Positions 1-64,000 of a stretch of 64,000 nucleotides of DNA are shown one piece after another. Origin of the DNA: Cellulomonas phragmiteti. Lineage in GTDB: Bacteria; Actinomycetota; Actinomycetes; Actinomycetales; Cellulomonadaceae. Made by a program: the position numbers and the translations under genes. Location of the stretch: the NCBI RefSeq assembly GCF_016862775.1, contig NZ_BONP01000010.1, positions 85,299 to 149,298 of the forward strand, written 5' to 3'. The notes under the pieces were generated by a model that worked only from the letters and a program-made list of their open reading frames with translations, was not told the origin of the DNA and searched no databases. Every line of letters starts with the position of its first letter. The stretch's first letter is position 1.

Positions 1-105
1 GTCGCCGAGGTTCGCGGCCCCGGCGGCGGCGAGCAGTGCGGTGAAGCGGCGCCCGAGGCGGGGGGCCGCGGGGCGGGGGACAGGCGGTGCCGAGGGCGCG
101 GCCAT
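1..105 (-). CDS. MFS transporter, N-terminal end only (runs off window)
   Basis: The first 35 residues are visible on the minus strand. A basic, Pro/Ala-rich leader is followed by RRFTALLAAAGAANLGD, which resembles the first transmembrane helix of major facilitator superfamily exporters (typically ...LLAAxxxSNLGDG). A GAGGT Shine-Dalgarno lies 5 nt before the ATG. The gene is divergent from the ArsR-type regulator at 188 and shares its operator region, so it is probably the regulated target. The family call rests on one helix and the context. Confidence 0.55.
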   Translation of the reverse strand, partial: MAAPSAPPVPRPAAPRLGRRFTALLAAAGAANLGD

Positions 106-139
106 GGGGACCTCACGTCGGGTTAGGGTGGGAGAGAGC

Positions 140-174
140 TTTGCAGAGGAACTCTGCAAAGAGAACTCTGCAAA
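140..174. promoter_or_regulatory. Palindromic operator of the ArsR/MFS divergent pair
   Basis: TTTGCAGAG-gaa-CTCTGCAAA (140-160) is a perfect 9-3-9 inverted repeat. A third half site, CTCTGCAAA, follows at 166-174, 14 bp from the second. All three lie in the 82-bp gap between the MFS and ArsR starts. The dyad fits a dimeric winged-helix repressor that controls itself and the divergent exporter. The sequence is seen directly; the binding partner is inferred. Confidence 0.7.
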
Positions 175-187
175 GGTATCTCTGCGA

Positions 188-775
188 ATGACGGATGACA
201 AGACCCCGACCGCGGACACGCGCGCCGTCGAGCCCGAGGCGCTCAAGGCGTTCGCCCACCCGCTGCGCATGGCCATGTACTCCGCCCTGCGCAACGAGGG
301 CCCGGCCACCGCCACGATGCTCGGCCAGCGCCTCGGCGAGTCGAGCGGCCAGACCAGCTACCACCTGCGCCAGCTCGAGAAGCACGGGTTCGTCGAGGAC
401 GACCCCGACCGCTCGCGCGGACGCGAACGGTGGTGGCGCGCCGTCGGCTTCCGCATGGACCGGCTGGACATGCTCGAGGACCCCACGTCCGCGACGGCGG
501 TACGCGCCGTGCTGCAGGCGGTCATCGCGGAGCGCGCGCAGACCCTGACGGCCTGGGCCGCCGCGCTGGAGGAGCGCCACGGCGACTGGAGCGCGCAGAT
601 GGCCTCCAACATCACCCTCGACCTCACGGAGGACGAGACGTCCGAGCTCATCGAGCGGCTCACCGCCGTCGTCGACGACCTCGGTGCGCGCAGCGGCGCG
701 GCGGGCATCGACGGGCGCCGACGCGTCCGCGTCTACCTGGACGTCCTCCCGCTGCCCGACACCGCGGCGCGCTGA
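188..775 (+). CDS. ArsR-family winged-helix transcriptional regulator
   Basis: 195-aa cytoplasmic regulator. Residues about 18-85 form an ArsR/HTH_20 winged helix (FAHPLRMAMYSALRNEGPAT, then the recognition helix around SGQTSYHLRQLEKHGFV and a wing with RGRERWW). The C-terminal half is helical, as in the larger YdfH/HTH_20-type members. The ATG at 188 is preferred because it follows the operator and has AAAGG upstream; the frame stays open further 5', but that part overlaps the operator and the divergent gene. It probably represses the MFS exporter and itself. The inducer is unknown, and no cysteine metal site is evident. Confidence 0.85.
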   Translation: MTDDKTPTADTRAVEPEALKAFAHPLRMAMYSALRNEGPATATMLGQRLGESSGQTSYHLRQLEKHGFVEDDPDRSRGRERWWRAVGFRMDRLDMLEDPTSATAVRAVLQAVIAERAQTLTAWAAALEERHGDWSAQMASNITLDLTEDETSELIERLTAVVDDLGARSGAAGIDGRRRVRVYLDVLPLPDTAAR

Positions 776-804
776 CGCCGGACGCCCGCGCCCGCCGCGG
801 CCGG

Positions 805-810
805 TAGGGT
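805..810 (+). promoter_or_regulatory. -10 box of purD (leaderless start predicted)
   Basis: TAGGGT ends 8 nt before the purD GTG at 819, with no Shine-Dalgarno between them. Transcription would start at or next to the start codon. Confidence 0.5.
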
Positions 811-818
811 CGGGCGCC

Positions 819-2126
819 GTGGAGATCCTCGTCGTCGGCACCGGTGCCCGTGAGCACGCCCTGGCCCGCACGCTGTCCCTCGACCCGGCGGTGACCCGCG
901 TGCACGCGGCCCCGGGCAACCCGGGGATCGCGCAGCGCGCGACGCTGCACGCGGTCGACCCGCTCGACGGTGCGGCGGTCGCTGACCTCGCGCGGTCGCT
1001 CGGCGTCGGCCTGGTCGTCGTCGGTCCCGAGGCGCCGCTCGTCGCCGGTGTCGCCGACGCCGTGCGGGCGGCCGGCATCCCCGTCTTCGGGCCGTCTGCG
1101 CAGGCCGCCCGGCTCGAGGGGTCCAAGGCGTTCGCCAAGGAGGTCATGGCGGCTGCCGGGGTGCCGACGGCCGCCGCGCGCGTCGCGACCACGCTCGACG
1201 AGGTCGCCGCCGCGCTCGATGAGTTCGGCGCGCCGCACGTCGTCAAGGAGGACGGCCTCGCCGCGGGCAAGGGCGTCGTCGTCACCGACGACCGCGACGC
1301 GGCGCTCGCGCACGCGGGCGCGTGCCTGGCCAAGGAGGGCGGCCGCGTCGTCGTCGAGGAGTACCTCGACGGCCCGGAGGTCTCGCTGTTCGTGCTGTGC
1401 GACGGCACCGACGTCGTCCCGCTCGTGCCCGCGCAGGACTTCAAGCGGGCGCTCGACGGCGACCAGGGGGCCAACACCGGCGGCATGGGCGCGTACTCGC
1501 CGCTGCCGTGGGCGCCCGAGGGGCTGGTCGACGAGGTCGTCGAGACCGTCGCGCGGCCGACCGTGGCCGAGATGGCCCGTCGCGGCACGCCCTTCATCGG
1601 GGTCCTCTACTGCGGCCTGGCGCTGACGAGCCGCGGCGTGCGGGTCGTGGAGTTCAACGCGCGGTTCGGCGACCCCGAGACGCAGGTCGTGCTGGCGCGG
1701 CTCGCGTCCCCGCTCGCGGGGGTGCTGCTGGCCGCGGCGCAGGGCCGGCTCGCGCAGGTCGAGCCGCTGCACTGGCGCGCCGACGCGGCCGTCACGGTGG
1801 TCGTCGCCTCGCACGGCTACCCGGGCCAGGTCCGCACCGGCGACCCGATCACCGGTCTCGACGCCGCCGGCACCGTGCCCGGCGTCCACGTGCTGCACGC
1901 CGGCACGGCGGTGCGCACCACCGAGGACGACCCGGAGAACCCGCTCAACGACCCGCTGCTCGTGTCCGACGGCGGCCGGGTCCTGTCGGTCGTCGGCGTG
2001 GGGGAGACCCTCGCCGCGGCCCGGCGGGCGGCCTACGTCGCGGTCGACCAGGTCAACCTCGCCGGCTCCCACCACCGCACGGACATCGCGCTGGCCGTCA
2101 GCGAGGGCACCGAGGTGCAGGCGTGA
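819..2126 (+). CDS. purD: Phosphoribosylamine--glycine ligase (GAR synthetase)
   Basis: Joins glycine to 5-phosphoribosylamine using ATP, the second step of purine synthesis, in the cytosol. The 435-aa length is normal for PurD. The N-terminus VEILVVGTGAREHALA is the family nucleotide-binding start, followed by the HAAPGNPGI segment, the ATP-grasp domain (VVKEDGLAAGKGVVV; NTGGMGAYSP) and RFGDPETQ near residue 285. The GTG at 819 is chosen because the family motif begins there and a -10 box lies 8 nt upstream. It overlaps purC by 4 bp (GTGA), so the two are translationally coupled. Confidence 0.97.
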   Translation: MEILVVGTGAREHALARTLSLDPAVTRVHAAPGNPGIAQRATLHAVDPLDGAAVADLARSLGVGLVVVGPEAPLVAGVADAVRAAGIPVFGPSAQAARLEGSKAFAKEVMAAAGVPTAAARVATTLDEVAAALDEFGAPHVVKEDGLAAGKGVVVTDDRDAALAHAGACLAKEGGRVVVEEYLDGPEVSLFVLCDGTDVVPLVPAQDFKRALDGDQGANTGGMGAYSPLPWAPEGLVDEVVETVARPTVAEMARRGTPFIGVLYCGLALTSRGVRVVEFNARFGDPETQVVLARLASPLAGVLLAAAQGRLAQVEPLHWRADAAVTVVVASHGYPGQVRTGDPITGLDAAGTVPGVHVLHAGTAVRTTEDDPENPLNDPLLVSDGGRVLSVVGVGETLAAARRAAYVAVDQVNLAGSHHRTDIALAVSEGTEVQA

Positions 2127-3040
2127 GCGACGCCGCCCTCACGCTGCCCGGCTGGCGGCACGTCTACTCCGGCAAGGTCCGGGACCTGTATGAGCCGGAC
2201 GCGTCCGCCGCGGGCGTGGCGCTGCGGGAGCGGCACGGTGACGTCGTCCTGGTCGTGGCCTCGGACCGCGTGTCCGCGTACGACCACGTGCTGTCCCCGG
2301 GCGTCCCCGGCAAGGGCGTGGTGCTCACGCAGCTCAGCCTGTGGTGGTTCGAGCAGCTCGCCGACCTCGTCCCGAACCACGTCGTGTCGACCGACGTGCC
2401 CGGCGCCGTCGCGGGCCGCGCGATGGTGTGCCGGCGCCTCGACATGTTCCCGGTCGAGTGCGTCGCCCGCGGCTACCTCACCGGGTCCGGTCTCGCGGAG
2501 TACCGCCAGAACGGCGAGGTCACGGGCATCGCGCTGCCTGCCGGGCTCGTCGACGGGTCGCGCCTGCCGGAGCCGGTCTTCACGCCCGCGACCAAGGCCG
2601 AGCTGGGCGAGCACGACGAGAACGTGCGGTTCTCCGTGGTCGTCGACACCGTCGGCCCCGAGACGGCCGAGACGCTGCGCGACCTCACGCTCGCCGTGTA
2701 CGCGCGGGCCGAGCGCGTCGCGCGCGAGCGTGGCGTGATCCTCGCGGACACCAAGCTGGAGTTCGGCACCGACCCCGTGACGGGTGCGGTGACGCTGGGC
2801 GACGAGGTGCTCACCCCCGACTCCTCGCGCTTCTGGCCCGTCGACGGCTGGGAGCCCGGCCGCGCGCAGCCGAGCTTCGACAAGCAGTTCGTCCGTGACT
2901 GGCTCACGTCGTCGGCGTCGGGCTGGGACCGCGCGTCCGACACGCCCCCGCCCCCGCTGCCGGCCGACGTGGTCGAGCGCACCCGGGCCCGCTACATCGA
3001 GGCGTTCGAGCGACTCACGGGGCGCACGCCCGACCTGTGA
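2123..3040 (+). CDS. purC: Phosphoribosylaminoimidazole-succinocarboxamide synthase (SAICAR synthetase)
   Basis: Condenses CAIR with aspartate in purine synthesis. The protein is 305 aa. It shows the SAICAR synthetase signature: the YSGKVRDLYE start near residue 12, SDRVSAYDHVL, the VECVARGYLTGSG block, and ILADTKLEFG with DEVLTPDSSRFWP near the C-terminal third. The GTG start overlaps the purD stop by 4 bp. The long upstream extension of this frame is only the shadow of purD. Confidence 0.97.
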   Translation: MSDAALTLPGWRHVYSGKVRDLYEPDASAAGVALRERHGDVVLVVASDRVSAYDHVLSPGVPGKGVVLTQLSLWWFEQLADLVPNHVVSTDVPGAVAGRAMVCRRLDMFPVECVARGYLTGSGLAEYRQNGEVTGIALPAGLVDGSRLPEPVFTPATKAELGEHDENVRFSVVVDTVGPETAETLRDLTLAVYARAERVARERGVILADTKLEFGTDPVTGAVTLGDEVLTPDSSRFWPVDGWEPGRAQPSFDKQFVRDWLTSSASGWDRASDTPPPPLPADVVERTRARYIEAFERLTGRTPDL

Positions 3041-3069
3041 CCCGGCGCGCCTCGGGGTACCGGCGTGCG

Positions 3070-3885
3070 TCACGTGCCGAGGTCGACCTCCGGCAGCGCG
3101 TGCAGCTCGCGCCACGCGATCGCCTGCGGCGCCGTCACGGCCAGGACGTCGGCCCCCGCCAGCGGCCCCAGGTCGAGGCCCGTGAGCTCGGCGACGTCCG
3201 CGACCGGCACCTGGAACGTGCGGAACGGCCCCAGGGGCGGGGGCTCGTCGGCGGCCGCTGCCGCGTGGGTGCGCGCCGCGAGCTCGGTCGCGGGCAGCAG
3301 CGGTGTCTGGTCGAGCACGAAGGCCGCAGCGGCCAGCCGGTCGGCGTCGAGCGCCCACGCGGCGACCTTCCAGAACCGGCGCGGCAGCAGGACGTCCCGA
3401 TAGAGCGGGTCGTCGCCCGCGAGCACAGGGCCCGTCAGCACCGACAGGCGCAGGCGGTGCACGCGGGCGTGCTCGAGCACGTGGTCCTCGAGACCCAGCC
3501 ACAGCGCGCGGCTCTGGTTGAAGCCGGACGCCTGCGGCGCCGCGTTGGGGTAGGCGAACGTCTCGCGGTTGGCCTGGGCCGCGACGCCCGGTGCGCCCCA
3601 CACCGGGTCGCGCCGACGCACGAGGTGCCCGCGGTCGAGGTCGTTGCGCGCGTAGAGCTCGGGGCCCGTCTGATCGGCGGCGGGCACGCGCGGGTCGAGG
3701 TACCAGGCGTCGTCCCGCGGCACGTCGCGCAGCGAGCGGCCGTCGACGTTGACCGCGGTGGCGGCCGCCAGCCGGCGCACCGGGTCCAGCAGGACCGTGA
3801 AGTGCGTGGCCGGCAGCTCGCGCACCGCCTGCGCCGCCACCGGCAGCGGGACCTGCGGCCCCAGGAACGTCGGGTCGTACCCCAT
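3070..3885 (-). CDS. DNA/RNA non-specific endonuclease (NUC family)
   Basis: 271 aa. The catalytic motif DRGH (residues 84-87, in YARNDLDRGHLVRRRD) and the downstream asparagines (NRETFAYPNAAPQ and GFNQ, residues 106-123) are those of the Serratia-type beta-beta-alpha-metal nucleases (PF01223). These use His as general base and Asn to hold Mg2+. No signal peptide is visible, unlike the secreted members, so an intracellular or non-classical role is possible. The ATG at 3885 is preceded by AGGGG. The gene is convergent with purC and divergent from the amidohydrolase, and it separates the purine genes. Confidence 0.88.
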   Translation of the reverse strand: MGYDPTFLGPQVPLPVAAQAVRELPATHFTVLLDPVRRLAAATAVNVDGRSLRDVPRDDAWYLDPRVPAADQTGPELYARNDLDRGHLVRRRDPVWGAPGVAAQANRETFAYPNAAPQASGFNQSRALWLGLEDHVLEHARVHRLRLSVLTGPVLAGDDPLYRDVLLPRRFWKVAAWALDADRLAAAAFVLDQTPLLPATELAARTHAAAAADEPPPLGPFRTFQVPVADVAELTGLDLGPLAGADVLAVTAPQAIAWRELHALPEVDLGT

Positions 3886-4020
3886 GTGCCACCCCTGCCC
3901 ACGAGCGGACTGCCGGACGTGACCCACCGTACCGACGCACCGCGGCGTGCGCGGGTGGCCCGGCGCCCGGCGGCGTAGTGTCCCGAGACGTTCTCGTCCC
4001 GTCCCACCTCCGGAGGCCCG

Positions 4021-5520
4021 GTGGACGTCCCCCGTCCCCTCGTCCTGCACCGCGCGCGCCTGCTCGGGCGGGACGCCCCCGTCGACCTGGTGCTGCGCGA
4101 CGGGCGGCTCGCCGCTGTCGCGCCGTCGTCCTCCGGCCCCCGCGCGCACGGCGCCCCGGACGGCGACGTCGTCGACCTCGACGGCCGGCTCGTCGTGCCC
4201 GGCCTGTGGGACCAGCACACCCACCTCACCCAGTGGGCGCTCGCGCGCGGGCGGCTCGACGTGTCCGGGGCGACGTCGGCCGCGCAGGCAGCCGCGCTCG
4301 TGGCCGCGCGGCTGCGGACCGACCCGCCGCCCGCCGGCCGGCCGCTCGTCGGCATCGGGTTCCGGGACGGCACGTGGCCCGACGCGCCGTCCGCGGCGGT
4401 CCTCGACGCGGTCGCCGGCGAGGTGCCGGTGGTGCTGGTCTCCGGCGACCTGCACTGCGCGTGGGTGTCGACCGCGGGCCTGCGGCTGTTCGGGGTCGCG
4501 CACCACCCGACGGGCGTGCTGCGCGAGACCGAGTGGATGCCGCTCATGGGGGCGCTGGACCACGTGCCCGACGACGTGCAGGACGCCCTCGTGGCCGACG
4601 CGCTGCGGGCCGCCGCCGCGCGGGGCGTCGTCGGCGTCGTCGACCTGGAGATCGCCGACAACGTGGCCGTGTGGCGCCGCCGGGTGACCACGGGTGACCC
4701 GGTCGTGCGCGTGCGCGCCGGCGTGTGGCCCGCGTACCTCGAGCGCGTCGTGCACGACGACCTGCACAGCGGTGACCGCGTCGCGGGCCCGCGCGTCACG
4801 CAGGGGCCGCTCAAGGTCATCGTCGACGGCTCGCTCAACACCCGCACCGCCTGGTGCCACGCGCCCTACCCGGGCGTCGAGGGGGCCCTCGCGCACGGCG
4901 TGCTCAACGTGCCCGCGGACGAGCTGGTGCCGCTGCTGCGGCACGCGCACGCGCACGGGCTGCGCTGCGCCGTCCACGCCATCGGCGACGCGGCCAACGC
5001 GCTGGTCCTCGACGCGTTCGCGACGACCGGTGCGCACGGCTCGGTCGAGCACGCCCAGCTGCTCGCGGTGGCCGACGTCGCGCGGTTCGCGCAGCTGGGG
5101 CTGACGGCCAGCGTGCAGCCCGCCCACCTGCCGGACGACCGCGACGTCGCCGACCGGCACTGGGCCGGCCGCACGGACCGCGCCTTCCCGCTGGCCGACC
5201 TGCACGCCGCGGGCGTCCCGCTGGCCCTCGGGTCCGACGCGCCCGTCGCGCCGCTGGACCCGTGGCTCGCGCTGGACGCCGCCGTGTGGCGCACCGGCGA
5301 CGAGCGCCTGCCGTGGCACCCCGAGCAGGCGGTCGACGCGGTCACGGCCCTCGCCTCGTCCGTCGACGGGCGCCCGCTGGGACTGCGCGTCGGGGATCCG
5401 GCGGACCTGGCGGTGCTCGACGACGACCCGCTCGCGCTCGCGGGCACGCCGGGTGCCGTGCGGTCCACCCGGGTCGCCGCCACGCTCGTCGCCGGCGCCT
5501 GGACCCACGCGGCCCTGTGA
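4021..5520 (+). CDS. Amidohydrolase family protein (YtcJ-like)
   Basis: 499 aa metal-dependent hydrolase. The N-terminal beta-sandwich is followed by VVPGLWDQHTHLT, where the HxH of residues 66-68 binds metal. Later come KVIVDGSLNTR, CAVHAIGD and GSVEHAQ (metal-ligand histidines) and the final LGSDAPVAPLDPW aspartate. A C-terminal return of the composite domain (DPADLAVLDDDP) is typical of YtcJ/amidohydrolase_3 members. A GGAGG precedes the GTG start. The substrate cannot be read from the sequence; cyclic amides or N-acyl compounds are typical. It lies between purC and purS but need not be a purine enzyme. Confidence 0.88.
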   Translation: MDVPRPLVLHRARLLGRDAPVDLVLRDGRLAAVAPSSSGPRAHGAPDGDVVDLDGRLVVPGLWDQHTHLTQWALARGRLDVSGATSAAQAAALVAARLRTDPPPAGRPLVGIGFRDGTWPDAPSAAVLDAVAGEVPVVLVSGDLHCAWVSTAGLRLFGVAHHPTGVLRETEWMPLMGALDHVPDDVQDALVADALRAAAARGVVGVVDLEIADNVAVWRRRVTTGDPVVRVRAGVWPAYLERVVHDDLHSGDRVAGPRVTQGPLKVIVDGSLNTRTAWCHAPYPGVEGALAHGVLNVPADELVPLLRHAHAHGLRCAVHAIGDAANALVLDAFATTGAHGSVEHAQLLAVADVARFAQLGLTASVQPAHLPDDRDVADRHWAGRTDRAFPLADLHAAGVPLALGSDAPVAPLDPWLALDAAVWRTGDERLPWHPEQAVDAVTALASSVDGRPLGLRVGDPADLAVLDDDPLALAGTPGAVRSTRVAATLVAGAWTHAAL

Positions 5521-5629
5521 GCCCGCCCGCGGTGCGGGCGCGGCCCGGGGAGTGGGACGGCGGCGGGGTGCGTCGCGGCGCGCCGTAGGATCTGCTGCGA
5601 AACCCCGTCGCGCACACCTGGGAGCACCC

Positions 5630-5917
5630 GTGGGACGAGTCGTCGTCGACGTCATGCCGAAGCCCGAGATCCTCGACCCGCAGGGCAAGGCCGTCGCCAA
5701 CGCGCTGCCGCGCCTCGGGTTCGGCCAGTTCACCGCCGTCCGTCAGGGCAAGCGGTTCGAGCTCGAGGTGGACGGGCCGGTGACGCCCGAGGTCCTCGAG
5801 GCCGCCGCGGCCGCCGCCGAGCAGGTGCTGTCGAACCCGGTGATCGAGGACGTCGTGCGCGTCGCCGACATCGAGGCCGACGCCGCCGCGACCGTCGCGT
5901 CGCAGGGTCTGGCCTGA
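5630..5917 (+). CDS. purS: Phosphoribosylformylglycinamidine synthase subunit PurS
   Basis: Small bridging subunit of the three-part FGAM synthase (PurS/PurQ/PurL). It starts [19 protein letters not shown], with [12 protein letters not shown] and a [12 protein letters not shown] strand, the usual PurS fold. At 95 aa it has a short Ala-rich C-terminal tail beyond the common 80-85 aa. The GTG follows GGGAG; a TAGGAT -10 box (5586-5591) would give a leader of about 30 nt. It overlaps purQ by one base (TGATG). Confidence 0.95.
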
Positions 5918-6612
5918 TGGGTCGGATCGGCGTCGTCACGTTCCCCGGGACGCTCGACGACCGGGACGCCGCACGCGCCGTGCGCCTGGCCGGCGGCGAG
6001 CCCGTCGCGCTGTGGCACGCGGACGCGGACCTCCAGGGCGTCGACGCCGTCGTGCTGCCCGGCGGGTTCTCCTACGGCGACTATCTGCGGGCCGGGGCGA
6101 TCAGCCGGTTCGCGCCCGTCATGGGCGAGGTCGTCGACGCCGCGGGCAAAGGGCTGCCCGTGCTGGGGATCTGCAACGGCTTCCAGGTCCTCACCGAGGC
6201 GCACCTGCTGCCGGGGTCGATGATCAAGAACGACCACCTGCACTTCGTGTGCCGCGAGCAGGTCCTCGTCGTGGAGAACGCCGGCACCGCGTGGACCAAC
6301 GCGTACACGGCCGGCGAGCGGATCACGATCCCGCTGAAGAACCAGGACGGCCAGTACGTCGCCGACGAGCGCACCCTCGACGAGCTCGAGGGCGAGGGCC
6401 GCGTCGTGTTCCGCTACGAGGGGACCAACCCCAACGGGTCGCGCCGGGGCATCGCAGGCGTGAGCAACGCCGCGGGCAACGTCGTGGGGCTCATGCCGCA
6501 CCCCGAGCACGCGGTCGAGTCCGGGTTCGGCCCCGACGGCGCCGCCGGTCCGCGCTCCGGGACCGACGGGCTGCGGTTCTTCACGTCGGTCCTGCACGCC
6601 CTCGTCGGCTGA
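5917..6612 (+). CDS. purQ: Phosphoribosylformylglycinamidine synthase subunit PurQ (glutaminase)
   Basis: 231-aa class I glutamine amidotransferase that feeds ammonia to Pur[15 protein letters not shown] precedes the nucleophile elbow [11 protein letters not shown] (Cys near residue 87), and [10 protein letters not shown] near the end supplies the His-Glu pair. The normal length and the PurS overlap support co-expression. The partner purL is 27 kb away at 33059. Confidence 0.97.
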
Positions 6613-6617
6613 CCCGG

Positions 6618-7628
6618 GTGACGGAGCGGCCGCAGCCGCGCGTCGAGCGCGTGGCCTGGGACGACCCAGCCGCGGCCGCGCTGCGCGTCGCGCAGCAGGT
6701 CGAGCTGCGCGCCCGCTACGGCGACGACGACACGGGCCACGCCCTCACCGGCGACGGGATCGTCGCCACGGTGGTGCTGCGGCTCGGCGACGACGCGGTG
6801 GCGTGCGGTGCGCTGCGGGACGTGTCCGCCACGCTCGGGGCGGGCACCGGCGAGCTCAAGCGCATGTTCGTGCGCCCGGACGCCCGTGGTCGTGGCCTGT
6901 CCCGCCAGGTGCTGTCCGAGCTCGAGCACGCCGCCGCCGAGCACGGCCTCGACCGGCTCGTCCTGGAGACCGGGGTGCTCCAGCCGGAGGCGATCGGGCT
7001 GTACCTGGCGGCCGGGTACGGGCCCGTCGAGAACTACGGCGAGTGGGTCGGCGTGACCGACTCCCGCTGCTTCGCCAAGGACCTGCGCGCAGCCGCCGGC
7101 AGCCCTGTCGTCGGGCCCGCCGGCGCGGCACGCGCGGCCGCGGCGCCGGACGTCGTCGTCGAGGCCGTCCCGTGGGACCACCCGGACGCGTCCGCGCTGC
7201 GCCGCGACATGGTCACCGAGCTCGCCCCCCTCTACCCGGAGCACGCGTTCACCGCGCCCGACGGGTTCGAGCGCCTGGACGCCGCCCACGGCCGCGACGC
7301 CGTCACCACGTTCCTCGTGCGGCGCGCGGGCGCACCCGTCGCCTGCGCCACGCACCGGCGGGCCACCGGGTGGCGCGCCGACGACGCCGAGCTCAAGCGG
7401 CTCTACGTCGCCCCGTCCGCCCGCGGGCTCGGGCTGGCCCGGCGGCTCGTCGCGCTCGTCGAGGGGGACGCCCGCACCCACGGCGCCCGCCGCGTCGTGC
7501 TGGACACCGGCATCCGCCAGCCCGAGGCGATCGCCCTGTACCGCCGCCTCGGCTACCGGGCCGTCGAGCCGCCCGCCGGCGCGTGGGTGGAGCTGCCCGT
7601 GTCCCTGTGGTTCGCGCGCGACCTGTGA
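6618..7628 (+). CDS. Tandem GNAT N-acetyltransferase (two complete domains)
   Basis: 336 aa containing two GNAT domains of the same subtype. Each has the acetyl-CoA loop (MFVRPDARGRGLSRQVL in the first half, LYVAPSARGLGLARRLV in the second), then a V(L)ETG/DTG-x-(L/R)QPEAI-LY motif and a matching end (SRCFAKDL and SLWFARDL). This indicates internal duplication of a single-domain ancestor of about 160 aa. The GTG lies 5 bp after purQ with little Shine-Dalgarno, so it may be read through from purSQ. The substrate is unknown. Confidence 0.88.
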   Translation: MTERPQPRVERVAWDDPAAAALRVAQQVELRARYGDDDTGHALTGDGIVATVVLRLGDDAVACGALRDVSATLGAGTGELKRMFVRPDARGRGLSRQVLSELEHAAAEHGLDRLVLETGVLQPEAIGLYLAAGYGPVENYGEWVGVTDSRCFAKDLRAAAGSPVVGPAGAARAAAAPDVVVEAVPWDHPDASALRRDMVTELAPLYPEHAFTAPDGFERLDAAHGRDAVTTFLVRRAGAPVACATHRRATGWRADDAELKRLYVAPSARGLGLARRLVALVEGDARTHGARRVVLDTGIRQPEAIALYRRLGYRAVEPPAGAWVELPVSLWFARDL

Positions 7629-7779
7629 CCTGACGCTCCGCCGTGCGCGCGACGGACGGGCCGGGGGAATTCACGGGCCCGGGCTGAGCGGTCCTTCCGT
7701 GCTCGCCCTCAGGCCGTGCGCCGCTCGTGCCGATGCCTCCTCGACGCCGCGTCCCGCGGTGCGCGACGAGGAGCGCCTC

Positions 7780-8286
7780 ATGAACCCGAGACCGCAGCGT
7801 GCACCGCGGCCGACCGGCCCGCTGCCGAGCACGCCGCGACCGCACCCGACGGCGCCGCGCAGCCCCGACGGCGCCTGGTGGTGGGACGGCACGCGGTGGT
7901 GGCCGACGGGCGACGCCCCGGCGACCGCGGCGGCCCGTCCGCGCCGGGGCTGGCTGATCGTGCTCCTCTGCGTGCTGGTCGTGGTCGTCAACGGGGGGCT
8001 CGCGGCGCTCGCGATCCCCGTGTACCGGCAGGAGCGGGCCCGCTCGGTGGAGACGGCCCTGCGCCTCGCGGCGGGAGCGCAGGAGCGCGCCTGGGTGGAC
8101 GAGCTCACGTACACGACGGACGCCGAGTTGCTGGAGGCCTACGGGTACGCCCCCGACGGCGTCGTCGACGTCACCGTCGTCAGCGCCACGGCGGACGACT
8201 TCTGCCTCGCCGCGGCGCTGGACGACCATGACCCCCGGTGGTGGTACGCCCACGACACCGGCCCGTCCGCGGTGCCCTGCGACTGA
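7780..8286 (+). CDS. Membrane-anchored pilin-like protein
   Basis: 168 aa. A Pro-rich N-terminus with SPDGAWWWDGTRWWPTG resembles the short W-rich domain of many actinobacterial membrane proteins. It leads to one transmembrane helix (LIVLLCVLVVVVNGGLAALA). The segment IPVYRQERARSVETALRLAA then looks like the N-terminal alpha helix of type IV pilins (AAIAIPVF...). The C-terminus (YTTDAELLEAYGY, VTVVSATADDFCLAAAL, WWYAHD, VPCD) has two cysteines as in actinobacterial pilin globular domains. A canonical prepilin peptidase site is absent, so assembly into a pilus is doubtful. GAGGAG precedes the ATG. Confidence 0.6.
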   Translation: MNPRPQRAPRPTGPLPSTPRPHPTAPRSPDGAWWWDGTRWWPTGDAPATAAARPRRGWLIVLLCVLVVVVNGGLAALAIPVYRQERARSVETALRLAAGAQERAWVDELTYTTDAELLEAYGYAPDGVVDVTVVSATADDFCLAAALDDHDPRWWYAHDTGPSAVPCD

Positions 8287-8331
8287 CGCCGTCCTGGTGC
8301 GCACCGCCGCCGTCCGCGAGACCGTACGGGG

Positions 8332-9060
8332 GTGACGATCCGCATCGGCACGTCGGGGTGGTCCTACGACCACTGGGACGGTGTGCTGTACCGGCCGGGC
8401 CTGCCCGCGCGGGACCGGCTGGCCCGGTACGTCGAGGCGTTCGACACCGTCGAGCTCAACGCGAGCTTCTACCGCTGGCCGCGGGAGGCGGCGTTCGCGT
8501 CGTGGCGTCGCCGCCTGCCCGACGGCTTCACGATGTCGGTGAAGGCGCCGCGCGGGCTGACGCACGCGAAGCGGCTGTACGGGCCGGAGGTGTGGGCCGA
8601 GCGCATCGCGCGCTCGTGGCACGAGCTGGGGGACCGGCGCGAGGCGCTGCTGGTGCAGCTGCGGCCGGACCAGGAGCGTGACGACGCCCGGCTCGACTGG
8701 TTCCTGGGGACGCTGCCGGACTGGGTGCAGGTCGCCGTCGAGCTGCGGCACCCGTCGTGGCAGACCGACGCGGTGCTCGACCTGCTCGCGCGGCACGGTG
8801 CGGCGTCCTGCGTGGTGTCGGGCGCGGGCCTGCCGTGCGTGCTGCGGGCGACGTCGCGCCTGGTGTACGTGCGGCTGCACGGCCCCGACCACCAGCACCT
8901 GTACGCCGGCTCGTACTCCGACGACGACCTGCGGTGGTGGGCCGACCGGATCCGCGAGTGGGACGGCACCGGGCACGACGTCGTCGCGTACTTCAACAAC
9001 GACGGCGGCGGCAACGCGGTCCGCAACGCCTGGACGCTGCGCGAGCTCCTCGGGGCGTGA
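8332..9060 (+). CDS. DUF72 domain-containing protein
   Basis: 242 aa. RIGTSGWSYDHW at the start, then FDTVELNASFYRWP, MSVKAPRGLTHAKRL, VELRHPSW and VYVRLHGPDH are all DUF72 (PF01904) landmarks of a TIM-barrel-like protein of unknown biochemical role. AYFNNDGGGNAVRNA is the typical C-terminal motif. The GTG at 8332 has no strong Shine-Dalgarno. No operon partner is evident. Confidence 0.92.
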   Translation: MTIRIGTSGWSYDHWDGVLYRPGLPARDRLARYVEAFDTVELNASFYRWPREAAFASWRRRLPDGFTMSVKAPRGLTHAKRLYGPEVWAERIARSWHELGDRREALLVQLRPDQERDDARLDWFLGTLPDWVQVAVELRHPSWQTDAVLDLLARHGAASCVVSGAGLPCVLRATSRLVYVRLHGPDHQHLYAGSYSDDDLRWWADRIREWDGTGHDVVAYFNNDGGGNAVRNAWTLRELLGA

Positions 9061-9094
9061 CACCGGGGGCTGGTCCTCGGCCGGGTCGGGCGGG

Positions 9095-9100
9095 TACGGT
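9095..9100 (+). promoter_or_regulatory. -10 box directly in front of the Cys-Cys leader ORF
   Basis: TACGGT is followed by 7 nt and then the ATG at 9108. The expected transcript begins at that ATG, so the leader ORF would be translated as a leaderless message. Confidence 0.6.
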
Positions 9101-9107
9101 GTCGCCC

Positions 9108-9137
9108 ATGTCCTCGACCCGGGTGTGTTGTCGCTGA
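9108..9137 (+). CDS. Putative cysteine-responsive leader peptide, MSSTRVCCR
   Basis: A 9-codon ORF, too short for standard gene calling. It has two adjacent Cys codons, both TGT, the rarer Cys codon in such GC-rich DNA, followed by CGC and TGA. Short Cys-rich upstream ORFs that sense cysteine by ribosome stalling are known in actinobacteria upstream of sulfur-metabolism genes. The position, 7 nt after a -10 box and 68 nt before the next gene, matches that design. The role is inferred; the ORF itself is seen directly. Confidence 0.6.
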   Translation: MSSTRVCCR

Positions 9138-9205
9138 TCCAGTGACCCCGCGCGCCTGCGGCTCCGCCCTCGCTGCGCACCCCGATCGACCCGAGGACAC
9201 ACCCC

Positions 9206-9745
9206 GTGGCCCAGCACGTCCTCACGCCCGCCCGCGTGACCTCCCACCCCCGTCCCACGTCCGCCCCCGGCGGTGCGCCGCGCGTCGAGGTCGCCGGCCG
9301 CCCGCGGCCCGGCACGGTCGAGTTCCTCCTCGACGCGGACGCCCTCGACCCCACGACGCTCGCGCTCGCCGCCGCCCGCGCCGACGTCGTGCGGGTCGTC
9401 CACTCCGCCGCCCTGCCGACCGAGGCGGCCGTGCGCGCACTGGTCAGCGTCCTGGAGGACGAGGTCGCGGCCGTCGGGCGGGACCGCCGTGACGTCCGGC
9501 TCGTCCTCGAGGTCGAGGCGGTCGTCGCGGCCGACGACGCGGACGTCGCCCGGCGCCGCACCGCGATCGCCTACGCCGAGGCGTTCGCGGCGCTGACGTG
9601 GTCGCCGTCGGCGACGTGGCTCGTCGCGCCCCTCGACCGGCTGTCGTCCGACGCCGCCGCCCTCGCGGCGCGCACCGGGGTCGACGCGGTCGCTCTCGCG
9701 CTCGTCGGGGAGTCCCGTCGGCACGCGTCGGCCGTCGTGGCCTGA
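9206..9745 (+). CDS. Uncharacterised protein downstream of the Cys-Cys leader; resembles the end of a luciferase-like monooxygenase
   Basis: 179 aa. Residues about 40-165 (ALDPTTLALAAARADVVRV, then VRALVSVLEDEVAAVGRDRRDVRLVLEVE..V split over two helices, and LAARTGVDAVALALVG) look like the C-terminal half of LLM/flavin-dependent sulfonate-type monooxygenases. The flavin-binding N-terminal half is missing. The GTG start follows a weak GAGGA. With the leader upstream, a role in sulfur supply is plausible. It could also be a decayed LLM gene. No confident family assignment is possible by eye. Confidence 0.6.
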   Translation: MAQHVLTPARVTSHPRPTSAPGGAPRVEVAGRPRPGTVEFLLDADALDPTTLALAAARADVVRVVHSAALPTEAAVRALVSVLEDEVAAVGRDRRDVRLVLEVEAVVAADDADVARRRTAIAYAEAFAALTWSPSATWLVAPLDRLSSDAAALAARTGVDAVALALVGESRRHASAVVA

Positions 9746-9831
9746 GCGCGCCCGCCCGGGTGCGGGTGGCGCCGGCCGTCCCTAGGGTGGCCGGGGCGGG
9801 TGACCCGCCCACGACGACGGACGGAGCGACC

Positions 9832-10347
9832 ATGACGAGCACGACGTGGCAGGAGCAGGACGAGCCGACGCACGCCGAGGCCGTCGCCAAGGTGCGCGAG
9901 CTGCTGGCCGACCACCACGTGGCGATGCTGACGACCGTGGACGCGGACGGTGCGCTGGTGAGCCGCCCGATGGGCGTCCAGGACGTCGAGTTCGACGGCG
10001 ACCTGTGGTTCTTCACGTCGCTCACGAGCCACAAGGTCGCCGAGATCGGCGCGGGCAGCGCCGCCAACGCCGCCTTCGCCGGGTCGTCGTCCTGGCTGTC
10101 GCTGGCCGGGACGGCCGAGGTCGTGCGGGACCGGGCGAAGATCGACGAGCTGTGGAGCCCCGTCGCGGAGGCGTGGTTCCCGGACGGGCCGTCGACCCCC
10201 GACCTGGCGCTGATCCGGCTGCGGGCGCAGAGCGCCGAGTACTGGGACAGCCCCGGCGGCCGGCTGGCGACCGTCATCAGCCTGGTGAAGGCCAAGGTCA
10301 CCGGGCAGGCGTACGACGGCGGGGAGAACGCGTCCGTCGACCTGTGA
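9832..10347 (+). CDS. Pyridoxamine 5'-phosphate oxidase family protein (general stress protein 26 type)
   Basis: 171 aa flavin/F420-type split-barrel protein. VRELLADHHVAMLTTVDADG, LVSRPM and LWFFTSLTSHKVAEIGAG form the flavin-binding barrel. LSLAGTAEVVRDRAKIDELW and AWFPDGPSTPDLALIRL are standard for the Ydag/GSP26 group, and AEYWDSPGG is a typical C-terminal signature. GGAG precedes the ATG. A TAGGGT box at 9783 predicts a leader of about 40 nt. The substrate is unknown; the family is linked to stress and cofactor reduction. Confidence 0.88.
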   Translation: MTSTTWQEQDEPTHAEAVAKVRELLADHHVAMLTTVDADGALVSRPMGVQDVEFDGDLWFFTSLTSHKVAEIGAGSAANAAFAGSSSWLSLAGTAEVVRDRAKIDELWSPVAEAWFPDGPSTPDLALIRLRAQSAEYWDSPGGRLATVISLVKAKVTGQAYDGGENASVDL

Positions 10348-10430
10348 GGGCGGTGCCCGGATCGTCCCGGTTCGCCCTTGTGGTGGACGGGGGTGACGCG
10401 GTCACAGGTCGCTGCGCTACCGTCCCGGCC

Positions 10431-10946
10431 ATGCGGATCCGACGACGCCTCGCAGCGGCCCCCTTCCTCCTGCTCGCGCTCGCCGCGTGCTCCGACGACG
10501 CGGCGACGACGCCCGACGCGGACGCGGACGCGCCGGAGGACAACCTGTCCCTCCCGCCCATCACCGGGGAGGGCAGGGGTTCCACCGAGCTGCCGGCCCT
10601 CGAGGACCAGACCGGCGCTCTCGAGGCGTCGGGCGGTGGGCCGGCCGCGCTGGCCGCGACGATCGCCGCGGGCGCGACCGAGGCCGGGCAGGTCGCCGAG
10701 GCCGCGGCCGGGTCGTACACGCTGCGGGTGGCCTGCACGTCGTCCGACGGCGCGCCGCTGACCATCACCGTCAGCGCGGCGGGCAGCGACCTGACGCAGT
10801 ACCAGGCGCCGTGCACCCCGGTGTTCCAGGGCGGCACGACCATGGCGGACAGCGACCCGTTCCAGGTGCCCGGCGGGCCGCTCGAGCTGGGCGTCGTCGC
10901 CGCGTCGGACTCCGCGGTCGCGGTCGGCCTGGTCCCGGCGGGCTGA
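10431..10946 (+). CDS. Secreted lipoprotein of unknown function
   Basis: 171 aa. A short basic start (MRIRRRLAAAPFLLLALAAC) ends in a lipobox with Cys near residue 20, followed by a low-complexity Asp/Ala/Pro linker. The C-terminal 90 residues contain two cysteines (VACTSSDG and QAPCTPVF) and look like a small beta domain. A TACCGT -10 box (10418-10423) lies 7 nt before the ATG, so the mRNA is probably leaderless. It is convergent with metZ, with only 9 bp between the stops. No known domain is recognised. Confidence 0.8.
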   Translation: MRIRRRLAAAPFLLLALAACSDDAATTPDADADAPEDNLSLPPITGEGRGSTELPALEDQTGALEASGGGPAALAATIAAGATEAGQVAEAAAGSYTLRVACTSSDGAPLTITVSAAGSDLTQYQAPCTPVFQGGTTMADSDPFQVPGGPLELGVVAASDSAVAVGLVPAG

Positions 10947-10955
10947 CCCGCCGCG

Positions 10956-12212
10956 TCAGGAGTCCAGCGCCGCCAGCGCCTGCGCGAGGTCCTCGCGCAG
11001 GTCCTCGACGTCCTCGAGCCCGACCGAGAGCCGGACCGTGGCCTCCCCGATCCCCACGGCCGCCCGGCCGGCGAGGCCGAGCCTGCGGTGCGTCGTCGTC
11101 GCGGGGTGCGTGACGATGGACTTCGCGTCGCCGAGGTTGTTGGAGATGTCGACGACGCGCAGCGCGTCGAGGACCGTGAACGCGGCCTGCTTGGCGGCCC
11201 CCGGGCCCGCGTCGCCCGGCACCGCGAGGTCGAACGTCACGACGGTGCCGCCGCCGGTCTGCTGGGTGCGCGCGAGGTCGTGCTGCGGGTGGGACTCGAG
11301 GTAGGGGTAGCGCACCTGCGCGACGCCCGGCTGGTCCTGCAGCCACCGGGCCAGGCTGAGCGCGGACGCCGCCTGGTGGCGGACCCGCACGCTCAGCGTC
11401 TCCAGGCCCTTGAGCAGGACCCACGCGTTGAACGGGGACAGCGACGGGCCGGTGTGGCGCAGCATGGTCTGCACGGGGCCGCGCACGTAGTCCGACGAGC
11501 CGAGGATCGCCCCGCCGAGCACGCGGCCCTGCCCGTCGATGTGCTTGGTCGCCGAGTACACGACGACGTCCGCGCCGTGCTCGAGCGGGCGGGAGAAGAC
11601 CGGGGTGGCGAACACGTTGTCGACGACGACCGTCGCGCCCGCGGCGTGCGCGAGGCGGCTGACCGCGGCGATGTCGACGAGGTCCTGCATGGGGTTGGAC
11701 GGCGTCTCGAAGAAGACGACGTCCGCGGGCGTCGCGAGCGCCTGCTCCCACTGCGCCGGCACGTGGCCGTCGACGTAGTCGGTCCGGACGCCCCACTTGG
11801 CGAGGATCTCGTCGAGGATCACCACCGTGGACCCGAACAGCGCGCGCGCCGCGACGACGCGCGAGCCGGAGCGCACGAGGGCCGCGAGCGCCGTGAAGAC
11901 CGCGGACATGCCCGTCGCGGTGGCGTAGCAGGCCTCGGCGCCCTCGAGCAGGCGCAGCCGCTCCTCGAACGTCGTGACCGTCGGGTTGCCGTAGCGCGAG
12001 TACAGGAACCGGTCGACGTCGCCGGCAAACCCGGCCTCGGCCTGCGCGGCCGACGCGTACGTGTAGCCCTGGGTGAGGTACACCGCCTCGGACATCTCGC
12101 CGAACCCGCTGCGCACCAGGCCGCCGCGGACCGCGAGGGTGTCGGGTCGCAGGGCCGCGCGGTCGAGCCGGTGGTCGTCCCAGTCGCCCGGGCCGGGCGC
12201 GGGCGTGCTCAC
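10956..12212 (-). CDS. metZ: O-succinylhomoserine sulfhydrylase
   Basis: 418-aa PLP enzyme of the Cys/Met metabolism family. It makes homocysteine directly from an activated homoserine and sulfide. Landmarks are FLYSRYGNPTVTTFEERL, the VFFETPSNPMQDLVDI stretch, the Schiff-base lysine in VVYSATKHIDGQGRVLGGA, and the HPATTTHRRL..IGEATVRLSVGLED end. The MetZ subfamily is chosen over MetB by overall resemblance; O-acetylhomoserine use cannot be excluded. The GTG start overlaps the rhodanese stop by 4 bp, forming an operon behind the SAM-I riboswitch, so methionine synthesis should shut down when SAM is abundant. Confidence 0.92.
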   Translation of the reverse strand: MSTPAPGPGDWDDHRLDRAALRPDTLAVRGGLVRSGFGEMSEAVYLTQGYTYASAAQAEAGFAGDVDRFLYSRYGNPTVTTFEERLRLLEGAEACYATATGMSAVFTALAALVRSGSRVVAARALFGSTVVILDEILAKWGVRTDYVDGHVPAQWEQALATPADVVFFETPSNPMQDLVDIAAVSRLAHAAGATVVVDNVFATPVFSRPLEHGADVVVYSATKHIDGQGRVLGGAILGSSDYVRGPVQTMLRHTGPSLSPFNAWVLLKGLETLSVRVRHQAASALSLARWLQDQPGVAQVRYPYLESHPQHDLARTQQTGGGTVVTFDLAVPGDAGPGAAKQAAFTVLDALRVVDISNNLGDAKSIVTHPATTTHRRLGLAGRAAVGIGEATVRLSVGLEDVEDLREDLAQALAALDS

Positions 12213-12652
12213 GGCTGGACCCAGGGCAGCCCGTCGGCGCGCCAGCCCGTGTGACCGCGGTGGCCGTCGGGGCCCGTCGCGCCCTCGAACCCGTCGAGGA
12301 CGTTGTACGCCGGGCCGTACCCGGCCGCGGTCGCGGCCTGCGCGGCGCCGATCGAGCGCTGTCCGGAGCGGCACAGGAAGACGACGGGGCGACCGTCGCC
12401 CGGGGTGACGCCCGTCGCGGCGAGCTGCTCGACGAACCGCGCGTTGGGCTGCCCGGAGGGGTAGGAGACCCACTCGACGAGGGCCGCCTGACGGCCGAGC
12501 CGGCGCAGGTCCGGCACGCCCACGTAGCGCCACTCGGCGTCGGTGCGCACGTCGACGAGCACGGCGTCGTCGCGCTCGGTCAGCAGGTCCCACGCCTGGG
12601 TCGGCGTGATGTCCCCGGCGTACCCGGGGGCGGGGCGCGGCTGCACGCTCAT
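12209..12652 (-). CDS. Rhodanese-like domain protein
   Basis: 147-aa single-domain rhodanese. VLVDVRTDAEWRYVGVPDL is the first conserved motif; the active-site loop VFLCRSGQRS has Cys as the persulfide-carrying residue. The ATG at 12652 has a perfect GGGAGGA Shine-Dalgarno that overlaps the 3' strand of the riboswitch P1 helix. It is translationally coupled to metZ, so it probably delivers or handles sulfane sulfur for homocysteine formation. That functional link is inferred from the operon. Confidence 0.92.
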   Translation of the reverse strand: MSVQPRPAPGYAGDITPTQAWDLLTERDDAVLVDVRTDAEWRYVGVPDLRRLGRQAALVEWVSYPSGQPNARFVEQLAATGVTPGDGRPVVFLCRSGQRSIGAAQAATAAGYGPAYNVLDGFEGATGPDGHRGHTGWRADGLPWVQP

Positions 12653-12659
12653 GGTCCTC

Positions 12660-12751
12660 CCATCGTCTCTGGCGGTAGCACCCTCGGCCACGGTCTCCCG
12701 TGCGGGTTGCTGCGGCGTCGTCGAGCCAGATCTCTCGGCCGCTCTGGATGG
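12660..12751 (-). promoter_or_regulatory. SAM-I (S-box) riboswitch controlling rhodanese-metZ
   Basis: Read on the minus strand, the conserved core is present: CCATCCAGAGCGGCCGAGAG, then GATCTGGCTCGACGACGCCG, CAGCAACC, and GGTGCTACCGCC. The outer P1 arms CCATC (12751-12747) and GATGG (12664-12660) pair. The latter overlaps the GGGAGGA ribosome-binding site, so SAM binding should hide it: translational OFF control. A TAGCAT -10 box at 12766-12761 puts the transcript start at the aptamer edge. Confidence 0.87.
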
Positions 12752-12852
12752 TCGCCGAGGATGCTACGCCACGACCGGCGCCGGTGTCCGGGCCGTCTCA
12801 GATCGGCCGCGCCCGTGCGGTCGCACCCGGCCGCGTGCCAGGCTGGTCGTCG

Positions 12853-13392
12853 ATGGATGCCCTCGAGGACCTCGTGCTGCGACCCGTGACCGCCACCGAC
12901 GTGCCCGCGCTGACGCTGCTGCTGCACGACGCGTACGCCGACCTCGCGGCCGACGGGCTGAACTTCACCGGCGCGTCCCAGGACGAGGTCACCACCGCGA
13001 GCCGGACCCTGGGGGTCGGGGCGTCGTGGGTGCTCACCGGCCCGGCGGGGCAGCTGCTGGGGACCATCACGGCGACCAGCCCGCCGGGGCGCGGCATCCG
13101 GGCGCTGACCAGCCTGGCCCTGGAGCCGGACCGCGTGTGGCTCAACCAGCTCGCCGTGCACCCCGACGCGCGGGGGCGGGGACTGGCCAAGGTGCTCTGG
13201 GGAACGGTGCGGGACTGGTCGCTCGCCCACGGCATGCGGTCCGTGGGGCTCGACACCGCCGAGCCCGCGGCGGCCCTGCGGCAGATGTACCGCCGGTGGG
13301 GGTTCGTCGACGCGGACACCGTGCAGTGGCCGGGCAAGACCTACCGCAGCGTCGTCATGCTCCACGACCTGCGGCGTCCGCACGTCGCCTGA
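12853..13392 (+). CDS. GNAT family N-acetyltransferase
   Basis: 179 aa. LVLRPVTATDVPALTLLL opens the fold; VWLNQLAVHPDARGRGLAKVLW holds the acetyl-CoA R/Q-x-x-G-x-G/A loop; VGLDTAEPAAALRQMYRRWGF is the C-terminal motif. It stands alone between a SAM-I riboswitch (divergent) and a SAM-IV riboswitch (downstream). There is no Shine-Dalgarno, and a weak CAGGCT box lies a few bases before the ATG, so it may be leaderless. The substrate is unknown. Confidence 0.88.
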   Translation: MDALEDLVLRPVTATDVPALTLLLHDAYADLAADGLNFTGASQDEVTTASRTLGVGASWVLTGPAGQLLGTITATSPPGRGIRALTSLALEPDRVWLNQLAVHPDARGRGLAKVLWGTVRDWSLAHGMRSVGLDTAEPAAALRQMYRRWGFVDADTVQWPGKTYRSVVMLHDLRRPHVA

Positions 13393-13427
13393 CGACGTCC
13401 GCGCCCGAGCCCTCCGGAGTCCGTCGC

Positions 13428-13446
13428 GCGAGACGCCGCGTCTCGC
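13428..13446 (+). terminator. Short perfect hairpin after the GNAT gene
   Basis: GCGAGACGC-c-GCGTCTCGC is a 9-1-9 inverted repeat (effectively an 8-bp stem with a 3-nt loop) 36 bp after the GNAT stop. There is no T run, as is usual in this DNA. It could also be an operator. Confidence 0.4.
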
Positions 13447-13462
13447 ATGATGAGCCGCCACG

Positions 13463-13492
13463 TTGACACGCACGCGGCGCGCGCCCGATCCT
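13463..13492 (+). promoter_or_regulatory. Candidate promoter of the SAM-IV leader
   Basis: A perfect TTGACA (13463-13468) is followed after 18 bp by GATCCT. This places the transcript start just before the riboswitch at 13500. Confidence 0.45.
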
Positions 13493-13499
13493 CGTCGCA

Positions 13500-13614
13500 G
13501 GTCATGAGCGCCAGCGTCAAGCCCCGGCTCGCTGGCCGGCAACCCTCCTCCGCGGTGGGGTGCCCCGGGTGACGACCAGGCCGTGCACCGTTCGGTGCCG
13601 GCAAGCGCGGGACC
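13500..13614 (+). promoter_or_regulatory. SAM-IV riboswitch
   Basis: The stretch matches the SAM-IV pattern known from Streptomyces and Mycobacterium nearly base for base: GGTCATGAGCGCCAGCGTCA, AGCCCCGGCTCGCTGGCC, GGCAACCCTCC, CGCGGTGGGGTGCCCCGGGT, GACGACCAGG, a GCACC-gttc-GGTGC hairpin, and a closing GCGGGACC. The 3' strand GGGACC (13609-13614) can alternatively pair with GGTCCC (13620-13625), giving a plausible expression platform in front of the GGAGGAG ribosome-binding site. Confidence 0.92.
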
Positions 13615-13648
13615 TCACGGGTCCCCGGACCGTTCCCGGAGGAGCACC

Positions 13649-15091
13649 ATGACCACGATCACCGAGCTGTTCTCGTGTGCCGACGAGGTCACGGGCACCG
13701 CGACCTCGGCCCCGCTGCCGCGCCCGGGCGAGGCGCCGCTGCTGCCCGTCGTGGGCGCGTCGACCACCGTGCCGCTCGTCGACGGCACCAGCCGCACGTA
13801 CGCCAACCTGGACTGCGCGGCGAGCGCGCCCGCCCTCGAGGCCGTCACGGCCCGCCTCACCGAGGTGCTGCCCCTCTACGCGTCCGTGCACCGCGGCGCC
13901 GGCTACCTCTCGCAGGTGTCCACCGCGCTCTACGAGGCGTCGCGCGACGCGATCGCACGGTTCGTCGGGGCACGTCCCGACGACGTCACGGTCATCACCC
14001 GCAACACCACGGACTCCCTCAACCTCCTCGCGGGCGTCGTGCCTCCTGGCGGGGCCGTCCTGGTCCTGGACGTCGAGCACCACGCGAACCTGCTGCCGTG
14101 GGTCCAGCGCAGCGGCGGCGCGCACGCCGGCACGGGGCGCATCGCCACGATCCTGCCGCTCGAGCCGACCGTCGCCGCGACGCTCGACGCGCTGCGTGCC
14201 GAGCTCGCCCGGCGCCCCTACGCGCTGCTCACGCTCACCGGCGCGTCGAACGTCACGGGCGAGGCGCTGCCGCTCGACCGCGTCGTCGAGATCGCGCACG
14301 CGGCGGGCACGCGCGTGGCCGTGGACGGTGCCCAGCTCGTGCCGCACCGCGGGTTCTCCCTCGCCTCCACCGACGTCGACTACGTCGCCTTCTCCGGGCA
14401 CAAGACGTACGCGCCGTTCGGGGCCGGGGCCCTCGTGGGCCGCCGGGACTGGCTCGACACGGGCACGCCGTACCTCGCAGGGGGAGGTGCGGTGCGCGAC
14501 GTGCGGACCGACCGGACCGTCTGGCAGCCCGCCCCGGCCCGGCACGAGGCCGGGTCGCCCAACGTGCTGGGCGCGATCGCGCTCGCGCAGGCCTGCGACA
14601 CCCTCGCGTCGCTGCCCGCGGGAGCGCTGGAGGAGCACGAGCAGGCGCTGCGCACGCGCCTCGTCGCCGGGCTCGAGGCGCTCGACGGCGTGCGGGTCGC
14701 GCGGATCTGGCCCGACTCCGCGGACCCGGTCGGGGTCGTGACGTTCACGGTCGGGGACCTCAACCCGGGCCTGGTCGCCGCGTACCTGTCCGCCGAGCAC
14801 GGGATCGGGGTGCGTGACGGCCGCTTCTGCGCCCACCCGCTGCTCGCCCACCTCGGGGCGTCGCACGGCGCCGTCCGGGCGTCCGTCGGGGTCGGCACGA
14901 CGGCCGAGCACGTGGACCGGCTCGTCGACGCGCTCGCCGCGCTGCTGCGCCGCGGCGCCCAGGCCGAGTACGAGGTCGTCGACGGCTGCTGGTCGGTCGT
15001 CGACGACACCCGCCCGCTCATCGAGGTGCGCGGCCTGGACCACCTGGCCGCGACGGCGGCCGCCGCCTGCGGACCGGCGCTCGACGACTGA
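13649..15091 (+). CDS. Aminotransferase class V-fold PLP enzyme (cysteine desulfurase-like), SAM-IV regulated
   Basis: 480 aa. NLDCAASAPAL..V is followed by YASVHRGAGYLSQVSTALYE (residues near 85-105), TVITRNTTDSLNLLA, DVEHHANLLPW, VAVDGAQLVPHRG (the PLP aspartate), and AFSGHKTYAPFGAGALVG with the Schiff-base lysine. A Cys in RDGRFCAHPLL sits where SufS-like enzymes keep their loop cysteine. A 65-aa N-terminal region and a C-terminal tail exceed classic desulfurases. GGAGGAG precedes the ATG. Control by a SAM-IV riboswitch implies a role in Met/SAM or sulfur metabolism; the exact reaction is open. Confidence 0.88.
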   Translation: MTTITELFSCADEVTGTATSAPLPRPGEAPLLPVVGASTTVPLVDGTSRTYANLDCAASAPALEAVTARLTEVLPLYASVHRGAGYLSQVSTALYEASRDAIARFVGARPDDVTVITRNTTDSLNLLAGVVPPGGAVLVLDVEHHANLLPWVQRSGGAHAGTGRIATILPLEPTVAATLDALRAELARRPYALLTLTGASNVTGEALPLDRVVEIAHAAGTRVAVDGAQLVPHRGFSLASTDVDYVAFSGHKTYAPFGAGALVGRRDWLDTGTPYLAGGGAVRDVRTDRTVWQPAPARHEAGSPNVLGAIALAQACDTLASLPAGALEEHEQALRTRLVAGLEALDGVRVARIWPDSADPVGVVTFTVGDLNPGLVAAYLSAEHGIGVRDGRFCAHPLLAHLGASHGAVRASVGVGTTAEHVDRLVDALAALLRRGAQAEYEVVDGCWSVVDDTRPLIEVRGLDHLAATAAAACGPALDD

Positions 15092-15151
15092 CCGGACCCG
15101 CCGCGTGAGACGCGGGGGCGTGCGGGGGCGGGGACCGGCGACCATGGGCGC

Positions 15152-16237
15152 GTGCTGCACGATCTGATGCTCGAGGGTCATGGTGTCCGGCTCGTCCCGC
15201 TCACGGACGAGCACGCCGAGGCGCTGGCCGGGTTCGTCGACGACCGGGTGTGGGCCGGCATGACCTCCCCGACGCCGCGGGGCGTCGAGGACGTGCGCGC
15301 CGTCGTCGCCGCCGCGTCGTCGACGCCCGGGCGGTACGGGTTCGCCGTGCTCGTCGACGGCGAGGTCGTCGGGTCCACGTCCTTCTACGACGTCGACCTG
15401 GCGATGGGCCGCCTGGAGATCGGGCACACCTTCTACGACCCCCGGGTGTGGGGCACCCACGTCAACCCCGCGTGCAAGCTGCTGCTGATGTCCCACGCGT
15501 TCGAGGCGTGGGGCGTGGCGCGCGTCGCCTACCGCATCGAGGCCCGCAACGCCCGGTCCGTCGCGGCCGTCACCAAGCTCGGGGCGCGTCCCGAGGGGCG
15601 CCTGCGCGGGCACCGCGTCGCCGCCGACGGCACCCGGCAGGACTCGCTGTACTTCTCGGTCCTCGCCGACGAGTGGCCGCACGCCCGGGCGCGGCTGGAG
15701 GCCCGGCTCGCCGGGCAGGGCGCCGCCGACGAGCGCACGTCGGTGCTGCTGATCGGCGGCCGCTCGGGCGTCGGCAAGTCGACCGTCGCGGCTGCGGTCC
15801 ACGACCTGCTCGTCGCGCGGGACGTGCCGCACGCCGTCGTCGAGGGCGACGCGCTCGACCTCGCGCACCCCGCCCCGTGGGAGCACGGCGTCGCGGCCGC
15901 GAACCTCGCGGACGTGTGGCGGCGCTACCGGGCGCTGGGTCACCGGCGGCTGGTCTACACCAACACGGTGTCCGTGCTGGAGGCGCACGCGCTGGCCGAC
16001 GCCGTCGGCGACCGGCCGCACGTGACGTCGGTGCTGCTCACGGCGTCGGACGCCACCGCGCGCGACCGCCTGGGGCGGCGCGAGCACGGGGCGTCGTACG
16101 ACGCGCACGTGACCCGCTCGGACGCGGCCGCCGCGCGGCTCGAGGTCGCGGCGGGCGAGGGTGTGCACCGGGTGAGCACCGACGGGCGGTCGCCGGCCGA
16201 GATCGCCGCGGAGGTCGTCGCCCTCGCGGGGTGGTGA
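15152..16237 (+). CDS. Fusion of a RimJ/RimL-type GNAT acetyltransferase and a P-loop kinase
   Basis: 361 aa. Residues 1-175 are a GNAT_3 domain (GVRLVPLTDEHAEAL, LEIGHTFYDPRVWGTHVNP, RIEARNARSVAAVTKLGA, EGRLRGHRV). Residues about 196-361 form a small P-loop NTPase with Walker A GGRSGVGKST (202-211), resembling gluconate or adenylylsulfate kinases. The fusion suggests one pathway with acetylation and phosphorylation steps, or a toxin/antibiotic-modifying enzyme. It starts 60 bp after the SAM-IV-regulated gene and may be co-transcribed. Start GTG 15152 is assumed; ATG 15167 is an alternative. Confidence 0.8.
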   Translation: MLHDLMLEGHGVRLVPLTDEHAEALAGFVDDRVWAGMTSPTPRGVEDVRAVVAAASSTPGRYGFAVLVDGEVVGSTSFYDVDLAMGRLEIGHTFYDPRVWGTHVNPACKLLLMSHAFEAWGVARVAYRIEARNARSVAAVTKLGARPEGRLRGHRVAADGTRQDSLYFSVLADEWPHARARLEARLAGQGAADERTSVLLIGGRSGVGKSTVAAAVHDLLVARDVPHAVVEGDALDLAHPAPWEHGVAAANLADVWRRYRALGHRRLVYTNTVSVLEAHALADAVGDRPHVTSVLLTASDATARDRLGRREHGASYDAHVTRSDAAAARLEVAAGEGVHRVSTDGRSPAEIAAEVVALAGW

Positions 16238-16257
16238 GCGTCGCGGGGTGGTGAGCG
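16224..16257. repeat. 17-bp tandem duplication spanning a stop codon
   Basis: TCGCGGGGTGGTGAGCG occurs twice in a row, at 16224-16240 and 16241-16257. The first copy contains the stop codon of the GNAT-kinase gene, so the duplication left the protein unchanged. It shares GGGGTGGTGAG with the units of the array 650 bp further on. Confidence 0.8.
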
Positions 16258-16260
16258 GGG

Positions 16261-16866
16261 TCAGTCGTCGACGACCAGCCCCACGTGGTGCGCGAGCAGC
16301 GGCGCGAGATCCAGGAGCTGGTCCCGGGTGACCTTGGCGCCGCCGAGCCCGCCGACGCCCTCGAGGACGCGCAGCCGGGCACCGCGCAGGTCGCAGTCGG
16401 CGAGCCGCGCCGCGGTCGTGTCCAGCCGGCGCACGTCGCAGTCGACGACCACGAGGCGCTGCACGCGCGCGTGGCTGAGGTCGAGGTCGCCGAGCGTGAC
16501 GTTCTCGAGCCGCAGCTCCTCCACCGTGGACTCGCGCAGGTCGAGGTAGTCGATCTTGCCGCCGGTCACCGTCACCCGGGTCCACGTCGAGGCGAACGCG
16601 GTGAACGCCCCGATGCGCAGGTCCGTCATGGTCGCGTCGCGCCACGTGGACGACGGGGCCCGCAACGCCCCGGCCCGCACGCCCGTCCACGACGTGTCGA
16701 GGACGCGCGCGCCGTCGAGCACGACGCCCTCCAGGTCGCAGTCGTCGAGCGTGCAGTCGAGGAACCGCGCGCGCGACGCGTCACGCTGCGTCAGGTCCAG
16801 ACCACGGAAGGCCAACCCGTCGAGGTCGGCGTCGGGTTCGAGGTCGTAGGCGTCACCGCTGAGCAC
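16261..16866 (-). CDS. Pentapeptide-repeat protein
   Basis: 201 aa. Runs of A(D/N)LxG-type pentapeptides (LAFRGLDLTQRDASRARFLD, CTLDDCDLEGVVLDGARV, LENVTLGDLDLSHARV, LADCDLRGARL) predict a right-handed quadrilateral beta helix. The end (KVTRDQLLDLAPLLAHHVGL) is typical of cytosolic actinobacterial members. The GTG at 16866 is chosen because the repeat domain begins right after it. The frame stays open upstream to 17190, but only through the non-coding repeat array. Function unknown; some relatives protect gyrase. Confidence 0.82.
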   Translation of the reverse strand: MLSGDAYDLEPDADLDGLAFRGLDLTQRDASRARFLDCTLDDCDLEGVVLDGARVLDTSWTGVRAGALRAPSSTWRDATMTDLRIGAFTAFASTWTRVTVTGGKIDYLDLRESTVEELRLENVTLGDLDLSHARVQRLVVVDCDVRRLDTTAARLADCDLRGARLRVLEGVGGLGGAKVTRDQLLDLAPLLAHHVGLVVDD

Positions 16867-16905
16867 CCCCCGAGCCTGCCACCACCCCCCGACACCCGTG
16901 GGGTG

Positions 16906-17330
16906 GCGAGAGCGCATTCCAGCCCCCGGGGGTGGTGAGAGTGCGATCCAGCCCCTGGGGTGGTGAGAGCGCATTCCAGCAACCCCTTGGGGGGTGAGAG
17001 GGCAATCCAGCAACCCCCTGGGGTGGCGAGAGCGCATTCCAGCCCTCTGGGGTGGTGAGAGTGCAATCCAGCAACCCCCTGGGGTGGTGAGAGCGCATTC
17101 CAGCCCTCTGGGGTGGTGAGAGTGCGATCCAGCAACCCCCTGGGGTGGCGAGAGCGCATTCCAGCAACCCCTGAGGTGGTGAGAGTGCAATCCAGCCCAC
17201 CTGCGGTGGCGAGAGTGCCATCCGACCGTCCACTGGATTGCCCGCGCCGCGGGTGGGCTGGATTGCTTTCTCGCGCGCGCGGATGGGGCGGGTGCTCGCT
17301 CGCGCGCGGAGGGCTGGATTGCTCTCTCGG
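16906..17330. repeat. Array of 18-bp GYGAGAGYGCRWTCCAGC units, 11 direct and 3 inverted
   Basis: Direct copies start at 16906, 16935, 16963, 16994, 17026, 17055, 17087, 17116, 17148, 17179 and 17209 (last one degenerate), with spacing of 28-32 bp. They alternate between a CGCATTCCAGC and a TGC(A/G)ATCCAGC form. The gaps are C-rich then G-rich (mostly CCCCTGGGGTG). Inverted copies (GCTGGATTGCTCTCTCG type) lie at about 17232, 17257 and 17313. Direct and inverted copies can pair over the array, giving strong hairpins downstream of the MaoC stop. This fills the 480-bp gap between the pentapeptide and MaoC genes; nothing else is seen there. Confidence 0.9.
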
Positions 17331-17346
17331 CGCGGGGGGGTGGGGG

Positions 17347-18243
17347 TCAGGGGTGGAGCGGGGTGACCGTGCCGGCGAGGTGGAGGCGGCCCGAGCGCGG
17401 GTGCCACGCCGTGAACGCGAAGCCGTCGGCCTCGGGCACCACGCGGACGTCGGGCGTCGCGGGCAGCAGCACGGGCGCCGCGAACTCCACCGCCCACGTG
17501 AACGCGTCGCCCCGCGCCGCGCCGACGTCGGCGAGCGCGCGCGAAGCCGTGTACATGCCGTGGGCGATGGCACGCGGGAACCCCAGCGCGCGCGCCGTCA
17601 CCGGGGACAGGTGGATGGGGTTGCGGTCACCGGAGACGGCCGCGTAGCGCCGGCCGACGTCCGCGGGCAGCTCCCAGCGACCCGTCCGCACGGGCGGGGT
17701 GAACGCGGGACGCTCCGCGTCGTCGCGGGGCGCGTCCGGCAGGCGCACGCCCTTGGCGAGGTACGTCGAGACGCCCAGCCACGCGACCGCCCCCGCGGTG
17801 CTCACCTCGGTGACCAGGTCGACCTGCGTCCCCGAGCGGTGCGGGCGCAGGTCCCGGGCCCACGCGCGCACCGAGAGCCGGTCGCCGAGCGTCAGGGCCT
17901 GCCGCTGCTCGACCCGGTTGGCCACGTGGACCATGCCGAGCAGCGGCAGCGGGAAGTCCGGCCGGACCATCAGCGCCATCGCCACGGGGAACCCGAGGAC
18001 GTGCACGTACCCCGCGGGCAGGGCGTCCGTCGCCGGCTCGTGCAGCAGGTGCTGGTAGGTGGTCAGGTGGTCCGGCTCGGCGCGGACGTCGTCGACGACG
18101 TACGTGACGTCAGGCAGGGCGGGGGACGGGGTCCGCGTGCCGCGCGCGGCCGCGAGCCGCGCCGCCGCCCACGCCCCGCGCCCGTACAGGCCACCCAGAC
18201 CCGGCACGCGCGGCAGCGCGACCTGCGTCGCCGGCGACGTCAC
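17347..18243 (-). CDS. MaoC-type (hotdog) dehydratase, HtdX-like
   Basis: 298 aa (R)-specific 3-hydroxyacyl-thioester dehydratase candidate. The C-terminal hotdog domain carries the hydratase motif in YAAVSGDRNPIHLSPVTARA, LGFPRAIAHGMYTASRAL (catalytic Asp and His). The N-terminal half is a degenerate hotdog-like domain, as in double-hotdog actinobacterial members. The GTG start overlaps the FabG stop by 4 bp. It pairs with a FabG4-type reductase and thiolase in the same order as M. tuberculosis Rv0241c-Rv0243, which supports acyl chain modification or a type II fatty-acid side pathway. Confidence 0.9.
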   Translation of the reverse strand: MTSPATQVALPRVPGLGGLYGRGAWAAARLAAARGTRTPSPALPDVTYVVDDVRAEPDHLTTYQHLLHEPATDALPAGYVHVLGFPVAMALMVRPDFPLPLLGMVHVANRVEQRQALTLGDRLSVRAWARDLRPHRSGTQVDLVTEVSTAGAVAWLGVSTYLAKGVRLPDAPRDDAERPAFTPPVRTGRWELPADVGRRYAAVSGDRNPIHLSPVTARALGFPRAIAHGMYTASRALADVGAARGDAFTWAVEFAAPVLLPATPDVRVVPEADGFAFTAWHPRSGRLHLAGTVTPLHP

Positions 18244-19631
18244 CGGCCCACCATGTTCTGCCCGCAGACCCGCAGGGTCCGGCCGAGGATCCCGCCGGCC
18301 GCCGGCGACGCGAGGAACGCGATCGCCTCGGCGACGTCCACGGGCTGTCCGCCCTGCTGCAACGAGTTCAGGCGACGCGCGACCTGCCGCGTGACCGCGG
18401 GGATCCGCGCGGTCATCTCGGTCTCGATGAACCCGGGCGCCACGGCGTTGGCGGTGCCGCCGAACGGCGCGAGCAGCGGCGCGGTCGCGCGGACCATGCC
18501 GATGACGCCGCCCTTGGACGCCGCGTAGTTGGTCTGGCCGCGGTTGCCCGCGATGCCCGACGTCGAGGCGAGCGACACGATGCGCGGCTCGTCGGCGAAG
18601 TCGCCGGACGTCAGCAGGGCCTCGTTGATGCGCAGCTGGGCGGCGATGTTGACGGCCAGCACGGACGCCCACCTGTCGTCGCTCATGTTGGCCAGCAGCT
18701 TGTCCCGCGTGATGCCGGCGTTGTGGACCACCACGTCGAGCCGGCCGTGGCGCGCCTTGGCGTGCGCGATGATGCGGTCGCCGGCGTCCGGCGCCGTCAC
18801 GTCCAGCTGCAGCGCGGTGCCGCGCACCCGGTTGGCCACCTGCGCGAGCTGCTCGCCGGCGGCGGGCACGTCGACGGCCACGACGCTCGCGCCGTCGCGT
18901 GCCAGGACGTCGGCGATCGCGGCGCCGATGCCGCGGGCGGCGCCCGTGACGACCGCGACCTTGCCGGCCAGCGGCTTCTCCCAGTCGGTCGGCAGCTCGC
19001 CGGCGGCGGAGTCCACCTCGAGCAGCTGGCCGTCGACGAACGCCGAGCGCGCCGACAGGAAGAACCGCAGCGCCGCGACGACGCTCGGTGCGCTGACGGG
19101 CACGCCCGGCGCGACGACGACCCCGTTGCCCGTGGCGCCCTGGCGCAGCTCCTTGGCCAGGGACCGCAGGAACCCGTCGACGCCCTGCCGTGCCGCGGCG
19201 ACCGCCGGGGCGTCGGAGTCGAGCGCGGGGTGCGACAGCGTCACGACGCGGCCGCCCGGGCGCAGGCGCTTGAGGGTCGACGCCGCGGCGAGCACCGGGG
19301 CCGTCAGGTCGTCGGGGTGCTCGACGCCCGTCAGGACGAGGACGACGGCGGCGTAGCGCACGTCCGGCGTGGCGTGCCGGTGCACCTCGACGTCCCAGCC
19401 GTCGAGGACGGCAGGGGTCTCGCCGGTCGTCGGGGCGCCCCCGGCGGGCGAGGACAGCAGGCGGGCGACGAGGTCGGCGTCGGGGCCGGTGCCGAGCACG
19501 AGCGCCGGGCCGTCGAGCAGGGGGCGCCCGGGGCGGTGGCGCCGCAGGACGGCGGGGCGGGGCAGGCCGAGCTGCTGCGCGAGCTTCTGGGTGAGCCCGC
19601 TGTTGACGAGCTCGAGGTAGCGGTCGGTCAT
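18240..19631 (-). CDS. fabG: 3-oxoacyl reductase with an extra N-terminal domain (FabG4 type)
   Basis: 463 aa, about twice a normal FabG. Residues 1-215 form a degenerate Rossmann-like flavodoxin domain (ALVLGTGPDADLVARLL, then RLRPGGRVVTLSHP). Residues 222-463 are a full SDR: TGAARGIG (229-236), HNAG (303-306), SLASTSG, YAASK (369-373), and PGFIETEMT. This double architecture is that of M. tuberculosis FabG4 (Rv0242c), an NADH-dependent high-molecular-weight FabG. It is coupled to the MaoC gene by a 4-bp overlap. The repeat cluster at 19659 lies directly upstream. Confidence 0.93.
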   Translation of the reverse strand: MTDRYLELVNSGLTQKLAQQLGLPRPAVLRRHRPGRPLLDGPALVLGTGPDADLVARLLSSPAGGAPTTGETPAVLDGWDVEVHRHATPDVRYAAVVLVLTGVEHPDDLTAPVLAAASTLKRLRPGGRVVTLSHPALDSDAPAVAAARQGVDGFLRSLAKELRQGATGNGVVVAPGVPVSAPSVVAALRFFLSARSAFVDGQLLEVDSAAGELPTDWEKPLAGKVAVVTGAARGIGAAIADVLARDGASVVAVDVPAAGEQLAQVANRVRGTALQLDVTAPDAGDRIIAHAKARHGRLDVVVHNAGITRDKLLANMSDDRWASVLAVNIAAQLRINEALLTSGDFADEPRIVSLASTSGIAGNRGQTNYAASKGGVIGMVRATAPLLAPFGGTANAVAPGFIETEMTARIPAVTRQVARRLNSLQQGGQPVDVAEAIAFLASPAAGGILGRTLRVCGQNMVGR

Positions 19632-19658
19632 CACGACTCCTGCGTCGTCGGGTGCGGG

Positions 19659-19790
19659 GCTGGATCGCTCTCTCGCGGGGGAGAGGGCGGCTGGATCGTC
19701 CTCTCGCGGGGGAGAGGGGGGCTGGATCGTCCTCTCGCGGGGGAGGGGGGCGGCTGGATCGCTCTCTCGCGGTGAGGGGGTGATCCAGCC
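19659..19790. repeat. Second cluster of the GAGAG/GATCCAGC family, 4 direct copies plus an inverted half
   Basis: GCTGGATCG(C/T)(T/C)CTCTCGC occurs at 19659, 19690, 19721 and 19753 (spacing 31-32 bp), separated by GGGG-GAGAGGG-type linkers. An inverted GATCCAGCC at 19782-19790 pairs with GGCTGGATC at 19752-19760 to make a 9-bp stem right after the thiolase stop. This occupies the 164-bp gap between thiolase and fabG and may be a partial terminator between them. Confidence 0.88.
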
Positions 19791-19795
19791 GCTGG

Positions 19796-21136
19796 TCAGG
19801 CGGCTTCGAGGAGGGCGGTGAGGCCCAGGCCCCCGGCGGCGCAGACCGAGACCAGCGCGCGGACGGGGGAGTCGTCGCCGGCCGCGACCTGGGAGGCGCG
19901 CCGGGCGTGCAGCTCCTTGGCGATGGTCGCCACGATGCGTCCGCCGGTGGCGGCGAACGGGTGCCCGGCGGCCAGCGACGACCCGTGCACGTTGAGGCGT
20001 GCGGGGTCGACGGTGCCGAATGCGCCGTCCAGTCCCAGGCGCTCGCGGCCGAACTCCTCGGACCCCCACGCGGCGAGCGTGGTGAGCACGGTCGAGGCGA
20101 ACGCCTCGTGGATCTCGACGTACTCGAGGTCCTCCAGGCGCAGGCCGTGGCGGGCCAGCAGGCGCGGCACCGCGAAGACCGGTGCCATGAGCAGGCCGTC
20201 GACGCCGTGCACGAAGTCGACGGCGCCGGCCTCGGCGTCGACGACCGCGGCGAGCGGGGTGAGGTCGTGCGCGGCCGCCCAGTCGGCGGAACCCAGCAGC
20301 ACGGTCGACGCGCCGTCGGTGAGCGGCGTGGAGTTGCCGGCGGTCATGGTCGCGGGGGCGTCCAGGCCGAGGCCGAAGGTCGGCTTGAGCTTCGCGAGCT
20401 TCTCCAGCGAGGTGTCGGCGCGCAGGTTCGCGTCGCGCGTCAGCCCGCGGTAGGGAGTGACGAGGTCGTCGAAGAACCCGTCGTCGTACGCGGCTGCCAG
20501 GCGCTGGTGGCTGCGCAGCGCGACCTCGTCCTGGGCCTCGCGCGTGATCTCCCACTGGGCCGTCGTCAGGGCCTGGTGCTCGCCCATCGACAGGTGCGTG
20601 CGGGGCTCGGACGTGCGCGGCGTGGCGGGGGCCAGGTCCTTCGGGCGGAGGCGGGCCAGTGCCTGGAGGCGCTGCTGCGGGGTCTTCGCGTGCGAGACGT
20701 CGAGCAGCACGCGGCGCAGCTTCTCGCTGACGGCGATCGGGGCGTCGGACGTGGTGTCGACGCCGCCGGCGATCGCGGACTCGAGCTGGCCGAGGCGGAT
20801 CTTGTTGGACAGCGAGACCACGGTCTCCAAGCCCGTCGCGCAGGCCTGCTGCACGTCGTACGCCGGCGTCGTGGGGGCCAGGGCCGAGCCGAGCACGGCC
20901 TCGCGCGTGAGGTTGAAGTCGCGGCTGTGCTTGAGGACGGCGCCCGCGGCGACCTCGCCGATGGACTCGCCCTGCAGGCCGTACCGGGCGACGAGCCCGT
21001 CGAGGGCGGCCGTGAGCATGTCCTGGTTGGACGCCTGCGCGTACTTCCCGCCGGCGCGGGCGAAGGGGATCCGGTTGCCCCCCAGGACGTACGCGGCGCG
21101 GGGGGTCGGGGACGTGCTGGGGGTGCGGGTGGCCAT
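19796..21136 (-). CDS. Acetyl-CoA C-acetyltransferase (thiolase), FadA2-like
   Basis: 446 aa thiolase-fold enzyme of fatty-acid metabolism. Cys99 in DVQQACATGLETV is the acyl-accepting residue. VEIHEAF and NVHGSSLAAGHPFAATGGRI carry the His and the CoA-binding glycines; SVCAAGGLGLTALLEA carries the second catalytic Cys. The N-terminal GGNRIPFARAGG is typical of the FadA2/FadI branch. GAGGGAG precedes the ATG. It is divergent from the TetR gene and upstream of fabG-maoC, so it probably heads that three-gene group, with repeats in between. Confidence 0.93.
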   Translation of the reverse strand: MATRTPSTSPTPRAAYVLGGNRIPFARAGGKYAQASNQDMLTAALDGLVARYGLQGESIGEVAAGAVLKHSRDFNLTREAVLGSALAPTTPAYDVQQACATGLETVVSLSNKIRLGQLESAIAGGVDTTSDAPIAVSEKLRRVLLDVSHAKTPQQRLQALARLRPKDLAPATPRTSEPRTHLSMGEHQALTTAQWEITREAQDEVALRSHQRLAAAYDDGFFDDLVTPYRGLTRDANLRADTSLEKLAKLKPTFGLGLDAPATMTAGNSTPLTDGASTVLLGSADWAAAHDLTPLAAVVDAEAGAVDFVHGVDGLLMAPVFAVPRLLARHGLRLEDLEYVEIHEAFASTVLTTLAAWGSEEFGRERLGLDGAFGTVDPARLNVHGSSLAAGHPFAATGGRIVATIAKELHARRASQVAAGDDSPVRALVSVCAAGGLGLTALLEAA

Positions 21137-21199
21137 GTGGCGCTCCCTCTCGCATCGGCGTCGATGACGGGCTCTACCGGACGACCACCCCTCGGAGGA

Positions 21200-21213
21200 G
21201 GGACGTTCGTCCC
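21200..21213. promoter_or_regulatory. Palindrome between thiolase and TetR genes, candidate TetR operator
   Basis: GGGACG-TT-CGTCCC is a perfect 6-2-6 dyad in the 120-bp divergent gap. This is the expected place for a TetR-type regulator to control both directions. Confidence 0.5.
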
Positions 21214-21256
21214 GAACTGGTGTCCGCAACCCACAGTACCTGATACCTTCGGTTGC

Positions 21257-22174
21257 GTGAGCCCCGTCACTCCGGGAACGTCGACGACGACCTCCCCGCA
21301 CCGCGCGAGCGACGACGGACCGGACCGGACCGTCGTCCGGCGCCTCGCGCCCGCCGCCCCGCCCCTCGCGACGGGGGCCCTGCCCGCGCCGGGCGAGGAC
21401 GCACCGGTCGACGGCCGATCCACCCGCTGGGCCGACCACCGCGAGGCGCGCCGCGCGGAGCTCGTCCGCGTCGCCCGGCGTACCGTCCACCACGGCGGGC
21501 CCGACGTCTCGATGGAGGAGATCGCGGCGGCCGCGGGGACCTCCAAGTCGATCGTCTACCGCTACTTCAGCGACAAGACCGGGCTGCAGATCGCGGTCGC
21601 CGAGATGGTGGTGGCGCAGATCCAGGGCGCCCTGGAGGGTGTCCTGCGCGTCGCTCCCACCCCGCGCGAGGGCCTGCGCGCGATGGTCGCCGTGTACCTG
21701 GAGATGATCGAGTCCTCGCCGCACGTCTACGCGTTCGTGACCCGCGACGGCTCGGTGGAGTCCGGCGGCCCGCTCGGCCACTTCCTCGACTCCGTCACCG
21801 CGCTCGTCGCCGCGCCGTTCGCGCGCGGCCTCACCGAGGACCGTGACGGCAGCCGCGTCGCCCGCCGCCCCGGCGCGGACGACGGCGCCCTCGACCCGAC
21901 GGCCGCGGCGCTCGCCGAGTCCTGGGCCGCGGGCGCCGTCGGGTTCGTCCGCGGCGCCGGCGAGTGGTGGCTGGCGCACCGCGGCGAGCCCGGCACGCCC
22001 GACCGCGAGGCGCTGACCGCGCAGGTCGCGGCCTGGCTGTGGGCCGGCCCCGTCGGTCTGCTCGCCCGCGAGCACCCCCGCACCACCACCCCGACCACCG
22101 CACCCGCCCACCCGGCGGACCCGCACCCCACCGGCGGCGACGAGGCCGCCCCCACCCCCAGGGAGCAGCGATGA
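21257..22174 (+). CDS. TetR/AcrR-family transcriptional regulator
   Basis: 305 aa. The helix-turn-helix is at residues about 65-115: RRAELVRVARRTVHHGGPDV, then SMEEIAAAAGTSKSIVYRYF, SDKTGL. The C-terminal ligand domain contains PREGLRAMVAVYLEMIESSP and a Pro/Thr-rich tail. The 60-residue disordered N-terminus is longer than usual. The GTG at 21257 follows a TACCTT box by 7 nt, so the mRNA is probably leaderless. It overlaps the acyl-CoA enzyme by 4 bp (ATGA) and likely senses acyl-CoA to control the whole locus (inferred from context). Confidence 0.88.
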   Translation: MSPVTPGTSTTTSPHRASDDGPDRTVVRRLAPAAPPLATGALPAPGEDAPVDGRSTRWADHREARRAELVRVARRTVHHGGPDVSMEEIAAAAGTSKSIVYRYFSDKTGLQIAVAEMVVAQIQGALEGVLRVAPTPREGLRAMVAVYLEMIESSPHVYAFVTRDGSVESGGPLGHFLDSVTALVAAPFARGLTEDRDGSRVARRPGADDGALDPTAAALAESWAAGAVGFVRGAGEWWLAHRGEPGTPDREALTAQVAAWLWAGPVGLLAREHPRTTTPTTAPAHPADPHPTGGDEAAPTPREQR

Positions 22175-24246
22175 CGACGACGACCGAACGCCCCACCACC
22201 GGTGCCACGTCCCGCGACAGGGCCCCCCGCGTCGACGTCGCCGCCCTGGAGGAGACGCTGCTGGGCACGTACGCGCAGCTGCGGCGCGAGGCGCGTGCCA
22301 TCACCGCCGACCCCGAGTTCCAGAAGATCGAGGGCCAGTCCATGGCCGAGCACCGCGAGCGCGTGCTCGGCCAGCTGCGGCGCCTCGAGGCCGAGCACGA
22401 CGTGCTGCGCGCCTTCCCCGCGCACCTCGGCGGCGCCGACGACCACGGCGGGTCCCTCGCGCGGTTCGAGGAGCTGGTCGCCGCCGACCCGTCGCTGCAG
22501 ATCAAGGCGGGCGTGCAGTGGGGGCTGTTCGCGTCCGCGATCCTGCACCTGGGCACCGAGCACCACCACGAGACGCTCCTGCCCGACGCGATGCACCTGC
22601 GCGTCCCGGGGGCGTTCGCGATGACCGAGGCGGGCCACGGCTCGGACGTCGCCTCGATCGGGACCACCGCGGAGTACGACCCCGAGGCGCAGGAGTTCGT
22701 CCTGCACACCCCGTTCCGCGCGGCGTGGAAGGACTACCTGGGCAATGCGGCCGTCCACGGCACCGCCGCCGTCGTGTTCGCGCAGCTCATCACCGCCGCC
22801 CCCGGCCAGGCGCGGGTCAACCACGGCGTGCACGCCTTCTACGTGCCGCTGCGCGACCCCGCGACGCACGAGTTCCTGCCCGGCATCGGCGGCGAGGACG
22901 ACGGGGTCAAGGGCGGGCTCAACGGGATCGACAACGGGCGCCTGCACTTCACGCACGTCCGCGTGCCGCGCACGAACCTGCTCAACCGGTACGGCGACGT
23001 CGCCCCCGACGGCACGTACTCCTCGCCCATCGCGAGCCCCGGTCGCCGGTTCTTCACGATGCTCGGCACGCTCGTGCAGGGTCGCGTCTCGCTCGACGGC
23101 GCGGCGGCCAACGCCAGCAAGATCGCGCTGGCCATCGCCGTGACCTACGCCAACCAGCGCCGCCAGTTCGCCGGCGGCAGCGGCGAGGAGGTCGTGCTGC
23201 TCGACTACGGCCAGCACCAGCGCCGGCTGCTGCCCCTGCTCGCCGACGCGTACGCCACGTCTTTCGCGCACGAGGAGCTGCTCGCCGCGTTCGACGAGGT
23301 GTTCTCGGGGCGCGGCGACACCCCGGAGAACCGCGAGGACCTCGAGACGCTCGCGGCCGCGCTGAAGCCGACGTCGACGTGGAACGCGCTGGCGACGCTG
23401 CAGGCGTGCCGCGAGGCGTGCGGCGGTGCGGGCTTCATGGCCGAGAACCGGCTGACGGGCCTGCACGCGGACCTCGACGTCTACGTGACGTTCGAGGGCG
23501 ACAACACGGTGCTCTACCAGCTCGTCGCCAAGCGGCTGCTCGGCGACTACGCGACGTCGCTCACGGCGCTGCAGGCCGACCGCGGCGACCTGGCCCGGTT
23601 CGTCGTCGACCGCGTCACCGACGCCGCGCTGCACCGCACGCCGCTCGTGCGCGCCGTGCAGACGCTCGGCGACCGGGGCGACGCACGCCGGTCCGTGGGG
23701 CAGCTGCGCGACACCGACACCCAGCGCGACCTGCTGACCGACCGCGTGGAGACGATGGTCGCGCAGGTCGCCCAGGCCTTGGCACCGGCCCGCAAGATGA
23801 GCCCCGAGCGCGCCGCGGAGCTGTTCAACGCCCACCAGCACGAGCTCATCGAGACGGCGCGCGCGCACGCCGAGCGCGTCCAGTGGGAGGCGTTCACGCG
23901 GGCCGTGGAGCGCATCGAGGACCCGGGCACGCGTCAGGTGCTGACGTGGGTGCGCGACCTGTTCGGCCTCACGCTCGTCGAGCGGAACCTCGCGTGGTAC
24001 CTGGTGAACGGGCGCCTGTCCGCCGGGCGCGCGCGCACCGTGACGTCGTACATCGAGCGGCTGCTGGCGCGGCTGCGGCCGCACGCGCAGGACCTGGTCG
24101 ACGCGTTCGGCTACGGCCCGGAGCACCTGCGGGCGCCGATCGCGTCGGGGCAGGAGCGGGCGCGGCAGGACGAGGCGCGCGCGTACTACCGCGCGCAGCG
24201 GGCCAGCGGCGACGCGCCGATCCCGGAGAAGCACCACCGGAGGTGA
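22171..24246 (+). CDS. Acyl-CoA dehydrogenase/oxidase family protein (FadE5-position)
   Basis: 691 aa flavoenzyme for acyl-CoA alpha-beta oxidation. AFAMTEAGHGSDVASIGTTA is the flavin/substrate motif; KDYLGNAAVHGTAAVVFAQL and QGRVSLDGAAANASKIALAI follow. ACGGAGFMAENRLTGLHADL, then TFEGDNTVLYQLVAKRLL, is the acyl-CoA oxidase-type end of the catalytic core, followed by a long helical C-terminal domain. The length and this C-terminus are closer to acyl-CoA oxidases than to 380-aa dehydrogenases. Its place beside FadA2/FabG4/HtdX homologues equals FadE5 in mycobacteria. It is coupled to the TetR gene by a 4-bp overlap. Confidence 0.9.
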   Translation: MTTTTERPTTGATSRDRAPRVDVAALEETLLGTYAQLRREARAITADPEFQKIEGQSMAEHRERVLGQLRRLEAEHDVLRAFPAHLGGADDHGGSLARFEELVAADPSLQIKAGVQWGLFASAILHLGTEHHHETLLPDAMHLRVPGAFAMTEAGHGSDVASIGTTAEYDPEAQEFVLHTPFRAAWKDYLGNAAVHGTAAVVFAQLITAAPGQARVNHGVHAFYVPLRDPATHEFLPGIGGEDDGVKGGLNGIDNGRLHFTHVRVPRTNLLNRYGDVAPDGTYSSPIASPGRRFFTMLGTLVQGRVSLDGAAANASKIALAIAVTYANQRRQFAGGSGEEVVLLDYGQHQRRLLPLLADAYATSFAHEELLAAFDEVFSGRGDTPENREDLETLAAALKPTSTWNALATLQACREACGGAGFMAENRLTGLHADLDVYVTFEGDNTVLYQLVAKRLLGDYATSLTALQADRGDLARFVVDRVTDAALHRTPLVRAVQTLGDRGDARRSVGQLRDTDTQRDLLTDRVETMVAQVAQALAPARKMSPERAAELFNAHQHELIETARAHAERVQWEAFTRAVERIEDPGTRQVLTWVRDLFGLTLVERNLAWYLVNGRLSAGRARTVTSYIERLLARLRPHAQDLVDAFGYGPEHLRAPIASGQERARQDEARAYYRAQRASGDAPIPEKHHRR

Positions 24247-24557
24247 CGGGAGTACGGGTCGGCATGACCCTCGTCCAGCTCGCGCAGGCCACGGGTGTCA
24301 CGGTGGCAGACCTCAGTGTGCTGAAGAACGGGCGGGCGAGGGTGGTGCGGTACAGCACGCTGACGGCCGTCCGCGACGCGCTCGGCTGTCAGCCGGGCGA
24401 CCTCCTGGTGGTCGAACCCGCCGCTGACGCTCCCCCCGGAGTGAGGCGGGCCGTCAGCCTTCGCGTTCCCGGGCTCCACGGCTCCCTGCGGACGGCGCGC
24501 AGTGGCCGCGACGGCGACCGGCCCCCGCAGGGGCCCGGGCCTCACCCGCGCACCTGA
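24243..24557 (+). CDS. Small XRE-family (HTH_26) regulator
   Basis: 104 aa. TLVQLAQATGVTVADLSVLK, NGRARVVRYSTLTAVRDALG and CQPGDLLVVEP match the compact Cro/C1-type helix-turn-helix, which usually ends near residue 70; the last 35 residues are a Gly/Arg-rich tail. The GTG overlaps the acyl-CoA enzyme stop by 4 bp, so it is the last gene of the TetR-led operon. Its end overlaps the hydrolase remnant by 16 bp. The target is unknown. Confidence 0.72.
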   Translation: MTGVRVGMTLVQLAQATGVTVADLSVLKNGRARVVRYSTLTAVRDALGCQPGDLLVVEPAADAPPGVRRAVSLRVPGLHGSLRTARSGRDGDRPPQGPGPHPRT

Positions 24558-24811
24558 CCGAGGACGGCCATGTCGGCGGGGCAGTGTTCCGGCAGCCAGT
24601 GGTCCGCATCGAGGTCGACCCGCGTGAACGGTGAATCGACGCGCCGGACCGTCGCGGCGACCGACGCGGGCGCGAGGAACGGGTCGCGGCGTGCCGAGAC
24701 GTACGTCGTCGGGACGCGCACCGCCCGAGGACCGTGTCCCGTGGCGGGGGCCGCGTCCACGCCGCGGCCGCGCACGTCGAAGCGCAGGCCGTCACGCGTG
24801 CAGCCCTGCAT
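24542..24811 (-). pseudogene. Remnant of an alpha/beta hydrolase (C-terminal part)
   Basis: 89 codons. RVPTTYVSARRDPFLAPASV, AATVRRVDSPFTRVDLDADH, WLPEHCPADMAVL reproduce the end of epoxide-hydrolase-like proteins: strand 7 with the acid region and the catalytic His in DADHWLPE. The nucleophile elbow (GxSxG) and the whole N-terminal two thirds are absent, and the 30 residues before the match are unrelated. A truncated relic is the best explanation. It lies between the fatty-acid locus and the metal operon. Confidence 0.65.
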
Positions 24812-24884
24812 GCCCGCAGCACCAGCAAGGCGGCGGTCGACGGGCGAACGCAAGGGCGGAGCGGGCGAAAGTCCTAGTGAACGC

Positions 24885-24906
24885 AAACAAGAATCGTTAT
24901 CATGAG
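24885..24906. promoter_or_regulatory. Fur/Zur-like box overlapping the promoter of the ABC operon
   Basis: AACAAGAATCGTTATCATGA is an unusually AT-rich island. It contains the ATGATAACGATT core resembling Fur-superfamily sites (GATAATGATTATC type). A TATCAT -10 box (24898-24903) lies inside it, 6 nt before the ATG at 24910. Occupation of the site would block transcription of the downstream metal/siderophore-type transporter. The symmetry is imperfect, so the specific regulator is not assigned. Confidence 0.5.
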
Positions 24907-24909
24907 ACC

Positions 24910-25032
24910 ATGAGACACCGCCGCGTTGCACCCGGGTGCCGTCCGGGAGTGCTCGAGCGCACGCCGCCCTCGGGTCGCGGCCGGCCGTCGGTACCCGCAG
25001 CCACGATGGACCCCGGGGTGGGTGCGCCGTGA
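24910..25032 (+). CDS. Small ORF (40 aa) opening the metal-transport operon
   Basis: MRHRRVAPGCRPGVLERTPP followed by an Arg/Pro/Gly-rich stretch ending DPGVGAP. The ATG lies exactly 6 nt after a TATCAT -10 box, so it would be the first codon of a leaderless mRNA. Its TGA overlaps the methyltransferase GTG in a GTGA tetranucleotide. Both features argue that it is translated. It has no recognisable domain and may serve only to couple translation, or be a regulatory leader. Low complexity keeps confidence modest. Confidence 0.45.
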   Translation: MRHRRVAPGCRPGVLERTPPSGRGRPSVPAATMDPGVGAP

Positions 25033-25784
25033 CCGGGGTGCTGGACGCCGCCGTCGCGGCCGAGTGGGTCGAGTCGTGGGACCGGCAGCAGGAGCGGTAC
25101 GCGGTCGCACGCGACGAGCGCTTCGCGGTCGTCTGCGAGGTCGTCGCCGCCGTCACGCGATCCGAGCCGACGCCCGTCGTGGTCGACCTGGGCTGCGGCC
25201 CGGGCTCGCTCACGGTGCGGGTGGCGCGCCGGGTCCCGCGGGCGCGCACGCTCGGGGTCGACGCCGACCCGCTGCTGCTGGCCCTCGGTCGTGCCGCCTC
25301 GCCGGACGTGGAGCTGGTCGAGGCCGTCGTCGGCGCGCCGGGGTGGACGGACGTGCTGCCTGCCCGGCTCGACGCCGTCGTGTCCTCGACCGCCCTGCAC
25401 TATCTGCCGCCCGATGCGCTCGGCACGGTGTACGCCGACCTCGCCGTGCGCCTGCGTCCGGGAGGGGTCCTGGTCAACGCGGACCACCTGCCGGCCGACG
25501 ACGTCGTGCTGGACGTGCTCGGGCGGGCTGTGGCTCGGCGCAGGACGTCGGTACTCGCCACGCCGGCCCCGGACGCCCTCGACTGGTCGGGCTGGTGGGA
25601 GGCCGTCGCGCGCGATCCCCGCCTGCACGCTCTACGGGCGCAACGCGTCCCGCAGCCGGCGGTCGCCGGCGAGCACGTCGTGCCCGTCGGCGTCCACAAC
25701 CGCCTGCTGCTCGCCGGCGGCTTCAGCCGTTGCGGGGTGGTCTGGCGGGACGGCCCGAGCGCGGTGCTCGTCGCCGTCCGCTGA
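25029..25784 (+). CDS. Class I SAM-dependent methyltransferase
   Basis: 251 aa. PVVVDLGCGPGSLTVRVARR (residues about 46-65) is motif I; LGVDADPLLLALG is motif II; LDAVVSSTALHYLPPDALGT and LRPGGVLVNADHLP are the later Rossmann motifs. It opens an ABC-transporter operon preceded by a Fur/Zur-like box, so it may modify a metallophore, siderophore or tetrapyrrole. The substrate is not readable. The GTG start overlaps the small ORF stop by 4 bp. Confidence 0.88.
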   Translation: MTGVLDAAVAAEWVESWDRQQERYAVARDERFAVVCEVVAAVTRSEPTPVVVDLGCGPGSLTVRVARRVPRARTLGVDADPLLLALGRAASPDVELVEAVVGAPGWTDVLPARLDAVVSSTALHYLPPDALGTVYADLAVRLRPGGVLVNADHLPADDVVLDVLGRAVARRRTSVLATPAPDALDWSGWWEAVARDPRLHALRAQRVPQPAVAGEHVVPVGVHNRLLLAGGFSRCGVVWRDGPSAVLVAVR

Positions 25785-25859
25785 GCAGCACCCCATCCCC
25801 GATGCCGGCCCGCCCGGCACCCGCACCCGCCCTCCGGGGCCATGAGAGGACGACCTCCT

Positions 25860-27008
25860 GTGAACCGCTCACGCACGACCGCCCGCCGGCTCGCGCCCCT
25901 CGCGCTCGCCTGCGCCGCCGTGACCGCCCTCGCCGCCTGCGCGCAGTCCGGCCCCGCGCCGGCCGCCGCGGACGAGCCCGGTGGCACCCGCGTCATCGTC
26001 GACCACTGGGACCGCGAGGTCGTCGTCCCCGAGGTCGTCGACCGGGCCGTCGTCATGGAGTGGGAAGGGCTGGTCGCCAAGTCGATGATGATCTTCGGCA
26101 TCGAGGACCGGATCGTCGCCGTGGACACGGCCACCAAGAAGCAGTCGTTCCGCAACGAGCTCGTCCCGGCGCTCCAGGACGCGGTCGACGTGGGTTCCGC
26201 GTGGAGCGGGGTCGACTACGAGCAGATCGCGGCGCTCGACGCCGACGTCGTGTTCCTCGAGGCGTGGGTCGCCAGCGAGGAGAACCGCACGATGCACGCC
26301 GACGAGATCGAGAAGATCGAGGCCCTCGGCATCCCCGTGATCGTGTTCGTGTCACCGTCGAACTTCGCCGAGCCTGACATCGCGACAGCGTGGGAGTACG
26401 TCGAGATCGTCGGCGAGGTGTTCGACAAGCAGGACGAGGCCACGGCGCTCGTCGAGCGGCTCGAGAGCGAGCTCGACGTCATCCGGGAGCGGACGGCCGA
26501 CATCGCCCCGGAGGACAGGGCCGACGTACTGATGTTCGCGACGGTCGACAACGTCATGGGGGAGAAGAGCATCCAGTCGTACTTCCTCACCGAGATCCTG
26601 AACGCGAACAACATCGCCGGGCCGGGAACGTTCATCACGGTCGCCGAGGAGCAGATGCTCGCCCTGGACCCGGACGTCCTGCTGGTGCTCGGGCACGACG
26701 GTTATCTCGACCCCGAGCGGATCTACGCCGGTGAGAGCGTGGGGCTGAACTGGGCGAACCTGCAGCGCATGCGCGCCATCGCCGAGCGGAGGGTGGCCTC
26801 GGTCGGGTACGACGAGTGGCGAGCGACCGTCGAGACGCCGATCGGGCTGCTCAAGATGGCCGCCGCGGTCTACCCGGAGCGGTTCGCCGACATCGACCTG
26901 GTCGCCGCCGAGCAGTCCTTCTACGAGGACGTCTACGGGTTGGCCGCCGGCGACGCACGGACGGCGATCGACGCCCAGCACTACCTCGGGGAGCTGGCGA
27001 ACCGGTGA
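25860..27008 (+). CDS. ABC transporter substrate-binding lipoprotein (FecB/TroA-like)
   Basis: 382 aa. The signal sequence NRSRTTARRLAPLALACAAV ends in the lipobox LAAC. The mature part has the periplasmic binding helical-backbone fold (TRVIVDHWDREVVVPEVVDR, YEQIAALDADVVFLEAW, ALDPDVLLVLGHDGYLD). An NRTMHADEIEKIEALGIPVI segment is typical of class III binding proteins for siderophores, haem, cobalamin or metal. GAGAGGA lies 10 nt before the GTG at 25860, which is preferred over the in-frame ATG at 25842. It is followed by the matching permease with a 4-bp overlap. Confidence 0.9.
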   Translation: MNRSRTTARRLAPLALACAAVTALAACAQSGPAPAAADEPGGTRVIVDHWDREVVVPEVVDRAVVMEWEGLVAKSMMIFGIEDRIVAVDTATKKQSFRNELVPALQDAVDVGSAWSGVDYEQIAALDADVVFLEAWVASEENRTMHADEIEKIEALGIPVIVFVSPSNFAEPDIATAWEYVEIVGEVFDKQDEATALVERLESELDVIRERTADIAPEDRADVLMFATVDNVMGEKSIQSYFLTEILNANNIAGPGTFITVAEEQMLALDPDVLLVLGHDGYLDPERIYAGESVGLNWANLQRMRAIAERRVASVGYDEWRATVETPIGLLKMAAAVYPERFADIDLVAAEQSFYEDVYGLAAGDARTAIDAQHYLGELANR

Positions 27009-28087
27009 CCATGCCATCCGCCGACGTGGCCGGGCGGGGGACCGGGCGCCTCGTGCGCCCGGCCCTGCCGCGCCGCCGGTCCCGTCGCAAGGTCGCGGTG
27101 CTGGTCCTGGCGGGCGTGGCGCTCGTCGCCGCCGGCCTGTTCTCGGTCACGACCGGCGCGTACGCGGTGCCCGTGGCGGACGTCCTGTCCGTGCTCTCCG
27201 CCCGCCTGGGCCTGCGCGAGGGTGGCGCGAGCGTGCACGACACGGTCGTGTGGGACATCCGGCTCACCCGCATCCTCATCGCGATCGCGGTCGGAGCCGC
27301 CCTGGCGACCAGCGGTGCGGTCTACCAGGGGGTCTTCCGCAACCCGCTCGTCGAGCCGTACGTGCTCGGGGTGTCGTCCGGTGCCGCGTTCGGCGCCGGG
27401 CTGGCCGTGCTGACCGCGTTCGCGCTCTCCGTGCAGGTCCTCGCGTTCGTGTTCGGCATGGTCGCGGTCCTGGCCACCTACGGGCTCTCGCGCGTCCGCG
27501 GCCAGACGCCGACCGTCACGATCGTGCTGGCGGGGGTGGTGATCGGCTCGGTGTTCATGGCGGGCTTCTCGCTCTTCCAGTACCTGGGCACCGAGGAGCA
27601 ACTGCGCCGGCTGGTGTTCTGGATCATGGGCGGGCTGCACCGCTCGACCTGGTCGGACGTCGCGGTGGTCCTGCCGATCGTCCTCGTCGGTTGCGCGATC
27701 GTCTGGACGTACGGGTGGAAGCTCAACGTCTTGACGCTCGGGGACGAGGAGGCGTCGTCGCTCGGGATCCGCGCGGAGCGGACGAAGCGCGTCCTCATCG
27801 TGCTCGCGACGGCCATCACGGCGATCGCCGTCTCCGTGTCCGGGATCATCGCCTGGGTCGGCCTGATGGTCCCGCACGCCGCGCGCCTCATCATCGGGCC
27901 CGACCACCGGTACCTGCTGCCGCTGTCCGCGATGCTCGGGGCGATGTTCGTCATCGTGTGCGACACCATCGCGCGGACGATCACCACCGGCGAGGTGCCG
28001 ATCGGGATCATCACGTCGATCCTCGGCGCCCCGTACCTCATCTACCTGCTGCGCACGCGCCTCGACTACTTCTCCGGGAGGGGCTGA
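27005..28087 (+). CDS. FecCD-family ABC transporter permease
   Basis: 360 aa integral membrane protein with 9-10 predicted helices. DIRLTRILIAIAVGAALATS, GAVYQGVFRNPLVEPYVLGV, SSGAAFGAGLAVL are the FecCD/BtuC signature. VSGIIAWVGLMVPHAARLII holds the coupling helix that contacts the ATPase; LTLGDEEASSLGI is also conserved. GTG 27005 overlaps the previous stop; ATG 27011 is the alternative. It forms the channel for the ligand bound by the upstream lipoprotein. Confidence 0.93.
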   Translation: MTMPSADVAGRGTGRLVRPALPRRRSRRKVAVLVLAGVALVAAGLFSVTTGAYAVPVADVLSVLSARLGLREGGASVHDTVVWDIRLTRILIAIAVGAALATSGAVYQGVFRNPLVEPYVLGVSSGAAFGAGLAVLTAFALSVQVLAFVFGMVAVLATYGLSRVRGQTPTVTIVLAGVVIGSVFMAGFSLFQYLGTEEQLRRLVFWIMGGLHRSTWSDVAVVLPIVLVGCAIVWTYGWKLNVLTLGDEEASSLGIRAERTKRVLIVLATAITAIAVSVSGIIAWVGLMVPHAARLIIGPDHRYLLPLSAMLGAMFVIVCDTIARTITTGEVPIGIITSILGAPYLIYLLRTRLDYFSGRG

Positions 28088-28917
28088 TGCTGGACGTCCG
28101 CGACGTGTCCTTCGCCTACGGCAGCACGCCCGTGCTCGACGGGGTGAGCTTCGGCCTCGTCCCGGGGGAGCTGTGCGCGCTCTTCGGTCCCAACGGCACC
28201 GGCAAGTCGACCCTGTTCAAGTGCATCCTCGGTCACCTCGCCCGGCGCGGTGACGTGAGCATCGCCGGCCAGGACACCGCGCGCCTCGGCACGTCCCGGT
28301 TGGCGCGGCTGGTCGCCTACGTGCCGCAGGAGCACCGCCCGCCGTTCCCCTACCTGGTGCGGGAGATGGTGCTCATGGGCCGCACGCCCCACCTCGGTGG
28401 CGTCTTCGGCCCCAGCCGGCAGGACGAGGAGGCAGCCGAGGTCGCCATGGAGCGCATCGGGGTCGCCGACCTGGCCGACCGCAGCTACACCACCCTGAGC
28501 GGTGGGCAGCGCCAGCTTGTCCTGCTGGCCCGCGCGCTCGCGCAGGACACCCCGCTGCTGCTGCTCGACGAGCCGACGGCCAGCCTCGACTTCGGCAACC
28601 AGCTGCTGCTCTGGCAGACGGTGCGGAGCCTGACCGCCGAGGGGCGGACCGCCCTGATCTGCACCCACGACCCGAACCACGTCGTGTGGTTCTGCGACCG
28701 GGCGCTCGTCCTGGGCCGCGAGGGCCGGCTGATCGAGGACGGTCCCGTGCGGGCCGTCGTGCGCGACGACCTCGTCCGGACGTTGTACGGGCCGGTGAGC
28801 GAAGTCGTCGGGTACGGCGAGGACACGGTCGTCCGACCGTTGGCACGTGCGTCGTCGTCGGGCGTCGACCCGTCGTCGGCGCGGGCCTCCGCGGGTCACG
28901 CCCTCGGGGCGGAGTGA
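28087..28917 (+). CDS. ABC transporter ATP-binding protein (FecE/BtuD-like)
   Basis: 276 aa. Walker A is GPNGTGKST (about residues 34-42), the Q-loop VPQEHRPPFPYLVREMVLMG, the signature TLSGGQRQLVLLARAL, Walker B LLLLDEPTASLD and the switch CTHDPNH. A 25-residue Ser/Ala-rich C-terminal tail is not part of the domain. The ATG overlaps the permease stop by one base and has GGGAGGG upstream. It powers the binding protein/permease pair; no other ATPase is nearby. Confidence 0.95.
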   Translation: MLDVRDVSFAYGSTPVLDGVSFGLVPGELCALFGPNGTGKSTLFKCILGHLARRGDVSIAGQDTARLGTSRLARLVAYVPQEHRPPFPYLVREMVLMGRTPHLGGVFGPSRQDEEAAEVAMERIGVADLADRSYTTLSGGQRQLVLLARALAQDTPLLLLDEPTASLDFGNQLLLWQTVRSLTAEGRTALICTHDPNHVVWFCDRALVLGREGRLIEDGPVRAVVRDDLVRTLYGPVSEVVGYGEDTVVRPLARASSSGVDPSSARASAGHALGAE

Positions 28918-28929
28918 CCGACCCGCCCC

Positions 28930-29100
28930 TCAGGCGTGCCGGATCATCCACTCGTGGTTCGGGTCGCGCCCGCCGTCCGGGTCCGGCACCGGCCGGACGT
29001 CGTGGACCGCGACGGTGTCCTCGAGCGCGATCGGCTCGGGAAGGCGGCGGAAGTCGACGGCGGGCGCGTCTGCCTCCGGGCGGGGCTGCGGGTCCGGCAC
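28930..29100 (-). CDS. Small conserved-looking actinobacterial protein
   Basis: 56 aa: acidic N-terminus, VDFRRLPEPIALEDTVAVHD, VRPVPDPDGGRDPNHEWMIR, HA. The pattern FRRLPEP...VPDP...RDP..EW resembles short hypothetical proteins seen in many actinobacteria. GAGAGGA lies upstream of the GTG at 29100, which makes it more likely a gene than a shadow. It is convergent with the ATPase (12-bp gap). Function unknown. Confidence 0.6.
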   Translation of the reverse strand: MPDPQPRPEADAPAVDFRRLPEPIALEDTVAVHDVRPVPDPDGGRDPNHEWMIRHA

Positions 29101-29190
29101 GGTGCGTCCTCTCGTCGGTCCGGCCAATCTCCCACCGCGCAAAGGTCCTGTCCATCCCCGCCGGCACCTCCGGGGCGCTACGGTCGCGGC

Positions 29191-29997
29191 GTGGTGCTAC
29201 GGGCTGTAGGTCGGGGTGGGGTGGTCGCGGGCGCCGTGCTGCTCGCTGCGGCGTGCGGCGTGCCGGGTGACGTGACGACCGACCGCACGTCACCGGCCGG
29301 TCCCACGACGCCACCCGCGGCCGTCGCCCCGGCTCCGGCGGCCGAGCCGGGGAGCGGCGTCGTCCGCGACTCCGGCGGCCCGCTCGCCGACTCGGCGCGG
29401 GGGGTCGACGCCGGGGCGCTGCTGCCGGCACCCGGCGCCGCGTGGTCGCGGACGGACGGGGCGGACGGTGCCGCGACCCTGACCGTGACGGGCGCCGCCG
29501 GCACCCTGGCGTGGGTCGCACCCCCGCGGGGCGGGCGCCCCGAGGCGCAGGCCGACGGGTCCCTCACCCTGCACGACGAGGCCGGCACCGTCGTCGCCGC
29601 GCTCGCGGCACCGGCCGGCGACGACGGCAGCCGGGGTGCCTGGCGCCCGGAGGGTGACGTGGTCGCGCTCGAGTCGGCGACGGGGTCGGTGTCGTTCGTC
29701 GTCGGGACCGCCGCGCTGGAGTCGGTGACGTGGGGTGAGGCGGAGGGCGGTCGCTCGCTCATGGTGGTCCCGGCCGGCTGGGTGCGGGGCGGCAGCCTCG
29801 CCGCGCAGGAGGCGCTCGCCTCCCAGCTGCGCGCCGCCGAGCCCGAGGCCGCCTCCGGGTCCATGCAGGCGCAGCTGTGGTGCCACGTGCTGGGCGCTCC
29901 GGACAAGGCGTCGTGGAACCTCGAGCCGTGGCGGCCCGAGGTGTCGACGACGACGCTCCTGACGACCCGCTGCAACCCGACGGACGCGGACGTCTGA
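29191..29997 (+). CDS. DUF2599-containing lipoprotein
   Basis: 268 aa. The start VVLRAVGRGGVVAGAVLLAA ends in lipobox AAC. A Pro/Ala/Thr linker leads to a beta-rich region. The C-terminal DUF2599 segment has VTWGEAEGGRSLMVVPAGWV, SMQAQLWCHVLGAPDKASWN and LEPWRPEV, the CH...K..WNLEpWRP motif of the family. TACGGT at 29179-29184 lies 6 nt before the GTG, predicting a leaderless mRNA. It probably sits on the outer face of the membrane; its role is unknown. Confidence 0.82.
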   Translation: MVLRAVGRGGVVAGAVLLAAACGVPGDVTTDRTSPAGPTTPPAAVAPAPAAEPGSGVVRDSGGPLADSARGVDAGALLPAPGAAWSRTDGADGAATLTVTGAAGTLAWVAPPRGGRPEAQADGSLTLHDEAGTVVAALAAPAGDDGSRGAWRPEGDVVALESATGSVSFVVGTAALESVTWGEAEGGRSLMVVPAGWVRGGSLAAQEALASQLRAAEPEAASGSMQAQLWCHVLGAPDKASWNLEPWRPEVSTTTLLTTRCNPTDADV

Positions 29998-30001
29998 GTC
30001 C

Positions 30002-30044
30002 GGTCCTGGTCCTGGTCCTGGTCCTGGTCCTGGTCCTGGTCCTG
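30002..30044. repeat. GGTCCT hexanucleotide repeat, 7 copies
   Basis: Seven perfect tandem copies begin 5 nt after the DUF2599 stop. A 6-bp unit is prone to slippage, but being outside both genes it would not shift a reading frame. Confidence 0.92.
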
Positions 30045-30047
30045 GAA

Positions 30048-30092
30048 AGCGTGAAGCGTTGCTGCCGGGATGCGGCAACAACGCTTCACGCT
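30048..30092. terminator. Bidirectional terminator between convergent genes
   Basis: AGCGTGAAGCGTTG (30048-30061) pairs perfectly with CAACGCTTCACGCT (30079-30092); inner TGCC/GGCA pairs extend the stem. It sits between the convergent DUF2599 and sortase-substrate genes, with a short CCCTT after the stem. Confidence 0.85.
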
Positions 30093-30127
30093 CCCTTCCG
30101 CCCGGCCGTCCACCGGGCGGCGGGTGG

Positions 30128-30961
30128 TCAGGGGTGGGTGGTGCGGTGGCGCCGCCACAGGACGAGCGCGGTGCCGACGGTCACGGCGAGGGCCGCACCG
30201 CCCAGCAGTCCGCCCGTGCGGGCACCGGTCGCGGCGAGCACCTCGGACCGCTCCGCAGTGGCGGCGAGGGTCGTCGGCGACGGCGCGGGGGTCGGTCCGC
30301 CGGCGGACAGGACCTCGGCGCGCTCGGTCGACGCGGGGCTCGGGGCAGGGCTCGGTGCGACCGGGGACGGTGCCGCCGCGACCTCGGTGGCGGGGGTCGG
30401 CGCCGCGTCGGTCCCGGTGGGCGGCGACGGCGCGGCGGGTGCGGGTGCCGCGGCGTCGCCGGCGGGCGGCGCGACCGGGGGCGCGGCGGGCGGGGCGGCC
30501 TGCGCCGGCGGTGCCGGCGGAGCGGTCGGCGGGGTCGTCGGCGCGGGCACCGACGGGACGGCGGGCGGGGTGGACGTGCGGCAGACCGGTGCCTGGCCGC
30601 CCTCGCCGTGGTGCTCGTCGTACCCGCCGACCTGCACCCAGGTGATGCATGCGTCCGGCGGCAGCCCGGCACGGTCCCACGTGAGCGTCGACGTGCCGGC
30701 CAGGTCCCCGAACCGCGTGCCCGGGCCCTCGATGTGGATGTTGCGCGCCCCGCCGCCCAGTGCGGACGTGAAGACGACGTTGACGTGCCCGTGCACCTGG
30801 AACGCCGCACCCGCAGGCAGCTCGAGCCCCGTCCCGGTGACCCGGTAGGGCGTCGGTGCGTCCGACCCCGCGCTCGCGGCCGTGGCCGCGCCGACGAGCG
30901 TCAGCGCGGTGACGACCGTGGCGGTGGTGGTGCTGAGCACGGTGGTGCGGCGCGCGGACAT
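30128..30961 (-). CDS. LAXTG-type cell-wall-anchored surface protein
   Basis: 277 aa. A signal peptide (TVLSTTTATVVTALTLVGAA..ASA) is followed by a beta domain of about 100 residues (ELPAGAAFQVHGHVNVVFTS, CITWVQVGGYDEHHGEGGQ, with a Cys pair) and about 100 residues of Pro/Ala/Thr-rich stalk. The C-terminus has LAATGA, a hydrophobic helix (LLGGAALAVTVGTALVLW) and RRHR, the class E sortase signal. It should be displayed on the wall. No sortase gene lies in this window. Ligand unknown. Confidence 0.87.
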   Translation of the reverse strand: MSARRTTVLSTTTATVVTALTLVGAATAASAGSDAPTPYRVTGTGLELPAGAAFQVHGHVNVVFTSALGGGARNIHIEGPGTRFGDLAGTSTLTWDRAGLPPDACITWVQVGGYDEHHGEGGQAPVCRTSTPPAVPSVPAPTTPPTAPPAPPAQAAPPAAPPVAPPAGDAAAPAPAAPSPPTGTDAAPTPATEVAAAPSPVAPSPAPSPASTERAEVLSAGGPTPAPSPTTLAATAERSEVLAATGARTGGLLGGAALAVTVGTALVLWRRHRTTHP

Positions 30962-31102
30962 CTGACCTCGACCTCGGGGGAGCGGACGGTGACGGCCGGT
31001 CAGGGCTGAGCCGCTGACCTGGCAGATCGCAGGTTAGCGGGCACAAGGTGCAAAACGGGTGAGAGGGGCATGAGAGTTCGCCCCCTCCCCGGGCGACGTC
31101 GG

Positions 31103-31387
31103 TCAGACCCACCGGGCGTCCGAGACGAGGCACATCCCGCCGACCTCCTGCAGGAGCGGCTGCAGCGCCGCCACGACCTCGTCCACCCGGTCGGGCGGGA
31201 CGGCCACGAGCAGGTAGGTGTTGTCGAAGGTGGCGAAGGGGTCGCTGCCGCGCGGGCCGTGCTGGCCGTACCCGTGGACGCCCGGGATGACGGTGCGGTG
31301 CGGCAGGCCGAGGGTGTCCAGCGCCTCGAGGAACCGCGTGGCGACGCGGGACCCCACCACCAGGTCCAGGCGCTTCACGTGCTGCAT
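31103..31387 (-). CDS. sbtB: P-II-like protein SbtB, regulator of the bicarbonate transporter
   Basis: 94 aa ferredoxin-like P-II family protein. VKRLDLVVGSRVATRFLEAL, a short T-loop region (VIPGVHGYGQHGPRGSDPFA) and TYLLVAVPPDRVDEVVAALQ, PLLQEVGGMCLVSDARWV. It lies 13 bp after sbtA with GAAGGAG as ribosome-binding site. In cyanobacteria SbtB binds adenine nucleotides and gates SbtA, and the same arrangement here supports that role. Its shortened T-loop distinguishes it from GlnB/GlnK. Confidence 0.85.
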   Translation of the reverse strand: MQHVKRLDLVVGSRVATRFLEALDTLGLPHRTVIPGVHGYGQHGPRGSDPFATFDNTYLLVAVPPDRVDEVVAALQPLLQEVGGMCLVSDARWV

Positions 31388-31400
31388 GGTCGCTCCTTCG

Positions 31401-32459
31401 TCAGCCGACCAGGGCCCGGGCGGCCGCGTGGTAGAGGGGGATGCCGATCACGATGTTGAAGGGGAACGTCACGGCGAGCGCCATGGTGAAGTACCGCGAC
31501 GGCCGCGCCTCGGGGATGGCGTAGCGCACGACGGCGGGGACGACGATGTAGGACCCGCTCGCCGCGAGCACCGCGAGCAGGGCGAGGTCGCCGACCGAGA
31601 GGCCGGCGACGGTGCCGAGCGCCAGGGCGAGCGTCGCGCCGACGAGCGGCATCCCGATGGCGAACCCGACGAGGAACGGGCCGACGTCGCGGGCCTCCCG
31701 GAGCTGACGTGCCACGAGCAGCCCCATCTCGAGCAGGAAGAACGCGAGCAGGCCCGTGAACACCCCGTCCACGAACGGCGCCATCGCCCGGCCGCCCGTC
31801 GGCCCTGACGCGGCACCGACCACGAGCGACCCGATGAGCACCAGGTGGGCGCCGTCGGTGAACGCCTCGTGCAGGATCGCCCTCATCGACATCGGGGGTG
31901 TCGGCACCGGGTGGCCCGCCGTCACCCCGGACGCGGTGGGCGGCTGGGGCGGGCCGTGGACGCCGGCCAGGACCGTCGCCTGCTCGGTGACGTGGCGCCG
32001 GGCGCGGGCCCAGGTGGCCAGCAGCACGGCCATGATGATGGCGGGCGACTCCATGAGGACCAGCGCCACGGTGAGGTACCCGCCGGGGGCGTCGCCGCGC
32101 GCGGTGAGGAACTGGGTCCCGGCGATGAAGGTCACCGCACTGACCGACCCGTACGTGGCGGCGATGGCCGCGGCGTCGAAGTGGTCGATGCGTCGGCGCA
32201 GCACGACGAACCCGAGGGCGGGGATCGCCAGGGCCAGGACGACCCCGATCGCGACCACGCGGACGGCGGCGTCCGTGACGCCGGTCTGGCCGAGGGCCTG
32301 CCCGCCCTTGAAGCCGATCGCCATGAGCAGGTAGAGCGAGAGGAACTTGGCGACCGGGGCGGGGATCTCCAGGTTCGACCGGACCGCCCCGACCAGCAGG
32401 CCGACGAAGAAGAACAGGATCGCCGGGTCCGTGAGGTTGCCGACCATGCTGAGGTCCAC
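31401..32459 (-). CDS. sbtA: SbtA-type sodium-dependent bicarbonate transporter
   Basis: 352 aa with 10 predicted membrane helices. NLTDPAILFFFVGLLVGAVR, SNLEIPAPVAKFLSLYLLMA, IGFKGG is the family start (PF05982); GSVSAVTFIAGTQFL and ESPAIIMAVLL are conserved. A central hydrophilic loop (residues about 170-195) separates two inverted halves, with matching ASGSYIVVPAVVRYAIPEA in the second. GGGAGA precedes the GTG at 32459. A divergent regulator at 32560 with two operators suggests CO2/bicarbonate-responsive control. Confidence 0.9.
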   Translation of the reverse strand: MDLSMVGNLTDPAILFFFVGLLVGAVRSNLEIPAPVAKFLSLYLLMAIGFKGGQALGQTGVTDAAVRVVAIGVVLALAIPALGFVVLRRRIDHFDAAAIAATYGSVSAVTFIAGTQFLTARGDAPGGYLTVALVLMESPAIIMAVLLATWARARRHVTEQATVLAGVHGPPQPPTASGVTAGHPVPTPPMSMRAILHEAFTDGAHLVLIGSLVVGAASGPTGGRAMAPFVDGVFTGLLAFFLLEMGLLVARQLREARDVGPFLVGFAIGMPLVGATLALALGTVAGLSVGDLALLAVLAASGSYIVVPAVVRYAIPEARPSRYFTMALAVTFPFNIVIGIPLYHAAARALVG

Positions 32460-32514
32460 CGGGTCTCCCAAAAGGCGTCTCGACCGTGGTGCGAGGGCCG
32501 ACCCCCCGCAACAT

Positions 32515-32544
32515 CGGTAGGAGAATACCGGTAGTACAGTACCG
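32515..32544. promoter_or_regulatory. Two overlapping CGGTA-N6-TACCG operators between sbtA and its regulator
   Basis: CGGTA-ggagaa-TACCG (32515-32530) and CGGTA-gtacag-TACCG (32529-32544) are perfect dyads sharing two bases. The second covers TACAGT, the likely -10 of the regulator gene. They lie in the 100-bp divergent gap, so one protein can control both genes. Confidence 0.8.
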
Positions 32545-32559
32545 CCGTGAGGGTGAGCC

Positions 32560-32871
32560 GTGTCACGCCGCGCTAGGGTGCTGCGGGTGGTCGGGAGCGA
32601 GCGTGCGTGGACCTTCCTCAGCAACCACGGTCACGTCCTGGTGCTGGTGGCCCGGGAGCCCGGCATCCTGCTCAGCGAGCTGAGCCAGCGGGTCGGCATC
32701 ACCGAGCGCGCCGCGCGCAGCATCCTGCGGGACCTGGAGGGCGCCGGCTACCTCAGCCGCAGCAGGGTGGGGCGCCGCAACCGGTACGAGGTGCACGCGG
32801 ACGGCCCCCTGCGTCACCCCGAGGAGTCGACCGCGCTCGTGAGCGACCTCCTGCAGATCTTCCCCCGGTAG
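32560..32871 (+). CDS. Winged-helix (MarR/ArsR-like) regulator, divergent from sbtA
   Basis: 103 aa. [40 protein letters not shown] and [29 protein letters not shown] give a complete winged helix with recognition helix [14 protein letters not shown]. The C-terminus ([14 protein letters not shown]) is a short dimerisation helix. The GTG at 32560 is preceded by GAGGGTGA. Its promoter lies in the double operator, so it is likely autoregulatory and the controller of sbtAB. Confidence 0.82.
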
Positions 32872-32971
32872 GCCGGGTCGCCCCCGGGACCGCGAGAAGG
32901 CGAGGGGGTGCGGGAGGCGCTCGGCGCCCCGTCACCGTGGACGCCGGATCCGGGCGACCGGCCCGCGCCGG

Positions 32972-32977
32972 TACGCT
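32972..32977 (+). promoter_or_regulatory. -10 box of purL
   Basis: TACGCT 80 bp before the purL start gives a leader of about 75 nt. No riboswitch is recognised in it. Confidence 0.4.
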
Positions 32978-33058
32978 GACCTGCGTCTGCCGACCTGCGG
33001 CGCGGGACCCGCGCGGGCGAGCCGCCCGGAGAGGACCCGGCCTCCATCGAGGGAACCG

Positions 33059-35458
33059 ATGACCACCGCACCTGCGCGCCCCGACGTCCCGTCCGCCCCG
33101 CACACGTCCGACACCGTCGAGCACGCCGCGGCCACGCCCGAGCTGGACCAGCCGTACGCCGAGCTCGGCCTCAAGCCGGACGAGTACCAGCGGATCCGCG
33201 ACATCCTCGACCGCCGCCCCACCGCGGCCGAGCTCGCCATGTACTCGGTCATGTGGTCCGAGCACTGCTCCTACAAGTCGTCGAAGACGCACCTGCGGCA
33301 GTTCGGCGACAAGACGACCCCCGCGATGCGCGAGCACCTGCTGGTCGGCATCGGCGAGAACGCCGGCGTCGTGGACATCGGAGACGGCTGGGCGGTGACG
33401 TTCAAGGTCGAGTCGCACAACCACCCGTCGTACGTCGAGCCGTACCAGGGGGCCGCGACGGGCGTCGGCGGCATCGTGCGCGACATCATCTCGATGGGCG
33501 CGCGGCCCGTGGCCGTCATGGACCAGCTGCGGTTCGGCGCCCCGGAGCACCCGGACACCGCGCGCGTCGTGCACGGCGTGGTGGCGGGCGTCGGTGGCTA
33601 CGGCAACAGCCTGGGCCTGCCGAACATCGGCGGCGAGCTCGTGTTCGACTCCTGCTACCAGGGCAACCCCCTGGTCAACGCGCTGTGCCTGGGGGTGCTG
33701 CGGCACGAGGACATCCACCTTGCCAACGCCTCGGGCGTCGGCAACAAGGTCGTGCTGTTCGGCGCGCGCACCGGCGGCGACGGCATCGGTGGCGCGTCGA
33801 TCCTGGCGTCGGAGACGTTCGACGACACCAAGCCGTCCAAGCGCCCGAGCGTGCAGGTCGGCGACCCGTTCATGGAGAAGGTGCTCATCGAGTGCTGCCT
33901 CGAGCTGTACGCGGCCCGCGTCGTCGAGGGCATCCAGGACCTGGGCGCCGCCGGCATCTCCTGCGCGACGAGCGAACTGGCGTCCAACGGCGACGGCGGC
34001 ATGCACGTCGACCTCGAGAACGTGCTGCTGCGCGACCCGTCGCTGACGGCCGGCGAGATCCTCATGTCGGAGTCGCAGGAGCGGATGATGGCGGTCGTCA
34101 GCCCCGCCAAGCTCGACGAGTTCCTCGCGATCACCCGCAAGTGGGACGTCGAGACGGCCGTGATCGGTGAGGTCACCGGCACCGGTCGCCTGACGATCGA
34201 CCACTTCGGCCAGCGGATCGTGGACGTCGACCCGAAGACCGTCGCGCACGAGGGCCCCGTCTACGACCGCCCCTACGCGCGGCCCGCGTGGCAGGACGCC
34301 CTCGTCGCGGACTCCGTCAGCACCCCGCAGGGTGCGCAGCGGTACGCGCGCCCGGCGGGCGCCGACGAGCTGCGCGCGACGCTGCTGGCGCTGCTCGCCT
34401 CGCCCAACCTCGCCTCGCCCGCGTGGGTCACGGACCAGTACGACCGGTTCGTGCAGGGCAACACCGCGCTCGCGCAGCCCGACGACTCGGGCGTCGTGCG
34501 CGTCGACGAGACGACGGGCCTGGGCGTGGCCCTGGCGACCGACGCCAACGGCCGCTACACCAAGCTCGACCCGTACACGGGTGCGCAGCTCGCGCTCGCG
34601 GAGGCCTACCGCAACGTCGCCACCGTCGGCGCCCGGCCGATGGCCGTGACGGACTGCCTCAACTTCGGCAGCCCCGAGCACCCCGACACTATGTGGCAGC
34701 TCGTCGAGGCGATCCGGGGCCTGGCGGACGCGTGCCAGACGCTCGAGGTGCCCGTGACCGGCGGCAACGTGTCGCTCTACAACGGCACGGGGGAGCCCGG
34801 CCAGATCGACTCGGCGATCCACCCGACGCCCGTCGTCGGCGTGCTCGGCGTGCTCGACGACGTGGCGGACGCCGTGCCCTCGGGCTGGACCGCGCCCGGG
34901 CAGGCCGTGTACCTGCTCGGCACGACGCGTGCCGAGCTCGACGGCTCCGCGTGGGCCGAGGTCGCGCACGGCCACCTCGGCGGCGTGCCGCCGCGCGTGG
35001 ACCTCGACGCCGAGCGCCGCCTCGCGCAGGTGCTGGTCGCCGCCGCGCGCGACGAGCTCGTCGACGCCGCGCACGACCTGTCCGAGGGTGGGCTCGCGCT
35101 CGCGCTCGTCGAGTCGTCCCTGCGGTACGGCGTCGGGGTGCAGGTCTCGCTCGACGCGCTGTGCGAGCGCGACGGGCTGACCCCGTTCGAGGCCCTGTTC
35201 TCCGAGTCGCAGGCCCGCGCGATCGTGGCCGTCCCGCGCTCGGAGGAGGTCCGGCTGATCGACCTGTGCACCGCGCGCGGCGTCCCGGCGCTGCGCCTGG
35301 GGGAGACGGCCGAGACCTGCACGCCCGGCGCGGGCACGCCCGCCGACGACACCGACCACGCGCACGCCGCCGCGGTCGAGGTGCGCGGGCTGTTCACGCT
35401 GCCCCTGACCGAGGCGCGCGAGGTGTGGGAGGCGACGCTGCCGCGCCTGTTCGCCTGA
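33059..35458 (+). CDS. purL: Phosphoribosylformylglycinamidine synthase subunit PurL
   Basis: 799 aa catalytic subunit that uses PurQ-derived ammonia and ATP to make [74 protein letters not shown] are the AIRS-type ATP-binding motifs. A second half repeats the fold ([31 protein letters not shown]). [15 protein letters not shown] is the typical late motif. The length equals small PurL of the PurSQL system, consistent with purS and purQ at 5630-6612. Confidence 0.97.
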
Positions 35459-35535
35459 CGGCGGCGTCGCGGGTCCGGGTCGTCGGGAGCGTCCCCGGGC
35501 AGGTCGCGCGCGCACGGGACGCCTACAGTCGTCCC

Positions 35536-37026
35536 GTGCCCGGTCGCCCCGTCCGTCTCCCCGGCTCCTCCGACGACGCCACGGCCGCCTCGGTGGCGGA
35601 CGGGCTCGACGCGCTGCGCGCCGAGGTCGAGCTGCCCGTGGACTACCCGGCGGACGCGCTCGCGGAGGCGGACGCCGCCGCCCGGCGTCCCGCCGACGCG
35701 CCGCACGCGCCCGGGCGTCGCGCGGACCGCACCGACGTGCCGCTGGTGACGGTCGACCCCGTCGGGTCGACCGACCTCGACCAGGCCGTGCACGTCGAGC
35801 GCCGCGGCACCGGGTGGCGCGTGCGGTACGCGATCGCCGACGTCGCCGCGTTCGTCGTCCCCGGCGGGGCGCTCGACGCCGAGACCCACCGCCGCGGCCT
35901 GACCTGCTACAGCCCCGACGGTCGCGTCCCGCTGCACCCGACCGTGCTCTCCGAGGGCGCGGCCAGCCTGCTCCCCGACCAGGTGCGACCCGCCGTGCTG
36001 TGGCAGATCGACCTCGACGCGGACGGCGAGCCGCTCGACGTGCACGTCGAGCGGGCACTGGTGCGCAGCCGGGCCCAGCTGTCCTACGCCCAGGTGCAGG
36101 ACGCGCTGGACGCGGGCACGGCCGACGACCTGCTGCGCGGCCTGGCCGAGGTCGGCCGGCTGCGGGACGCGCGGGAGCGGGCGCGCGGCGGGGCGTCCCT
36201 CGACGTCCCCGAGCAGGAGGTCGTGCGGGCCGACGACGGCACGTACGACCTGCGGTTCCGGGCCACGCTGCCCGTCGAGGGCTGGAACGCGCAGATCTCG
36301 CTGCTCACGGGCATCGTCGCCGCACGGCTGATGCTCGACGCGGGTGCGGGCGTGGTCCGCACGCTGCCGCCGGCCGACCGTCGGGACGTCGCGCGGCTGC
36401 GGCGCACGGCCGCGGCCCTGGGGATCGACTGGCCCGACGACCTGCCGTACCCCGACCTCCTCGCGCGGCTCGACTCCCGGCGGGGCACCCACGCGGCGTT
36501 CCTGCGCGAGGCGACCACCCTCTTCCGCGGAGCGGGCTACCGCGCGTTCGGCGCCGCCGACGCGCCGGCCCCCGCGGGTGACGACGCCGAGCACGCGGCG
36601 ATCCGTGCGCCGTACGCGCACGTCACCGCGCCGCTGCGCCGGCTCGTCGACCGGTACGGCACCGAGGTCTGCCTCGCGGCCGTCGCGGGACGTGCCGTGC
36701 CCGGCTGGGTGCACGACGCGCTGCCCGACCTGCCGGCGACCATGACGCGCACGGGGCGCCGCGTGGCGGCGTTCGACCGCGGCGCCCTCGACCTGGTCGA
36801 GGCCGTCGTGCTCGCGCCTCGGGTCGGCGAGAGGTTCACGGGCGTGGTCGTCGACGCCGACGAGCCGCGCGACGGGCGGGTGCGCGGCGCGCTGCAGCTG
36901 CGGGACCCGGCGGTCGTGGCACCCGTGACGTCCGCGGCGGGCGGGCTGCCGCTCGGGGGGACGGTCGACGTTCGGCTGGACGAGGTGTCCGTGGCACACC
37001 GACGGGTGACCTTCGTCGCCGGCTGA
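35536..37026 (+). CDS. RNB-domain ribonuclease (RNase II/R family)
   Basis: 496 aa 3'-to-5' exoribonuclease candidate. The RNB core has VTVDPVGSTDLDQAVHVERR with the metal-binding aspartates, RYAIADVAAFVVPGGALDAE, THRRGLTCYSPDGRVPLHPT and, later, YAHVTAPLRRLVDRYG, the family H-T-x-P-x-R-R-x-x-D signature. Cold-shock and long S1 domains are largely missing, as in the short actinobacterial members. TACAGT lies 6 nt before the GTG, predicting a leaderless mRNA. Confidence 0.9.
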   Translation: MPGRPVRLPGSSDDATAASVADGLDALRAEVELPVDYPADALAEADAAARRPADAPHAPGRRADRTDVPLVTVDPVGSTDLDQAVHVERRGTGWRVRYAIADVAAFVVPGGALDAETHRRGLTCYSPDGRVPLHPTVLSEGAASLLPDQVRPAVLWQIDLDADGEPLDVHVERALVRSRAQLSYAQVQDALDAGTADDLLRGLAEVGRLRDARERARGGASLDVPEQEVVRADDGTYDLRFRATLPVEGWNAQISLLTGIVAARLMLDAGAGVVRTLPPADRRDVARLRRTAAALGIDWPDDLPYPDLLARLDSRRGTHAAFLREATTLFRGAGYRAFGAADAPAPAGDDAEHAAIRAPYAHVTAPLRRLVDRYGTEVCLAAVAGRAVPGWVHDALPDLPATMTRTGRRVAAFDRGALDLVEAVVLAPRVGERFTGVVVDADEPRDGRVRGALQLRDPAVVAPVTSAAGGLPLGGTVDVRLDEVSVAHRRVTFVAG

Positions 37027-37060
37027 CCGGTTCGTCCTGATTCGCCCTACGATCGCGGCT

Positions 37061-37861
37061 ATGAGACCCCGTCCGTGGCGCAGCGTCGTCGTCGCCGTCC
37101 TGGCGCTCGTCGCGGTCGTCGCCGTGGGCGGGGCGGCCACGGGCCTGTGGGGCATGCTGTCGGGCAGCGAGGCGTCCCAGTTCCGGGGGCTGACGGAGTC
37201 GGTGCCCTGGGACGAGGCGATCTCGGCACCGACGATCGCCCCGCGTGCCACCCCCGAGCCGACGTTCGACCTGCAGCAGCACTCGACGAGCGACCCGGCG
37301 AGCCCGTGGGTGATCGTCAACAAGCAGCACCCCGTGGCCGAGGAGTACGAGCCGACCGACCTGGTCGACGTGGACGGGGTCCGGGTGCGGGCCGCCGTCG
37401 AGCCGGACCTGCGGGCGATGGTCGACGCGGCGGGGGCCGCGGGTGCGCGGCTGGTCGTGCGCAGCGGGTTCCGGTCGTACGCGGAGCAGGCGGCGGGCCG
37501 CGCCGCGATCGAGGCGCGTCGCGGGTTCGCGCACGCCGAGCGGTACTCCGCCCGCCCCGGGTTCTCGGAGCACCAGACGGGTCTCGCGGTCGACCTCGAC
37601 TCCGGCTCGGAGCCGGGCTGCAACCTGCAGACCTGCTTCACCCGGACCACCGAGGGGGTGTGGCTCGCCGAGCACGCCTGGGAGTTCGGGTTCGTCGTGC
37701 GGTACACCGAGGCCAACACCGCCGTCACGGGGTACGCCCCCGAGGGCTGGCACCTGCGGTGGGTCGGGCGCGAGCTCACCGCGCACCTGCACGCCGAGGG
37801 CATCGGCTCGCTCGAGGAGGCGTTCGGCGTCGTCGGCGGCCCGGAGTACGTGGGCGGCTGA
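37061..37861 (+). CDS. M15-family D-alanyl-D-alanine carboxypeptidase (VanY/DacB type)
   Basis: 266 aa. One N-terminal membrane helix (SVVVAVLALVAVVAVGGAAT) anchors an extracytoplasmic domain. WVIVNKQHPVAEEYEPTDL is the usual VanY entry; VVRSGFRSYAEQ, RPGFSEHQTGLAVDLDSGSE (zinc His and Asp) and YAPEGWHLRWVG (catalytic Glu and zinc His) complete the active site. It trims peptidoglycan stem peptides. TACGAT lies 7 nt before the ATG (leaderless). Confidence 0.92.
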   Translation: MRPRPWRSVVVAVLALVAVVAVGGAATGLWGMLSGSEASQFRGLTESVPWDEAISAPTIAPRATPEPTFDLQQHSTSDPASPWVIVNKQHPVAEEYEPTDLVDVDGVRVRAAVEPDLRAMVDAAGAAGARLVVRSGFRSYAEQAAGRAAIEARRGFAHAERYSARPGFSEHQTGLAVDLDSGSEPGCNLQTCFTRTTEGVWLAEHAWEFGFVVRYTEANTAVTGYAPEGWHLRWVGRELTAHLHAEGIGSLEEAFGVVGGPEYVGG

Positions 37862-37935
37862 CGCCTCCGGTGCCACCGGGGACGGCACCGGAAATCCCGT
37901 CGCCGCGGGTGCGGGGGCCGTCCTACCGTCGCCGG

Positions 37936-38979
37936 GTGACCACGTCCGACGCACCGCACCCCGACGCCGGGGCGCTCCTGCGCGCCCGCGTCGTGCGCGC
38001 GGACCGCGGCGCGCTGCACGTCGTGCCCGACGACGACCTCGGCGCGGACGCCGTGCGCGCGGAGCTGCCGCGCGACGGGCTGCTGCCGCTGCCGGACGGC
38101 ACGCGCGTGCCGGCCACCGTGGGGGACGTCGTCGACGTGCGTCCCGGCGACCCGGCGCACGTGACGGCCCTGCACGCCCGGCGCACCGCCGTCGTCCGGG
38201 ACTCGGCGGGACGCACGTCGCTCGAGCAGGTGGTCGCGGCGAACGTCGACGTCGTCCTGGTCGTCGAGCACCTGGACCCCGACCCGGACCTCGGGCGGGT
38301 CGAGCGCCTGCTGACGCTCGCGTGGCGGTCCGGGGCCCGGCCCGTCGTGGTCCTCACCAAGGCCGACCTGGTGCCGGACCCCGACGGCATGGCGGCGGAG
38401 GTCGCGCAGGTCGCGATCGGTGTCGACGTGCACGCGGTGAGCGTCGTGGACGGCACGGGGCTGGACCCGGTGCGGGCCCTGCTCGCGCCGGGGGTCGCGC
38501 TCGTGGCGGTCGGCCCGTCGGGTGCCGGCAAGTCGAGCCTCGTCAACGCCCTCGCGGGTCGGGACGTCATGGCGACGGGCGGGCGACGGGCCGACGGGCG
38601 GGGACGGCACACCACGACGCACCGTGAGCTGGTGCCCCTCGCCGGCGGCGCGGTGCTCGTCGACACCCCGGGCGTGCGCGGCGTGGGGCTGGTCGCCGCA
38701 CCCGACGCGCTGGACACGACGTTCGCCGACGTCACGGACCTCGCGGCGCGCTGCCGGTTCGCCGACTGCGCGCACGTCGCCGAGCCCGGGTGCGCCGTGC
38801 GGGAGGCGGTCGAGAGCGGCGAGCTGCCCGAGCGCCGCCTGGCGAGCTGGCGCAAGCTCGCGCGGGAGGCCGCGTACGCGGCACGGCGGTCGGACGCCCG
38901 CCTGGCGGCCGAGGAGCGGGCGCGGTGGCGGCGCGTGATGCGCGACCGTCACCGGCAGGTGCGCCACCAGGCGCCGTGA
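37936..38979 (+). CDS. rsgA: Ribosome small-subunit biogenesis GTPase RsgA
   Basis: 347 aa circularly permuted GTPase that matures the 30S subunit. The G4 motif LTKADLV precedes G1 GPSGAGKSSLVNAL and G3 DTPGVRG, the hallmark order of RsgA/YjeQ. An N-terminal OB-like region (VPATVGDVVDVRPGDPAHV) and a C-terminal zinc knuckle (CRFADCAHVAEPGCAV) complete the architecture. TACCGT at 37924-37929 lies 6 nt before the GTG (leaderless). Confidence 0.95.
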   Translation: MTTSDAPHPDAGALLRARVVRADRGALHVVPDDDLGADAVRAELPRDGLLPLPDGTRVPATVGDVVDVRPGDPAHVTALHARRTAVVRDSAGRTSLEQVVAANVDVVLVVEHLDPDPDLGRVERLLTLAWRSGARPVVVLTKADLVPDPDGMAAEVAQVAIGVDVHAVSVVDGTGLDPVRALLAPGVALVAVGPSGAGKSSLVNALAGRDVMATGGRRADGRGRHTTTHRELVPLAGGAVLVDTPGVRGVGLVAAPDALDTTFADVTDLAARCRFADCAHVAEPGCAVREAVESGELPERRLASWRKLAREAAYAARRSDARLAAEERARWRRVMRDRHRQVRHQAP

Positions 38980-39019
38980 GGGTGCTCCCGTAAGCGGTTC
39001 GACACCGGCTCGGAACGAT

Positions 39020-39034
39020 ACGAATCGATTAGGG
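39020..39034. promoter_or_regulatory. ACGAATCGATTAGGG motif upstream of the first cellulase
   Basis: Contains the perfect palindrome AATCGATT (39023-39030), 150 bp before the start. The same 15 bases occur upstream of the second cellulase at 40705. The shape is typical of LacI-family operators, so it is a candidate site for a cellulose/cellobiose regulator. Confidence 0.6.
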
Positions 39035-39179
39035 CCCGGCGTCCGCTCGCCAGCGGGCGCCACGGTCGGATGTGATCAGCGAGTCGTCCGAGACGGCGTC
39101 GCCGCCGACACGTCCCCCGAGCTCCGGCGGCGGGGTCCGTCGCGCGACGCGCAGCAGCCGACCGATCCGAGGAGTACCC

Positions 39180-40568
39180 ATGTCCCCCCGCACGATGGCG
39201 GCACCAGCCGCCCGGCGCACGATCGTCGCCGCCCTCGCGGCGACCGCCGTGGCCGCCACCGGACTCACCGCACTGGCCACGGCGGCGAACGCCGCCCCCG
39301 GGTGCCGCGTCGACTACGCCGTCAGCAGCCAGTGGTCCGGCGGCTTCGGTGCCAACGTCACCGTCACCAACCTCGGCGACCCCCTGTCGTCCTGGGACCT
39401 GCGCTGGACCTTCCCGAACGGCCAGTCGATCCAGCAGCTGTGGAACGGCACGGTCTCGCAGTCCGGCGCGCAGGTCTCGGTGCGCAACGTGGCCTGGAAC
39501 GGCAGCCTGGGCACCAACGCCAGCGCGCAGCTGGGCTTCAACGGCTCGTGGAGCGGGGCGAACGGCGTCCCGACGTCGTTCACGCTCAACGGCACCACCT
39601 GCACCGGTGCGGTGACGCAGCCGACGACTCAGCCGACCACCCAGCCCACGACGCAGCCCACCACGCAGCCGACGTCGCAGCCCACCACGCAGCCGACGAC
39701 CCAGCCCACGACGCCGCCGGTGACCAGCGGCGACTTCTACGTCGACCCGCAGACCGCCGCGTACGCCGCGTGGCAGGCCGCGTCCGGCAACGACAAGGTG
39801 CTGCTCGCCAAGATCGCGCAGACGCCGCAGGCGCTGTGGATCGGTGACTGGGCGACCGCCCAGGCCACGCAGGAGCAGGTGCGGGACTACACCGGCCGCG
39901 CGCGCGCCGCCGGCAAGACGGCCCAGATCGTCGTCTACGCGATCCCGGGCCGTGACTGCGGCTCGTACTCCGGCGGCGGCGTCTCGACGTCCGAGTACGC
40001 GCGCTGGATCGACACCGTGGCCGCCGGCATCCAGGGCAACCCCTGGGTGATCCTCGAGCCCGACGCGCTCGCCCAGCTCGGCGACTGCAACGGCCAGGGG
40101 GACCGCGTCGGCTTCCTCCAGTACGCCGCGAAGGCGCTGACCGCCCGGGGTGCGCGGGTCTACATCGACGCGGGCAACTCGGCGTGGCTGTCGGCCTCCG
40201 AGGCCGCCAACCGCCTCAACCGGGTCGGGTTCAGCGACGCGGTCGGCTTCGCGCTCAACGTGTCGAACTACCGGACGACGGCCGAGGCGAAGGCGTACGG
40301 CCAGGAGGTCTCGCGCCTCACCGGCGGCAAGCGGTTCGTCATCGACACGTCCCGCAACGGCAACGGCGCGACGGGCAGCGAGTGGTGCAACCCCAGCGGG
40401 CGCGCCCTCGGCGACCGGCCGACCCGGGTCAACGACGGCAGCGGTCTGGACGCGCTGCTGTGGGTCAAGCGCCCCGGCGAGTCGGACGGCACCTGCAACG
40501 GCGGCCCGACGGCCGGCGCCTGGTGGCAGGCCATGGCACTGGAGCTGGCCCGCAACGCCCGGTGGTGA
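39180..40568 (+). CDS. cenA: Secreted endoglucanase, CBM2 + linker + GH6 (CenA type)
   Basis: 462 aa. The signal peptide ends ..ATAANAAPGC. A family 2 cellulose-binding module (residues about 38-140, CRVDYAVSSQWSGGFGANVT, SSWDLRWTFPNGQSIQQLWN, FTLNGTTCTG) is joined by a PTTQ-rich linker to a GH6 domain. The catalytic region includes YAIPGRDCGSYSGGG, VILEPDALAQLGDC (general acid Asp), DTSRNGNG and KRPGESDGTCNGGP. The end WWQAMALELARNARW matches C. fimi CenA almost exactly. It cleaves internal beta-1,4 bonds of cellulose outside the cell. GAGGAG precedes the ATG. Confidence 0.95.
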   Translation: MSPRTMAAPAARRTIVAALAATAVAATGLTALATAANAAPGCRVDYAVSSQWSGGFGANVTVTNLGDPLSSWDLRWTFPNGQSIQQLWNGTVSQSGAQVSVRNVAWNGSLGTNASAQLGFNGSWSGANGVPTSFTLNGTTCTGAVTQPTTQPTTQPTTQPTTQPTSQPTTQPTTQPTTPPVTSGDFYVDPQTAAYAAWQAASGNDKVLLAKIAQTPQALWIGDWATAQATQEQVRDYTGRARAAGKTAQIVVYAIPGRDCGSYSGGGVSTSEYARWIDTVAAGIQGNPWVILEPDALAQLGDCNGQGDRVGFLQYAAKALTARGARVYIDAGNSAWLSASEAANRLNRVGFSDAVGFALNVSNYRTTAEAKAYGQEVSRLTGGKRFVIDTSRNGNGATGSEWCNPSGRALGDRPTRVNDGSGLDALLWVKRPGESDGTCNGGPTAGAWWQAMALELARNARW

Positions 40569-40649
40569 CCCACCGCCCCGGTCGGTGACGCGTCGGTGAC
40601 GGCGCCACCGGCCGGAGCGGGGGCGCGACGCACCGACGCGCGCGCCCGA

Positions 40650-40693
40650 CGAGGCCGCGGGAACGCCCGGACGGGGGCGCGCCCGCGGCCTCG
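40650..40693 (+). terminator. Hairpin after the first cellulase gene
   Basis: CGAGGCCGCGGG (40650-40661) pairs perfectly with CCCGCGGCCTCG (40682-40693) over a 20-nt GC-rich loop. It ends 12 bp before the second copy of the AATCGATT motif and insulates the two cellulase genes. Confidence 0.7.
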
Positions 40694-40704
40694 GCCGTTC
40701 CGTG

Positions 40705-40719
40705 ACGAATCGATTAGGG
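40705..40719. promoter_or_regulatory. ACGAATCGATTAGGG motif upstream of the second cellulase
   Basis: Same 15-mer as at 39020, with AATCGATT at 40708-40715. Flanking sequence is also partly shared (CGCTCGCC, then TGTGATC-, GACGGCGTCG further on), so promoter and gene were duplicated together. Confidence 0.6.
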
Positions 40720-40878
40720 ATTGGCTGAGCGCTCGCCACCGGGCACCGGCACCAGGTGTGATCGAAGGGTCGTTCGGGGACGGCGTCGACGAGGACGCCT
40801 CCCCGGGCGCGTCGGCCGGTGCCTGTCGCCCTGACGCGCCCCCGACCGACCCGACCGACCCCGACCCGAGGAGAGTCC

Positions 40879-42333
40879 ATGTCGTCCCGCACAACGGTGG
40901 CGTCCGCCACCCGGCGCAAGGTCGTCGCGGCCGTCGCCGCAGGCGCGGTCGTGGCCGCAGGTGTCACCGCGCTGACGTCGAGCGTGGCGCAGGCCGCGCC
41001 CGGCTGCCGCGTCGACTACGCCGTGACCAGCCAGTGGCCCGGCGGCTTCGGAGCCGCCGTGACCGTCACCAACCTCGGTGACCCCCTGTCGTCCTGGGAC
41101 CTGCGCTGGGCGTTCCCCAGCGGCCAGGGCATCCAGCAGCTGTGGAACGGCGTCGTCACGACGTCCGGCTCGAACGTCACGGTCACCAACGCGCCGTGGA
41201 ACGGCGCGGTGGGCACGGGCGCGAGCGTCCAGGTGGGCTTCAACGGGTCCTGGAGCGGCAGCAACGGCGTCCCGACGTCGTTCACGCTCAACGGCACCGC
41301 GTGCACCGGTGAGGTCGGCGGTCCCACGCCGGAGCCGACGGTGGAGCCCACGCCGGAGCCGACCGTGGAGCCGACGCCCGAGCCGACCGTGGAGCCCACG
41401 CCGGAGCCGACCGTGGAGCCCACGCCGGAGCCGACCGTGGAGCCCACCCCCGAGCCGACGCCGGAGCCCACACCCGGCCCGACGCCGGGCACCGGTGCCT
41501 TCCACGTCGACACCACCAACCAGGCGTACCGCGCCTGGCAGGCCGCCTCGGGCACCGACAAGGCGCTGCTCGAGAAGATCGCGCTGACGCCGCAGGCCTA
41601 CTGGGTGGGCAACTGGAACGACGCGCAGCACGCCCAGCAGGAGGTCCGCGACATCACCGGTGCCGCGCAGGCGTCGGGCGCGACCGCCCTGCTGGTGGTC
41701 TACGCGATCCCGGGCCGTGACTGCGGCTCGTACTCCGGCGGCGGTGTCGGCGAGTCCGAGTACGCGCAGTGGATCGACACGGTCGCCGCCGGCATCCAGG
41801 GCAACCCCTGGGTCGTCCTCGAGCCCGACGCCCTCGCGCAGCTGGGCGACTGCGACGGCCAGGGCGACCGCGTCGGCTTCCTGCAGTACGCCGCCAGGGC
41901 GCTGACCGCGCAGGGCGCCCGCGTCTACATCGACGCCGGGCACTCCGCCTGGCTGTCGGCCTCCGAGGCCGCCAACCGCCTCAACCGCATCGGGTTCACC
42001 GACGCCGTGGGCTTCGCGCTCAACGTGTCGAACTACCGCACGACGGCCGAGAGCAGGGCCTACGGCCAGGAGATCTCCCGTCTGACGGGCGGGAAGACCT
42101 TCGTCATCGACACGTCGCGCAACGGCAACGGCCCCAGCGGCTCGCAGTGGTGCAACCCGAGCGGTCGCGCGCTCGGTGAGCGTCCCACCCTCGTGAACGA
42201 CGGCAGCGGGCTCGACGCGCTGCTGTGGATCAAGCTGCCCGGCGAGTCGGACGGCACCTGCAACGGCGGCCCGCAGGCGGGAGCCTGGTGGCAGGCGATG
42301 GCGCTGGAGCTGGCACGCAACGCCGCGTGGTGA
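40879..42333 (+). CDS. Second secreted GH6 cellulase, CBM2 + PEPT linker + GH6
   Basis: 484 aa paralogue of the previous gene with the same plan: signal peptide ending VAQAAPGC, CBM2 (CRVDYAVTSQWPGGFGAAVT, AFPSGQGIQQLWNGVVTTSG), a 55-residue TPEPTVEP linker and GH6. Active-site segments are intact (YAIPGRDCGSYSGGG, VVLEPDALAQLGDC, DTSRNGNG, KLPGESDGTC). GH6 and CBM are highly similar between the two, while the linkers are unrelated in sequence. The parallel signals and promoter suggest tandem duplication. GAGGAGAG precedes the ATG. Confidence 0.95.
   Translation: MSSRTTVASATRRKVVAAVAAGAVVAAGVTALTSSVAQAAPGCRVDYAVTSQWPGGFGAAVTVTNLGDPLSSWDLRWAFPSGQGIQQLWNGVVTTSGSNVTVTNAPWNGAVGTGASVQVGFNGSWSGSNGVPTSFTLNGTACTGEVGGPTPEPTVEPTPEPTVEPTPEPTVEPTPEPTVEPTPEPTVEPTPEPTPEPTPGPTPGTGAFHVDTTNQAYRAWQAASGTDKALLEKIALTPQAYWVGNWNDAQHAQQEVRDITGAAQASGATALLVVYAIPGRDCGSYSGGGVGESEYAQWIDTVAAGIQGNPWVVLEPDALAQLGDCDGQGDRVGFLQYAARALTAQGARVYIDAGHSAWLSASEAANRLNRIGFTDAVGFALNVSNYRTTAESRAYGQEISRLTGGKTFVIDTSRNGNGPSGSQWCNPSGRALGERPTLVNDGSGLDALLWIKLPGESDGTCNGGPQAGAWWQAMALELARNAAW
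41328..41475. repeat. 24-bp coding repeat of the cellulase linker
   Basis: About five units of (C)CGGAGCCGACCGTGGAGCCC-ACG encode the linker octapeptide TPEPTVEP. The repeats are near identical, so linker length can change by slippage without a frameshift. Confidence 0.85.
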
Positions 42334-42365
42334 CGCGGCAGCGCTGACGACGCGCAGCGCAAGGA

Positions 42366-42411
42366 CGACGAGGCCGTGGGCACCCCGGGCGGGGTGCCCA
42401 CGGCCTCGTCG
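42366..42411. terminator. Strong hairpin terminator after the second cellulase
   Basis: A perfect 21-bp stem (CGACGAGGCCGTGGGCACCC-c at 42366-42386 with its complement at 42391-42411) closes on a GGGC loop. This is the most stable stem in the window. Confidence 0.93.
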
Positions 42412-42510
42412 CACGTGGTGGCGGTCCGGGGCGACGGGCCCACGAGCCGGACGCCGTGCACGGGCGCCGCAGGGCGGGCCTAGGCTCGACCGGTTTCCCG
42501 TCCTCGCTGA

Positions 42511-43866
<1,356 letters not shown>

Positions 43867-43876
43867 CCCCACCCCC

Positions 43877-43922
43877 GACGCGAGAGGGCGATCCGGCACA
43901 GGCGGGATCGCCCTCTCGCGTC
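43877..43922. terminator. Bidirectional terminator between gdhA and trpS, made of the GAGAG/GATCC repeat
   Basis: GACGCGAGAGGGCGATCC (43877-43894) and its exact complement at 43905-43922 form an 18-bp stem with a 10-nt loop, 10 bp after gdhA and 11 bp from the trpS stop. The arm shares CGCGAGAGNGCGATCC with the repeat units at 16906-17330 and 19659-19790. Confidence 0.92.
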
Positions 43923-43933
43923 CTGCGGTGTGC

Positions 43934-44995
43934 TCAGGCGGTCTGGCGCATGGCGACGCGGACCGTCGCGAGCGTGGCGTCCGCGATCGCGGTCGCCCGC
44001 TCGGCGCCGCGTGCCAGCACCTCGGTCACGACGTGCCGGTCGCGTGCCAGCTGCGCCCGGCGCGCGCGCAACGGCGCCAGGTGCGCGACCAGCGCGTCCG
44101 TGACGTACCGCTTGAGCGCCCCCGCGCCGCCGTCGCCGACCTCCTCCGCCAGGTCCTGCGGTGTCCGCCCCGACGCGAGCGCACCCAGCAGCAGCAGGTT
44201 CGCGACCTCCGGCCGTCGCTCCGGCTCGTACGTGATGGTCCGCTCGGCGTCCGTGCGTGCCGCGCGCAGGGCCGCGGCGGTCGCGTCGGCGTCCGCCCGC
44301 AGCTCGATCGCGTTGCCCCGGCTCTTGCTCATCTTGGCCCCGTCGGTGCCCAGGACGAGCGGCGCGTCCGACAGCAGCGCGCTCGGCTCGTCGAAGACGT
44401 GCCCGTACCGCCGGTTGAACCGGCGCGCGACGGTGCGGGTCAGCTCGAGGTGGGGGAGCTGGTCGCGCCCGACGGGCACCAGCGTGCCGTGCACCGACAG
44501 GACGTCCGCGGCCTGGTGCACCGGGTACGTCAGCAGCAGCCCCGACAGCGCGCGCCCTGACGCGGCCTGCTCGGCCTTGACCGTCGGGTTGCGGTCCAGC
44601 TCGGCCACCGGGACCAGCGACAGGAACGGCAGCATCAGCTGGTGCACCGCCGGTACCGCGGAGTGCGTGAAGATCGTCGTGGCGTCCGGGTCGAGGCCCG
44701 CCGCGAGGTAGTCGAGGACGACCTCGCGGACCGCGCCCGGCAGGTCGCCGGGATCGTCGCGGTCGGTGATCACCTGGTAGTCGGCCAGCACGACGATCGT
44801 CTCGACGCCGTGCCGCTGCAGCGCGACCCGCGTCGCGAGCGTGCCGAACAGGTGCCCCACGTGCAGGGCGCCCGTGGGGCGGTCCCCGGTGAGGACGCGG
44901 TAGGTCGTCGGGTCGCCCGCCAGCACGTCCTCGAGGGTGACGACGTCGGGGCGGGCGAGGTCGCGCGCGGTGCGTACGTCGAGGTCGGTGGGCAT
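43934..44995 (-). CDS. trpS: Tryptophanyl-tRNA synthetase
   Basis: 353 aa class I synthetase that charges tRNA-Trp. The HIGH-like motif is in TGDRPTGALHVGHLFGTLAT and the KMSKS motif in GTDGAKMSKSRGNAIEL. VHQLMLPFLSLVPVAELDRN and YPVHQAADVL are also typical. The ribosome-binding site GGAG lies 5 nt before the ATG and can be hidden in a hairpin. A Trp leader peptide is encoded 100 nt upstream, so expression is likely tuned to Trp-tRNA supply. Confidence 0.95.
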   Translation of the reverse strand: MPTDLDVRTARDLARPDVVTLEDVLAGDPTTYRVLTGDRPTGALHVGHLFGTLATRVALQRHGVETIVVLADYQVITDRDDPGDLPGAVREVVLDYLAAGLDPDATTIFTHSAVPAVHQLMLPFLSLVPVAELDRNPTVKAEQAASGRALSGLLLTYPVHQAADVLSVHGTLVPVGRDQLPHLELTRTVARRFNRRYGHVFDEPSALLSDAPLVLGTDGAKMSKSRGNAIELRADADATAAALRAARTDAERTITYEPERRPEVANLLLLGALASGRTPQDLAEEVGDGGAGALKRYVTDALVAHLAPLRARRAQLARDRHVVTEVLARGAERATAIADATLATVRVAMRQTA

Positions 44996-44999
44996 CGGT

Positions 45000-45017
45000 G
45001 CTCCTTCGGTGAGGAGC
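45000..45017 (-). promoter_or_regulatory. Hairpin that can mask the trpS ribosome-binding site
   Basis: On the minus strand GCTCCT-caccga-AGGAGC forms a 6-bp stem whose 3' arm is the trpS Shine-Dalgarno. A second hairpin, CCCGCACG/CGTGCGGG, precedes it. This would allow leader-dependent translational control. Confidence 0.6.
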
Positions 45018-45098
45018 CGCCCGCACGACCGTGCGGGGACCTGACCTGGACCCGCCGAGCCGCGTGAGCAGCTCGGGGGTCGGTGACCTACGGCTGCG

Positions 45099-45143
45099 TC
45101 AGGGCAGCCACGACCAGGCGAGGTGGGCGCGGGTCGGGGTCAC
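45099..45143 (-). CDS. Putative Trp leader peptide of trpS (VTPTRAHLAWSWLP)
   Basis: 14 codons starting with GTG, with two Trp codons (TGG TCG TGG) near the end. A TAGGGT -10 box (minus strand, 45155-45150) lies 6 nt before the GTG, so the transcript would begin at the start codon. GGCTGC-cctgac-GCAGCC, a hairpin overlapping the second Trp codon and the stop, follows. Ribosome-mediated attenuation of trpS has been proposed for other actinobacteria. The ORF and hairpins are seen; regulation is inferred. Confidence 0.65.
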   Translation of the reverse strand: MTPTRAHLAWSWLP

Positions 45144-45234
45144 GGGGTGACCCTAGCGGGGCCGTCGGGACGGTGTCGACGGGCGCGCGGCGCGCGGCCG
45201 GACGTCGGCACCGTGGGTGGGGGAGGATGGGGAC

Positions 45235-45612
45235 GTGCCACCGCGTCGCCGTACCGACCCCGCCGACGGACGGGCCGCGCTGCAGGCGTGGCGCGCCGAC
45301 CCGCAGGGCGCAGCGACGCCCGTGCGCCGCACCGCCGTCAGGTTCACGCTCGAGGAGCTCGCCGACGTCGCGCCGGGCAACTCCGTCGAGGTGCGCGTGC
45401 CACCCGACGGGGCGGTGCAGGCCGTCGCGGGGCCCCGGCACACGCGCGGGACGCCGCCCAACGTCGTCGAGACGGACCCGGCCACGTGGCTCGCGCTCGC
45501 GGCCGGCGACGTGACCTGGGACGCGGCGGTGGCGTCGGGTCGCGTGCACGCGTCCGGCGAGCGGGCGGACCTGTCGCACCTGCTCCCGCTGCAGGCGGCG
45601 CGACCCCGCTGA
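45235..45612 (+). CDS. Sterol-carrier-like small protein upstream of purF
   Basis: 125 aa. [74 protein letters not shown] resemble the SCP2/MDMPI-C domain of actinobacterial sterol carrier family proteins. These commonly lie next to purF. The ligand is unknown and the protein is cytosolic. The GTG at 45235 follows GAGGAT by 6 nt (possible leaderless start). It is divergent from trpS. Confidence 0.75.
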
Positions 45613-45626
45613 CCTAGGATCGGGGG

Positions 45627-46034
45627 GTGCCCGACGACCCCCGCCCCGCCGACGACCCCCGTCCCGACGGAGGGCCCGCCGCCGACCCCGGGGTGGCGGC
45701 GGCGACGCCCGACGAGGCCGAGCTGGCGCGTGTCGCGGTGCCGGCGGCGGTGCGCAGGGCACCCCGCTACGGCGCCTTCATGGTCGCGGGTGCGCTGGTG
45801 GGCATGGTCGTCGGCCTGGTCGTGGTGCTCGCCACGTCCGGGAGCAGCGGCGTGACCGGCGACGACGGCGGCGTCCTGCCGTTCCTCGGCGGGCAGAACG
45901 GCGTCCGGTGGGTGCTGGCCGTGGCGCTGGGCACCCTGGGCGTCTTCGCAGGCGGCGCGGTGGCGCTGGTCGCCGACCGGCGCAGCACGCGGCGTCGTCG
46001 GCCCGCCCCGCAGGACGGCCCGGCCGGCACCTGA
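45627..46034 (+). CDS. Two-helix membrane protein upstream of purF
   Basis: 135 aa. A 45-residue Pro/Asp-rich cytosolic N-terminus is followed by two transmembrane helices (YGAFMVAGALVGMVVGLVVV and VLAVALGTLGVFAGGAVALV) and a basic tail (DRRSTRRRRP). TAGGAT at 45615-45620 lies 6 nt before the GTG (leaderless). This topology and its place beside purF-purM recur in actinobacteria. Function unknown. Confidence 0.78.
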   Translation: MPDDPRPADDPRPDGGPAADPGVAAATPDEAELARVAVPAAVRRAPRYGAFMVAGALVGMVVGLVVVLATSGSSGVTGDDGGVLPFLGGQNGVRWVLAVALGTLGVFAGGAVALVADRRSTRRRRPAPQDGPAGT

Positions 46035-46084
46035 CGCGTGGACGTGGTGCGCGGGCTCGCGCACCGGTGTGCCACCATGGTGCC

Positions 46085-47632
46085 GTGGCCCCCCGCGCAG
46101 ACGGACGTCTCAACCACGACCTTCTACCCGGCGAGAAAGGCCCGCAGGATGCCTGCGGCGTCTTCGGCGTCTGGGCACCCGGTGAAGAGGTGGCGAAGCT
46201 CACCTACTTCGGTCTCTACGCGTTGCAGCACCGCGGGCAGGAGTCCGCGGGCATCGCGACGTCGAACGGCTCGCAGCTGCTCGTCTACAAGGACATGGGG
46301 CTGGTGTCCCAGGTCTTCGACGAGACGGCGCTGAACGCGCTGCAGGGGCACATCGCGATCGGTCACGCGCGGTACTCCACGACCGGCGGCTCGACGTGGG
46401 AGAACGCGCAGCCGACGCTGGGTCCGACCGCGGCGGGTACCGTCGCGCTCGGCCACAACGGCAACCTCACCAACTCCGCCGAGCTGGTCGACCTCGTCGC
46501 CGAGCGGTACGGCAGCCAGCGCCGCGGCGAGCTCGCGCGCGGCAACACGACCGACACGGCGCTGATCACGGCGCTGCTCGCCGGCGACCCCGACCACACG
46601 CTCGAGGCGACGGCGCTCGAGGTGCTGCCGCGGCTGCGCGGTGCGTTCTGCCTGGTCTTCATGGACGAGCGCACGCTGTACGCGGCGCGCGACCCGCAGG
46701 GGGTGCGCCCCCTGGTGCTCGGTCGGCTCGAGCGCGGCTGGGTGGTCGCGTCCGAGACGTCGGCGCTGGACATCGTCGGGGCCTCGTACGTGCGCGAGGT
46801 CGAGCCGGGCGAGTTCATCGCGATCGACTCCGACGGGCTGCGCTCGACCCGTTTCGCGCCCATCGACCGCGCGGGCTGCGTCTTCGAGTACGTGTACCTG
46901 GCGCGCCCGGACACGACCATCAACGGTCGCTCGGTGCACGCGGCGCGCGTCGCGATGGGCCGCCGCCTGGCCGTCGAGCACCCGGTCGAGGCCGACCTGG
47001 TGATCCCGGTGCCGGAGTCCGGCACGCCGGCGGCCGTGGGCTACGCGGCCAAGTCGGGGATCCCGTTCGGCCAGGGGCTGACGAAGAACGCCTACGTGGG
47101 CCGCACCTTCATCCAGCCGTCGCAGACCCTGCGCCAGCTCGGGATCCGCCTCAAGCTCAACCCGCTCAAGGACGTGATCCGCGGCAAGCGCCTCGTGGTC
47201 GTCGACGACACGATCGTGCGCGGCAACACGCAGCGCGCCCTCGTGCGCATGCTGCGCGAGTCCGGAGCGGCGGAGGTCCACATCCGCATCACCGCGCCGC
47301 CGGTCAAGTGGCCCTGCTTCTACGGCATCGACTTCGCGTCCCGTGCCGAGCTCATCGCCAACGGCCTGGGGGTCGAGGAGATCGCCCGGTCGCTGGGCGC
47401 GGACTCGCTGGGCTACCTGTCCGAGGAGGGCATGATCGCCGCCACCGAGCAGCCTGCGTCGCAGCTGTGCACCGCCTGCTTCAGCGGGCACTACCCGATC
47501 GAGCTGCCGCCGTCGGAGCAGCTGGGCAAGCACCTGCTCGAGCAGAGCGAGCTGCCGCTCGGACAGCCGGAGGACGGTCTGCTGAGCATCGTCCCCGCGA
47601 CCGGTGGCGCGACCGCGCTGGACCACCCGTGA
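46085..47632 (+). CDS. purF: Amidophosphoribosyltransferase
   Basis: 515 aa. First committed enzyme of purine synthesis: PRPP plus glutamine to phosphoribosylamine. A 23-residue propeptide precedes Cys24 (QDACGVFGVWAP), the N-terminal nucleophile freed on maturation. ALQHRGQESAGIA and GHNGNLTN are the glutaminase motifs; VVVDDTIVRGNTQRALV is the PRPP loop. Cysteines WPCFYG and QLCTACFSGHYP fit the [4Fe-4S] or structural sites of the Bacillus-type enzyme. GTG start. It overlaps purM by 4 bp. Confidence 0.96.
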   Translation: MAPRADGRLNHDLLPGEKGPQDACGVFGVWAPGEEVAKLTYFGLYALQHRGQESAGIATSNGSQLLVYKDMGLVSQVFDETALNALQGHIAIGHARYSTTGGSTWENAQPTLGPTAAGTVALGHNGNLTNSAELVDLVAERYGSQRRGELARGNTTDTALITALLAGDPDHTLEATALEVLPRLRGAFCLVFMDERTLYAARDPQGVRPLVLGRLERGWVVASETSALDIVGASYVREVEPGEFIAIDSDGLRSTRFAPIDRAGCVFEYVYLARPDTTINGRSVHAARVAMGRRLAVEHPVEADLVIPVPESGTPAAVGYAAKSGIPFGQGLTKNAYVGRTFIQPSQTLRQLGIRLKLNPLKDVIRGKRLVVVDDTIVRGNTQRALVRMLRESGAAEVHIRITAPPVKWPCFYGIDFASRAELIANGLGVEEIARSLGADSLGYLSEEGMIAATEQPASQLCTACFSGHYPIELPPSEQLGKHLLEQSELPLGQPEDGLLSIVPATGGATALDHP

Positions 47633-48750
47633 GCGCCACGCAGCCGGTGACCTACGCGTCCGCCGGGGTCGACACCGAGGCCGGTGACCGGGCGGTCGAG
47701 CTGATGAAGGACGCCGTGCGCGCGACGCACGGGCCGCAGGTGCTCGGCGGCGTCGGCGGGTTCGCCGGCCTGTACGACGCGTCGGTCCTCACGCGCTACC
47801 GCCGCCCGCTGCTGGCGACGTCGACCGACGGCGTCGGCACCAAGGTCGCCATCGCGCAGGCGATGGACGTGCACGACACCATCGGGTTCGACCTCGTCGG
47901 GATGGTCGTCGACGACATCGTCGTGGTCGGCGCGCGGCCGCTGTTCATGACCGACTACATCGCGTGCGGCCGGGTCGTGCCTGAGCGCATCGCGGACGTC
48001 GTCCGGGGGATCGCGGCGGCGTGCGCCGTGGCCGGCACGGCGCTCGTGGGCGGGGAGACCGCGGAGCACCCGGGCCTGCTGGGCCCCGACGAGTACGACG
48101 TCGCGGGGGCGGCCACGGGTGTCGTCGAGGCGGACGAGCTGCTGGGTCCCGACCGCGTGCGTGCGGGTGACGTCCTGGTGGCGCTGGGCTCCTCGGGGCT
48201 GCACTCCAACGGGTACTCCCTGGTGCGGCGCGTCGTGCAGGTCGCCGGCTGGGGCCTGGACCGGCACGTGGACGAGCTCGGCCGGACCCTGGGCGCCGAG
48301 CTGCTGGAGCCGACCCGCGTCTACGCGGCCGACTGCCTGGCGCTCGTCGAGCTGCTCGGCCCCGACCGGGTCCACGTGTTCAGCCACGTCACGGGCGGTG
48401 GGCTGGCGGCGAACGTCGCGCGGGTCCTGCCCCCGGGCCTGGTCGCGGACGTCGACCGTGCGTCGTGGGTCCTGCCGCCGGTGTTCTCCCTCGTCCAGGG
48501 GCTGGGCGCGGTGCCGTGGAGCGACCTCGAGGGGACGCTCAACCTCGGGGTGGGCATGGTCGCGGTCGTGGCCGCCGACGTCGCGGACGACGTGCAGCGT
48601 GCGGCGCGCGACCACGGGATGCCGGCGTGGGTGCTGGGCGAGGTCCGCGAGGCCCGCGACGAGGACGCCACGGCGCCCGGGGTCGTCGCCGGGACCAAGG
48701 GCGTCCAGGGCGGCGCCGTGCGGCTGCACGGGGCGTACCGGGTGAGCTGA
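47629..48750 (+). CDS. purM: Phosphoribosylformylglycinamidine cyclo-ligase (AIR synthetase)
   Basis: 373 aa ATP-dependent ring-closing enzyme. YASAGVDTEAGDRAVELMK, VLGGVGGFAGLYD, STDGVGTKVAIAQAMDVHDT, GFDLVGMVVDDIVVVGARPL, GGETAEHPGL and SSGLHSNGYSLVRRV are the PurM motifs. GGLAANVARVLP and NLGVGMVAVV lie in the C-terminal half. GTG start with 4-bp purF overlap; a strong terminator follows, so purFM is the end of the transcript. Confidence 0.97.
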   Translation: MSATQPVTYASAGVDTEAGDRAVELMKDAVRATHGPQVLGGVGGFAGLYDASVLTRYRRPLLATSTDGVGTKVAIAQAMDVHDTIGFDLVGMVVDDIVVVGARPLFMTDYIACGRVVPERIADVVRGIAAACAVAGTALVGGETAEHPGLLGPDEYDVAGAATGVVEADELLGPDRVRAGDVLVALGSSGLHSNGYSLVRRVVQVAGWGLDRHVDELGRTLGAELLEPTRVYAADCLALVELLGPDRVHVFSHVTGGGLAANVARVLPPGLVADVDRASWVLPPVFSLVQGLGAVPWSDLEGTLNLGVGMVAVVAADVADDVQRAARDHGMPAWVLGEVREARDEDATAPGVVAGTKGVQGGAVRLHGAYRVS

Positions 48751-48793
48751 TCGGCGACCGCCGGGCGCGACGACGCGTCGGGCGGACGCCACC

Positions 48794-48831
48794 GTGCCCT
48801 GACCCGGAGGGCTCCGCCCGGGTCAGGGCAC
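48794..48831. terminator. Terminator after purM, convergent with DUF3073
   Basis: GTGCCCTGACCCGG (48794-48807) pairs with CCGGGTCAGGGCAC (48818-48831) around a 10-nt loop. It lies between the convergent purM and DUF3073 genes. Confidence 0.88.
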
Positions 48832-48901
48832 GTGCGTGAGGGTGCAGATCTCCCGCGGCGGCGCGGCCGCGGGAATGCTCAGGGTGCGGCGCCTCGCGCC
48901 G

Positions 48902-49108
48902 TCACCGGTCGTCGTCGCCTGGCCAGCCCCAGCCGGGCGGGTCGTCGTCGTCCGTGCTCACCGCGCTGCGGCGGCTGTCCGTGACGACATCGTTGCGGCT
49001 GCGAGACGTGAGCTCCTGCTCGAGAGCTCGGTAGTTCGTGTCCGGGCTGAAGTACTTCAGCTCCCGGGCGACCTTCGTCTGCTTTGCCTTCTGACGGCCG
49101 CGCCCCAT
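48902..49108 (-). CDS. DUF3073 family protein
   Basis: 68 aa. MGRGRQKAKQTKVARELKYF, SPDTNYRALEQEL is the conserved basic N-terminus of DUF3073; the tail is acidic (STDDDDPPGWGWPGDDD). The family is small, actinobacterial and commonly encoded beside purM, as here. Function unknown; the basic end suggests nucleic-acid or ribosome contact (inference). Confidence 0.93.
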   Translation of the reverse strand: MGRGRQKAKQTKVARELKYFSPDTNYRALEQELTSRSRNDVVTDSRRSAVSTDDDDPPGWGWPGDDDR

Positions 49109-49778
49109 GGCATCGACCCCCTCTGACGTGGAAGCGGGGCGGCTCCGTGCTCACACGTGCGGCCCCGGGTGCTGTTGAGTCTGTTCGTGTCGCAACGGTA
49201 CATGGTCGTGATCCATTCCGACCACCTGCGCCGGGTGGGGTAGGACACGTACGCCACGTGTGCGGCCCCGACATGACGCCCTGGTGGCGGTCCCGTGACT
49301 TGCCGGAGGTCCAGGAGGCGGCAGGAGCGTCGTCCGGCGCGGGACGGCCGGGTGAAATCTGAGAGGTCGATCACGCCTCGGCCGCTCGGCGGGGACCGGA
49401 CGATTGCCCAGATCCGGCGCGTCCGCGCACGTCAGTGCGTCGAAGCGGGTCGATCGCCGACATCCGCGCTGGTCAGCCGTCTGCGCGCGCACTATCGGCC
49501 GGAAGGACGAAACTCCACGGGCCTCGGAGTCACCCGATCAGGCGACGGCCGGTCGGATTCCTCCGGGGATGTGTCCGGATTCGCACGGGTTTACGCTGAG
49601 GGCGTCGGGGACACCCCAACGGCGTGGTGACGGTTGCGACGCCAGGGGCAGGTGTCGGCGGAGACGCGGAGCGTCCTGGAGTTCCCGGTGTGTGTCAGCC
49701 ACGCCGCACGCCGCGTGCCCCGCGGCGCACCGTGACCCGGACCGGCAGGACCGGGCCGCAGAACAAAGGAGGTACGCA
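49109..49778. other. 670-bp intergenic region: DUF3073 and bldC promoters, long bldC leader
   Basis: No convincing gene is present. TACCGT on the minus strand (49200-49195) is a likely DUF3073 -10, 87 bp from its start. TACGCT at 49592-49597 is a likely bldC -10, giving a leader of about 180 nt with several GC hairpins (GACGC-gga-GCGTC; CCCGG-...-CCGGG) before a perfect AAAGGAGGT. Two half-related ACACGTG/CACGTGT-GCGGCCCCG copies lie at 49152 and 49253. The ORFs across this region have atypical composition and overlap one another. Confidence 0.55.
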
Positions 49779-49994
49779 GTGTCCACCACACACTCGTCAC
49801 ATGCAGAGTCCCTGCTGACGCCGTCGGAGGTGGCGACCCTGTTCCGGGTCGACCCGAAGACGGTCACCCGCTGGGCCAAGTCCGGCAAGCTGTCCTCGAT
49901 CCGCACCCTCGGCGGTCACCGCCGTTACCGCGAGTCGGAGGTCCGGGAGCTGCTCGACGGCGTCCCGCAGCCGAGGACGACGACCCAGTCCTGA
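49779..49994 (+). CDS. bldC: BldC, MerR-like developmental regulator
   Basis: 71 aa. ESLLTPSEVATLFRVDPKTV, TRWAKSGKLSSIRTLGGHRR, YRESEVRELL is the BldC winged helix-turn-helix, nearly identical to the Streptomyces protein, which controls the onset of differentiation by head-to-tail binding to DNA direct repeats. Here, in a non-sporulating lineage, it is probably a housekeeping regulator. The GTG is preceded by a perfect AAAGGAGGT. The long leader suggests post-transcriptional control. Confidence 0.95.
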   Translation: MSTTHSSHAESLLTPSEVATLFRVDPKTVTRWAKSGKLSSIRTLGGHRRYRESEVRELLDGVPQPRTTTQS

Positions 49995-50115
49995 CGTCCA
50001 CCCCCGGCGCTGGTCGGCCGGACGTGTTGCGCGCACCGCGGGGGAGTGCGCGAGACGCCGACGACACGGCTGCGGAGGTCCACGGACGTGGGCGCTGGAC
50101 GGCCTCACGGCACCG

Positions 50116-50179
50116 ACGACGACGGCCACCGTGGGACCGACCCGGACGACCGGGCGGTCTCGACGGTGGCCGTCGTCGT
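50116..50179. terminator. Terminator between bldC and the DUF3618 gene
   Basis: ACGACGACGGCCACCGT (50116-50132) pairs with ACGGTGGCCGTCGTCGT (50163-50179); the 30-nt loop can fold further (GACCG/CGGTC). It serves both convergent genes. Confidence 0.85.
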
Positions 50180-50193
50180 GCGTGGAGCCTGCG

Positions 50194-50481
50194 TCAGCCC
50201 CGCGTCGCCCGCCGCACCACGGCGACGACGACGAGGGCGGCGACCGCTCCGGCGATGACGAGCACCTTGCGGGCGCGCGTGCGGTCCTCCGGGAGGGAGG
50301 CGGGGTCCGTGGCGTCGAAGACGAGCCGGCGGCCCTTCTGCGCCAGACGGTCGGCCTGGCGCCGCGGGTCGACCTGGTCCACCAGGGAGTCCACCGTCAT
50401 GGCCAGCTGCTCGCGGGCCAGTGCCACCTCGGCCTCGAGCGCGGCGATCTGCGGGGTCGTCGTCGTGTCCTTCTCGCTCAC
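50194..50481 (-). CDS. DUF3618 domain protein
   Basis: 95 aa. PQIAALEAEVALAREQLAMT, VDSLVDQVDPRRQADRLAQK is the DUF3618 helix; one C-terminal transmembrane segment (ARKVLVIAGAVAALVVVAVV) ends in RRATRG. The GTG overlaps the holin-like gene by 4 bp, and the pair is commonly seen together in actinobacteria. Probably an envelope-associated small protein; function unknown. Confidence 0.87.
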   Translation of the reverse strand: MSEKDTTTTPQIAALEAEVALAREQLAMTVDSLVDQVDPRRQADRLAQKGRRLVFDATDPASLPEDRTRARKVLVIAGAVAALVVVAVVRRATRG

Positions 50482-50912
50482 GTGTGCATCCCCTTCTTCA
50501 CGGCGTCCACGTCCTCCTGCAAGTTCTGGATCGCGCGCTCGGGGACCGGCGGGGTGCCCTTCTGGAAGCGCTTGACCCCCAGCAGGGCGAGCACCGCCGT
50601 CACGGCGGCCAGGACCAGCGAGACGATGAGCGCGGCCAGCCAGGCGGGCAGGACGGTCGCGAGGCCGAGGACGGCCGTCGCGAGGAGCGCGGTCAGCGTG
50701 TACAGCCCGAGCACCGCCGCTCCGACCAGCAGGCCGGCGCCGACGCCCATCTGCTTGGCCTTCGCCGTCATCTCGGCCTTCGCGAGGTCGACCTCCGCCC
50801 GCACGAGGCGGACGGCCTGCTCGCTCAGGTCGCTGACCAGGCGCCCGAGGGACCGTGGGTCCTCGGGCGCGTCGGAGCGCGTGTCGCTCGCCCAACCGGA
50901 GTGCGTGACCAT
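50478..50912 (-). CDS. Phage-holin-superfamily membrane protein (Phage_holin_3_6 type)
   Basis: 144 aa. SLGRLVSDLSEQAVRLVRAE, VDLAKAEMTAKAKQMGVGAG and two or more transmembrane helices (LLVGAAVLGLYTLTALLATA, LAALIVSLVLAAVTAVLALL) match PF07332. In actinobacterial chromosomes this protein is not a phage gene; it is found with DUF3618. GAGGAAGG upstream supports the ATG at 50912. Confidence 0.87.
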   Translation of the reverse strand: MVTHSGWASDTRSDAPEDPRSLGRLVSDLSEQAVRLVRAEVDLAKAEMTAKAKQMGVGAGLLVGAAVLGLYTLTALLATAVLGLATVLPAWLAALIVSLVLAAVTAVLALLGVKRFQKGTPPVPERAIQNLQEDVDAVKKGMHT

Positions 50913-51028
50913 TCGACGACCTTCCTCACCTGCAGGGACGGTTGCTGCCTGACCCTCAGTCTGCAGGTCCGGCCGCGAGCGCGCGACGTGACGCGACGCG
51001 GGCGGGGCTGCCGAAGCGCCCGTCGGGG

Positions 51029-51460
51029 TCAGTCGACCCAGGGGTGCACGAGCTCCTCGGCCGGGTGCGTGCTCGACGGCACGGGAATGACCGGGTTGCC
51101 CGTCGGGAGCATCGCGCGGCCCCAGGCGGCGGCCCCGGCGGCGAGCAGCACGAGTCCCGCGCCGACCAGGAGCGCGGCCAGCGCCAGCGGCACGGCCTCG
51201 GCGAGCGCCACCACCGCTGCGAGCGCGAACAGGGTGATGCCGATCATGGTGAGCAGAGCCGCACCCGCGAACGCGATCGCCGAGGGCCGGATGCGGACGG
51301 CGCGCGTGCGCAGGCTGGCGCCGACGGCGTCGAGCTCGTGCTGGACCGCTGCGCGCACCTTGTCCTCCGCTCGCTCGATCCGGTCCCGTGCGCGTCCGGC
51401 GAGCGGGTCGGTGAGGCGGTCGAGGATGCGGGGGCGGGGGCGGTCGGTCGTCGTGGTCAC
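51029..51460 (-). CDS. Two-helix membrane protein
   Basis: 143 aa. A basic, amphipathic N-terminus (RDRIERAEDKVRAAVQHELD) precedes two transmembrane helices (IAFAGAALLTMIGITLFALA, LALAALLVGAGLVLLAAGAA) and a Pro/His-rich tail. The organisation resembles the neighbouring holin-like protein, and it precedes that gene on the same strand with a 116-bp gap. The GTG at 51460 follows GAGGAC. No family can be named with confidence. Confidence 0.7.
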   Translation of the reverse strand: MTTTTDRPRPRILDRLTDPLAGRARDRIERAEDKVRAAVQHELDAVGASLRTRAVRIRPSAIAFAGAALLTMIGITLFALAAVVALAEAVPLALAALLVGAGLVLLAAGAAAWGRAMLPTGNPVIPVPSSTHPAEELVHPWVD

Positions 51461-51665
51461 GGCGGTGTCCTCGTTCGGTGGGAGGTGTGCACCCACCGTA
51501 GGCACGCAGGTGTGCGCCACGGCCGGGACGATGGGCCCGAGTCGGACGGGCGACCGGGTGAGACGTCCCCGGTCGGCGGCGCGGGGGCGCGCGGCGAGGC
51601 GGCGTGCGTCGAGGGTCAGAGCGGTCGTCACGACCGCGGGCCGGCCGACGGTGGCCGGACATGGC

Positions 51666-51697
51666 GACGGCCCCGGCGGGCGTCCCGCGGGGCCGTC
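51666..51697 (-). terminator. Terminator of the tRNA cluster
   Basis: GACGGCCCC-g-GCGGG-cgt-CCCGC-GGGGCCGTC is an almost perfect 14-bp stem with one bulge, 6 bp beyond the tRNA-Phe 3' end. Confidence 0.85.
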
Positions 51698-51702
51698 TGA
51701 GG

Positions 51703-51775
51703 TGGCTCCGACCGGCGTCGATCCGGTGACCTTTCGATTTTCAGTCGAACGCTCTACCAACTGAGCTACAGAGCC
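51703..51775 (-). tRNA. tRNA-Phe (GAA)
   Basis: Read on the minus strand, GGCTCTG pairs with CGGAGCC. The D arm is AGCTCAGTTGGTAGAGC, the anticodon arm TTCGA-CTGAAAA-TCGAA with GAA anticodon, and the T arm CCGGATCGACGCCGG. CCA is not fully encoded. Confidence 0.95.
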
Positions 51776-51814
51776 TCGCAGCGAGACGAGCGGCCTCTCG
51801 GCCGATCCTCGCAG

Positions 51815-51888
51815 CGACCCCGACGGGACTTGAACCCGCGACCTCCGCCGTGACAGGGCGGCGCGCTAACCAACTGCGCTACGGGGCC
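51815..51888 (-). tRNA. tRNA-Asp (GTC)
   Basis: GGCCCCG acceptor; D arm AGCGCAGTTGGTTAGCGC; anticodon arm CCGCC-CTGTCAC-GGCGG with GTC; T arm GCGGGTTCAAGTCCCGT. A G discriminator base, as expected for Asp. Confidence 0.95.
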
Positions 51889-51933
51889 TCGTGGTGGCCG
51901 GAGCCACCGTGAAGCTTCCTGCTGTACTGCTCG

Positions 51934-52006
51934 TACCCCCAACGGGATTCGAACCCGTGCTACCGCCGTGAAAGGGCGGGGTCCTAGGCCGCTAGACGAT
52001 GAGGGC
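51934..52006 (-). tRNA. tRNA-Glu (TTC)
   Basis: GCCCTCA acceptor; D arm CGTCTAGCGGCCTAGGAC; anticodon arm CCGCC-CTTTCAC-GGCGG with TTC; T arm ACGGGTTCGAATCCCGT. First gene of the Glu-Asp-Phe cluster, an order common in actinobacteria. Confidence 0.95.
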
Positions 52007-52131
52007 GGGTTGTCCGCCCCTGACGTCGAGGCGTCGGAAGACCGGTGATGAGCATACGGGCTGGGGGCCCGAACGCCAAAGCGGGACCGGATGCGCAGGT
52101 CAGCAGCACCCGTGGAGGGCAGGATGGTGCC

Positions 52132-52485
52132 GTGGTGGACATGACGCGCGAGGAGTTCGAGGACGCGGTGCGCGACGCGCTCGACGAGATCCCCGAGGAG
52201 CTGGCGGCGATGATGGACAACGTCGTCGTGCTCGTCGAGGACGAGGCGCCCGCCGACGAGCCGGAGCTGCTCGGGCTGTACGAGGGGACCCCGTTGACCG
52301 AGCGCGGGGAGTTCTGGGCGGCGGGCTCGCTGCCGGACCGCATCTTCGTCTACCGGCTGCCGACGCTCGCGATCTGCGCGGACCGCGACGAGGTGGTCGA
52401 GGAGGTCGCGATCACCGTGGTCCACGAGATCGCCCACCACTTCGGCATCGACGACGACCGCCTGCACGCGCTCGGGTGGGGCTAG
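52132..52485 (+). CDS. Metallopeptidase family protein (minimal zincin)
   Basis: 117 aa. MTREEFEDAVRDALDEIPEE, LAAMMDNVVVLVEDEAP is the family N-terminus; ITVVHEIAHHFGIDDDRLHA contains HExxH plus a downstream Asp as third ligand. Such small zincins (PF06262) lie next to tRNA genes in many actinobacteria. GTG 52132 follows CAGGAT by 6 nt (possible leaderless start); ATG 52141 is the alternative. Proteolytic activity is not established for the family. Confidence 0.88.
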   Translation: MVDMTREEFEDAVRDALDEIPEELAAMMDNVVVLVEDEAPADEPELLGLYEGTPLTERGEFWAAGSLPDRIFVYRLPTLAICADRDEVVEEVAITVVHEIAHHFGIDDDRLHALGWG

Positions 52486-52514
52486 ACCCCTGACGTCACG
52501 GGGCCCGGCACGCC

Positions 52515-52559
52515 GACGGCGGGTGGCGCGCCGCCCCCTGGGGCGCGCCACCCGCCGTC
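52515..52559. terminator. Bidirectional terminator between metallopeptidase and protease genes
   Basis: GACGGCGGGTGGCGCGCC (52515-52532) pairs exactly with its complement at 52542-52559; the short C/G-rich loop can extend the stem. Confidence 0.9.
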
Positions 52560-52659
52560 CCGCGGCCCGTCGGACGGGACGGGCGCGTGCGCCCCGGGTC
52601 GCGGGTGGCGCGACCCGGGGCAGGACGCGACGGACAGGGGAGGGCCCGCCGCGGGTGGG

Positions 52660-53784
52660 TCAGCCGGTGATGAGGCGCAGGCCGTAGGCCTGCAGGATCT
52701 CGTTGACCGGCTGGAAGTACGTGGTGCCACCGGTGCGGCAGTTGCCCGAGCCGCCCGACGTGACGCCCTGAGCCTGCGTGCCGGCGACCAGCGAGCCGCC
52801 GGAGTCGCCCGGCTCGGCGCAGACGGTCGTGCGGATCAGGCCGCTGACCGTGCCCTGGGAGTACCGCACGCTCGTGTTGTAGGCCTGGACGGTGCCGCAG
52901 CGCCAGCCGGTCGTGCTGCCGGAGCGGCAGACGTACGCGCCGACGGCGGCCTGCTGCGAGCCGGTGACGCGCACGGTGCCGCCGGAGTAGTTGTTGACGA
53001 GGCCCAGGGGGGTGTTGCCCGAGGCGACCTGCACCCACGCGTAGTCGTTGCCCGGGAACGAGGAGCCGCGGAAGGTGCCCGTGGGGGAGGTGGTCGGCGC
53101 GCCGACGGCCCCGCAGTGACCCGCGGTGACGAACCCGCCCTGGACGGCGAAGCCGACCGAGCAGCGTGACCGCGCGTTGATGTAGTACGCGTTGCCCCCG
53201 ATGACGTCGATGAAGGTGCGCGGGGCCTCGGGTGCGACGGCGAGCGTGACGGCGTCCGCGGGCAGGCCGGCCGCGGCGACGAGCGCGGCGGCGGCACCGG
53301 TGCCGCCGACCGCCTCGACGACCAGCTTGTTGGTCGTCACGTCGACATACCAGGTGGCGACGTCGGACGGCGGCGCGGCGGCGTCGAGGGTGGCGCCGAG
53401 GGACTCCAGCTGCGCCAGCGAGCGGTCGACGGCGACGGCCGTGACGCCCGCGGCCATGGGGCCGCGGACCTTCGACGGGGCGGTCGTCGCGACGTGCACG
53501 GTGCCGGCGGCCGGGTCGACCCACGCGCCGGCGTACGTCGAGCCCAGCGCCTGCGTGAGCGTGCGGACCTTGGCGGCGGCGTCGGCCTGGAAGGTCATCC
53601 GCTGCGCGGCCTCGGCCCGGGGGACCCCCAGGTCGCGCTCGAGCGCGTCGACCATGCCGGCGGGCAGGTCGGCGGCGGGCGTGGCGGCCGCGGCGCCGCC
53701 GGTGGTCAGGGGGGCGAGCAGCAGGGCGAGCGCGGTGGCGCCGACCGCTGCCAGGCGGCGGCGGGTGGAGACGGAGGTTGTCAT
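52660..53784 (-). CDS. Secreted S1 serine protease (alpha-lytic / 69B4-like)
   Basis: 374 aa preproenzyme. Signal peptide (AAVGATALALLLAPLTTGGA), a pro-domain of about 160 residues that acts as folding chaperone in this group, then the mature protease starting near FIDVIGGNAYYINARSRCS. The triad is His in FVTAGHC, Asp in PGNDYAWVQ and Ser in CAEPGDSGGSL. Three disulfides are predicted. VCRSGSTTGWRCGTVQA and QGVTSGGSGNCRTGGTT match Cellulomonas protease 69B4 closely. GAGAGG precedes the ATG. Promoter palindromes suggest regulation. Confidence 0.94.
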   Translation of the reverse strand: MTTSVSTRRRLAAVGATALALLLAPLTTGGAAAATPAADLPAGMVDALERDLGVPRAEAAQRMTFQADAAAKVRTLTQALGSTYAGAWVDPAAGTVHVATTAPSKVRGPMAAGVTAVAVDRSLAQLESLGATLDAAAPPSDVATWYVDVTTNKLVVEAVGGTGAAAALVAAAGLPADAVTLAVAPEAPRTFIDVIGGNAYYINARSRCSVGFAVQGGFVTAGHCGAVGAPTTSPTGTFRGSSFPGNDYAWVQVASGNTPLGLVNNYSGGTVRVTGSQQAAVGAYVCRSGSTTGWRCGTVQAYNTSVRYSQGTVSGLIRTTVCAEPGDSGGSLVAGTQAQGVTSGGSGNCRTGGTTYFQPVNEILQAYGLRLITG

Positions 53785-53806
53785 GGTGGGGCCTCTCGTT
53801 CGATGA

Positions 53807-53860
53807 TGACCGTGCGGTCACGATAGACTCTGACTGGAGTCAGAAGCCAGATCGCTTCTG
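53807..53860. promoter_or_regulatory. Three palindromes in the protease promoter
   Basis: TGACCG-TG-CGGTCA (53807-53820), CTGACT-GG-AGTCAG (53830-53843) and CAGAAGC-cagatc-GCTTCTG (53841-53860) lie in a row. A minus-strand TATCGT (53825-53820) is the likely protease -10, so the first two overlap the promoter. One or more may bind a regulator; the outer one may be the terminator of the LysR gene. Confidence 0.55.
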
Positions 53861-53898
53861 GGTCATACCGCGGGGTCATACCGCGGGGTCATATGGCG
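53860..53898. repeat. Three tandem copies of a 13-bp repeat at the LysR stop
   Basis: GGGTCATACCGCG occurs at 53860 and 53873 and, as GGGTCATATGGCG, at 53886. The third copy contains the LysR stop codon (TGA read from TCA at 53889). Duplication outside the gene left the protein intact. Confidence 0.85.
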
Positions 53899-54836
53899 GG
53901 GCGCACCGCGCGGTCCGCACCGCGGGCGCGCAGCCGGCACCCGTCGGCCGCCGCGAGCTGCTCCCGCCGGGCGTCGCGCGCCGCGGCCACCAGGCGCGTC
54001 CGCAGCTCGTCGGGGGCGTCGGCGCGCATCGCCAACCAGGTCGACCACGTCAGCGGCGCGCCCCGCAGCGCGACCGCGCGCAGCCCGTCCGGCAGCGCCC
54101 CGTACGGCTGGGCCAGCGCGACCGCGGCCCCTGCGCGCACCAGCTCGAGCCCGGCGGTGCGGTCGCACTCGCTCGGCGCCGGCGGGGCGAACCCTGCCCG
54201 CGAGCACGCGCGCAGGAAGCACTCGCCGAAGCAGCTGTCGCCCGCCGCCTTGACCCACCGCTCGTCCGCGAGCTCCGCCAGCTCGACGTCGTCCCCGCAC
54301 GGGTGGTCGGCACGGACGACCACGTGGACGGCGTCGGTGCCGACGAGGCGCCACTGCGCGCCCGGCGCCGCCGGGGGCAGCGCGTCCCCGCACATGCCGG
54401 CCAGGACCGCGTCGTGGGCCCCCGCGGCGAGCTCGGCCGCCGCGCGCGCCGTGTCGGGGACGCAGCGCAGCGTCGCAGGCGCAGCGCCCGGGTGGGAGAG
54501 CCGGTGGACGAGCGTGGCGGCCAGGGCGGTGCCCGTGGTCGCCAGCCGCAGCGTCGGTGCCGCGTCGTCGCACGCGAGCCGCCGGGCGTCCTGCACCAGG
54601 GCGTCCATCGCCGGCAGCAGGGTGCGCGCGCGGTCCAGCACGAGCAGCCCGAGCGGCGTCGGGCGCACGCCGCGGTGGTCCCGGACGAACGCCGGGCCGC
54701 CGAGGGTCCGGTCGATGCGGGACAGCTGCGCGCTCAGTGCCGGCTGCGCGATGCCGAGCGCGGCCGCCGCCTTGGTGATGCTGCCGAGGGAGGCGACCGT
54801 GGTCAGCGTGCGCAGGTGCCGGACCTCCAGGTCCAT
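53889..54836 (-). CDS. LysR-family transcriptional regulator
   Basis: 315 aa. MDLEVRHLRTLTTVASLGSI, TKAAAALGIAQPALSAQLSR, IDRTLGGPAFVRDHRGVRPT is the LysR helix-turn-helix. The effector domain (residues about 95-300) has the usual LATTGTALAATL start. Several cysteines in the effector domain (CDD, CVP, CGD, CFGECFLRAC) are unusual and may be redox sensitive. TACCCT lies 7 nt before the ATG (leaderless). It is divergent from the LLM oxidoreductase, which is the likely target. Confidence 0.9.
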   Translation of the reverse strand: MDLEVRHLRTLTTVASLGSITKAAAALGIAQPALSAQLSRIDRTLGGPAFVRDHRGVRPTPLGLLVLDRARTLLPAMDALVQDARRLACDDAAPTLRLATTGTALAATLVHRLSHPGAAPATLRCVPDTARAAAELAAGAHDAVLAGMCGDALPPAAPGAQWRLVGTDAVHVVVRADHPCGDDVELAELADERWVKAAGDSCFGECFLRACSRAGFAPPAPSECDRTAGLELVRAGAAVALAQPYGALPDGLRAVALRGAPLTWSTWLAMRADAPDELRTRLVAAARDARREQLAAADGCRLRARGADRAVRPAI

Positions 54837-54947
54837 GGCGCCGAGGGTACGGGGCCGGGCGTCTCCTGTCACTGCCCGGTGTCAAGGCTGGGCCCCATGG
54901 GATGACTGGTGGTCCCTGCGGGGCGCGCGCGGGTAGCGTCGCGTCCC

Positions 54948-55853
54948 ATGGTCCGGGTCGGGGTGGTGCTGCTGCCGCAGGAACGCTGGTCGAGCGCGCG
55001 GGCCCGCTGGCGCCGGGCCGAGGAGCTGGGGTTCGACCACGCCTGGACCTACGACCACCTCGCCTGGCGCGACCTGGCCGACGAGCCGTGGTTCGCGACC
55101 GTCCCGCTGCTCGCCGCAGCGGCGGCCGTCACCGACCGCATCGGGCTGGGCACCTGGGTCGCCTCGCCCAACTTCCGCCACCCCGTGCCGTTCGCCAAGG
55201 ACGTCATGGGCCTGGACGACGTGTCCGGCGGCCGCTTCGTGCTCGGCGTCGGGGCCGGGGGCGAGGGCTGGGACGCCGGCGTCCTGGGCCCGGCGCCCAC
55301 CCGCGGTGAGCGCACCCGCCGGTTCGCCGAGTTCCTGGACGTCCTCGACACGCTGCTCACCCACCCCGTCACCGACCACGCCGGGGAGTTCTACGAGGCG
55401 CACGCGGCCCGCATGGTGCCCGGGACGCTCGCGCGGCCCCGGACCCCGTTCGTCGTGGCCGCCAACGGCCCCCGAGCCATGGCCCTGGCCGCCCGGCACG
55501 GCCAGGGCTGGGCCACCTACGGGCCCGGCACCGGAGTCGGCGACGGCGTCGACGCGGCGGCCGCGCAGGACGCGTGGTGGGACGGGCTCGCGCGCATGGT
55601 GGACGCGTTCGACGAGGTCGACGGCAGCGGGCGCGTGGGGCGGTGGCTGAGCCTCGACGGTGCGCCGCGGTTCTCGCTGGTCTCGGCGGAGCACGCGGCC
55701 GAGGGGGTCGAGCGCGCCGCCGCCCTCGGGTTCGGCGACGTCGTGCTGCACTGGCCCCGCCCGTCGGGCGTCTACGCGGGCGACGAGCGCGAGCTCGAGC
55801 GGTTCGCCGCCGAGCTGCCGCGGCTGCAGGCCCTGGAGCCCGCCGCGCGCTGA
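54948..55853 (+). CDS. LLM-class flavin-dependent oxidoreductase
   Basis: 301 aa TIM-barrel (luciferase-like) enzyme that uses FMN or F420. RVGVVLLPQERWSSARARWR, RAEELGFDHAWTYDHLAWRD, GLGTWVASPNFRHPVPFAKD, VMGLDDVSGGRFVLGVGAGG are family landmarks. PFVVAANGPRAMALAARHGQ fits F420-dependent glucose-6-phosphate-dehydrogenase-like members. TAGCGT lies 8 nt before the ATG (leaderless). It is probably controlled by the divergent LysR protein. Substrate unknown. Confidence 0.9.
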   Translation: MVRVGVVLLPQERWSSARARWRRAEELGFDHAWTYDHLAWRDLADEPWFATVPLLAAAAAVTDRIGLGTWVASPNFRHPVPFAKDVMGLDDVSGGRFVLGVGAGGEGWDAGVLGPAPTRGERTRRFAEFLDVLDTLLTHPVTDHAGEFYEAHAARMVPGTLARPRTPFVVAANGPRAMALAARHGQGWATYGPGTGVGDGVDAAAAQDAWWDGLARMVDAFDEVDGSGRVGRWLSLDGAPRFSLVSAEHAAEGVERAAALGFGDVVLHWPRPSGVYAGDERELERFAAELPRLQALEPAAR

Positions 55854-55944
55854 CGCGCCGGGCTCAGGACGAGGGCTCGGGGTCGCTCGCGCGGTCCCGG
55901 CCCTCACGCGCAGCCGACGGGCAGGCTGTGCCGGCTCCGTCGCG

Positions 55945-56928
55945 TCAGGTGGTCCGGCGGTGGGCGTCCCAGGCGCTGGCGACCATCTGCTCGGGGGTGT
56001 GGCGCATCGCCCAGTCCAGGTCGCGGGCAGCGGCCTCGCCCGACGCGACGATGCGGGCCGGGTCGCCGGGGCGGCGCGGGCCGACCTCGGGCGTGAAGTC
56101 GATCCCCGTGACCTGCGCGACCGTCGTCATGATCTGCGCCACCGACATGCCGTCGCCCGAGCCGAGGTTGTACACGCGCTCGAGCGGTCGGCCGTCCGCC
56201 AGGGCGCGGGCGGCGGCGACGTGGGACACGGCGAGGTCGGCGACGTGCACGTAGTCGCGGACGCAGGTGCCGTCGGGCGTCGGGTAGTCGGCGCCGTTGA
56301 TGCGCGGGGTGCGGCCGGTCGTCAGGGCGTCGAGGACCAGGGGGAACAGGTTGTGGGGGCTCGAGTCGTAGAGGTCGGGCGAGCCGGAGCCGACGACGTT
56401 GAAGTAGCGCAGGGACGTGTGCGCCAGACCCGTCGCGACGCCCTGGTCGCGCAGCAGCCACTCGCCGATGAGCTTGGACTCGCCGTAGGGGGACTCGGGG
56501 GCCGTCGCGGTGGCCTCCGTGACGACGTCGACGTCGGGGGTGCCGTAGACGGCGGCCGAGGACGAGAACACGATGCGGTCGACGCCCGCGCCGGCCATCG
56601 CCTCGAGCAGGCGCGCGGTGCCGGTCACGTTCTGCTCGTAGGTGTGCAGCGGCCGCTGCACCGAGACGCCGGCGTACTTGTAGCCCGCCAGGTGGACGAC
56701 GCCCGTCACGGCGTGCTCCGCCAGCGCGTGCGCCACGGCGTCCGCGTCGACGACCGAGGCGCGCACGAGCGGCACGTCCTCGGGCACGAAGTCGGCGTGA
56801 CCGCTCGACAGGTCGTCGAGGACCACGGGCCGCAGCCGCTCGTCCCCGGTCGCGCGGACCGCGTCCTGGAAGGCGCGCACCACGTGCGCGCCGATGTACC
56901 CCGCCCCACCCGTCACGAGCCACGTCAT
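55945..56928 (-). CDS. galE: UDP-glucose 4-epimerase
   Basis: 327 aa SDR enzyme interconverting UDP-glucose and UDP-galactose. WLVTGGAGYIGAHVVRAFQD binds NAD; VHLAGYKYAGVSVQRPLHTY, FSSSAAVYG, SPYGESKLIGEWLL with the catalytic Tyr-Lys, and RYFNVVGSGSPDL follow. GRTPRINGADYPTPDGTCVR, DYVHVADLA identifies GalE. TATGCT on the minus strand lies 6 nt before the ATG (leaderless). Divergent from the carotenoid operon. Confidence 0.95.
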   Translation of the reverse strand: MTWLVTGGAGYIGAHVVRAFQDAVRATGDERLRPVVLDDLSSGHADFVPEDVPLVRASVVDADAVAHALAEHAVTGVVHLAGYKYAGVSVQRPLHTYEQNVTGTARLLEAMAGAGVDRIVFSSSAAVYGTPDVDVVTEATATAPESPYGESKLIGEWLLRDQGVATGLAHTSLRYFNVVGSGSPDLYDSSPHNLFPLVLDALTTGRTPRINGADYPTPDGTCVRDYVHVADLAVSHVAAARALADGRPLERVYNLGSGDGMSVAQIMTTVAQVTGIDFTPEVGPRRPGDPARIVASGEAAARDLDWAMRHTPEQMVASAWDAHRRTT

Positions 56929-57043
56929 GGAGCCAGCATACCCACCTGATCGAACAGAAGACGACAGATTCAAACATCATCCGACACGTAGATGGGGGTC
57001 GCGCGACATGGCGGGCCGCCCACCGGTGGCCTGGGCGGCGATC

Positions 57044-57057
57044 CTCAGTACGCTGAG
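57044..57057. promoter_or_regulatory. Palindrome at the carotenoid operon promoter
   Basis: CTCAG-TACG-CTGAG overlaps TACGCT (57049-57054), the likely -10 of crtE, about 30 bp before its GTG. A repressor bound here would block the operon. Confidence 0.5.
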
Positions 57058-57083
57058 CATCTTCGAGCCACCGAGGGGGCGAC

Positions 57084-58214
57084 GTGAGTCAGGTCGACGA
57101 GCGCCGGCAGTCCGCCGGACAGCGCAGCACCCCTCCGCCGCCCGCCGCCGCGCCCGGGGCCGCACTCGCCCACGGGGTCGAGCACGTCACGGACGCCGCG
57201 GCGAGTCTGCTGGCCGCGCTCGTCGACGAGCAGCGCCGCCGGGCCGCCCTGTTCGACCCCGCGTGCGCCGACCTCTGGCAGGACCTCGGCACCGTCATCG
57301 GCGGCAAGCTGCTGCGCCCCCGGCTGGTCGCCGCCGCGTACCTCGGCCTCGGCGGCAGCGACGTCACCGCGGCCGCCCACGTGGCCGCCGCCCACGAGCT
57401 GCTGCACACCGCGATGGTCGTGCACGACGACGTGCTCGACCACGACGAGGTCCGCCGCGGGCGCCCCAACGTCGCCGGCCGCACCCGGGCACGGCTCGCC
57501 GCCCAGGGCGTCCCGACGGGCGCGCACGACGGGCAGGTCGGCGCCGCGGCGCTCCTCGCCGGTGACGCCGCGCTGGCCCAGGCCTTCGGGCTGCTGGCCG
57601 CCGGGCACGTGCCGGCCACCGCCCTCGGCGAGCTCGTGCGCCTGGTCGCCGACGGTGTCGCCACCACCGTCAGCGGCGAGCTGCTCGACGTGCGGGGGTC
57701 GCTCGCGGCCCCCGGCGACGTCGACGCCGTGCTCGTCGCCGAGCTCAAGACGGCCGTCTACTCCTTCCGCGTTCCGCTGGAGTCCGGGGCCGTCCTGGCG
57801 GGTGCCCCCGTCGAGGTGCGCGCCGTGCTCGCCGGCGTGGGCACCGCGCTCGGTGTCGCGTACCAGCTGGTCGACGACGAGCTGGGGGCCGTCGGCGACC
57901 CGGCGCTGACCGGCAAGAGCGTCCTGTCGGACCTGCGCGAGGGCAAGCGCACCGAGCTGCTGCGCACGGCCTGGCAGCGCGCCGACCCCCGCCAGGCGGA
58001 GCTGCTCGCCCGGCACGTCGGGCGGGACGACCTCGACGAGGCCGGCGCCCGCGCCGTCGTCGAGGTGCTGCACGCCACGGGCGCGGTCGAGGACCTGCGG
58101 GCGTCGGCGCGCCGCAGCGCGGACAACGCGCGTACGCTCGCCACGACGCTGCCGGAGCCGCTGGCGACGTACCTCGTGGGCGTCGTCGACGACCTCGCCG
58201 GCCGAGCACGCTGA
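57084..58214 (+). CDS. crtE: Geranylgeranyl diphosphate synthase (polyprenyl synthetase)
   Basis: 376 aa all-helical prenyltransferase giving the C20 precursor of carotenoids. GGKLLRPRLVAAAYLGLGGS, HELLHTAMVVHDDVLDHDEV, RRGRPNVAGR carries the first aspartate-rich motif (DDVLDHD); YQLVDDELGAVGD is the second (DDELG). GTG start after GAGGGGG. It heads a run of six genes with overlaps of 1-4 bp between most. The first 40 residues are a disordered extension. Confidence 0.94.
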   Translation: MSQVDERRQSAGQRSTPPPPAAAPGAALAHGVEHVTDAAASLLAALVDEQRRRAALFDPACADLWQDLGTVIGGKLLRPRLVAAAYLGLGGSDVTAAAHVAAAHELLHTAMVVHDDVLDHDEVRRGRPNVAGRTRARLAAQGVPTGAHDGQVGAAALLAGDAALAQAFGLLAAGHVPATALGELVRLVADGVATTVSGELLDVRGSLAAPGDVDAVLVAELKTAVYSFRVPLESGAVLAGAPVEVRAVLAGVGTALGVAYQLVDDELGAVGDPALTGKSVLSDLREGKRTELLRTAWQRADPRQAELLARHVGRDDLDEAGARAVVEVLHATGAVEDLRASARRSADNARTLATTLPEPLATYLVGVVDDLAGRAR

Positions 58215-58247
58215 CGGACCGGCACCACCGAGATGAGGACGCACGAC

Positions 58248-59177
58248 ATGCGCACGGCCACCACCGGTCAGGTCCTGTACGACGCGACCGCGATGCGCGC
58301 CAGCGCGCTGGTCCTGCGCGCGTACTCCACGTCTTTCGGGCTCGGCACGCGCCTGCTCGGCGCACGCACCCGCGCCGACATCCAGGCCGTCTACGCGCTC
58401 GTGCGCCTGGCCGACGAGGTCGTCGACACCTACCGGGGCCCCGACGCCGGTGCCGAGCTCGACGAGCTCGAGGAGCAGGTGGCGCGCGCGCTGCGCACCG
58501 GCTACTCGACCAACGTCGTCGTGCACGCGTTCGCGCGCACCGCGCGCCGCACCGGGATCGGCCACGCGGAGATCGACCCGTTCTTCGCCTCGATGCGGGC
58601 CGACCTCACCGTGACCACGCACGACCGGGAGAGCTACGAGCGGTACGTGTACGGGTCCGCCGAGGTCGTCGGCGTGATGTGCCTGCGGGCCTTCCTCGAC
58701 GCGGAACGACGACCCGGCGACCCACCCGTCGACCCCGACCCGCGGGCCGTCGCCGGCGCCCGCGCGCTCGGTGCCGCGTTCCAGAAGATCAACTTCCTGC
58801 GCGACCTGGCCGCCGACAGCGGCGAGCTGGGCCGCGCGTACCTGCCCGGCGTCGACCCGGAGCACCTCACCCGCGCCGACGTGCGCTCCGTCCTCGAGGA
58901 GATCGCCGGGGACCTGGACCGCGCCCGGGCCGCGCTGCCGCTGCTGCCGACCCGCGCCCGGTGCGCCGTCGCCGCGACCACGGCGCTCTACGACCGGCTG
59001 CTCGCCGACCTCGCCGCGACGCCGGTGGAGACGCTGCGGTCGCGCCGGGTGCGCGTCCCCGGGCCCCGCAAGGCCGTCGTCGTCGCCCGGGCGGTGGCCG
59101 GCGTGCTGGCCGACGAGGCGGGCGACCGCGTGCGGGACGTCCAGGCCCGGCGTCGCGTGCGGGCGGTGGCCCCGTGA
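58248..59177 (+). CDS. crtB: Phytoene synthase
   Basis: 309 aa. Joins two GGPP to phytoene. LRAYSTSFGLGTRLLGARTR, ADIQAVYALVRLADEVVDTY (DELVD-type first motif), YVYGSAEVVGVMCLRAF and FQKINFLRDLAADSGELGRA, YLP with the second aspartate motif are typical of squalene/phytoene synthases. ATG 58248 follows GATGAGGA at 7 nt and is preferred over the in-frame ATG at 58233. It overlaps crtI by 4 bp. Confidence 0.95.
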   Translation: MRTATTGQVLYDATAMRASALVLRAYSTSFGLGTRLLGARTRADIQAVYALVRLADEVVDTYRGPDAGAELDELEEQVARALRTGYSTNVVVHAFARTARRTGIGHAEIDPFFASMRADLTVTTHDRESYERYVYGSAEVVGVMCLRAFLDAERRPGDPPVDPDPRAVAGARALGAAFQKINFLRDLAADSGELGRAYLPGVDPEHLTRADVRSVLEEIAGDLDRARAALPLLPTRARCAVAATTALYDRLLADLAATPVETLRSRRVRVPGPRKAVVVARAVAGVLADEAGDRVRDVQARRRVRAVAP

Positions 59178-60826
59178 GCGCCCCTGTGCGCGTCGTCGTC
59201 ATCGGCGGCGGCGTCGGCGGGCTGACGGCCGCCGCGCTGCTCGCCCGCGGGGGAGCGCACGTCACGCTGCTCGAGCGGCACGAGCAGCTCGGTGGCCGGA
59301 CCGGCACGTGGGAGGTCGACGGCTTCCGGTTCGACACCGGGCCGTCGTGGTGGTTCATGCCCGAGGTCGTCGAGCACGCGTTCGCGCTGCTCGGGCGCCG
59401 CGTGGGCGACCACGTGGACCTGCAGCGCCTCGACCCCGCCTACCGGCTCTTCCCCGAGCCCGCGTCCGGTGTCGAGCCGTTCGACGTGGTCGCCGACCCG
59501 CTCGTCAACGCCGCGACGTTCGACGCCCTCGAGCCGGGCGCCGGCGCCGCGATCCGGCGCTACGTCGCCGACGCGGGCGAGTCCTACCGGACGGCGCTCG
59601 ACCACTTCCTCTACACGACGTTCGAGCGGCCCGACCGGGCGCTGTCGGCCGACGTGCTGCGCCGCTCGGGCACCCTGGCCGGGCTGCTCACGCAGACGCT
59701 GGCCCAGCGCATCGCCGCCACCGTCGAGCACCCCGTGCTGCGGCAGGTGCTCGGCTACCACGCGGTGTTCCTCGGGTCGTCCCCGTACCGCGTGCCCGCC
59801 CTGTACTCGCTGATGAGCCACCTGGACCTCGGCGACGGCGTGTACTACCCCGCCGGGGGCATGTACACGCTCGTCGAGGCGCTCGCCACGGCCGCGCGCG
59901 AGGAGGGCGTCGTCGTGCGCACCGGCGCCGACGTCGTCGCGATCGAGGTCGACGACGCGCCCCGCAGCCGGCGTCACCCGCGCCGGCGCGGCGTGGCCCG
60001 CGGCGTCCGGCTCGCCGACGGCTCCGTCGTGCCCGCCGACGTCGTCGTGTCCGGGGCCGACCGGCACCACACCGAGACCGCACTGCTGGGCGCGGGGCAC
60101 GCGGACCTGCCCGAGTCCGTCTGGGAGCGGCGCGGCCCGGGCATCTCGGCCCTGCTCGTCATGGCCGGCGTGCGCGGCGAGCTGCCCGAGCTGGAGCACC
60201 ACTCGCTGTTCTTCACGCAGGACTGGCCCGGCAACTTCGAGGCGATCCTCGGACCCGGCCGGGCGACCCCCGCCGACGGGCTGCGCGTGCCGGACGTCGC
60301 CTCCCTGTACGTCTCGCGGACCACCGCGACCGACCCGACCGCGGCACCCCCGGGGCACGAGAACCTCTTCGTCCTCGTGCCGTACCCGGCGGACCCCGCG
60401 ATCGGGACCCGGCCCGGTGAGCTCGACGCGCACGCCGACCGGTACCTCGACCAGGTGGGCGCGTGGGCCGGTGTGCCCGACCTGCGCTCGCGGGTGGTGG
60501 TGCGCCGGGTCGTCGGCCCCGCCGACTTCGCGCGCGACCTGTCCGCGTGGCGCGGCACGGCGCTCGGCATGGAGCACACCCTGCGGCAGTCCGCGATGTT
60601 CCGCCCGGGCGTCGCCTCGCACCGGGTGCCCAACCTGCTGCACGTCGGCGGCGGCACGGTCCCCGGCGTCGGGCTGCCGATGGTGCTCATCGGTGCCGAG
60701 CTCGTGGCCAAGCGGCTGCTGGGCGAGACGTCCTCGCGGCCGCTGCCGACCCCGCTGCGGCCCGGCTACCTCGCGGCCGCCCGCCCGCGCGGGCTGTGGT
60801 CGGACCTCACGGCAGGGCGTGCATGA
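59174..60826 (+). CDS. crtI: Phytoene desaturase
   Basis: 550 aa flavoprotein that desaturates phytoene to lycopene. VVVIGGGVGGLTAAALLARG binds FAD; HVTLLERHEQLGGRTGTWEV, DGFRFDTGPSWWFMPEV, YYPAGGMYTLVEALATAARE and NLLHVGGGTVPGVGLPMVLI, GAELVAKRLL are CrtI motifs. A 10-residue Arg-rich insert near residue 270 (RSRRHPRRRG) is unusual. GTG start overlapping crtB, end overlapping crtYe by 4 bp. Confidence 0.95.
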   Translation: MSAPVRVVVIGGGVGGLTAAALLARGGAHVTLLERHEQLGGRTGTWEVDGFRFDTGPSWWFMPEVVEHAFALLGRRVGDHVDLQRLDPAYRLFPEPASGVEPFDVVADPLVNAATFDALEPGAGAAIRRYVADAGESYRTALDHFLYTTFERPDRALSADVLRRSGTLAGLLTQTLAQRIAATVEHPVLRQVLGYHAVFLGSSPYRVPALYSLMSHLDLGDGVYYPAGGMYTLVEALATAAREEGVVVRTGADVVAIEVDDAPRSRRHPRRRGVARGVRLADGSVVPADVVVSGADRHHTETALLGAGHADLPESVWERRGPGISALLVMAGVRGELPELEHHSLFFTQDWPGNFEAILGPGRATPADGLRVPDVASLYVSRTTATDPTAAPPGHENLFVLVPYPADPAIGTRPGELDAHADRYLDQVGAWAGVPDLRSRVVVRRVVGPADFARDLSAWRGTALGMEHTLRQSAMFRPGVASHRVPNLLHVGGGTVPGVGLPMVLIGAELVAKRLLGETSSRPLPTPLRPGYLAAARPRGLWSDLTAGRA

Positions 60827-61161
60827 CCGGGTTGATGTACCTCGGTGCGCTGCTGCTCTCCCTCGGTGGGCTCGCGATGCTCGACCGCCGGTTCCGCCTC
60901 GCGTTCTGGCACGACCGGCGCCGCGCGGCGTGGACGGTCGGGCTGGGCGTCGTCGGGTTCCTGCTGTGGGACGTCGCCGGGCTGCTGCTCGGCATCTTCG
61001 CGCGTGGGGACTCCCCGCACATGACCGGCCTGCTGCTCGCCCCCGAGCTGCCTGTCGAGGAGGCGTTCTTCCTCGCGCTGCTCTGCTACGTGGGCCTGCT
61101 GGCCTGGCGGTGGTTCGACGTGTCGGCCCAGCAACGTGCCGCCGGGCGGGGTGCGTCGTGA
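60823..61161 (+). CDS. crtYe: C50 carotenoid epsilon-cyclase subunit CrtYe
   Basis: 112 aa with three transmembrane helices. LMYLGALLLSLGGLAMLDRR, FRLAFWHDRRRAAWTVGLGV, VGFLLWDVAGLLLGIFARGD and APELPVEEAFFLALLCY (the conserved PEE motif of heterodimeric lycopene cyclases). It works as a dimer with the next gene. Overlaps of 4 bp on both sides. Confidence 0.9.
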   Translation: MTGLMYLGALLLSLGGLAMLDRRFRLAFWHDRRRAAWTVGLGVVGFLLWDVAGLLLGIFARGDSPHMTGLLLAPELPVEEAFFLALLCYVGLLAWRWFDVSAQQRAAGRGAS

Positions 61162-61502
61162 CGAACATCGTCCTCAACGTCGGCGTGCTCGCCGGGCTCA
61201 CGGCCGTGTCCTGGCCCGTGCTGCGCCGGCTGCGGGGCTGGCCGCTGCTGTGGGCGACGGTGCACCTGTGCGTGCTCACCGCCGTGTTCGACACCCTCAT
61301 GATCGGTGCCGGCCTGTACGTGTTCGACCCCGACAAGATCCTCGGCGTGCACGTCTGGGGTGCCCCGCTCGAGGACTTCGCGTACGCGATCGCCGCGGCC
61401 GTTTTCGTGCCCGTGCTGTGGACGGTGCTCGGTCGGTCGCGGCGGACCTCGTCCCGCCCGGACGGCTCGGCGACCGTCGGCGCGCCCCCGGCGGAGCGCT
61501 GA
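61158..61502 (+). CDS. crtYf: C50 carotenoid epsilon-cyclase subunit CrtYf
   Basis: 114 aa with three helices. NIVLNVGVLAGLTAVSWPVL, FDTLMIGAGLYVFDPDKILG, VHVWGAPLEDFAYAIAAAVF matches the CrtYf/CrtYd half of split lycopene cyclases (APLEDF motif). GTG start overlaps crtYe; its stop shares one base with crtEb. With CrtYe and CrtEb this predicts cyclised C50 pigments (decaprenoxanthin or sarcinaxanthin type). Confidence 0.9.
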   Translation: MTNIVLNVGVLAGLTAVSWPVLRRLRGWPLLWATVHLCVLTAVFDTLMIGAGLYVFDPDKILGVHVWGAPLEDFAYAIAAAVFVPVLWTVLGRSRRTSSRPDGSATVGAPPAER

Positions 61503-62371
61503 TGCGCGAGGTCCTCGCGGCCTCCCGGCCGTTCTCCTGGGTCAACACCGCCTACCCCTTCGCCGCGGGCTGGCTCATGGCGACCGACGGACGCGTCGAC
61601 GTCCGGCTCGTCGTCGGGACGCTGTTCTTCCTCGTCCCCTACAACCTGCTGATGTACGGCGTGAACGACGTGTTCGACTACGCGTCGGACCTCGCCAACC
61701 CCCGCAAGGGCGGGATCGAGGGTGGGCTCGTCGACCCGTCGCGGGCGCGCACCGTGCACCGCCGGATCCTCGTGGCGTGCGTCGTGACGACCGTGCCGTT
61801 CGTCGTGTGGCTGCTGGCGCTCGGGTCACCGCTCGCGGGGGTCGTCCTGCTGCTCGTCCTGGCGGACGTCATCGCCTACTCCGCGCCGCGGCTGCGGCTC
61901 AAGGAGCGTCCGGTCCTGGACTCCTTCTCGTCCGCCGTGCACTTCGTCGGTCCCCTGCTCTACGCGCTCGTGCTGGCCGGCGCGGACCTCGGTGCGCGCA
62001 CCACCTGGCCGGTGCTCGTCGCGTTCCTGCTGTGGGGCATGGCCTCGCACGCGTTCGGCGCGGTGCAGGACGTGCGTGCGGACCGCGCCGGGGGCCTGGC
62101 GTCGATCGCCACCGTGCTCGGGGCGCGCACGACGGTCCTCGCGGCCACCGCCACGTACGTCGTGACCGCGGCGGTGCTGCTCGCGCTGCCGTGGCCCGGC
62201 GTGCTCGCCGCGCTGCTGCCGCTGCCGTACGCCCTGAGCACCTGGCGGTTCCGCCACGTGACCGACGACGACTGCGAGCGGGCCAACGCGGGCTGGCGGG
62301 CGTTCCTGTGGGTCAACCTCGTCACCGGGTTCCTGGTGACGATGCTGCTCATCACCGTCGCCCGCTCCTGA
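61502..62371 (+). CDS. crtEb: Lycopene elongase (UbiA-family prenyltransferase)
   Basis: 289 aa integral membrane enzyme that adds C5 units to lycopene. EVLAASRPFSWVNTAYPFAA, LLMYGVNDVFDYASDLANPR, KGGIEGGLVDPSRART carries the NDxxDxxxD metal site; SHAFGAVQDVRADRAGGLAS carries the second aspartate motif. About eight helices. It is the last crt gene, 7 bp from the convergent next gene. Identified as CrtEb by its operon position after crtYeYf. Confidence 0.93.
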   Translation: MREVLAASRPFSWVNTAYPFAAGWLMATDGRVDVRLVVGTLFFLVPYNLLMYGVNDVFDYASDLANPRKGGIEGGLVDPSRARTVHRRILVACVVTTVPFVVWLLALGSPLAGVVLLLVLADVIAYSAPRLRLKERPVLDSFSSAVHFVGPLLYALVLAGADLGARTTWPVLVAFLLWGMASHAFGAVQDVRADRAGGLASIATVLGARTTVLAATATYVVTAAVLLALPWPGVLAALLPLPYALSTWRFRHVTDDDCERANAGWRAFLWVNLVTGFLVTMLLITVARS

Positions 62372-62378
62372 CGGGCGC

Positions 62379-64000
62379 TCAGCCCGCCCCCAGGCTCCCG
62401 TGCGCCATGAGCACGACCTCGGCCACCGCGACCCGCAGGTCCGCCGCCGGGTCCTGCGGCAGGTGCACGTCGACCACGACGACGCGCGCGGAGGTCGCAC
62501 CGCGCACGTCCGCGACGTCGCGCGTCTGCAGGTGCGTGGCGTCGGTGAGCTCGAGCGTGGTGCACCGGCCGGAGGGCAGCCACGTGACGTCCACGAGGGC
62601 CGGCACCGCCTGGCGGGCGCGGTCCGGTGCCGACTCCGGCAGCCCGGCGACCACGCCGACGCGGTCGACGTCCGTCGGGGCGGGCAGGGTCAGCACGAGC
62701 GCCGGCGCGCCGCCGGGACGCTGGCACGGCGGGCCGGCGTCCACGGGCGGCGTCCACGGCACGGACCAGGCCCGGCCGGTGGCGCCGTCCACCGCGTTCT
62801 GGGGACCGAAGACGACGTCCTCGGGGGGCGCGGCCGCGGGGTCGGCCGCCGGGTCGGCGGGGTCGACGGTCGCGGGGTCGAGGGGCGCGGGGTCGACGGG
62901 CGCGTCCGGCGCCGGCAGGGCCGCGGGGTCGGCCGCCGGTGGCGGGTCCGTCGTCGCCGTGACGCCCGTGAGGCGCGTGTAGCCGCGCGGGTCGGCCTGC
63001 TGCACCACCGCGGACGCGCGGTCCCGCACGTCGGAGGCCTGCGGCAGCACGACGACGCCCGCGAGACCCACGGCGGCGAGCGCGGCCGTCGCCCGGGCGA
63101 CGTGCACCTGGGCGGCGCGCCCCCGGTCGAACTGCACGCGCACCCCGTGGTTGGCGGCACGCAGGCGGCGCCGGAACGACGCGCCCGACCCGGCCGCCCG
63201 CCGGTACCAGGGGGTGGGTTCGGGTGGGTCGTCGTCGAGCAGGTCCGTGGGTGCCGTGAGCGTCGCGCCGCACCGGCAGAACCGGCGCGAGACGGGCAGC
63301 GCCCGGCGGCACGACGGGCAGCGGACGGCCTCCTCGAACACCGGCACCTCGCCGGTGGCCCGTGCGGGGCGCGCCGGGCCTGCCGGTGGCGCGGTCCCGC
63401 CCGGCGGCTCGGCACCGGCGGCCGTCGGCTGCAGCGCCTCGAAGCTCGACGCACGCGCCGGTGCCGCGACGTCCGGCCCGGCGGGGCGCTGCGGGTCGAT
63501 CCGGGCGGGGCCGGCGGCCACGCGGACCCCGATCGTCCGCGGGGGTGCGCTGCGCACGCCCGGCCGGGCCGTGCGCGGCGCGGACGGGCCCAGCACGACG
63601 GGCACGGCGGCCGGGCCCGCGGTCGACCCGGGCGCCGGGGGCGCCGCCGACCCGGTGCGAGGGCTCGACGTCGGCGGGGTCCACGTGGACCTGCCCGTGG
63701 GGGCGGGACGGTCGGCGGACGACCCCGTGCCCCGCGGTGGGGTGTGCGGCGGGTCGGGGTCGGTCGGCCGCGCGGGCGGCGCCCCGGAGCGGGGCGCCCG
63801 CGGCGTCGTGGCGCCGGCCGGCACCTGTACGGCGCGCGGAGCGCCCGCCCGGTCGTGGGGGACCGCGATGGGCGCGGGCGGCGTCACCGTCCGCGCCGTG
63901 GGCGCGGCGGGCGTGACCGGCGGGGGCGCGGCGGGCGTGACCGGCGGGGGCGCGGCGGGCGTGACCGGCGGGGTCGCGGCGGGCGGAGCCGGCGGGGTCG
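62379..64000 (-). CDS. Zinc-ribbon membrane protein with C-terminal discoidin-like domain (N-terminus beyond window)
   Basis: The frame stays open to the window end (540 residues seen). From the N-terminus: PPVTPAAP-type repeats and a long Pro/Ala region, a zinc ribbon (CPSCRRALPVSRRFCRCG), a basic stretch, one transmembrane helix (AALAAVGLAGVVVLPQ), a Pro/Asp linker, and a domain resembling NADase-type glycan-binding modules (NAVDGATGRAWSVPW, VLTLPAPTDVDRVGVVAGLP, RVVVVDVHLPQDPAADLRVA). Similar proteins occur in actinobacterial gene neighbourhoods with secreted or phage-like systems; function unknown. A GTG at 63887 is a possible internal start. Confidence 0.72.
   Translation of the reverse strand, partial: TPPAPPAATPPVTPAAPPPVTPAAPPPVTPAAPTARTVTPPAPIAVPHDRAGAPRAVQVPAGATTPRAPRSGAPPARPTDPDPPHTPPRGTGSSADRPAPTGRSTWTPPTSSPRTGSAAPPAPGSTAGPAAVPVVLGPSAPRTARPGVRSAPPRTIGVRVAAGPARIDPQRPAGPDVAAPARASSFEALQPTAAGAEPPGGTAPPAGPARPARATGEVPVFEEAVRCPSCRRALPVSRRFCRCGATLTAPTDLLDDDPPEPTPWYRRAAGSGASFRRRLRAANHGVRVQFDRGRAAQVHVARATAALAAVGLAGVVVLPQASDVRDRASAVVQQADPRGYTRLTGVTATTDPPPAADPAALPAPDAPVDPAPLDPATVDPADPAADPAAAPPEDVVFGPQNAVDGATGRAWSVPWTPPVDAGPPCQRPGGAPALVLTLPAPTDVDRVGVVAGLPESAPDRARQAVPALVDVTWLPSGRCTTLELTDATHLQTRDVADVRGATSARVVVVDVHLPQDPAADLRVAVAEVVLMAHGSLGAG
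63903..64000. repeat. 24-bp tandem coding repeats (PPVTPAAP)
   Basis: CGGCGGGCGTGACCGGCGGG-type units start at 63903, 63927 and 63951, with a degenerate fourth at 63975 that reaches the window edge. In the minus frame they encode a PPVTPAAP octapeptide at the N-terminus of the zinc-ribbon protein. Confidence 0.85.

Follow-up and report, generated by a model that had tools for sequence, protein, structure and literature searches.

The window analysed here, a stretch of 64,000 nucleotides from Cellulomonas phragmiteti, contains two SAM riboswitch aptamers of different classes ahead of divergent sulfur genes. Such a locus raises the question of why two classes serving one ligand should stand side by side, and whether each of them is suited to the gene that it precedes. 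Our answer, which we consider probable as a whole, is that this is a divergent regulatory region whose P4-less SAM-I and SAM-IV matches are each predicted to block translation of their own mRNA with SAM, provided that both bind it in vivo, as we infer.

A divergent pair of SAM aptamers

The initial annotation placed two distinct SAM classes next to each other. In the covariance-model search with the Rfam SAM and SAM-IV models (cmscan, gathering cut-offs), both elements score above the cut-offs. The SAM-IV aptamer (RF00634) occupies positions 13500..13613 of the plus strand, with 112.2 bits against a cut-off of 38 (E 6.8e-20), and the SAM-I aptamer (SAM, RF00162) occupies 12754-12657 of the minus strand, with 53.2 bits against 44.4 (E 2.1e-9). 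They are 745 nt apart. Since the whole genome (4.15 Mb, 67 contigs) yields only two SAM-I matches, one SAM-IV match and no SAM-I/IV match, the closeness of the pair is not a result of chance crowding.

The SAM-I aptamer is followed on the minus strand by the gene for a rhodanese-domain protein with the motif CRSGQRS (12209..12652; Pfam PF00581, 37.8 bits) and by metZ, encoding O-succinylhomoserine sulfhydrylase (10956..12212; NF005870, 718.9 bits against 618). The SAM-IV aptamer precedes a plus-strand gene for a SufS-like cysteine desulfurase of 480 aa with the active-site loop RDGRFCA (13649..15091). This gene had been described as a class V PLP enzyme; it does encode a PLP enzyme, of the SufS-like kind, but its score is below the curated SufS cut-off (TIGR01979, 274.9 bits against 475.1). 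A GNAT acetyltransferase gene, recognised by Pfam (12853..13392, plus strand), is inserted between the two switches. At 15152-16237 of the plus strand lies a gene in which an AAA or kinase-like part with a weak, sub-cut-off APS-kinase match comes after a GNAT domain; in relatives, the SufS-like gene often has a gene of this type downstream. Three consecutive tRNA genes are located elsewhere in the window (51703-52006, minus strand).

We searched 118 related genomes for both riboswitch families and for the SufS-like protein; the matches listed include at least 150 SAM-IV and at least 149 SAM-I places. One locus per genome was retained from 79 genomes (65 from Cellulomonas, 14 from other families within the order), and each locus was scanned with Rfam; the second copy in G034, the second fragment in G067 and more distant hits were left out. 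Seven of the 72 genus genomes (G004, G032, G046, G048, G053, G063, G071) have no SufS-like locus. In 78 of the 79 loci (65/65 in the genus and 13/14 in other families, the exception being L177) the SufS-like gene has SAM-IV ahead of it, and a divergent SAM-I stands ahead of rhodanese-metZ in 62/65 genus loci; as the genomes are related, these counts are not independent. The 62 comprise 50 matches over the Rfam cut-off, nine found by pattern and three (L144-L146) found by R1, a SAM-I model built here. In the remaining loci, the SAM-I among the matches listed is 4.7 kb away (L114), or none occurs in the stretch fetched (L157 and L165). The SAM-IV of L144-L146, the Cellulomonas sp. 73-145 clade, apparently has extra sequence inside the P2 region that shifts the start of the Rfam match. 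Thirteen of the 14 loci from other families have no rhodanese-metZ in the 3.6-7.3 kb that were fetched with the SufS-like gene.

Eighty named records, which mostly repeat the same genomes and add Sanguibacter, Oerskovia, Timonella, Cellulosimicrobium, Isoptericola, Promicromonospora and others, show the same order: rhodanese and MetZ are divergent from the SufS-like gene in 79/80, and SAM-I is present in 79/80. SAM-IV is seen by pattern in 76/80, the exceptions being L208, L215, L217 and L251. The first three repeat contigs whose SAM-IV has an insert and passes Rfam (L217 is a second copy), and the record of L251 starts within the gene. Thus the adjacency of two distinct classes is borne out, and it is conserved in the genus and in related genera. 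The accompanying remark that only a GNAT gene lies between them is correct for the window but not elsewhere: this gene separates the switches in just 9/65 genus loci (L101-L108 and L111). Hence the adjacent pair is the original state, and the lineage of the window carries an insert.

Both classes are known. An association of SAM-IV with genes for class V PLP enzymes or cysteine desulfurases has been published for S. clavuligerus (PMC8269248) and S. lividans (PMC8079986); the latter is reported to have both SAM classes, ahead of different genes. The SAM-IV considered here differs in being paired with a divergent SAM-I, from which a short spacer separates it in relatives. The tandem SAM-II/SAM-V of Candidatus Pelagibacter ubique likewise brings two SAM classes close together, but reportedly in one leader (PMC11508383), whereas here they are on opposite strands and precede separate genes. 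A divergent SAM-I/SAM-IV pair was not found in the open literature, and neither was a P4-less SAM-I, although the search for the latter carries little weight, since the best 8 of its 42 results were mostly unrelated papers on P4.

The spacer, its promoters and a palindrome

All 59 SAM-I/SAM-IV pairs measured in the genus are divergent. The gap between P1 and the other aptamer is at most 135 nt in 43 of them, and in 36 of these it is 118-122 nt. The mean identity of these 36 spacers is only 0.41, and 23 of them are distinct at 80%, so the length is kept while the sequence drifts.

The spacer contains promoter-like boxes for both directions, identified by conserved position and not by a consensus scan; the consensus scans found neither a sigma-70 promoter nor a terminator. 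The predicted −10 box of the rhodanese-metZ promoter, TAGCAT, is at 12761..12766 of the minus strand, and the pattern TANNNT, mostly TAGCAT, occurs 12-14 nt upstream of the SAM-I P1 in 62/63 leaders. For the SufS-like gene, the predicted −35 box TTGACA is at 13463..13468 of the plus strand, the motif TTGAC being present 36-39 nt ahead of SAM-IV in 62/65 genus loci, and the predicted −10 box GATCCT is at 13487..13492 (plus strand; position and alignment by eye). Given these positions, both RNAs probably start with the aptamer, and the opposed promoters would begin both mRNAs a few nucleotides from P1.

The spacer also features a degenerate palindrome, GTCYCG-N5-CGAGAC, scored at 10 of 12 positions at 13440..13456 in the window. 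At least 10 of 12 positions match in 48 of 78 regions upstream of SAM-IV, other families included, against 0.63% of shuffles. Among the 43 short spacers, the palindrome is present in 29, and all 29 copies are centred at 59-61 nt from SAM-I and at 61-63 nt from SAM-IV. A distance of about 60 nt is typical of many activator sites. A palindrome of this shape lacking the five-base gap gave nothing above shuffles. In the 11 loci with spacers longer than 700 nt, the best candidates upstream of SAM-I match 7-9 of 12 positions and are not convincing. We consider the palindrome, placed some 60 nt from both aptamers in many species, to be likely the site of one shared regulator.

Alternatively, the fixed spacing may reflect merely the room needed by two promoters together with recent common descent, the palindrome being unrelated and no regulator being shared. 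This account has a considerable chance of being right, somewhat short of even. The palindrome is absent from 14 of the 43 short spacers, and six of these 14 are still 118-122 nt long. Moreover, each of six genomes has 5-14 occurrences of the exact pattern GTCYCG-N5-CGRGAC, compared to 1-3 for the reversed control (a weak one for palindromes), and no regulon is apparent in these genomes; the degenerate copy in the window does not have the exact pattern. What common descent and promoter room explain less well is the constant centring in 29/29 spacers and the excess over shuffles, which extends to other families. Hence we retain the shared regulator as the preferred reading.

Predicted switching of the two leaders

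The SAM-IV match spans the complete model (1-116 of 116). As in the description of the class in PMC6890682, there is no P4, and the P5 hairpin and the PK-2 strands are present in the sequence. The 3' strand of PK-2, CGCGG, is at 13606..13610 of the plus strand. It is overlapped by a predicted anti-sequestering hairpin (13609..13625), formed by GGGACC (13609-13614) and GGUCCC (13620-13625). The fold test also predicts a sequestering hairpin (13622..13643), formed by UCCCCGG (13622-13628) and CCGGAGGA (13636-13643), which contains the Shine-Dalgarno (SD) sequence GGAGG of the SufS-like gene (13638-13642), all on the plus strand. In the proposed mechanism, the SAM-bound aptamer would hold CGCGG in PK-2 and weaken the overlapping GGGACC/GGUCCC hairpin, so that GGUCCCC would be freed to pair with the SD; without SAM, the GGGACC/GGUCCC hairpin would form and the SD would be open.

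When the PK-2 strand is held in folding, the cost of opening the SD rises by more than 1 kcal/mol in 41/64 genus leaders and falls by more than 1 in two; the mean change is +1.46 kcal/mol, compared to +0.48 for shuffled spacers. For the window the values are 7.2 against 4.8. In other families the cost rose by more than 1 kcal/mol in 6/12 leaders and fell to that extent in none. These are foldings of related sequences with pseudoknots left out, and L132 and L169 were omitted.

A different possibility is that SAM-IV acts by transcription attenuation, the SAM-bound leader causing early termination before the SufS-like gene, and that SAM-I alone is translational. In S. clavuligerus, the SAM-IV before the gene of an 'aminotransferase class V-fold PLP-dependent enzyme' is part of a transcript that ends prematurely, with one of the most extreme read drops (PMC8269248), which points to control of transcription in that species, and GC-rich hairpins do occur downstream of the SAM-IV aptamer here. 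However, a scan for U-tailed hairpins in 12500-13800 found no U-tailed terminator between the aptamers and the genes (U-less terminators exist), and the SD-sequestering fold predicted for the SAM-IV leaders is conserved. We regard attenuation as possible but rather doubtful, and prefer the translational switch.

The initial annotation had instead ascribed to SAM-IV a P1/anti-P1 switch and had seen in the two classes two SAM thresholds or modes. In the window and in most loci of other families, a GGACC-like strand after PK-2 is indeed able to pair with the 5' strand of P1, GGUC, but many genus members carry GGGGUCC or GGGGCC in its place. Folding with P1 forced or forbidden was applied to 64 SAM-IV leaders (L132, with no SD by pattern, was omitted). 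In this pseudoknot-free test, forcing P1 raised the cost of opening the SD by more than 0.5 kcal/mol in 31/64 and lowered it in 21/64, and thus, given no consistent direction, the P1/anti-P1 claim is unsupported. The PK-2-gated switch performs better in this modelling, which is itself modest.

The two-threshold part of that reading meets another difficulty, class exchange at rhodanese-metZ. In two genomes of one other family, G076 and G094, a SAM-IV aptamer is situated 280-320 nt before the rhodanese gene on the same strand (L318 2257-2371, minus; L319 1555-1669, plus), and SAM-I was not found at the rhodanese-metZ of these genomes. In three others (G100, G101, G116) SAM-I is directly ahead of rhodanese. 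Hence the class is not tied to the gene, and, as far as the aptamer assignments go, SAM-IV before rhodanese-metZ in two genomes would speak against a class-specific role. Taken together, a P1/anti-P1 switch with two thresholds is improbable.

The SAM-I element (12657..12754, minus strand) is closest to SAM-I (S-box) riboswitches (RF00162) that have the ribosome-binding site inside P1, and it shares with them P1, a P2 that contains the kink-turn G.A pairs, P3 and the P2-loop pseudoknot. It differs in having no P4 helix: in the cmscan alignment, the P4 portion of the Rfam model is left unmatched, and the score is modest. P1 is formed by CCAUC (12747..12751) and GAUGG (12660..12664), and the pseudoknot by CUGG in the P2 loop (12726..12729) and CCAG (12669..12672), all on the minus strand. 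An alignment of 38 sequences yields 24 pairs, covering P1, P2a/P2b, P3 and the pseudoknot, with 99.5% of cells paired; the G.A pairs of P2 are present, their positions being assigned by eye. Seven pairs are changed on both sides, two of them in the pseudoknot, compared to 0.4 in shuffles. These compensatory changes fall in P2, P3 and the pseudoknot, and the core columns are invariant. P1 is invariant as well, and hence it contributes no covariation evidence. The model R1, built from the same 38 sequences, gives 101 bits at this element and no more than 14.8 elsewhere in the window, but its score is not independent support, since the window's own sequence is among the 38.

There is no room for P4 in any of 61 rhodanese-side SAM-I leaders, nor in 15 further SAM-I copies from the same order; in most leaders the pseudoknot strand and P1 are joined by 2-4 nt. 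Outside the order, SAM-I matches occur in 140/197 genomes of the same class. Among the 30 best-scoring ones, read by eye, P4 is present in all 29 that are readable (L317 is not), and some weaker ones are short enough to lack it. As P4 is absent from the copies within the order, we call the element a P4-less SAM-I subtype rather than a typical SAM-I member; judged from its sequence, it is devoid both of the P4 of SAM-I and of the P5 and PK-2 of SAM-IV. The second SAM-I of the genome (L001, G000:C30:4724-4831, minus strand) is also P4-less; the gene behind it is presumably metF, the name being read from the protein itself. Assignment of the minus-strand element to SAM-I/IV (RF01725) was rejected. 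The SAM core is common to both, but in SAM-I/IV the P2 is undivided, a P4 helix is present and PK-1 is missing (PMC6890682), the element being opposite on each point, and the genome contains no RF01725 match at E <= 0.001.

The SD of the rhodanese gene, GGAGG (12656..12660, minus strand), has one base in common with P1. The pattern GAUGG leads directly into the SD in 54/61 SAM-I leaders, L138 being the 55th by eye, and in four (L120, L121, L131, L132) the SD is not contiguous with P1. Bound SAM would stabilise P1, the 3' strand of which continues into the SD. Thus the earlier suggestion that SAM-I masks the SD directly is backed by the anatomy of the leader, and such masking by P1 has already been published for SAM-I (PMC2258182). 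In two Cellulomonas loci, L122 and L161, a DUF1737 gene (PF08410; 65-68 aa) is located directly after SAM-I, ahead of rhodanese.

That the element is a decayed SAM-I, with SAM binding lost along with P4, is very unlikely: P4 is found in no copy read within the order and the Rfam scores are low, but the core columns are invariant, compensatory change maintains the pseudoknot, SAM-I is kept in at least 62/65 genus loci, and SAM-IV, which also has no P4, binds SAM (PMC6890682).

The sulfur genes under predicted SAM control

The SufS-like enzyme shares with SufS the fold family, the SGHK lysine region and the RxGxxCA loop, the latter present in 76/76 complete homologues, and the solved structures nearest to it are cysteine desulfurases. 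It differs from SufS, apart from the sub-cut-off score, in having a variable tail with a near-terminal cysteine. A cysteine is found in the last 25 residues of 72/76 complete homologues (62/62 in the genus and 10/14 elsewhere), compared to 0.22 cysteines per 25 residues in the body of these proteins. The other SufS-type protein of the genome is 37% identical to it and ends without such a cysteine. The variable C-terminal tail with its cysteine is possibly a mobile persulfide arm.

The tail cysteine and the rhodanese cysteine suggest a persulfide relay to MetZ. The locus is probably one sulfur module: the desulfurase and the rhodanese would supply MetZ with sulfur from cysteine for making homocysteine. 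Two PAPS-reductase-family genes and a MetY-type sulfhydrylase in the same genome imply other sources of sulfide, so the relay would not be the sole route; a cystathionine gamma-synthase and two more paralogues are present as well. The lack of a nearby rhodanese-metZ in 13 of the 14 loci from other families also stands against the relay.

A more far-reaching proposal, which we offer tentatively and consider less likely than not, is that of a compact bidirectional SAM module. One regulator, midway at about −60 of the opposed promoters, together with two riboswitch classes of different mechanics, would control a dedicated cysteine-to-homocysteine relay. The SAM-I half would be a minimal SAM-I/SAM-IV core without P4, P5 and PK-2, the loss of P4 accompanying the fusion of P1 with the SD, and the classes would be interchangeable at the same gene.

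Here nature has set two SAM riboswitch classes next to each other on genes linked in function, so that they can be compared directly, and the exchange of classes at an orthologous operon makes it testable why several classes exist per ligand. The P4-less SAM-I bears on the minimum of the SAM-I/SAM-IV core that may be enough. Finally, a SufS-like enzyme predicted to be under SAM control and located next to rhodanese-metZ points to a possible route by which sulfur enters methionine.
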